38,257 bases of DNA, from NCBI GenBank assembly GCA_014803855.1, contig JAAVAX010000006.1, forward strand, positions 1 through 38,257, read 5' to 3'. Numbering within the stretch: position 1 is the stretch's first letter; each line of letters begins with the position of its first letter. Below are positions 1-38,257 of this stretch, in pieces. This stretch comes from Mycoplasma sp. Its GTDB lineage: Bacteria; Bacillota_I; Bacilli_A; Mycoplasmatales; Metamycoplasmataceae. The translations under genes were made by a program, and so were the position numbers. The notes beneath the pieces were generated by a model. That model was not told where the DNA came from. It did not search any database and saw nothing but the letters and a program-made list of their open reading frames with translations.

Positions 1-84
1 TTATTTTCCATAAAAACATTATAAATTAATTATTTTATTTATATAAAATTGAATTTGTAATGAAAAACATTATAGGAGTATAAA

Positions 85-1173
85 ATGAAAAATAAAAATC
101 AAGAAATGATTAATATAGTCAAAAAATACTGTTCAATTGATGGGCTATCAAGATATGAAGAAGAAGTAGTAAATGAATTAAAAAAATCTACTAGTGATAA
201 AAATCTTATTTATGAAAGAGATGGAATGGGTTCAATCATCATTAGTCAAAAAAATAAACCTAAGTCTGGTCCTGTTATTCAAATAGCAGCTCATATGGAT
301 GAAGTAGGCTTTATTGTTCAAGATATAACAAACAATGGACAATTAAGACTAAGTATGATTGGAGGGATTTGACCACTTACAGTTATTGGTACAAAGGCAA
401 TAGTTTATAATGTAGAAGGCAAAAAATATGAAGGTGTATTTGGTCATACTTCTATTCATATTTTAGAAATGGAAAAAAGAAATAAAGTTCCTGAATTAAA
501 AGATCTTTATGTAGATTTAGGTTTTAAAAACAAAGAAGAGGTTGAAAAGCATTTAATTGAAATTGGTTCAAGAGTATGTTTAACTGGTGATTTCTTTACA
601 ATGAATGATGATTGTGTTGTAGGTAAAGCTATGGATAACAGAGCTGGTGTTGCTGTTTTAGAAGAGGTTATTAATCGTATTAAAAATAAAAAATTAAAAA
701 ATCAAGTATATTTTGTAGGAACTGTTCAAGAAGAAGTTGGAACAAGGGGAGCTAAAACATCAGTTCAAAAAATAAAACCTGATATTGCTATTGCTTTGGA
801 TACATGTGCTTCACATGATACATATGGAGCAATTAGTGGTACTCAAGAATTAGGTAAGGGTGTAGCTCTAAGAATTAAAGATATGGGTACACTAATGGAT
901 CCTAAATTAATTCAGTATTTAATGAAATTATCTAAAGAATATAAAATACCAGTTTATAAATATGTAGCTCAAGGTGGTGGAACAGATGCAGCTGAACTTC
1001 AATATGGTAATGGTGGTGTTGCAACAATTACAATTTCATTACCTCAAAGATATTTACATTCACCATTGGGTGTATGTAATATAAAGGATTTATTAGCTGC
1101 TGCTGATTTACTTGAAAAATTCTTATTAAAAATTGATGAAAGTGAATTTAATAAAAATATCAAATATAATTAA
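85..1173 (+). CDS. M42 family metallo-aminopeptidase (glutamyl aminopeptidase-like)
   Basis: This 362-residue cytosolic protein belongs to the M42 peptidases, dinuclear-metal aminopeptidases that form large tetrahedral assemblies and trim peptides from the N terminus. The metal-site and catalytic residues are in order: H70 and D72 in AAHMDEVGF, D184 in GKAMDNRAG, E216-E217 in VQEEVGTRG, D239 in ALDTC, and H325 in QRYLHSP. Length is normal for the family. UGA at 370-372 encodes Trp96, so the frame is intact only with the mycoplasma code. The start is fixed by AGGAG at 74-78. A TATAAA at 42-47 could be its -10 box. It ends 2 nt before the convergent trpS stop. Peptide scavenging suits a host-dependent organism. 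The family call is firm; the exact N-terminal residue preference cannot be read from sequence. Confidence 0.93.
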
Positions 1174-1175
1174 AT

Positions 1176-2168
1176 TTATTTTAGACCAAAAGCTTTTTGA
1201 ACTTTTAACAAATTATCATTAGCTATTTTATTTGCTTTATCAGATCCTTCTTTTGAAATTTTTTGTACTAATTCTAAAGAATTTTTATATTTAAATTGAA
1301 TATTTTCTAAAAATTTTTTTACAACTTGACCAACTTCTTCTTTTAATTCTTTATATGTTTTATTAACAAAATATTTTTCTGTTTCTTCTAAAGATATCTC
1401 TTTTAGACATGCATAAATTGTCAATAAATTTAAAACGCCTGGTTTAGCATCTGAAATATATATTTTATTTTCACTATCAGTAATTGCTCTTTGTATTTTT
1501 TTATATGCAATTTCAGGATCATCTAATAAATAAATAGAAGCATTTTCATTTTTATCTGACTTTGACATTTTTGCTTCAGGATTTTGTAAGGATTTAATTT
1601 TTGCCCCAAGTTTAGGTATTATTGGTACTGGCTCTTTAAAATCAAGATGATATTTTTTATTCATTCTTTTTACTATTTTTTGACACAATTCTAAGTGTTG
1701 CTTTTGGTCAATACCAACAGGAACATATTTTGGATTATATAAAATGATGTCAGATGCCATTAATGAAGGATATACAAATAAACCAGTTGGGATCATTTCT
1801 GTTCCATTATCTTGTTTAACTATATTTTGGCTCTTATCCTTAAATTGAGTCATTCTAGATAATTCACCCATATTAGTAATAGAAGTTATTATTCAATTTA
1901 ATTCACTATGTGCAGGAACATCAGATTGAAAAAAAAGTGTAACTTTTTCAGGATCTAATCCACATGCTAAATAAAGGGCAAAAATATCATTTTTATTTCT
2001 TCTTAAATCACTTGGATTTATATATGTAGTTAAAGCATGAAGATCAGCTACAAAAACAAATACTTCATATTGTTCTTGTAGTTGAATCATATTTCTTATT
2101 GAACCAATATAATTTCCTAAAGTTAATTTACCAGTAGCAGTAATTCCTGTAACTATTCTTTCTTTCAT
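1176..2168 (-). CDS. trpS: tryptophanyl-tRNA synthetase
   Basis: This class I aminoacyl-tRNA synthetase (330 residues, typical bacterial length) charges tRNA(Trp). The HIGH-equivalent appears near the N terminus as TGKLTLGNYIGSI, and the KMSKS loop is present as AKMSKSDKNE. Trp92 is encoded by UGA at 1893-1895, which splits the gene under the standard code. The enzyme must therefore serve a tRNA(Trp) population that also decodes UGA. There is no Shine-Dalgarno sequence. A TATAAT lies only 7 nt upstream of the ATG, so the mRNA is probably leaderless. It is transcribed divergently from the EIIB-like gene and converges on the M42 peptidase. Confidence 0.96.
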
Positions 2169-2175
2169 TTTGTTT

Positions 2176-2181
2176 ATTATA
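2176..2181 (-). promoter_or_regulatory. -10 box of trpS, leaderless-type
   Basis: TATAAT on the minus strand, 7 nt before the trpS ATG. The expected transcription start falls on or next to the start codon. No convincing -35 box was seen. Confidence 0.6.
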
Positions 2182-2229
2182 TTCTATTTTAAATAAAAAA
2201 ACTAAGTATTAAAAATGCTCTATTTAATT

Positions 2230-2235
2230 TATAAT
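2230..2235 (+). promoter_or_regulatory. -10 box of the EIIB-like gene
   Basis: TATAAT, followed by GAGG at 2255-2258 as ribosome binding site and ATG at 2268. This gives a leader of about 26 nt, in contrast to the leaderless trpS on the other strand. Confidence 0.5.
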
Positions 2236-2267
2236 GTTTATGACAAAATAAAATGAGGTTTTTATAA

Positions 2268-2639
2268 ATGAAAAACATGACAGCAAAAGAAAAATTTTTA
2301 TTTATATTTTTACAAATAATTACATTAGGGTTGATATGAATATATTGAAAAAAACATTCTAAAAAATATAATAAAAATGATGAATTATCACAGGAAATTA
2401 GAATAAGTGTTGATATAAACCAATTACTTGAATGTTTAGGTGGTAAAAACAATATTAGTGAAGTAGAAAATACACATACAAAAGTTAAAATTTTCTATAA
2501 AAATCGTGAGTTAATAAAAGTAGAAAATATTAAAAATATTAATGGAATTAGTGGTGTTTTTGTTAATGATAAATTTGTTGTAATAATTGTAGGTAATTCT
2601 GCTACAACATTAAAAGAGTATATCAAAGAGAAATTATAG
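2268..2639 (+). CDS. membrane-anchored PTS EIIB-like protein lacking the phosphorylation cysteine
   Basis: This 123-residue protein has one N-terminal membrane segment (about residues 10-25, containing two UGA-encoded Trp). After a short basic linker comes a domain that resembles the glucose-type PTS EIIB fold: LLECLGGKNNI, then VENTHTKVKI, then INGISGVFVNDKFVVIIVG, then a final helix. In active EIIB the second motif holds the phosphocysteine (as in HCATRLR). Here that position is Thr, so phosphotransfer is unlikely. No EIIC or EIIA gene is adjacent. A regulatory or structural relic role is an inference. GAGG at 2255-2258 supports the start. The 3' end overlaps the convergent holB stop by 6 nt. 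Confidence 0.65.
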
Positions 2640-3563
2640 GATTTGTTCCAATTCATTTAACAAATTGATTTTTTGCAAATTAAATATTGAATATTTTGCA
2701 ATATTCTTTTTGACTTTATCAATAGTAAATAGCATTTCAAAAGAATTAATATTCTTTTTTTTATATTCATTAATAAGGTTGTCTTCATTGGGAAATAATG
2801 GATTATTCTTGTCTATATTTATCATTAATTGATAAAAAAAGAATTGCATAATATTTAATACAAAATTTGAATTTTGTTTTGTTCATATTTTTCCAATTTT
2901 CTCTTTAATTCAGTATTTATTTTGTAAACCTTGCTTAAATGAACTAATTAATTCATTATATGTTGTTCTAAATTCATTCAAATCAATATTTTCAATTTGA
3001 TTGCTATTAGTGTACATGTTTGCTAAAAGTGGTGTTAATTCTTTACCTATTTTTTTCATTTCATTAATCTTAGTTAAAATACTTTCATGTTTTATATAAA
3101 TATTTTGAGACCTACTCCTAATAGTTCCAATTACATTATTAAAATGTGTAGTTGATAAAAAAATGATTAAATTATTTACAGGTTCTTCAATAAATTTTAA
3201 TAATCTATTTAATGAATGTTTATTACCCAAATCAACATCCTTAATATACAATATTTTCATTGAATTAGCAACTAAAGATGATTCAAATAATCTATTGATA
3301 GATTCATCTACATGTTCTTTTTTAATTACAGGTTCCTTTCCAAGATCAGAAATTGTAGGTTTTATTATTTCTAAATCAAAATAATTTAATTGTTCAATGT
3401 TATTAACTTCTACTTTTTTACCACTTAATTCAACTATTAATTTAATAGATTCAAAAATATATTTTTCAATATCAACACCTTTATCACCATAAAATAAATA
3501 AGCATGAGATAACTTATTATTTTTTATTGCATTTTTAATTATATTTATGGGTGAATATGACAT
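2634..3563 (-). CDS. holB: DNA polymerase III delta' subunit (clamp loader)
   Basis: This 309-residue protein matches HolB, the clamp-loader delta' subunit that works with DnaX and delta to load the sliding clamp. The N terminus has the typical form (INIIKNAIKNNKLSHAYLFYG), and the central stretch LLKFIEEPVNNLIIFLSTTH followed by IRSRSQ matches the AAA+ sensor 1 region and the SRC-like motif of clamp loaders. The nucleotide-binding loop is degenerate (GDKGVD), as expected for a non-hydrolysing delta'. The frame runs through UGA codons around 2885-2912. The mRNA is probably leaderless, with TATAAT 8 nt before the ATG. Its last bases overlap the EIIB-like gene on the opposite strand. Confidence 0.85.
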
Positions 3564-3571
3564 AATTTATT

Positions 3572-3577
3572 ATTATA
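3572..3577 (-). promoter_or_regulatory. -10 box of holB, leaderless-type
   Basis: TATAAT on the minus strand, 8 nt upstream of the holB ATG (3561-3563). No Shine-Dalgarno sequence is present in the interval. Confidence 0.55.
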
Positions 3578-3628
3578 TATCATTTAGATTTTCAAAAAGT
3601 TCAATTAAAAAATTTTAGATTAAACTAT

Positions 3629-5596
3629 CTACATAAAAATTTTCTTATTTCTAGATCTTGAGATTATTGTATTAATTAGCAAAATACTTGTTGAACAAAT
3701 CATTAGCATAGCACCTAATCATGGTGGTATAAAACCTATTATTGCAAGTGGAATACATAATAGATTAAACAATATTGCTCATAAAAAATTAAGTCTAACT
3801 AATTTCAATGTTTTCTTAGCTAAAATCATTGTTTTGTAAACCAAATCTAAATTATTATCGAGTAATGAGATATCTGCTATTGAATTAGTAATTTCACTAC
3901 CAGAAGCATATGCTATCCCAATTGTTGCACTTTTAATTGCTAGAACATCATTAATTCCATCACCTACAAAGATAATATCTCCTTTTTTCTTAAAATCATT
4001 AACTATACTTGCTTTATCTTGTGGTAGTAATTCACCATATCAATAATCTATTGATAATTCTTTAGCAATTTTTTTAACATTGTCACTTTTATCTCCAGAT
4101 AGAATAATAGTTTTAATTCCCAATTTATGAAATTTATCAATTGTAGATTTAGCATCATCTTTAATGCTATCTCCAATTTCAAAAATAGCAACTATATTGT
4201 TATTAATTGCAAACACACTTATTGTATTATCACTATCAATATTCAATTGACTATCAAATTGAAAATTATTATCTTTTGCATATTTGATGGATACCAATGA
4301 AAAATTATTATCATTTTTTGTAGCTTTAATCCCTACTCCAGGAATTTCAGTAATAGAATCAAATTCAATATTACTAAAAGAGATATTATTTTTTAAAAAG
4401 TCTTTAATAGCTTGAGATAAAGGATGTTGAGAAAATAAAGATAAGTAATAAATATAATCATCAAAATTTTTTATAAATTTATAAGATATTACAAATGGTT
4501 TTCCAGTAGTTATTGTTCCTGTTTTATCAAATGCAATATAATCTATTTTGTTAACCATTTCATATATTTTTGCTGATGAAAATAAAATATTATTTTTAGA
4601 TGCAATTGATGAGGAAGAATAAATAGCAGCAGGTGCAGCAATACCAAATGCACAAGGACAAGCTATGACTAATGTAGAAATTGCATGATATAAAGCATTT
4701 GTGATAGGTTCATCATAAGTTTGACTTATAACATTTTCTGAAAATGTAATACCTTGATATGACAATACTAGTCATACAACAAATGTTATTAATGATATTA
4801 ATAAAATTGATGGTAAAAAGAATTTAACTACTCTTTGACTAGTAACTTCTATCTTAGATTTATTGGACATAATTTTTTCTAACTGAGAAATTACTTTCAT
4901 TAATGTAGAATCATATGTTGTTTTAGTTGCTTTGTATATTAATGGATCGCCAACATTAATACTTCCAGACAAAATTGTTTCATTTTCAAGGACTTCTCTA
5001 GGTATAGATTCACCCAACAAAGATGAATAATCTAAATATGCTTTTTTAGACAATAAAATGCCATCAGTGGGAATAGAAGCTCCTTTAACAATTTTTATAA
5101 TGTCACCTTTTTTTAATTTATTAGATTTAATATCAATATATTCTCCATTAGATAATATTTGAACATTTTTATTTTGTAATTTTAATAAATCCTTAATACC
5201 TAATGATGTTTTCAATTTCAATTTGTCTTCAATTAAATGACCAAGACCAATGAAAAATGATAATTCATAACTTATTTCTCAAAACTCCATATCTAAATGA
5301 TAGAAACCCATCTTTACAATGGTTATGATACTCATTATAATAGAGTATAAATAAGTAATATGTGTGGCTAGAGCAATTAAAAAATCCATTGTAAAATTAA
5401 ATGTTTTTAATTGTTTATAAGTATTAAAATAATCAAGTTCTAAATAAAAAACTAAAAATGTTGATAGTAGAAACATGATTATAGACATAATAAAATGATT
5501 TGGTATATTTATATAAAATCCAATGAACATGAATATCATTGAAACTAATGTAACAAAACCTTCAAAAATTAATTTATATTTTCTATTATGTTTCAT
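3629..5596 (-). CDS. copA: heavy-metal (Cu-type) P1B ATPase
   Basis: A 655-residue P1B-type cation-transporting ATPase that should export Cu(I) or a similar ion across the membrane. Four N-terminal membrane segments occupy roughly residues 8-120. The ion site CPC is at 313-315, the phosphorylation site D357 lies in DKTGT, HPLSQAI is the HP motif, and GDGINDVLAI is the hinge motif. The actuator loop reads LGES (194-197) instead of TGES. The last membrane segments carry FN and CSTS where CopA proteins have YN and SS. There is no fused metal-binding domain; the HMA module is the separate gene 5 nt upstream. Several UGA Trp codons interrupt the frame. Metal specificity is inferred from CPC and the HMA partner. 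Confidence 0.88.
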
Positions 5597-5601
5597 AATA
5601 T

Positions 5602-5808
5602 TTAAATTCTTGTTGCATTATATCCAGCCTGCAATGCCAATTCTTCAATGAATTCATCACTATATTTGCTTTCATCTGCTTTTACAGAAAGTAATTTTTC
5701 TAAAATGTTGATAGTAAATTGAATATCAGGATATTTTTTAAAAACTTTTTCTATTTTATTAGCGCATGAAGCACATGATATATTTATTTCAAATCTTCTA
5801 GTTTCCAT
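5602..5808 (-). CDS. small heavy-metal-associated (HMA) protein, CopZ-like
   Basis: This 68-residue protein is a single HMA domain of ferredoxin-like fold, with the metal-binding CxxC in ISCASCANK and the usual C-terminal AGYNA segment. Such proteins act as Cu(I) chaperones or as the N-terminal regulatory domain of CopA. Here the domain is separate, and its stop lies only 5 nt before the ATPase ATG, so the two are surely co-transcribed and work as a pair. The ribosome binding site AGGAGA lies at 5814-5819. The family is secure; copper as substrate is inferred. Confidence 0.87.
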   Translation of the reverse strand: METRRFEINISCASCANKIEKVFKKYPDIQFTINILEKLLSVKADESKYSDEFIEELALQAGYNATRI

Positions 5809-5826
5809 AAATATCTCCTAAGTCTA

Positions 5827-5841
5827 TACACTAACTATGTA
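5827..5841. promoter_or_regulatory. possible operator: short inverted repeat before the HMA/ATPase operon
   Basis: TACA, seven bases, TGTA directly upstream of the ribosome binding site of the HMA gene. The outer half-sites resemble those of copper-responsive CopY operators, but the spacing is longer than the two bases known there, and no regulator gene is nearby. Weak candidate. Confidence 0.2.
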
Positions 5842-6024
5842 ATTAAAACAAAAAAATTATTTTTACTTTCTTAATGTTTTAATACATTTATTTTACTTTA
5901 GAAAAATAGATTATATTTTAATTTTTTATATATAACAATTTTATATTAGTGAGTCAAATATTAAATTTAAAAGTAACTACTTTTCATTAAATGCTTTTTG
6001 TGTAGTAACTAACTAGCAAAAATA

Positions 6025-6030
6025 TATAAT
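6025..6030 (+). promoter_or_regulatory. -10 box of tkt
   Basis: TATAAT about 43 nt before the transketolase ATG, in the divergent 264-nt region between the metal ATPase operon and tkt. The leader would be about 35 nt and contains AAGGGG at 6058-6063. Confidence 0.5.
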
Positions 6031-6072
6031 TTAAAAATAACATTATTATTAAATGTTAAGGGGAATATAAAT

Positions 6073-8019
6073 ATGATTAAAAGTGAATTTGATAAAAAGG
6101 CAATTGGAGCAATAAGATATATTGGATTAAAAGCAATACAATGTGCTAAAGGCGGACATATTGGAATGACTATTTCAGCAGCTCCAATTACATATACACT
6201 GTTTACAAAATTTATTAAAATTAATCCAAAAGATGGAAAATGAATTAATAGAGATAGATTTGTATTAAGTGGTGGTCATGGGTCTATGAGTATGTATCCT
6301 ATATTCTATTTATCAGGTATATATAATAGAAAAGATATTGAGAACTTCAAAGTAGAAAACTCAAAAACACCAGGACATCCTGAATATGAAAATAAAAAAG
6401 ATAATTTTATAGATGCATCAACAGGACCTCTAGGTCAAGGGTTTGCTATGGGTGTAGGTATGGCCATTGCACAAAAACATGCTGAAAATAAATTAAAAAG
6501 AAAATTTCCAAAATTATTCACAAATTATACATATGTGCTTTGTGGTGATGGTGATCTACAAGAAGGAATTTCATATGAAGCTATGGCAATTGCTGGAAAA
6601 TATAACTTAAATAAACTAATTGTTTTACATGATTCAAATAAATTTCAATTAGATTCATCAGTTGAAACTGTATCAATTGAAAATTTAAAAATGAGATTTG
6701 AATCAAATAATTGATTCTATATAAAATGTTCAAATGATCCTAAAGATATTGAAAAAAGTATACTAAAAGCACAAAAAAGTAAAAAACCTTCCTTTATTGA
6801 GGTTGAAACCATTATTGCTGAAGGTTTATCAGTAGGAGATACTGATAAAGGTCACCATGGAATAGTATCAGATGAAGAATTAGAAAAATTTAAAAAATAT
6901 CATGGATTAAATTTCAAAGGTTGAAATATAGATAAAGATATCTTTGATTATTTTAAAAAAAATGTTTCTAATAGAGGAACAAATGAATTTAACAAATGAG
7001 AAAAAATATATAAAGAATATAAAAAGAAAGATGATTTCAAAGAAATTGACAAAATAATAAGAAATAATTTTGATTATAAAAAATTATTTGATAATGTCAA
7101 AATTGAAACAAATAATTTGGCTACAAGAGTTTATTTAAAGAATTTTTTATCTGCTTTAGAAAATACAAATCCTTTTGCAATTGCAACATGTGCTGATCTA
7201 GCTAATTCTACAAATGTTATAATAGGTAAAAAAACTTTATTAGAAGGTGGGCAAACATTGCCAATTGGAATTAGGGAATTTGCAATGTCTGCTGTCATAA
7301 ATGGAATAACTTCATATGGAGCTGGTTTTAAAGCAATTGGTGGAACATTCCTAGTATTTTCTGATTATATGAAATCAGCAATTAGAGTTGGAGCATTAAT
7401 GGAAGTTCCATCAATATATATATTTACACATGATTCTTACCTAGTTGGTGGAGATGGTCCTACTCATCAACCATATGATCAATTAGCAATGTTAAGAGCA
7501 ATTCAAAATGTATATGTTTATCGTCCAGCTGATGAAGAGGAATTAAGACACTCAATGATATTATCATACAGTTCTCATAAGGAATCAAGTATGATAATTC
7601 TTTCAAGACAAAATATTAAATCCATTAATAAAAAAGTTTCACTAGAAGATGTTGAAAAAGGTGCCTACATAGTTAAAGATTGTAAAAATCCAAATTATGC
7701 TATTGCAGCTAGCGGAGCTGAAGTTCAATTAGCTCTATCTGTTGCCAATGATATGAAAGATGTAAGAGTAATATCAGTGCCTTGTTTAGATAAAGTAGCT
7801 AATTTATCAACCAAAGAAAAAGAAAAATTATTCAAAGTTAAAAAAACATTATTAACAATAGAACCATCTTCAGATTATAAATGATATACTTTACATCTCC
7901 CAAATCAAAATAATATACATTTAGGTGCCTATACATTTGGGAAATCAATGGACGGAGATAAATTATATGCAGATAAAGGCTTTAATAAAGATAATATTAT
8001 TAAATTACTAAAATCATAA
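6073..8019 (+). CDS. tkt: transketolase
   Basis: This thiamine-diphosphate enzyme transfers two-carbon ketol units between sugar phosphates in the non-oxidative pentose phosphate pathway. In mollicutes it supplies ribose 5-phosphate from glycolytic intermediates. The 648 residues match family length. Visible signatures are KGGHIGM and SGGHGSM near the N terminus, the ThDP/Mg motif GDGDLQEG, the pyrimidine-domain region with GGDGPTHQPYDQLA and YRPAD, and a C-terminal domain. UGA Trp codons occur at several points, including 6241, 6712 and 7882. The start ATG has AAGGGG 9 nt upstream. It stands alone rather than in an operon. Confidence 0.95.
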
Positions 8020-8068
8020 TATTTTTATATTTATGTATTTAATTTAATTTAATTTATTAACAATAAAA

Positions 8069-8074
8069 TATAAT
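8069..8074 (+). promoter_or_regulatory. -10 box of gltX, leaderless-type
   Basis: TATAAT ending 8 nt before the gltX ATG. No Shine-Dalgarno sequence lies between the two. Confidence 0.6.
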
Positions 8075-8082
8075 TATATTTT

Positions 8083-9489
8083 ATGAAACAAGTTAGAACT
8101 AGATATGCACCATCACCAACTGGTTATTTACATATAGGAGGAGCTAGAACTGCTTTGTTTAATTATTTATTTGCAAAGCATTATGATGGTTCATTTATTT
8201 TTAGATTAGAAGATACTGATATATCTAGAAATGTTGAAAATGGTGAAGAATCACAATTAAAGAATCTTGAATGACTAGGAATAGTTCCTGATGAATCACC
8301 ACTAAATGAAAATAGTAAATATGGGAAATATAGACAAAGTGAAAAGATAAATAGATATAATGAAGTCATTGATCAAATGTTAGAAGATGGAAAGGCTTAC
8401 ATTGCATTTGATTCATCTGAAGAACTGGAGGAACAAAGAATGGAGCAAGAAAAAAATGGAATAGCTTCATTTAGATATGATCGTAATTGATTACAAATAA
8501 GTGATGAAGAAAAGGATAGAAGATTAAAAAATAATCAATACTCAATTAGAGTATCCTTACCTAAAAACAAAATTTATTCATGAAACGATTTAGTTAGAGG
8601 AAATATAGCTGTAAACACTGATGAAATTGGTGATTGAGTTATTAAGAAATCTGATGGTTACCCAACATATAACTTTGCTGTAGTCATTGATGATCATGAT
8701 ATGGAAATAACCCATGTTTTAAGAGGTGAAGAACATATAACAAACACTCCAAAACAATTAATTATTTATGATTTACTTGGGTGGAAACATCCTGAATTTG
8801 GACATTTGACAATAATTACAAATATGGAAGGTAAAAAACTTTCAAAAAGAGATAAAACTTTATCTCAATTTATTGAAGATTATAAAAATGATGGATATAT
8901 TCCTCAAGCCATTTTTAATTTTCTTTCACTTTTAGGATGAACATCAGAAGATTCTAAAGAGATTATGTCAATGAATGAACTAATAAATAAATTTGACTAT
9001 AAACGTTTATCTAAATCACCTTCTAAATTTGATATAACAAAAATGAATTGATTTGCAAAGCAATATATGAAGAATGAACCAAATGAAAGGATAATAAATA
9101 AAATTCACTTTGATTCAAATAAAAATGAAGAATGAAAAAAACTATTTATAGATACATATAAACAAAATTGTGCAAACATCAAAGAAATGCAAGAATGTTT
9201 AAATTTATTTAATCAAGAACTTGGTACTATAAAATCTGAAGATAAAAAAAATGATGTTATAAATACATTTATTAATCAATTAAAAAAAGTAGATTTTACA
9301 ATTGATGGAATTCAAGAAGCAATTAATAACACAAAGAATATCACAAATAAAAATGGAAAAGACTTATTCTTACCTATAAGAAAAGCTGCTACAAATTTAG
9401 AACATGGACCCGAATTAGCTAAAACAATTTATTTATTTGGAAAAGAAAAAATATATAAAAGGTTGGAAATAAATGAAAATAAACTTTAA
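8083..9489 (+). CDS. gltX: glutamyl-tRNA synthetase
   Basis: A 468-residue class I synthetase. HIGH is present as HIGG (17-20) within [20 protein letters not shown], and KMSKS is present as KLSKR (252-256). GatCAB is encoded about 1.5 kb away and no glutaminyl-tRNA synthetase is seen, so this enzyme is expected to be non-discriminating and to mischarge tRNA(Gln) with Glu for GatCAB to amidate. Seven or more UGA Trp codons interrupt the frame. The start has no ribosome binding site and a -10 box 8 nt upstream. The downstream gene begins inside the last 17 bases. Confidence 0.95.
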
Positions 9490-9871
9490 ATCTACTAGAA
9501 CTGAACACAATGATGAACCTAAAATAATTGAATTTACATCAAGAGTAGATATTGAAAAAGAAGATGATGATTTTATTGCTCTAACATTTGATGAAAATAG
9601 AAATGGAAAAATAATAACCAATAGAATTGAATATAATTTTGACACATTAAGAATTTATAGTGGTGTCTCATCTATTCAATGTAAATTAAATGAAATTATT
9701 AAAAATAATTTTGTAGTAGATGATATAAAAACTAATTTTTATATATATACAAAAATGATAAATATTGATATTTCAAATAAAAATGATTTAGTGTTTGAAT
9801 ATTTTGTTTCACCAGATAGTGATTTTAATCAAAGCACTAAAATAAAACTTGAATTAACTATAAAAGAATAA
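9473..9871 (+). CDS. YwiB/DUF1934-like small beta-barrel protein
   Basis: This 132-residue protein has no membrane segments or signal peptide and is rich in predicted beta strands. The pattern of an N-terminal PKIIEFTSRV strand, an LTFDE segment and a middle RIYSGVSS strand resembles the calycin-like DUF1934 family typified by B. subtilis YwiB, which often lies near aminoacyl-tRNA synthetase genes. Function is unknown. It overlaps the 3' end of gltX by 17 nt in another frame and has GGTTGG just upstream of its ATG, so it is probably translated from the gltX mRNA. Its own frame has no UGA. Family assignment is by eye only. Confidence 0.55.
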   Translation: MKINFKSTRTEHNDEPKIIEFTSRVDIEKEDDDFIALTFDENRNGKIITNRIEYNFDTLRIYSGVSSIQCKLNEIIKNNFVVDDIKTNFYIYTKMINIDISNKNDLVFEYFVSPDSDFNQSTKIKLELTIKE

Positions 9872-9891
9872 GAAGTTTTTATTAATTTTCA

Positions 9892-10977
9892 CTATTTTCT
9901 ATTAATAAATTTTATTTTGGTTCATATATTTTTGAATCAAATGCCAATTTTCTTAGAAATTAATGATTTTCTAACTTCAATATTTTGATATACATTTGTT
10001 TTGTAATATGATGAGTTAATAATAATACCTGCATGCAAGAAATAAGATATATATTGAACAAATAGCATAATATATAAAAAAGAACCTATAGCTCCAAATT
10101 TTTCATAATTTAACAATTTACATATAGATGAAAATAATAAAATAAATAGAATTAATGGAATTAGTGATGTTAAAATCCCTAAATTTAAATATGACCATTT
10201 TAATCTTATTGGTGAAATATATTTAAACAATATACCTATTCCAATGTATCCAAAAACTAATAAATATGCAAATGATAATAAATATAAAATTGTTTGATAC
10301 AGAATTGTATTAGTTATAGATGAATAAACTAGCTTCATAATTGGAATGAATGATAATGCCACACCAGAAAAAAATAGTGAAATAAAAATAACTATAAAAA
10401 TAGATTTAATTCTTTTTACTAAAAAATTTTGTTTATTTTCAAAACCATATAATTCAGTAAAAGAATCACTAAATTTATTAATACCCTTAGATGCAAATCA
10501 TATAGACGATAACATGAAAATTATAATTATCAAAATATCTGGAGTATTTCAATTTACACTCTCAGTAAAAATAGCCTGAAATCCAGGAATTAAATAGGAT
10601 AATATATCAATAATTAAAAAATCTTTTCAAGTTATATCAACTAATGAGACAATAGATATAACAATTACTGTAATAGGTATGATAGATAAAAACAAATAGA
10701 AAGCAACAGAAGATGGAATAAATTTAAATTTACTTGAAGATAGAATACTATATGTATTATTTGCTGTTATTCTTAATTTAGCTTTTGTAATATTTTTTCT
10801 ATCAAAAGCAAATACTAATGAAATACGTATTATAAATTGAATTACCTTTGAAATAATTCCATCTTCATTTGTGTGTTTTACTTCATATTTAGCAGTCCAT
10901 GGAATTCTAGTTTTTTCAAATTTACCTTTCTTATTTGGTATAGATGCTCAACCAGAAATAATTTTGTTTCTTCTCAT
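9892..10977 (-). CDS. YihY/UPF0761 family integral membrane protein
   Basis: This 361-residue protein has a soluble, basic N terminus (about 80 residues) followed by about six membrane segments. The pattern of the first (SSVAFYLFLSIIPITVIVIS), the ASKGINKFSDSFTELYG stretch, and the end of the last (FLHAGIIINSSYYK) matches YihY/BrkB-family proteins, once called ribonuclease BN by mistake. Their function is still unclear. The start ATG overlaps the gatB stop as TAATG, so it is translationally coupled as the last gene of the gat operon. The N-terminal half is interrupted by UGA Trp codons at about residues 10, 140, 160 and 170. Confidence 0.8.
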
Positions 10978-12395
10978 TAATTATCACCTAATATTTTTTT
11001 TATTAAATTCATTGTTACAATTGGATTAGCTTGTCCTTTAGACAACTTCATAATTTCACCTGCAACAAATTTTATTGTTCTATCTTCTTTTTCTTTGTAA
11101 TCAATTAATAAGTTTTCATTATTAGATTTGACTTCATTTATTCATGAAATAATAATATTTTCATCAGAAATTAACTTAAATCCATTTTTTTCAATTAACT
11201 CATCAACAGATATTTTTAAATCTACAAGTAGTGGAATAATTTGCTTTAATTGTTTTCCAGAAATATTTCCTTTTTCCAAAAGTGATAAACAATATCCAAC
11301 ATCAATAGGATTTATTAGAATATTGTTTATGTCCTTATTATATTTTTTTTCTAATGGAACTATTTCAGAGAAAAAAATTTTTACATTCTGATTTACATCA
11401 TGAAATTCAATTTTATCTATAAATTTAGAATATTGAATGTTATTAACTACTTGATCACAAAAATTTTCAGGAACACCTAATGACAAATATCTATTTCTCA
11501 TCTCTTCAGGCAATTCTTCAATTTCTATAGAATCAATTCATTCTCTATCTAATAAGATAACTGGTATATTAGGATCAGGATAGTATTTATAATCAATAGA
11601 ATCAGTTTTTGACCTTAAAGGAATATTTTTTAGTAATGATTCATCAAAATTTTTTGTCTCTTGTTTTATTTCATGTCCAGCAATTATTTGTGAAACTTGA
11701 TAATTATACTCATAATCAATTGCTTTTTTAATATTATTAAATGAATTTAAATTCTTAATTTCAACTCGAGTTCCAAATTTCTCAGAACCAAGTAATTTAA
11801 CTGATAAGTTAACATCTGCTCTTAATGAGCCTTTTGCCATTATTGCATCAGAAATATCCAAAAATACAGCAATTTGTCTGATTGAATCAATGTATTTTAT
11901 TGCTTCTTCTATTGTCCTAATATCAGGTTTAGAAACTATCTCAATTAATGGAACTCCTGCTCTATTATAATTGATAAGAGTATTTTCGCTATTGTGTTGT
12001 TGTCTAGCTGTATCCTCTTCAAGATGAATTCTTTCTATTCTTATTTCCTTTTCATAATCATTCATTTTTAGTGTAATTTTTCCATCTTTAGCAATTGGTC
12101 TAAATTGCTGTGTTATTTGGTAACCTTTTGGTAAATCAGTATAGAAATAATTTTTACGATCAAAATGTAATTCATTATCAATATCCATTTTTAATGCTTT
12201 AGCCAATTTTATAGCTTTAATAACTGAATTTTTATTAATTGTAGGTAGTGTTCCGGGATATGCTAAATCAATTGGAGATACTAATGTATTTGGTTCTTCT
12301 GAAAATTCACTTTTAATAGCGCTATACATTTTTGTATTTGTATTTATTTCAAGGTGAATTTCAATACCTATTACTAATTCAAAGTTTTTAATCAT
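10977..12395 (-). CDS. gatB: Asp/Glu-tRNA amidotransferase subunit B
   Basis: This 472-residue protein is the tRNA-binding and kinase subunit of GatCAB, which turns Glu-tRNA(Gln) into Gln-tRNA(Gln). It has the family signatures ELVIGIEIHLE at the N terminus, the DLPKGYQITQQ stretch, IERIHLEEDTAR, NRAGVPLIEIVSKPD, SLRADVNLSV, and a C-terminal YqeY-like domain ending in KGQANP. The ATG at 12393-12395 is chosen because AGGAG lies 6 nt upstream; a TTG six bases earlier is too close to that site. It overlaps the gatA 3' end by 8 nt and joins the next gene by TAATG. Confidence 0.96.
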
Positions 12396-13710
12396 TATCA
12401 ACTCCTAAAAGTTTTTCAAAATACAATGAATATGATAGAAGTTTTTCATCAGAATAAATTTTTGATTCCAATGAAATATTAAATGGCATATTTTCATATT
12501 TACCTAAATTAAGACATATTGATGGATTGCCAACTAAATTTGAAGAAGTTAAAATATATTCCATATATTTATAATCTTTGGTTTTATTTGAATTATCTTT
12601 TTTAGGGGCAACTCTTGGTGATGAAGGGAAAATTAATAAATCATATTCATCATAAATTTTGTTAAATCAATCTGAAATTAATCTCCTTACCTTCTGAGAC
12701 CTAATAAAATAATTTTCTTGATTTTCTTTTTCCAAATAGAAAGAACCAAGAATTAATCTTCATTGAACCATAGACCCTAATCCTTTTGATCTTGTGTTCT
12801 TAAATATCTCTTCTCAATCTTTCCCATCTTTTCTTTGTCCAAAACCAACCCCAGTTAAATTAGCTAAATTAGATGAAGCTTCTGAAAAAGAAATTATTTC
12901 ATATACTATTTTTATGCAACTTAATAATTCTTCATTAGGTAAAATTTCAAAAATTTCTACACCATTTAATTTTAATTTATCAATTAATTTCTTATATGAA
13001 TCAGAAACATAATTTTCTAACAAATCAAAACAATTTAAATAAGCAACTCTCTTTGGTTTTGATATTTTAACATCATTAATTTTTATATCCATAGATGTTA
13101 AATCATATTTGTCTCTACCAAATAAAACTTGAGAAATAATTATAGAATCATTTACATTGTGGGTAAATCAAGAAACAGTATCCATAGAAGAACAATAAGA
13201 AAATAAACCATATCTTGAAACAGCACCATATGATGGTTTAAACCCAACAGAACCAATATTAGATGCTGGAAGTCTTACTGAATCACCAGTATCACTACCA
13301 ATTGCGAATCCTATATTCTTAGTAAATGTTGCAGCTGAACCTGATGAAGAACCACCAACATAATAATTATTATTTTTTGGATGTAGAATTTCACCTCTGT
13401 TTGAAAAAGTTCCTGTACCCCCTAAACCGAATTCATCTAAATTGGTTGTAGCAACAATTCTTGCTCCTTGAGAAAATAGTTTATTTAAAATTGTTGCATT
13501 ATAACCAGGTATAAAATCTTTTAAAATATTTGATGAAGCATCAGTTGAATCAAATGATTTTGCATAATTATTTTTTAATGTAAAAATAACATTAGATAGA
13601 ATTCCAACATTTTTATTTTCTATTTCATACACAGAAGCAATAGCACTATTTTTATCATTTTTAAGTTCTTCTATTGCATAGGATAAATTTCCTTTTACTT
13701 TAAATTCCAT
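12388..13710 (-). CDS. gatA: Asp/Glu-tRNA amidotransferase subunit A (amidase)
   Basis: This 440-residue amidase-signature enzyme releases ammonia from glutamine for GatB. The Ser-cisSer-Lys triad can be placed: K46 in VIFTLKNN, the glycine/serine-rich GGSSSGSAA at 119-127, and the nucleophile S144 in [12 protein letters not shown], where the usual GGS reads GDS. The K-to-S spacing of 98 matches known GatA proteins. It is somewhat shorter than the usual 480 or so residues, partly through a short N terminus. The start overlaps the gatC stop as TAATG. Several UGA Trp codons occur, for instance at 13165-13167 and 12811-12813. Confidence 0.95.
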
Positions 13711-14006
13711 TATTTTATAATCCTTTTAATAATAATAAAATCACTATTCTTTTGACTAGCATTATCTAATACTAATTTTTTATCTAGTTTTATCTCTTTA
13801 TCTTCAATATCTTCACGTAAAAATTTAATTGGTTGACTTATTCTTGTAAGAGGTTCAATATTAGTAATATCTATTTTTTTTAATTCTTCTAATTTTCTAT
13901 TTATATTTTCATATTCGTTTTTAAGCATAAATATAACTTCGTCATTTGGTTCTATATATATTTTATTTGCCATTAATTTGAAATATTCTTCATTTAATTT
14001 TGACAT
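13710..14006 (-). CDS. gatC: Asp/Glu-tRNA amidotransferase subunit C
   Basis: This 98-residue subunit wraps around GatA and stabilises the GatAB interface. The short helical N terminus (LNEEYFKLMANKI) followed by ITNIEPLTRISQP, matching the conserved NVEPL-T core, supports the call. The start at 14004-14006 is preferred because GAGG (14013-14016) lies 6 nt upstream; in-frame Met codons further upstream lie inside the preceding gene. It starts 1 nt after the stop of the membrane protein and ends in a TAATG junction with gatA. Confidence 0.85.
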   Translation of the reverse strand: MSKLNEEYFKLMANKIYIEPNDEVIFMLKNEYENINRKLEELKKIDITNIEPLTRISQPIKFLREDIEDKEIKLDKKLVLDNASQKNSDFIIIKRIIK

Positions 14007-14007
14007 A

Positions 14008-14643
14008 TTAAACCTCATTATTTCTATCATTTTCTATTTTTTGTTTATTTTTATTCTTGCTTAAATTTAATAATGTTTTTGTATCAATCATTAAATTTGT
14101 TGTTGAAGTTTTTGACAATTTTGCAATTTTGCTTTTGTATTTTGCTTTTAACTTCTCTTTTGATAATTGTTCCTCTAATAAATGCTTTAATTCATCTGCT
14201 GATAGCTCTGATGTATCAAAATTTAATTCATTCATATCAATTGCAACTTTACCTTTTAAAATTGCTAAATTTCTATTTAAATCATTTATTTTTTTGTTTT
14301 GTGAACTTAATTTTATAACTACATTTATTGAAATAGATATTGCTAATACAAAAATAGTAATAAGGATAAGAATTACTCATGAACCTTCAAAGTTTATTCC
14401 AAAGATATTTCTAGCAATTCAATCTAAAAAATTGTAATTACCATAATCAAATGATGATTGTTTAACTTGATAAACTATCCCAATAATTGTCAAATATACA
14501 AATATTACTAAGAATACAATATTAAATGTCATTCAACTAACAATTATTGATGTTGAAAGATGATGTTTTCTTAATGCTATTCCTAATCAAACAAAAGAAA
14601 TAATGGTTAATATTAAGAAAAGAACTGGTAAACCAACATGCAT
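14008..14643 (-). CDS. membrane protein with cytosolic coiled tail, first gene of the gat operon
   Basis: A 211-residue protein that I do not recognise. It has three hydrophobic segments (about residues 3-23, 35-58 and 91-110; VILILITIFVLAISISI is the third). A Lys/Glu-rich, probably helical tail of about 100 residues follows, with ELSADELKHLLEEQLSKEK and a basic, Asn-rich end. The frame contains at least four UGA Trp codons. The ribosome binding site AAGGAAA lies just upstream, and the stop is 1 nt from the gatC start, so it heads the gatCAB-yihY operon. Its role with the tRNA amidotransferase, if any, is unknown. Confidence 0.7.
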
Positions 14644-14688
14644 TAAAATTTTCCTTTCCTTATCCTACAAATAATTTTTATTTATAAA

Positions 14689-14694
14689 ATTATA
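14689..14694 (-). promoter_or_regulatory. -10 box of the gat operon
   Basis: TATAAT on the minus strand, 45 nt before the ATG of the membrane protein gene. A leader of about 38 nt contains the purine-rich ribosome binding site. Confidence 0.45.
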
Positions 14695-14703
14695 TTAAAA
14701 ATT

Positions 14704-15387
14704 TTAATACTTATTTAATCCATTTCTTTTTATATAAGGCAATATAAATATTGCATAAATGTATAATTTAAATTTATTTCTAACTTTCTTTCAGAATAAT
14801 TCATGATTTAACTTAACTTTTTTAGATTTAATTCTTACCTCAATAAAATTAGGTTTTTTATATAATAAATTCAAAAAGTTTTGTGGGTCCATTTTATATT
14901 GAAACAAATGTTTTATTGCATCAAATGAAGAATCATTGTATATTTTGAATCTAGAGTATGGATCATATATTTTTTTACCAATAGAAAAATAGATATATTT
15001 TTTATATCTTTTGGGTCTATGTTTTTTAATATATTTTGAACAAAAAATAATTGACTTTTCATAATCATAATCTTTGTTTATGCTATTTAATTTTTCAACC
15101 TCATCTAAATTAATCCTGTCAAATTCTCCAAATTCAACTCAAATTCTATACTTTAAATTCTGTATAAATTCAAATCCTGAACAAAGTGCATCATAATACC
15201 CTGAATCATAAGATAATGGTATATTTACAAAATTATTTGATTTAATTATTTGATTTATTCGATCATTAAATATCCTAGTAACAAAATATATATCAAATTC
15301 ATAACTTAATTTGACTATTTTTTCTATATTGTTAGTTAATCATTTTTCATGATCTTTTAAAACAAAAATAATGCATTGATTTTTCAT
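14704..15387 (-). CDS. degenerate GT2/GT-A glycosyltransferase-like protein
   Basis: This 227-residue protein has UGA Trp codons but no clear membrane segment. The order of motifs recalls dolichol-phosphate-mannose-synthase-type GT2 enzymes: an N-terminal beta strand (CIIFVLKDHEKWL), then SGYYDALCSGFEFIQN (normally G.G.A...G...A), then RIWVEFGEFDRINLDEVEKL where the acidic DxD would sit, then DPYSRFKIYNDSSFDAI (normally D..SGFK.....). DxD itself is absent, so catalysis is doubtful. The C terminus is basic and hydrophobic and may touch the membrane. It begins 1 nt after the fmt stop and is the third gene of the gyrA operon. This is a fold-level guess. Confidence 0.5.
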
Positions 15388-15388
15388 C

Positions 15389-16225
15389 TTAATTTAATAC
15401 TACCTTTTTATTGCCTTCAATTTGATATTCTATTCCATAAACAAAGCCATCACTACATTTAATAGGTATTGCATTTTTAACTGGTGATTTTATAGCTTTA
15501 AAAATCTTTATTCTTTTATTTAAAGTTGTATCAAATAAATATGCACCTGGTATAGAAGAAAGTGATCTAATTTTATTAATAGTATCATCCATTGTACCAG
15601 ATTGAATTTTTTCATCTTCTTTTGAAATTTTAGGAGAAAAAGAGACTAAATTTTCATCTTGTTTAATCTTAGTGAAATTACTATTTTTTATTGCTTTGAT
15701 TCAATTAACAATATTATTAGAAGAAATTCTTGACATTTTCAACAGTAATGAATCATAGCAATCATTTTCAATATTTATTTTTTCTTGAAATAAAATATCT
15801 CCTGCATCCATTTTTTGAACCATTTCCATAAATGTAATACCACTTTCTTTATCACCATTAGCTATAGCATATTGAATAGGAGCAGCACCTCTATATTTAG
15901 GTAATAATGAAGCATGAATGTTATATGAACCAATTTTAGATAATTGCAAAATCTTTAATGGAATAATTTGACCATAAGCCATAGTAATCAAAATGTCAAA
16001 GTCCATTTGTTTTAATTCCTCATAAATCTCATCAATTTTAGTTGGTTGAAATGTTTTTATATTAAATTGTTTTGCTAGTGTTATAGTTGGTGGATCAGTT
16101 ATTATTAATTTTCTACCAACTGGTCTGCTGGGTTGTGATATTAATCCAACAACATTAAAATTTTCAATAATTTTTTTAAATGTTTCTACTGAAAAATTAG
16201 GAGTACCTGCAAGCAATATTTTCAT
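15389..16225 (-). CDS. fmt: methionyl-tRNA formyltransferase
   Basis: This enzyme formylates Met-tRNA(fMet) from 10-formyl-tetrahydrofolate. The catalytic Asn-His-Asp set is N102, H104 and D140 in YNIHASLLPKYRGAAPIQ and QKMDAGDIL. The N-terminal KILLAGTPNFS strand-loop is typical. At 278 residues it is shorter than the usual 310 or so, with a compact C-terminal OB domain. UGA encodes Trp at 15701-15703. The ATG overlaps the gyrA stop as TAATG, so it is translationally coupled to gyrase. Confidence 0.94.
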
Positions 16226-18981
16226 TATTTTATTTCTTCATTTTCATTAATGACATTTATTTCTTTATTATTTTCTTTGCTATCTTGAATATTCATATCA
16301 TTAATCATTAACAATTCTTGAGTTCTAGATATTTCTTCTGCAACCTCTTTTTCAATTTGTTCAATATCCAAAATTGCAACTGATTGTATCTTTGAATTAT
16401 CTTTAATTTGAATTACTCTTACACCTTTTGTAGATCTTGAACTATCTGCAATAGTATCTAAACTAGTTCTAATTGCAATACCTTTATTAGTTACAACCAT
16501 AACATCTTCATGACCTGAAACCAATCCAACATAGACAAGGGCTCCAGATTTATCAGAATTAATTGATTTAACTCCTTTTGCTCCACGTTTTGTTTGTCTA
16601 TAATCTTCAAGAGCTGTTTTTTTACCAAAACCATTTGCACCTATAGATAAGACCATTGATCCCTCAGATGTATTTGAAGCCCCAATAATATATTCTTTTT
16701 CTGGAAAATCAAATCTCATACCAGTAACACCAGTCGCAGTTCTTGACATAGGTCTAACTTGATCAACTGAAAAACGAACAACTTTTCCATTTGAAGCTCC
16801 AATAATTATCTCATCATTTTCTTGGACCTTCATTGCTTTAACTAGTTCATCACCTTCACGCATACTTAAAGCAATTTTCCCATTTCTATTAATTCTTTCA
16901 TATTGAACAATAGGTGTTCTTTTAATAATTCCAGATTTAGTAACTGTTACTAAATACTCATTTTCATTATATGTATTTGTTGTAAGCATTGATACAACAC
17001 GTTCATCTTTTTCAATTTGGATTAGATTTAAAAATGGAATACCTTTTGCTTGTTTAGACATTTCAGGAATTTGATGAGCTCTTAAACGGTAAACTTTACC
17101 ATAAGATGTAAAAATTAACAAATCAGTATGTGTAGTAGTTGAAATAATTTTTGCTACATCATCATCGCTATATGTTGTTTGGGTAGTTGAACCTACACCA
17201 CCACGTTTTTGAACACGATATTCAACCAAAGGAATTCTTTTTACATAACCCTTAGCGCTCATTGTAATAAGAATATTTTTTTCAGGAATTAAATCTTCAT
17301 CAGAAATATCACCAAAATTATTAATATCTATTTCAGTTCTTCTTTCATCACTATATTTGTCTTTAATAATTGTTAGTTCATCAATAATTAATTGAATTAA
17401 TTTTGAATGATTAGATAAGATTTCATTGTAATTGTTTATTAAAATATTTAGTTCATTTAACTCTTCATTCATTTTTTCAATAGCTAAACCAGTCAATCTA
17501 CCTAATCTCATTTCAGTGATTGCTTTTGCTTGTTTATCAGATAAATTAAATTGAGCAATCATTCTTTCTTGAGCTTCAGAATCAGTTTTAGAATTTCTAA
17601 TAATTCTAATAATTTCATCAATGTTACTAATTGCTATTTTTAAACCTTCTAAAATATGAGCTCTAGCTTTAGCTTTGTCTAAATCAAATTGTGTTCTTCT
17701 TCTTACAACATTAATTTGATGATTTAGATAAACTTTAAGAGCATCTTTTAGATTTAATAATTTTGGTTCATTATCAACTAAAGCAATCATATTTGCAGAA
17801 TAATTTGTTTGCAAATTAGTTAATTTAAATAATTGATTTAATAAAACTTCAGGAACAATATTTTTTCTTAATTCAATAACAACACGAATACCTTTTCTTG
17901 ATGTTTCGTCTCTTAAGTCAACAATACCTTCAATTTTTTTCTCTTTAATTAAATTAGCAATTTTCTCAATCATTGCTGGTTTCTTGACTTCATAAGGAAT
18001 CTCAGTAACTATAATTCTTGATTTACCATTTTTCAATAATTCAATATGTGTTTTTGATCTAGTAATAATTGACCCACGACCAGTTGTGTAAGCATCTACT
18101 ATTCCTTTACGACCTAAAATAGTAGCTCCTGTTGGAAAGTCAGGACCTTTAACATACTGCATCAACTCTTCAATAGTAATTTCTGGATTTCTAGCAAGAG
18201 CTATAACACCATCAATAACCTCACCAAGATTATGAGGAGGTATATTTGTAGCCATACCAACAGCAATACCAACAGAACCTGATACTAATAAATTTGGAAA
18301 TCTTGATGGTAAAACAAGTGGTTCTTGTTCTGAACCATCATAGTTAGGTATAAAATCAACTGTATTTTTTTTAAGACCATCAATCATTTCATTAGCAATT
18401 TTTGACATTCTTGCTTCAGTATAACGCATAGCAGCAGCTTCATCACCATCAATTGAACCAAAATTACCATGTCCATCAATTAATGGATAACGTAGAGAAA
18501 AATCTTGTGCCATACGAACCATTGATTCATAGATTGCTGTATCACCATGTGGGTGGTATTTCCCTAAGACATCACCAACAATTCTAGCTGATTTTTTAAA
18601 TGGATCAGTTGATGTAACACCCAATTCAGACATTGAATATAAAATTCTTCTATGAACTGGTTTTAATCCATCTCTTGCATCTGGAAGAGCACGAGAAACA
18701 ATAACACTCATTGCATATTCTAAAAATGATTTTCTCATCTCATGAGAAACATTTATTGGTGCTAAAAATTCAGTTTCCTCTTCAATTAATTGAGACTTAA
18801 CTTGATACTCTTCATTTGCTTGAGGAATTTCTTCTTCATCTTCTTCAACAACTATTTTCTTAACTTCACCTTCATCTTTAAAAACAACTTTTAATTCATC
18901 AGTGTTACCAAAATATTTTGAATCATCATCTTCAACAATTTCTTCTTTTTTCTTTTCTTCTTCATTATCAATGAATGCCAT
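16225..18981 (-). CDS. gyrA: DNA gyrase subunit A with acidic N-terminal extension
   Basis: This 918-residue subunit carries the DNA-cleaving tyrosine of gyrase. The winged-helix region has the active-site Tyr187 in AAMRYTEAR. The quinolone pocket [10 protein letters not shown] (143-152) has Thr148 and Glu152 at the positions of E. coli Ser83 and Asp87. The coiled coil and the beta-pinwheel follow; [10 protein letters not shown] matches the GyrA-box region, which favours GyrA over ParC. Residues 1-75 form an extra, very acidic segment (runs such as [10 protein letters not shown]) before the usual start near [21 protein letters not shown] short acidic C-terminal tail is also present. The frame has no UGA. 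AGGAGA at 18988-18993 sets the start. Confidence 0.95.
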
Positions 18982-19010
18982 AAAATTTCTCCTAAATTAA
19001 TATTTAAAAA

Positions 19011-19016
19011 ATTATA
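19011..19016 (-). promoter_or_regulatory. -10 box of the gyrA operon
   Basis: TATAAT on the minus strand, about 30 nt before the gyrA ATG and directly downstream of the AT palindrome. The leader would contain AGGAGA. Confidence 0.5.
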
Positions 19017-19022
19017 CTAAAA

Positions 19023-19051
19023 ATTAATATATATATTATATATATATTAAT
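19023..19051. repeat. 29-nt perfect AT-only palindrome (terminator- or cruciform-like)
   Basis: Both 14-nt arms, made only of A and T, are perfectly complementary around a single central base. On the minus strand it begins 6 nt after the stop of the LRR lipoprotein gene and is followed by TTTT, so it can act as a weak intrinsic terminator. The gyrA -10 box starts only 6 nt further on. In supercoiled DNA it could also extrude as a cruciform. Confidence 0.6.
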
Positions 19052-19057
19052 CATTAA

Positions 19058-22000
19058 TTAAAAAAAATTATCTAAATCTAAAATAATTGAAGTTTCAGAT
19101 TTTAATGGTTTTTTTAAAATCGTTGTATTTGCAAAAGAATTATTTAAAATAATTTGATTTTCCTTCTGAAAAACGATTTCTTCTACATGACCAAGATTAC
19201 TAAAGAAATCAGTTGATAAAACATATAATTTAGGAAGAATTATTTTTTGAACATCATTGGGTAATAAATAACTAGAAATATTTTTAAAATTAGCTAATCT
19301 ATTTGAATCAGTTGGATCAAATATCTCTATTTTAGTAAAATCTAATACTTTAGTCATTTGATTATATATTAATCCATAATTGATTGATGATGGAATAGGT
19401 TCAAATATTTTATTTCTTGTTATTTTCCCAGTGTTAGGTAATCCTTCTGAAGAAAATGAATTTTGCTTTAACTTAACATTAGTTCCAATAACAAATGAAG
19501 ATGAACTACTAAAAGATTTTTCTCCAATTTCTTTAACGTCTAAAGTATTAATGAATTCAACATTATTTATATTTTGAAAAACATTGTTGTTTATTTTTGT
19601 TACACCTTGTAGGTTAAACTTTGTATTTGATATAGATTGTGGAAAAATAATTGATATTGAAGACATCCCTACACAAAAATCCTCATTCACAGATTGAATT
19701 CTTGCATTTCCAAAAGTTGCATTCCAAGATTTTGATATATTTTTTTTAATTTCACCACTCCATGTTAGTTTTTTAATAGTTAAATTACTTGTAAAAACAT
19801 AATACAAATTGTTATTTATTTCATTCTCTGTAGGTAAAATGACCTCATTTATTATTGCATCATCACCCTTTCATCCCTTTATCAAATTAGAAAATAATCA
19901 AAAATTGTTAGCTCACAATTTATCATTTCACTTTTCTTTTGTAAATGAAGATAGATCTCAAATCTTTTTATTCTTATCAAATTTTAATTGTTGATATAAA
20001 TAATCACTATCATTACTAGATATAACATTAGGTAAACTAGATTGAGATAGTGAAAATAAATTATTAACAATAGTATACTTATCAAAATTAAAATTCTTAA
20101 TTGTGGCATTTTTGTTTATGCCTTGAAATGTATTTATTCCTAAATTTACATCCGAATTTAAAATAATTTCACCATCCAAATTAGAGCAATAATTAAATGC
20201 ATAATTACCTATTGAAGTTAACTTTGAAAAATCAAACATATTTAATTTTGAACAATTGCTAAAAGCATAATTTCCAATAGTTGTTACATTTGGTAAATTA
20301 ATTGAAGTTAAACTGTAACAATTAGAAAATGCATAATTTGGTATATTTTCAAGCAAACCAAAATCAATACTTTCTATATTGGTGTTATTAAAAGAATTTT
20401 CTCCAAGCAATTTTAAATTTGAAAAATTTAAATTACCTAAAATAGTTGAATTGCTAAATGCTTCCCTATAAATTGAATTTGGATTAAAGTTATTATTTAG
20501 TATTATTTTAATATCAGAATTTTTAAATGCAGAATCACTAATTGTATCAATATTAGAGGTTAATTCTATGTTAATGTTATTCCATTTCTTTAACCCTTGA
20601 AATGTATTGCTTTTTATTTCATTAACATTAGATAAATTAATTGATTTAATATATCCTTCATACCCTACTAAAAAATTACTTAAGTTAGTATTAGAATTTT
20701 TTAATTCATTATTAGAATACAATTGACTTAGATATAATATACCACTATCATCTAATATAGAATTATCCAATCATTTTTCCCTAATGATGACTGCATTATT
20801 ATTACTTGCAAATGTATTAAGATAGTCTCATGAAAGTTGTGTTAATGATTTAGTTGTCGATTTAATGTTAATTGTTTTATTAGATATATTATTTTTAAAA
20901 AATAAGATGTTTGAAAGAGAATAATTTATATTTATTGCTTCATCATCAAAATTAATAACATTTATTTCTAATGGTTGAGATGAAAAAGAATAAAAGTAAT
21001 TATCTAAATTAGCTATTTCAGATATTAAAGATAAATTATTAAATTCAAATATATTTTTTGAGTTAATATTTAATTCTTTATTACTTATCAACTTTTTAAT
21101 TTTCTCATTAAATTCTCTACTTATTATTGTTGATGAATTACTAGGTAAAAAATTTTTATTTATACTAACAATAAAGGATGGAATATTAACTCTGTTAATT
21201 TTCCAATTTGAAATATTATTTTCAAATGAATAATCATTATTGTCTTTTTTAGAAGTAAAAATTATCTCATCACATGTCAAATTGTATTTACTTAAGGTGT
21301 TTGTCTTAAATGTTGGTAAATACACTTTATTAAAAATTAATTTATTTCTACTTGTAAATGTATTTGTTACTAATTTCAAAATATTATCTAATAACTTATC
21401 TCTATCAGCATTATCTTCATCAATAACATTTAATTTTAAATCATTTGTTTTTGAATCATAAACCAAACTTAAATCTTTAATGTTATTAATACCATAAACC
21501 TTTGTAAATGAATCAAAACAATCTGGATTATAATTTACCACTTCTCTAGGTAAAACAACATCATTTATTAAATTATTTGAAAACATATTAGAATTTAAAT
21601 TCTCAATGGTGGCATTAGAATTAAAAATAAGATTTGTTATCTTATTACCTATAAACTTAGCTTCAGAAGTGAATGTGACATGATTAAAATGTGATAAATC
21701 AAATTCTCCTACAATATCTCTTCTTGAAAGATCTGAATTAATTTCAATTGAAGAATTCTCTTGTTCAATTCTAATTAATGTTTCTCCAAAATAAAGACTA
21801 TTTAAATTATTTAGATTATTGCTTGTAAGATCATCATTGTTAATGATGGTGAATGTTGTTTTTTGTGAATCTTTAATATTTAAATAAGGTGTTACTTGAG
21901 ATGTAGGAGGTGTAATATTTTCATTTGTAGCTAGACTTATTAATTCCAAATTAAACTTAAAATAATTATTTATTGGATTAATCATATTTAAATTTTGAGT

Positions 22001-22591
22001 TCTTATTTTTAATTTGTAATCTATCCCTACTACATTTTTTAAAACAGTATCTTTGTCAATGTATTTATCAATAAATTCTTGATTTGTTTTTGTTTCTTTA
22101 AGAAGTTCAACTAGATTAGAATTAACATATTCTGGTTTTAATACAATAGAATTAGCTATTTCTCTATTAGCACTAATTATATACTCAGACTCAGTTTTAA
22201 ATCCATAATGATATGATTCAAACATATATTGATATGATTCATCATTTTTTAAATTTGTTAACCTAATTAATGCCTTAATGTTATTTTCATTATCATAACT
22301 TAAATCATCTAATACATCTAATTTAAGTTCCAATCCTTCAGAATTTGTTTGAATGAAAAAAAATTTCTGTTTTTCTTTTTCATTTGTCTTATAAATATCA
22401 AAATATGATTTAGGGATACCTAATGGATTAACATTAACTACAATTTTTTCCTCATTTACTAATTTTTCTAAATTGTTATTAATTAACTCTGAATCATTAT
22501 TTTTAGCAGAACATGACATAGTTGAAATAACAATTAATGGTGACATTAATATGGATGATGTTAACAATATTCTTTTTCTTTTATTTAACAT
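19058..22591 (-). CDS. BspA-type leucine-rich-repeat surface lipoprotein
   Basis: This 1177-residue lipoprotein has a basic start, a hydrophobic segment and the lipobox ISTMSC with Cys27 as the acylated residue, so it should be anchored on the outer face of the membrane. The middle part (about 645-810) carries BspA/TpLRR (LRR_5) repeats, for example IPNYAFSNCYSLTSINLPNV, then IGNYAFSNCSKLNMF, then IGNYAFNYCSNL. Weaker copies of the same pattern occur on both sides. The start at 22591 is preferred over an upstream Met because it gives a normal signal peptide and sits 10 nt after TATAAT. UGA Trp codons are clustered near 19810-19960. A role in adhesion or host binding is inferred from the family. 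Confidence 0.85.
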
Positions 22592-22601
22592 ATTAACAAA
22601 A

Positions 22602-22607
22602 ATTATA
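22602..22607 (-). promoter_or_regulatory. -10 box of the LRR lipoprotein gene, near-leaderless
   Basis: TATAAT on the minus strand, 10 nt before the chosen ATG. It lies after the terminator of the F1-like cluster, so the lipoprotein has its own promoter. The expected leader is only a few nucleotides. Confidence 0.6.
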
Positions 22608-22628
22608 TTACTTACTAACATAAAAAAT

Positions 22629-22664
22629 AAAAAGACCTTTGTTGATAAAAAACAAGATCTTTTT
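22629..22664 (-). terminator. intrinsic terminator of the F1-like ATPase operon
   Basis: A stem of about 13 pairs (AAAAAGATCTTGTT against AACAAAGGTCTTTTT, with G-U pairs and one bulge) around a short loop. It is followed on the minus strand by a T-rich run at 22621-22628 and lies about 30 nt after the beta-like stop. Confidence 0.7.
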
Positions 22665-22694
22665 ATATATATAATTAAATAAATTATTTAAAAA

Positions 22695-26379
<3,685 letters not shown>

Positions 26380-26388
26380 AATTTCTCC

Positions 26389-27039
26389 TTATTTTCTTAT
26401 CTCTCAAGCTACCATTTTTTTAAGTATAACTTTTTTGGCAACTGATTCAGCTTCTTCTTGATGTTCAACTAAATTGAATATATTATTATTAATTTCATAT
26501 TTTTTAGCAGTGAAAAAACTTCCTAATTTATAAAATGCTTTAATTGCAGTTTCATCTTTAGATAATTCTAAGAATTCTTCAAGTTCATCTAAATCTATAG
26601 ATTTTAATTTTGAAAAATTCACATACACTTTAGAAATTAATTCATCAGGTAAAATGCTGAAATTACCATTTATAGAAACTAGTTTTTGATCATTCTGAAT
26701 TATGAACATAACTTCACTAGCAATTAAAAATATTTTTTTAGTTTGATTTGATTGAGTATTGTCTTCTAATACATTTTTCTCATTATCTTGAATTGCATCA
26801 ACATCAATAATAATTCCTACAACATCAAACATAACAGCTTGATCTTGTTTTTTGTTAAGAACAGTTTGATTAGAGATGTGACTTCCATGTTTTGAGTGAA
26901 CTTCTTTGTTTAAAACTTCAATAGGAGGGAAATCCAATGAAACCAATGTAACTTTTGAAATAACCTCTTTATTTGATTTTAAGAAATTATTTAGTAACTT
27001 TGGATCAGTAGGTGTTGATAATAATAATTTATTTGTCAT
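26389..27039 (-). CDS. uncharacterised F1-like cluster protein (possible epsilon/delta counterpart)
   Basis: This 216-residue soluble protein sits between the gamma-like and alpha-like genes. It has no signal peptide or membrane segment. Strand-rich stretches (MFDVVGIIIDVDA, IFLIASEVMFIIQN, VSINGNFSILPDEL) followed by a helical C-terminal part recall the two-part layout of the small F1 subunits, but I find no motif that proves epsilon or delta. The start is fixed by the TAATG overlap with the gamma-like gene, and the frame ends after a UGA Trp (WEIRK). Function within the ATPase complex is inferred from position only. Confidence 0.7.
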
Positions 27040-28112
27040 TATCTTGCACCTCCTCTAGTTGCTTTTAAAAGAATTGTATCTTCATCTTTTTTCTTCTTAA
27101 TATCTTCTAAAATACTTGTACTTTGGTTTCTAACTTTAAAAGCAGAATAAAGAACAATTGATGATTCTGTTTCTTTCTCTCTTCTAACCCTATTAACTAG
27201 ACGTTGAATAACAACAAGTTCATCATGTATTTTGTTTTTCTTTTCATCTAAAAGTTGAAGTTCTAATTTTAATCTTTGAATTTTTTCAACTAATTTTAAT
27301 TCAACTATATTTTGTTTTATGATAGCTTTAATTAATTTAAATTTAAAGAAACTTATATTTGGAATAAATGAGATTTTTTTAATGTTTAATTTTCTCAAAT
27401 ATTTCACATAATCAACATTGATGTCACTCAAATTACCTTCTATCCCAATTTCATTATTCATATTTGATGAAGGTTCTAATTTTCTAACATTTGATTCTTC
27501 AAATAAACTTTCATCAATATTTTCATGTTCAAATGGAGCTAATTTTTTCATTACTAATTCACGATTATCAGTATTTTGTTGAGCAATAATTAGTGTAGCA
27601 TCTGAAAAAACATTATTTTTGAATGCAACTTCTACTAATGAAGCAACTTTATTTATAAATTCATCATCTTTTTTGTATAAATCATATGGAAAATGCTGAA
27701 TGATATTTAATTCTAGTTTTTGAGCAATTAGATTTACACGATTACCAATAGTAATAACTGAGTCACCTTTTTTAATTTTAGTTTCAAGGATCTCTTCTAA
27801 TTTTTTATAAATTACTTCAGAATAATCGTCATTTTCTTTTGCATCAACTAAGAAAAAGATTTCTTCTCTTGATTTTCTGTCTTTATCAACCTCTTCAACA
27901 AATGTTTTTTCATTCTTAAAGAAGTGTGAATTAATTTCATCTAAGAACTTCATGTTTGAATATTTAATTAGTTTTAAATTATCAAGTTCTTTTTGTTCAT
28001 CATTAAGAATTTGTAAAATACGTAATTTTGAAATATCTAAATATGTTTCAAAAAAATCTAAACTTTTTTCTTTACCTTTTAGAAATTTCATGTTTTTCTG
28101 AACATAACTCAT
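27039..28112 (-). CDS. F1-like ATPase gamma-like subunit, enlarged
   Basis: This 357-residue protein is longer than the usual 285 or so of AtpG. Long helical, charged N- and C-terminal parts flank a central region with alternating strands such as DSVITIGNRVNLIA and FSDATLIIAQQN, as in the F1 gamma subunit, whose two terminal helices make the central rotor coiled coil. The C-terminal IQRLKLELQLLDEKK and NRVRREKETESSIVLYSAFK stretches support this. No UGA codon is used. AGGAGG (28120-28125) precedes the ATG. Similarity is structural and contextual rather than motif-based. Confidence 0.65.
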   Translation of the reverse strand: MSYVQKNMKFLKGKEKSLDFFETYLDISKLRILQILNDEQKELDNLKLIKYSNMKFLDEINSHFFKNEKTFVEEVDKDRKSREEIFFLVDAKENDDYSEVIYKKLEEILETKIKKGDSVITIGNRVNLIAQKLELNIIQHFPYDLYKKDDEFINKVASLVEVAFKNNVFSDATLIIAQQNTDNRELVMKKLAPFEHENIDESLFEESNVRKLEPSSNMNNEIGIEGNLSDINVDYVKYLRKLNIKKISFIPNISFFKFKLIKAIIKQNIVELKLVEKIQRLKLELQLLDEKKNKIHDELVVIQRLVNRVRREKETESSIVLYSAFKVRNQSTSILEDIKKKKDEDTILLKATRGGAR

Positions 28113-28168
28113 CTACAAACCTCCTTTACCTTAATTAAAATGATTGTTTTATCAATTTATCTAAATTT

Positions 28169-29092
28169 TTATTCTTTGTTTTTTGGAGATACTGGACTAA
28201 TAGATGAATTAAATCTAACAGCTGCTGCTTCTGAGACATATAAAGATGTTATACCAGATGCATTTCTTACCATTATTGTTCCTGGGAAAAACTCACACTC
28301 ATGTCCATTACTTAATGCATTATCTAGTAATTTAATAAATGATTTAATTACTAAATGGTTTTTACCAGTGTCTTTAACAAATGATTGTCATTCTACAACA
28401 CCAATAGGAGGAATTAAAGCTGGGTTAGCAATTGTTATAGGGATAATTTTTGACTTATCAAAACGAATAATATCAACAATTAAAACTGAATTCAAAATAA
28501 CTGGGTAACCAGCAACAATGTTATCTTTAACTGCCTCAATAAAATTCTCAATTAAATCTTTTACTTCATCTAATTCAATAACTTCACCATCATATAAATA
28601 TATTTGTGTTTGAAGAGCTAAATCAACTAATTTTAATTTTGTATTTCTTTGTTCAACTTCATTGTAATTTCAAATTGATTTATTTAAAACCAAGTTGTAA
28701 TTGTCATATGAATCAACAGAAGATAAAGGTTTAGCATTTAAATCATTTAAATGTTCTGTTAACCCTTCAATTTTTTCTTTTCTCATTTTAGCTTCTTCAG
28801 CAACATAGTCAATATTTGTATTTTTAATATCAACTAGTTCTTGTGTTTGAGATAAAACATCTTCATATGATAAAGTTCCTGAGAATTTTTTACCTTCTTT
28901 TTGTGATTTAGATTGAAAAGAAACATTTGCATCATTTAATAATTTTGCATCAACTACCATTGTTTCAACATCTTTCATTTCATCATGTTTCTTATCAACA
29001 TCATTCATTTGAATAGGTGCTTCAGGAGTTGCTTCAGTATTATTTACTACAACAACAACTTCTTCATTTTGCATTTCTTTATCTTTATTCAT
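28169..29092 (-). CDS. uncharacterised first protein of the F1-like ATPase cluster
   Basis: A 307-residue protein that I do not recognise. Residues 1-60 are acidic and of low complexity (EEVVVVVNNTEATPEAP), probably disordered. A helical, charged middle (about 75-135) precedes a compact C-terminal half with hydrophobic strands (VILNSVLIVDIIRFD, IIPITIANPALIPPIGVVEW). No membrane segment, signal peptide or nucleotide-binding motif is seen. UGA Trp occurs at 28670-28672. AAGGAG at 29101-29106 sets the start. As first gene of the operon it is a candidate adaptor that links the soluble ATPase to a partner, which is inference. Confidence 0.7.
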
Positions 29093-29465
29093 TAGAAATT
29101 CTCCTTGTCTGTTATCTATATTGATTTAATGCATTTTGCTAAATGTCAAAAATACATTTAAGAATAAGGTGATCAAGCTTTAATTGTTTATAAAGCAAAA
29201 CTTGGCTTAATAGTTTTTTATTTATTTTCCAGTAGACAATACTCAATTTAAATACATAAAACTAAAACAGCTTAACTTAAATTTTATTATTTTTGGTATT
29301 AAAAAATTAAAAAAATAAGTTTTTTTGTAATAAATGTAAGTTAAAAAATAGTAAATTTGTATAAAAATTTTAAAAAATAGGGGTTTTTACTAAACAAAAA
29401 CGCATCCAAAAAAAAGTTTTCCACATAGAATAAATAATATAAAAAGTGTAAAATTATGCTTATTT
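29093..29465. other. 373-nt non-coding region between lipoprotein gene and F1-like operon
   Basis: No credible gene is seen on either strand. On the minus strand it must hold the end of the lipoprotein transcript (a terminator-like hairpin is at 29383-29401) and the promoter of the F1-like operon. TTGACA at 29144-29149 looks like a -35 box, but the nearest -10-like TATAGA (29115-29120) is 23 nt away, too far for a normal promoter. Small AT-rich hairpins at about 29178-29197 and 29197-29217 are visible. A single TTTTCCACA at 29417-29425 resembles a DnaA box. Confidence 0.6.
29383..29401 (-). terminator. probable terminator of the lipoprotein gene
   Basis: GTTTTT and AAAAAC arms around a 7-nt loop, followed on the minus strand by CCCCTATTTTTT. 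It lies about 65 nt after the lipoprotein stop. The stem is short, so this is tentative. Confidence 0.4.
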
Positions 29466-30821
29466 TTATTGAAATTGTCAAGTTTTTATGTTAAAAATCT
29501 TACTAAACTCACTAGAAGCCATTAAATCACCTTTATCAATATTCATATTAATATTTATTTTTATAGTATCAGAATCTGCTTCATCACCTTCTTCTAATGA
29601 TTTAATATCAAATGAAATTTGACGCTCTTGACCATTAGATGCAACATATAAGAATGATTTTGGTGATTCAAAAACTGGTATTCCTTTTTCAAATCATTCA
29701 ATAATTGTTTTTACTCCAGCATTTCTAGCATCAAAAGGATTCAACAAAATATTTGGAGTATAAATAAAAATGTTATTTTTAGCTTCTTCAACTAATGAAT
29801 TTAACATTGTATTATTACTTGAAACATAAGAACTTATTTCAGAAGAACTAGGGGTAGCAAAAGCTCAATCCTTAACTACTACAGAATATTCATGAGAAAA
29901 ATTTAATCCATATATTTTTTTTGCATCATCTAAAATTTGTGAAGAAAATTTAGAACTATCTAAGGAAATTTCCATTACAAAATTTGCATATTGTCTCTCT
30001 TTATCATAAAAATAAGAATTTTTTATTGAATATGTAACATATGGGCGATTTGTAGGGGCAACTATAGCTTGTGAAATACTTCTTACTTCTGATAATGTTT
30101 TTCCATATCATTTTTTTAATTCATCACTATTACTTTGATATCTAGGTGGTAATTTATAATCATCATTTTCTAAAATATAAATAAAATCTAAATATTTACC
30201 AACCATTTCATCTGGGATTGTTCTAAATGAAACATTTCCATTAGCATTTTCAAATATTATTTTTTTTCCAATTGTTCCATTATAACCTTGATCCTCTAAA
30301 TCTTCTACAACACCATTATCAATACCTAAAGTTATGAAATTAACATATTTTGTTATTGTATTATTAGTAATATTATCCCTAAAATTAATTAAAACTGGAA
30401 TAGTAATTGAATTTCTATTTTCAGACACAAAAGGTTTTAATTTATTACCATATGAATCTATAGTGTCAAAGAAAAATGAAAAATAAATTTCATAATCTTT
30501 GCTAACATTTTCTTCTAAGAATAATGGAGATAATTTGTTTTCATTAATAGATAAATATGTATTAATTAAATCTGGTTGATCTAAAAGAATTCTAAAAAGA
30601 GATTCATCTTTAGTAGAATTTACATCAATTACTGATACATAATCATTGAAATTGCCACTTACTTTATTTTTACTAATATCAATAATTTCATCAAGTTTAT
30701 TCTTTAAATAAGTCAAGTTTGAATCATTTGTTACATTATTATTGCATGAAACATTAAGTGAAGAAGTAATTAAAGGTAATGAAAAACCAGAAAACAACAA
30801 TAAAGTTTGTTTTATCTTCAA
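29466..30821 (-). CDS. surface lipoprotein of unknown function
   Basis: This 451-residue protein has a classical mycoplasma lipoprotein leader: basic MKIKQ, a hydrophobic core, and the lipobox LNVSC with Cys26, then an Asn-rich mature start. The rest is soluble and Ser/Asn/Asp-rich without repeats that I recognise. The start codon is TTG; AGGAGG at 30830-30835 lies 8 nt upstream and no ATG fits the leader. UGA encodes Trp at 30108-30110 and near the C terminus. It is divergent from dnaE. It could belong to a lineage-specific lipoprotein family; no function is proposed. Confidence 0.75.
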
Positions 30822-30862
30822 AATAATTACCTCCTACTAATTTATTACTTTATTTATTTTAA

Positions 30863-30868
30863 TATAAT
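30863..30868 (+). promoter_or_regulatory. -10 box of dnaE, leaderless-type
   Basis: TATAAT ending 9 nt before the dnaE ATG, without any Shine-Dalgarno sequence between. Confidence 0.6.
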
Positions 30869-30877
30869 TAGCATAAT

Positions 30878-33772
30878 ATGGGAAAAATAATAAATTTACA
30901 TTTTTATTCAGAATATAGCTTTTTTGAAAGTCCTACCAAAATAAAGGAATATGTTAATTTTGGTAAAAATAATGAAATAGAATGTTTAGTATTAACTGAT
31001 CATAATAATATTCATGGTTATGCTGAATTCAGAAAATATTGTAATGTGAATAATATAAAACCAATTTTTGGAATTGATCTTGATGTTGAAGATATTAGAT
31101 TAATACTTTTAGCTAAAAATAACAAAGGATTTTCTGAAATAAAAAATTTTGCTTATCAAAAATCCAAAAATACAATTATAAAATTTAGTGATATTAGTGA
31201 TGAAAATCTTTTTATAATACTTAATCCTAATTTCAAATCAAAACATGTTGATCATTTAAAATCATTATTCAAAGATTTCTATTTTTATGATCCTTCAAAT
31301 AATAATTCCAATATTTATATAAGAGATTGCAGAATATTAGATAATGAACATTATTCATCACTTAAAATCATTAATGAAATTAAGGAATTAAAATTGAATC
31401 CAGAAAATGATTATTGCTATGATACAAGTGTTAATAGTATTGACAATAGCTTATTAAATAATATAAATGAAATTGTTAAACAGTGTAATGTGATTTTTTA
31501 TGATAAACAAAACATGCTGCCAATCTTTTGTGAGAATCCATTAAATTATCTAAAAACCCTAATTGAAACAAGAATAAAAGAAAGAAAAGACTTAAGAGAA
31601 TATGATATTAATATTGTAAAAAAAAGAATTGATTATGAATTTTCTGTAATTAAAAAAATGAATGTTGAAAACTATTTCTTGATAATTAGTGACTTAATAA
31701 ATTGAGCTAAAGAAAATGATATTTCAATAGGTCCAGGAAGAGGTTCTGTATCTGGTTCATTAATATCATACATAATTGGAATTACTCAAATAAATCCACT
31801 TAAATACAATTTATATTTTGAAAGATTTTTAAATGAAGAAAGAATAACATTACCTGATATTGATATTGATATACAAGATGATAAAAGAGAAAATGTTATT
31901 GAATATCTAAAGAAAAAATATGGTCATGAACATGTTGCTCAAATTTGCACATTTCAAAGAGTTGGATCAAAGCAAGCTCTAAAAGATTGTGGAAAATTTT
32001 TAGAAATAAATTTCACCAGAATGAATGAGATAACCAAATTAATTTCAGGAAGCGATTCATTAAAAGAATCATATGAAAAAAATATTAAATTCAAAGCAAC
32101 AATTGATTCAGAAGAAATATTAACAAAATTGTATGAATGCTCACTACTAATAGAATCATTACCTAGGCAAGTAGGGATACATGCTGCGGGTGTTGTTTTA
32201 TCTAAAAGCAAAATTATTGATTCAATACCTATTATGAATATTGATAATAATATAGTTACACAATTTTCTATGGAATATATTGAAGATTGAGACTTACTAA
32301 AAATAGATCTTTTAGGTTTAAGAACATTGACAATTATTAAAAAAATTGAAGAAGAAATTCAAAAAACTTTTGATAAAAATTTTAAATTTGATCAAATACC
32401 ATTGGATGATCAAAAAACAAATAAATTATTGACAAGTGCAAAAGTTTTAGGTATATTTCAATTAGAATCACCAGGAATGATGAACACTTTATCCAAAGTA
32501 AAAATAAATCATTTTAATGATCTAGTTGATACTATATCTCTCTTTAGACCTGGACCAATGTCAAATATTCCTGAATATATAAAAAATAAAAATGATAAAA
32601 ATAACATCAAATCTATATGTGATGTCTATGATGAGATTGTTTATTCTACAAATGGAATAATAATTTATCAAGAACAAATTATGGAAATAATTCAAAAAGT
32701 AGCGGGTTTGAGTTTTGCTAAAGCTGACATTTTAAGAAGAGCCATTAGTAAAAAAAATAGAAATGAAATTTTGGAAATGGAAAAAACATTTATTAATGGA
32801 GCTATAAACAATAATATTTCTGAAGATATAGCAAAATTAATATATGCTCAAATTGTTAAATTTGCTGAATATGGTTTCAATAAGTCACATGCTGTTGCAT
32901 ATGCAACACTAAGTTATAGAATGGCATATTTAAAAGCAAAATTTCCATTATGTTTTTTTATTGGAATAATGACATTAACAACTTCAATGGATACAATAAA
33001 TAAACTAGTTATTGAAGCAAAAGAATTAAAATTTAATATTTTCTCTCCAGCAATTAACAAAATTTCAAATGATATAAGTCATGACAAAAAAAATAATATT
33101 TATCTTCCATTAACATTTATAAAAGGTCTTGGGGAAGTTGCTAATAAAAAGATACTAAATGAATATAATCAATATGGAAAATTTAATGATTTTTTTGATT
33201 TTGTAGCAAGAGCTAAAAAAGCTAATATTGGTGATTCAATAATTGATATTCTTATTGAATCAAACTCATTAAGAGAATTTGGAAATATGAATACTTTAAT
33301 TCAAAATAAATCAAAAGCACTTTCTTATGCTTCAACAATAAGCTTTGAAGATAAAAACACTAATGAAATTATTTTAGATATGAGTGTTAAAAAACCTAAA
33401 TTAGAAGTATATGATGAAGATTTAAGACAAGAAGCAAAAAATGAAATTAAATACTTAGGCATGATTTACAATGCATTCATAACTTCAAAATATGAATCTA
33501 ATGATAAATTATCAAATTTAAAGGTAGGTATTGAATATAAAATTGTATTGTCAATAAACAAAAAGAAAGAAATTATGACTAAGTTTAAAAAACTTGCTAA
33601 ATGTATTGAGGTATCTGATTCTTCAACTAATGAAACAATTTGATTTAATGAAAAGAATTTAAATATATATGAGACTATTGAGGAAAATACAATAGGATAT
33701 GCAACAATCCTTAAATTAGACAGAAATGGACGAACATATTTCAATATATATAAATGGGAGAAAATAAAATAA
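30878..33772 (+). CDS. dnaE: DNA polymerase III alpha subunit, DnaE type
   Basis: This 964-residue C-family replicative polymerase starts with a PHP domain (about 1-220), followed by the palm with the catalytic Asp327 and Asp329 in LPDIDIDIQDD, the PGRGSVSGSLISY loop, fingers with IDLLGLRTL and FRPGPMSNIPEYI, a helix-hairpin-helix region and a C-terminal OB-like part. It is shorter than E. coli DnaE (1160). In the PHP domain the expected HxH metal pair reads HFY (8-10), so any proofreading or pyrophosphatase activity is probably lost. UGA Trp codons occur at 31703 and 32288, and one near the 3' end (33641). Gram-positive bacteria usually pair DnaE with PolC, not seen here. The next gene starts 1 nt after its stop. 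Confidence 0.95.
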
Positions 33773-33773
33773 C

Positions 33774-34643
33774 ATGAAAAAAATACTATTAATTGATGGA
33801 AATCTTTTGTTATTTAGATCTTTTTATGCTGGACAAACAATTTCTAAGGAATTAAGTAATATTGGAGTGCACTTATTTTTCAATAGTTTTTTTGAAATAT
33901 TCAAATCTGAGGACCCAACATATGTTTTCTTTGCTTTTGATGCATTTGGCCCAACAAAAAGACATGAGGAATTTGAACAATATAAAGCTGGGAGAATAAA
34001 AGCTCCAAAAGAGTTATATGATCAAAAAGAAATAATTTGTGAAATTCTGTCTACAATGAAATTTAAACATTTTTCTAAAATAGGTGATGAAGCAGATGAT
34101 TTAATTGCATCAATTAGTCATAAATACAAAGATAATAATAAAATTTCCATTTTTTCTGAAGATAAGGATTTATTGCAATTAATTGATGATAATGTAGATG
34201 TAATTGTTAAAAATAAGAATAAAAATATTAATTCCAAATACATAAAAATTAATAATGAAAATTTTTATGGTATGTTTAATTTTTTTCCATATCAAATTAT
34301 AGATTTTAAAGGAATTGCAGGTGATAATTCTGATAATCTACCAGGTATAAAAGGAATTGGCTCTAAACAAGCTATTAATCTTTTGAATAAATACAAAACT
34401 TTAGAAGGTATTTATGAGAATATTGATCAATTAACAAAAAAACAAAAAGAATTATTTTTGGCTAATAAAAGTGAATCGATGTTATGTAAAAAACTTGCTA
34501 CATTAAATAAATTTGTTGAAATTGATTTTGACTTAGATGAAATGTTAGTATCACTGGATAATCTAAAAAATGATAATGTATATAATGTTTTAAATAAATA
34601 TCAATTAAAAAGAATTTTAAATATTATTAATAATTTAAAATAA
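33774..34643 (+). CDS. 5'-3' exonuclease (PolA N-terminal domain type)
   Basis: This 289-residue flap endonuclease/5'-3' exonuclease removes RNA primers and flaps during lagging-strand synthesis. Metal-binding acidic residues are placed in LLIDGNLLLFR, FAFDAFGPTKRHEEF, GDEADDLIASI and SEDKDLLQL, and the helix-hairpin-helix GIAGDNSDNLPGIKGIGSK is clear. The polymerase domain of PolA is absent, as usual in mollicutes. It follows dnaE by 1 nt and is co-transcribed with it. GGGAG at 33756-33760 is rather far from the ATG. No UGA codon is used. Confidence 0.93.
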   Translation: MKKILLIDGNLLLFRSFYAGQTISKELSNIGVHLFFNSFFEIFKSEDPTYVFFAFDAFGPTKRHEEFEQYKAGRIKAPKELYDQKEIICEILSTMKFKHFSKIGDEADDLIASISHKYKDNNKISIFSEDKDLLQLIDDNVDVIVKNKNKNINSKYIKINNENFYGMFNFFPYQIIDFKGIAGDNSDNLPGIKGIGSKQAINLLNKYKTLEGIYENIDQLTKKQKELFLANKSESMLCKKLATLNKFVEIDFDLDEMLVSLDNLKNDNVYNVLNKYQLKRILNIINNLK

Positions 34644-34649
34644 TATAAT
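34644..34649 (+). promoter_or_regulatory. -10 box of the DUF402 gene, leaderless-type
   Basis: TATAAT directly after the exonuclease stop and ending 7 nt before the next ATG. The gene thus appears to have its own leaderless transcript. Confidence 0.55.
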
Positions 34650-34656
34650 TTATTAC

Positions 34657-35217
34657 ATGAGTGAAAAGGAAAATTTAAATCAAAAATTTGTTGATATACA
34701 AGCATTTAAATATGATGGTCAATTATATCGTCAATGAAATGGTGTTAAAGTTATATCTGAAGATGATAATTATGTTTGCTGCTTATTATATAAAACTAAA
34801 GTTGTTGAAAATGACAACCAAAAATGAGTTATTAAAGAACCTACTTTATGATTTTTTTCAAAAAAATATTTTTTCAATTTAACAATAATATGAAGAAAAA
34901 TTGGTTTGCATTATTATATTAATTTAGCAAGTCCATTTTTTATAGAAGATAAAATCATTAAATATATTGATTTTGATTTTGATGTAAAAATATATCCAAG
35001 CAAACCATTTCAAATAGTTGATCACTATGATTTTCAAAAAAATAAATTGAAATGATACAATGCTGATATTATTGATGTAATTCATAAAAATTTAGTTATT
35101 ATTGCAAAAAAATTCCAACAAAAAGAAGATATTTTTGATGAATTTTATATATATCAAATATTTGAATCTTTAATTATGCTAAAAGAAATAAATATAAATA
35201 ACTTTGAGCATGATTAG
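34657..35217 (+). CDS. DUF402 nucleoside tri-/diphosphatase (Ntdp-like)
   Basis: This 186-residue soluble protein matches the DUF402 family, whose Gram-positive members hydrolyse nucleoside tri- and diphosphates. Characteristic pieces are AFKYDGQLYRQWNG, then VISEDDNYVC, then KTKVVEND, then EPTLWFFSKKYFFN, then YYINLASPFF, then IKYIDFDFDVKIYP. Many Trp residues are UGA-encoded, so only fragments appear under the standard code. No Shine-Dalgarno sequence is seen; the -10 box is 7 nt upstream. It may share readthrough from dnaE and the exonuclease. A nucleotide pool function fits the replication neighbours but is inferred. Confidence 0.82.
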
Positions 35218-35247
35218 CAATAAATGTGGCATCTTATAAAAGATATA

Positions 35248-35324
35248 TGGCGCGCTCGGAAGGACTTGAACCCTCAACCTTTTGGGCCGTAACCAAACAC
35301 TCTATCCAATTGAGCTACGAGCGC
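35248..35324 (-). tRNA. tRNA-Arg (anticodon ACG)
   Basis: A full cloverleaf. The 7-bp acceptor stem GCGCTCG/CGAGCGC, D arm GCTC..GAGT, anticodon stem TTTGG/CCAAA with loop TTACGGC, T arm GAGGG-TTCAAGT-CCTTC, discriminator G and encoded CCA are all visible. The anticodon A34 should be edited to inosine to read CGU/CGC/CGA. It lies 5 nt downstream of tRNA-Cys in the same transcript. Confidence 0.95.
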
Positions 35325-35329
35325 AATTA

Positions 35330-35403
35330 TGGAGGCACCAACCGGACTCGAACCGGTAATCAGGGTGTTGCAGACCCATGCCTTGCCATTTGGCTATGGT
35401 GCC
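35330..35403 (-). tRNA. tRNA-Cys (anticodon GCA)
   Basis: A cloverleaf with acceptor GGCACCA/TGGTGCC, anticodon loop CTGCAAC containing GCA, T arm ACCGG-TTCGAGT-CCGGT, discriminator T and encoded CCA. It is the first gene of a two-tRNA unit with tRNA-Arg. Confidence 0.95.
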
Positions 35404-35434
35404 ATTTTTTCAAAAAAATGTAACTAAAATTTAA

Positions 35435-35440
35435 ATTATA
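35435..35440 (-). promoter_or_regulatory. -10 box of the tRNA-Cys/tRNA-Arg unit
   Basis: TATAAT on the minus strand, about 31 nt before the 5' end of tRNA-Cys, between the HAD gene and the tRNAs. The distance allows a short 5' leader for RNase P. Confidence 0.45.
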
Positions 35441-35458
35441 TATCTTTAAAAAAAGAAA

Positions 35459-36313
35459 TTAATTTATTTTCTCTATAAAATCTCCATTTAATATCTTTGA
35501 AACACCACCTCTTTTATGATTTGGGCCAATGTGTGTTGCAACATTTAGTAATTTTAATGAACCATCTTTTACAGCAATAAGTGCTCCAACTATGCCTAAT
35601 GTAGTTGTATCATTTTCACTATCACCAATATGAACTGTATTTTTAACATCAATACCTAAAATATTTGAAATAAACTGTGCTCCTTTGCCTTTTGTTGCTG
35701 AATCACAAGTTATTTCAATAACTTTATCCCTTCCAGAAGTCTTAATGCTTAGTCCTTTAATTTCATTATTCATATATTCAGCAAGTTCTCAAACTTTTTT
35801 TGTCTTAATAAAACCAGCTACAACAATTTTGTTAACTTTATTTTCTTCAAATTTATATTTTTTAATTAGCTTTCATCTTTTCTTCCATAAAAATCTAAAT
35901 GGTACTCATAACCAATGATTAGTGTAAATTAAAAACTCAGAATTAATTGTAAATCCAAGTTTATTCTTTTTAGTAATATCAAGAATTTTTGAAACTTGAT
36001 TTTCAGACAGAGTTATGTTTTGTAAAATATTTCCACTTTTATCAACTACAACAGCGCCATTTTGACAAATAGCATAATCAATATTTAAAAGTTCCATTAT
36101 TTTTTTCACTTTTTTACTATATGAACGACCTGTTGAAATAATAAAAGGAATTTCTTTTTGTCTTTCCCTAACTGCTTCTATATTTTTTTTAGAAATTTTT
36201 TTATTTCACTTATCAAATAATGTTCCATCTAAATCAATAAAAATAGCTTCAATATCAAAAACTCTATCTTTACTTTTTACACTAATTAAATTTTCTTTAT
36301 TAACTCTTCTCAT
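35459..36313 (-). CDS. Cof-type HAD family phosphatase
   Basis: This 284-residue cytosolic HAD hydrolase of the Cof/YkrA type probably dephosphorylates sugar phosphates or nucleotides. Motif 1 with the nucleophile Asp is IFIDLDGTLFD, motif 2 is IISTGRS, the conserved Lys is in SATKGKGAQFI, and motif 4 is HIGDSENDTTTLG. The cap domain lies between motifs 2 and 3. Several Trp are UGA-encoded. The ATG at 36311-36313 lies inside the end of the thioredoxin gene (28-nt overlap), with no clear Shine-Dalgarno sequence. No better in-frame start exists before motif 1, so translational coupling is likely. The substrate is unknown. Confidence 0.88.
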
Positions 36314-36606
36314 GCTTCTAATGGTTGATATCCTAAAATAACTTCTTTAATTTCTTGATCTTTTGCAATTAACACTGTAGGTGTAACTCTTATTTCATAT
36401 TCTCTAGCAAGATCTTGATTATCCAAAATATTTATTTTAGCAACAGAACATATATTTTTTTCAACAAGTTCTTCTAAAACAGGTTCTAACATTAAGCAAG
36501 GTCCACATGTAGGACTTGTAAAATCTAAAATTAATATTCCTTGATTTTTAGCAAAAATACTTTCTAATTCCTCTTTTGAATTGATCTCAAAAATTTGTTT
36601 TTTCAT
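36286..36606 (-). CDS. trxA: thioredoxin
   Basis: This 106-residue protein has a thioredoxin fold and the redox-active pair C34-G-P-C37 in SPTCGPCLML, plus the cis-proline P76 in RVTPTVLI. The Trp usually found before the first Cys is Thr here, which may shift its redox potential. It reduces protein disulphides with thioredoxin reductase, which is not in this window. The C terminus is completed through a UGA Trp (WEELIKKI). AGGAGA at 36617-36622 precedes the ATG. It lies between proS and the HAD gene in a probable operon. Confidence 0.93.
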
Positions 36607-36635
36607 AATTCAATAATCTCCTTTTATAACCTATG

Positions 36636-38072
36636 CTAGTATGCTTTAGCAAACAATACAAAGTTATCTGTTTTTTGATTTGTAATAATACAATTATCAT
36701 CCTTAATATCAATAATTTTGTCAATTGGTATACATCTTGCAGTAGCTAATGTTTCATTCTTAATTTTTTCTTCTAGTTTAGTTGATTCCTTTGCTAATGG
36801 AACTATAATGAATTTATTTTCCTTTATTAGCTCTTTAAATTTGTCATAAGAATTACAATAAACAATGTTATTTCTTAATCTCTCTTGTGAATTCTTGTAT
36901 AGATTATCATGAATATCACTTAAGAGTCTTTTCACTTCTTCTAATACATTATTAATTTTAACATTAGTTTTTTCAATTGTATCTCTTCTAATAATAACAA
37001 CTTCATCATTATCTAAATCCCTTGGTCCCACTTCTATTCTAATTGGAACACCTTCAATTTCAGATTGTGCTGCTTTAAATCCAACAGATTTATCAGAATC
37101 ATTAATACGGACTGTTATTAAATTGCTATCTAATATATTCATCAATTCTTTACTAATTTTACTTACTCTTGAATCTTTATTAGATAAAACTTCAATTATA
37201 TCAACCTGAATAGGAGCAATTTTTGGTGGAATGACTATTCCTCTATTATCTCCATGACCCATAATTATTGCACCAATTGATCTTGTTGATAATCCTCACG
37301 ATGTTTGATACACATTAACTAATTTATTATTTTGATCTTTAAATGAAACATCAAACATACTTGAGAAATTTTGTCCAAAATAATGTGATGTTGCAGATTG
37401 AAGTGCTTTCCCATCTTTCATCATTGCTTCAATTGTTCAAGTTGTAATAGCACCAGCAAATTTTTCTTTTTCAGTTTTTTGTCCAACAATTACATCTAAT
37501 GCTAAATAATCTTTATAAAAATCTTTATATACTTGAATCATTTTTTTGCTTAAATCCATAGCCTCTTGTGGATTACTATGAGAAGTGTGCCCTTCTTGTC
37601 ATAAAAACTCAGTTGTTCTTAAAAAAGGATTAGTGGTTTTTTCTCATCGAACAACATTAGCTCATTGATTATATTTTTTAGGTAAATCATTATATGAACT
37701 AATTTCAGATTTAAATAATTGAGCAAACAAAACTTCAGATGTAGGTCTAATGTATATATCTTCACTTAATTTTTTATCACCAACTTTTGTAATGGTAGCT
37801 AATTCAGGAGCAAATCCTTCTACATGTTCTTTTTCTTTTGATATAAGTGATTTAGGTATTAATAAAGGTAGATAGACATTTTTAACACCAAGTTTTTTTA
37901 TAATTTGATCAAAATGCTTTGTAATATTTTCTCAAATTCCATAAGAATTAGATTTTAATATCATTGTTCCTTTTAATGGTCCATAATCAATTAAGTTTCC
38001 ATTAATTATTACATCTACATATCATTGTGCAAAATCTTTTTCAATGGGTGTTATCTTATTTATGATTTTCAT
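36636..38072 (-). CDS. proS: prolyl-tRNA synthetase, eukaryote/archaea type
   Basis: This 478-residue class II synthetase charges tRNA(Pro). Motif 2 ([20 protein letters not shown]), IRPTSEVLF, motif 3 with [18 protein letters not shown], the anticodon-binding domain and the C-terminal extension ending in a Tyr (LFAKAY) mark the short ProRS class without the bacterial editing insertion. This class is usual in mycoplasmas. Many Trp are UGA-encoded, mostly in the first 270 residues. No Shine-Dalgarno sequence is seen; TAAAAT lies 8 nt before the ATG. It is the first gene of proS-trxA-HAD. Confidence 0.95.
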
Positions 38073-38080
38073 AAAAAAAT

Positions 38081-38086
38081 ATTTTA
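38081..38086 (-). promoter_or_regulatory. -10-like box of proS, leaderless-type
   Basis: TAAAAT on the minus strand, 8 nt before the proS ATG. This is a one-base variant of the TATAAT found at the same distance before other genes here. Confidence 0.45.
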
Positions 38087-38156
38087 ACAAAATCAATTGA
38101 AATCTTGTTTTAAAATATGCTACTTAATATAGAAATAGGAAAAAATAATTATTTTA

Positions 38157-38162
38157 TATAAT
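38157..38162 (+). promoter_or_regulatory. -10 box of the gene at the right edge, leaderless-type
   Basis: TATAAT ending 9 nt before the ATG at 38172, with no Shine-Dalgarno sequence. It is divergent from proS. Confidence 0.5.
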
Positions 38163-38171
38163 AATTATCAT

Positions 38172-38257
38172 ATGAATAAATTTAAGTGATTAATTATTGA
38201 TTTTTTTGTTTTATCAATAATTTTTGCATTATCAATAACAATCGTTGTTTTAGGTAA
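38172..38257 (+). CDS. N-terminal part of a membrane or secreted protein (cut by window edge)
   Basis: Only 28 residues are in the window. They begin MNKFKWLII and form one strongly hydrophobic segment (FFVLSIIFALSITIVVLG) after a short basic start, typical of a signal anchor or first membrane helix. UGA encodes Trp6. No Cys is reached, so a lipobox cannot be judged. The -10 box 9 nt upstream supports the start. Confidence 0.55.

Follow-up and report, generated by a model that had tools for sequence, protein, structure and literature searches.

The G1-ATPase is an F1-like enzyme proposed as the power source of cell gliding, and its type 2 (G1) system has been published from four species (PMC11864180, PMC7052211). 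In the dimeric G1-ATPase of Mycoplasma mobile, chain R of PDB entry 9io5 is GliD (MMOB1620), the bridge subunit that joins two alpha3-beta3-gamma heads (PMC11864180). M. mobile GliD contributes two parallel long helices, likened by the authors to a peripheral stalk, and a globular domain that binds the C-terminal extension of alpha, and an origin by fusion of b and delta is a hypothesis cited in the same paper (PMC11864180). The name GliD itself was met in one relevant paper by full-text search. Tagging of MMOB1620 cut cell binding by 25% (PMC7052211).

The window, the whole 38,257-nucleotide stretch analysed here, comprises bases 1-38257 of contig C6 of a draft genome (G000; 749,825 bases, 11 contigs, 96.5% complete); relatives are labelled g1 for the window's genus, g13 for a second genus of the family and Gnnn for single genomes. 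The open reading frame at 28169-29092 proposed by an earlier sequence-only reading was confirmed, on the minus strand, which that reading had omitted; its two TGA codons are read as tryptophan (UGA=Trp). The claims that the gene leads an ATPase operon and has a strong ribosome binding site were both borne out, since it is the first gene of a five-gene ATPase cluster and is preceded by AAGGAG. The gene and its upstream features are as follows.

28169-29092, minus strand: orthologue of gliD (MMOB1620 family), predicted G1-ATPase bridge subunit, 307 aa; assigned by phmmer against PDB (9io5_R) and present in 12/12 genomes of the genus
29101-29106, minus strand: gliD ribosome-binding site, AAGGAG, separated from the ATG by 8 nt
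29383-29427, minus strand: leader block TATGTGGAAAACTTTTTTT...GTTTAGTAAAA, conserved in four species; the window copy is the sole one in the genome
29453-29481, minus strand: promoter-like sequence upstream of the five genes of the cluster, TTGACA-17-CATAAT (11/12 consensus positions)
29466-30821, minus strand: 451-aa lipoprotein directly upstream of gliD, found in every g1 locus for which the upstream flank was retrieved

The leader before gliD spans 373 nt, and its sequence, including the conserved block, gave no match in Rfam. The promoter-like site is positioned about 360 nt upstream of gliD; sites of this kind are no commoner in the gliD upstream region than in its shuffles. The upstream lipoproteins of the two g1 subclades match each other by profile (Prob 98.3, E=1.4e-14).

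The gene had been described as unrecognised, a view overturned by the remote homology search which the same reading had proposed as a check. With phmmer against PDB at a cut of E=10, the sole match was 9io5 chain R, annotated "G1-ATPase subunit D", with E=1.2e-75; residues 52-303 align to residues 22-277 of that chain over 252 residues at 46.4% identity, and the other GliD orthologues of g1 and g13 show 42-53% identity to M. mobile GliD. The protein looked like an orphan because Pfam and NCBIfam models gave no qualifying match to it, the hits to Alpha-amylase_C_2, GATase_7 and DUF211 all being below cut-off and dismissed as chance. Homologues in all 12 genomes of the genus establish that the reading frame is not there by chance, and like GliD in M. 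mobile it stands immediately ahead of gamma among type 2 ATPase genes. The window gene is thus, judged by sequence, almost certainly the orthologue of GliD. The alternative that an unrelated enzyme or surface protein sits in the operon by accident draws on the weak Pfam matches, but it is refuted by the E=1.2e-75 match to a subunit of a purified complex and opposed by the conserved synteny, leaving it scarcely credible.

The protein can be divided into a variable head and a conserved core, within which a long helix is predicted.

28940-29092, minus strand: residues 1-51, the N-terminal tail, which is acidic, variable and probably disordered; net charge -7, outside the 9io5_R alignment
28172-28939, minus strand: residues 52-307, conserved core of helix and globular domain, with 46.4% identity to M. 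mobile GliD across 252 aligned residues
28736-28867, minus strand: residues 76-119, predicted long helix at the position of GliD helix H2, which forms the parallel pair in the GliD dimer; from a low-confidence AlphaFold2 model (pLDDT 33) and PMC11864180

The acidic head noted earlier is real: residues 1-60 contain 14 D/E against 6 K/R (net -8), and only about 1% of the 495 G000 proteins longer than 150 aa are equally negative over their first 60 residues. Its standing as an essential part of the protein is not supported, as sister-species orthologues of the same genus are 273-274 aa long and most of the head is absent from them. Being unaligned to M. mobile GliD and mostly missing in the sisters, it is therefore regarded as an accessory tail and not a working part; it may serve here as a linker. 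The AlphaFold2 monomer, built with four close sequences, reached a pLDDT of 33, too low for use in fold searches, and dimer bridging is argued from homology; the 46% identity to the solved subunit suggests that the window GliD would bridge two heads in the same manner.

The remaining cluster genes, together with the gene directly downstream, are listed below.

27039-28112, minus strand: G1-ATPase gamma (MMOB1630 family), NCBIfam NF045862 425.7 bits > 250, PDB 9io5_G E=3.1e-54
26389-27039, minus strand: gliding machinery internal complex protein of the MMOB1640 family, NCBIfam NF045864 263.4 bits > 100
24772-26379, minus strand: G1-ATPase alpha (MMOB1660 family) with a C-terminal extension, NCBIfam NF045863 833.9 bits > 600
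22695-24782, minus strand: G1-ATPase beta (MMOB1670 family) with P-loop GGAGVGKT, NCBIfam NF045858 1178.6 bits > 850, 9io5_A E=1.2e-211
19058-22621, minus strand: BspA-type leucine-rich-repeat lipoprotein directly downstream of beta, Pfam LRR_5 E=7e-22

The gap between gliD and gamma measures 56 nt, and the remaining cluster genes abut or overlap. Alpha, beta, gamma and the MMOB1640-like protein all exceed the curated cut-offs, and beta has a long N-terminal extension of about 220 residues, which places the type 2 (G1) system in G000. Gamma, alpha and beta each find their own chain of 9io5 (9io5_G, 9io5_D and 9io5_A, respectively) as best PDB match, with the 9io5_D alignment reaching residue 534 of 535 in alpha, whereas those of the ordinary F1 alphas among the matches listed end at or before 475. 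Judging from inspection of its first residues, alpha appears to have no N-terminal stalk-binding helix. For the MMOB1640-like protein, NF045864 takes precedence over a GLTP hit that stayed below cut-off (E=5e-4). Apart from the cluster, a free-standing 298-aa protein is encoded at C6:164797-165693 (plus strand), which over its first ~91 residues has 50% identity to the N-terminal domain of G1-beta (region compared: window 24510-24782) and then continues into a charged, probably helical part. Within the window's subclade, four genomes (G000, G001, G009 and G010) have such a second copy of the beta N-terminus besides the beta gene; in the motor it could act as a decoy, a dock or an additional linker.

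The sequence-only reading had cast the protein as a candidate replacement for the stator or the membrane partner of an F1 without F0. The stator-like half of this proposal agrees with the M. mobile orthologue GliD bridging heads (PMC11864180), while the membrane-partner half fails: no convincing membrane segment is seen in GliD, its M. mobile counterpart has none, and the membrane proteins are encoded elsewhere. The protein very probably belongs to the F1-like complex as a subunit and acts in a stator-like way. The likeness to the F1F0 peripheral stalk (b and delta) consists of a long helix plus a globular domain contacting alpha and a similar job of holding the head, but the peripheral stalk joins head to membrane and GliD joins head to head. 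A stronger version, following the hypothesis cited in PMC11864180, derives GliD from the peripheral stalk itself, through fusion of the F1F0 subunits b and delta. It is encouraged by the long N-terminal helix followed by a globular domain and by a best delta profile match on a short motif, NIVAGYPVILNSVLIVDIIR to ELIGGFKIVIGSVVIEDSVK, yet the hhalign comparisons were not significant, either with a delta alignment of G000 and 28 others (probability 0.3%, E=0.21) or with one b protein (probability 0.1%, worse than delta), and alpha appears to be without the stalk-binding N-terminal helix. Such a descent is improbable; the M. mobile structure supports GliD working like a stator part, and descent from a stator subunit is not supported.

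The description as an F1 without F0 holds at the cluster locally but not for the genome, where a type 1 F1F0 operon (about C6:54263-60735) and a distant membrane pair are encoded. This pair, a protein of about 1,100 aa with 3 TM and the 12-TM protein, is encoded by adjacent genes (C6:77760-81287 and 81290-82861) 49 kb away. The seven-gene linkage of the type 2 (G1) system is accordingly not found in G000, where both membrane proteins are present and unlinked. The 12-TM protein occurs in 11/12 g1 genomes, and in each retrieved locus the pair stands together, apart from GliD, behind a further lipoprotein-like or membrane-anchored protein. In one g1 subclade it follows about 6 kb downstream of beta, past leucine-rich-repeat lipoproteins; the other subclade has it at a distance. 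Where g1 loci reach far enough, beta is followed by leucine-rich-repeat proteins, and BspA-type members (window 19058-22621; L112:1-1386) lie downstream of the G1 cluster and, in relatives, upstream of the membrane-protein pair. A third alpha/beta set was not found in the G000 genome and there is therefore no type 3 ATPase; assignment of the membrane-protein pair to a type 3 cluster was rejected on the same ground.

Of the 135 family genomes, GliD was found in 12/12 of g1, in four of g13 and, weakly, in one from a third genus, and the others gave no match; two of the 12 g1 homologues are partial or split at contig ends. All retrieved g1 and g13 loci place GliD before the same partners. Relatives that turned up in a named collection bear the label of uncultured Mycoplasma or Mycoplasmataceae MAGs, one of them from sheep ileum. 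The g13 cluster, probably that of the M. pulmonis group, runs 12-TM protein, GliD, gamma, MMOB1640, 1,100-aa membrane protein, alpha and beta, and the Gli521 region of one g13 genome (G132) is broken up over several ORFs, a state also reported for MYPU_2120-2140. A divergent cluster was also observed in another genus (G012, locus L032:3-7547), comprising an 11-12-TM protein, a GliD-like protein, a gamma-like protein, a 243-aa protein and a large membrane-anchored protein. Its GliD-like protein has 398 aa with a lysine-rich tail and is about 23% identical to M. mobile GliD; the cluster may represent a distant type 2 or stand between types 2 and 3.

Other parts of the gliding machinery co-occur with GliD. 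P42 (glide_P42, NF045859) scores 495 > 280 bits in G000 and is above cut-off in 14/135 family genomes, 14/14 of which carry GliD (Fisher p=2e-16, uncorrected for kinship). Gli521-like proteins occur in 9/17 GliD genomes versus 0/118 others, a co-occurrence uncorrected for phylogeny. The match covers the C-terminal (hook) part only, with E=3.2e-63 and 212.8 bits against a cut-off of 2200 for the partial sequence scanned; shuffled and reversed controls gave E of 0.02 or worse. The G000 members of this giant family, most of which end at contig breaks, are located as follows.

C10:34626-44702: giant Gli521-like protein
C2:50-9691: giant Gli521-like protein
C5:2537-10918: giant Gli521-like protein
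C7:3-7874: giant Gli521-like protein
C11:566-8590: giant Gli521-like protein
C4:4-1842: Gli521-like fragment

The five long Gli521-like proteins of G000 are 43-72% identical mutually; several crank-like genes are unusual, M. mobile being described with one. Beside the fragment at C4:4-1842, a partial glide_MMOB4860 match lies at C4:2222-2455 (minus strand; 31.5 bits versus a cut-off of 55). A 132-aa window ORF (9473-9871) guessed to be GliE (MMOB3660) gave no match. A phosphoglycerate kinase gene of G000 is located at C8:7942-9249. No Gli349 leg was found in g1; the matches were confined to scraps in its leucine-rich-repeat foot, at about 2670-2815 of 3169 positions, such as any leucine-rich-repeat protein might give.

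By far the best explanation, and one held with high confidence, is that the window gene is the gliD orthologue whose product, by homology, clamps two alpha3-beta3-gamma heads into a twin gliding motor. It is supported by 9io5_R as sole PDB match, neighbours passing the gliding-ATPase cut-offs, conserved synteny, the features of alpha and the co-occurrence of P42 and Gli521-like proteins, and weakened by the lack of a Gli349 homologue and by Gli521-like scores far below cut-off. The globular domain of GliD would bind the C-terminal extension of G1-alpha, while its long N-terminal helix would pair with that of a second GliD, thereby clamping the two heads. Twin motors would be linked into chains under the membrane, where ATP hydrolysis in the heads may turn gamma or shift GliD, a motion that would pull the surface gliding apparatus via the 12-TM and 3-TM membrane partners, which in g1 are second-locus genes. 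Gliding of g1 cells is accordingly predicted, in mycoplasmas known from metagenomes alone.

A twin motor with a GliD bridge might instead serve a purpose different from gliding in the M. mobile manner. It could, for instance, move or reset giant adhesins and lipoproteins of the surface, much as has been proposed for the type 3 ATPase of antibody cleavage. The absent Gli349 leg, the conserved lipoproteins heading both gene clusters, the several Gli521-like paralogues and the genetic separation of membrane proteins P1 and P5 from the motor fit such a use, but P42 and Gli521-like proteins are kept, all motor subunits exceed gliding-family cut-offs, and surface legs evolve fast, so a leg may be unrecognisable; we consider it unlikely, though somewhat less so than descent from a b-delta fusion. 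Somewhat more plausible, yet still less likely than not, is that in g1 the chain of twin motors works on a surface apparatus unlike that of M. mobile, given the missing Gli349, the several Gli521-like giants and the lipoproteins heading both clusters. This would be a re-geared, second use of the G1-ATPase, perhaps one in which leucine-rich-repeat lipoproteins act as feet for crawling over gut surfaces. In the comparison of this genus with the known motor, GliD, gamma, MMOB1640, alpha, beta, P42 and the two membrane proteins are the retained parts, and the linkage, the acidic tail and Gli349 are exchangeable. What is new is the motor in all 12 species examined of an uncultured genus, at least in part of gut origin, with P42, several Gli521-like giants and a split cluster and with recognisable Gli349 missing; the genus-wide spread, the split and the missing leg are the surprising part.

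Comparison with the type 3 F1-like X0 ATPase of MIB-MIP antibody cleavage (PMC12994834) reveals F1-like alpha, beta and gamma with 12-TM and large membrane partners in both, and alpha without the stalk helix, apparently so in the window, but the window genes miss the type 3 cut-offs of MSC_0618, MSC_0619 and MSC_0622 (388.9 < 570, 362.4 < 520 and 35.3 < 95 bits, respectively). The type 2 clusters of M. pulmonis, M. agassizii and M. testudineum (PMC7052211, PMC3369863), probably g13, have the same order of GliD, gamma, MMOB1640, alpha and beta, and both they and the window's genus have P42 and either Gli521 or Gli521-like proteins. Their seven genes are linked and Gli349 is recognisable according to the literature (PMC7052211, PMC3369863), whereas in the window's genus the cluster is split in two and recognisable Gli349 is missing. 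Relative to the M. mobile cluster, that of the window is without the upstream 12-TM gene and the membrane-protein gene before alpha, and has a conserved lipoprotein upstream instead; the acidic N-terminal tail of the window protein is longer and unaligned. With the M. mobile G1-ATPase twin motor (9io5; PMC11864180) it shares the same place before gamma, the same alpha, beta, gamma and MMOB1640 partners and, as a weak prediction for the window helix, a long helix followed by a globular domain.
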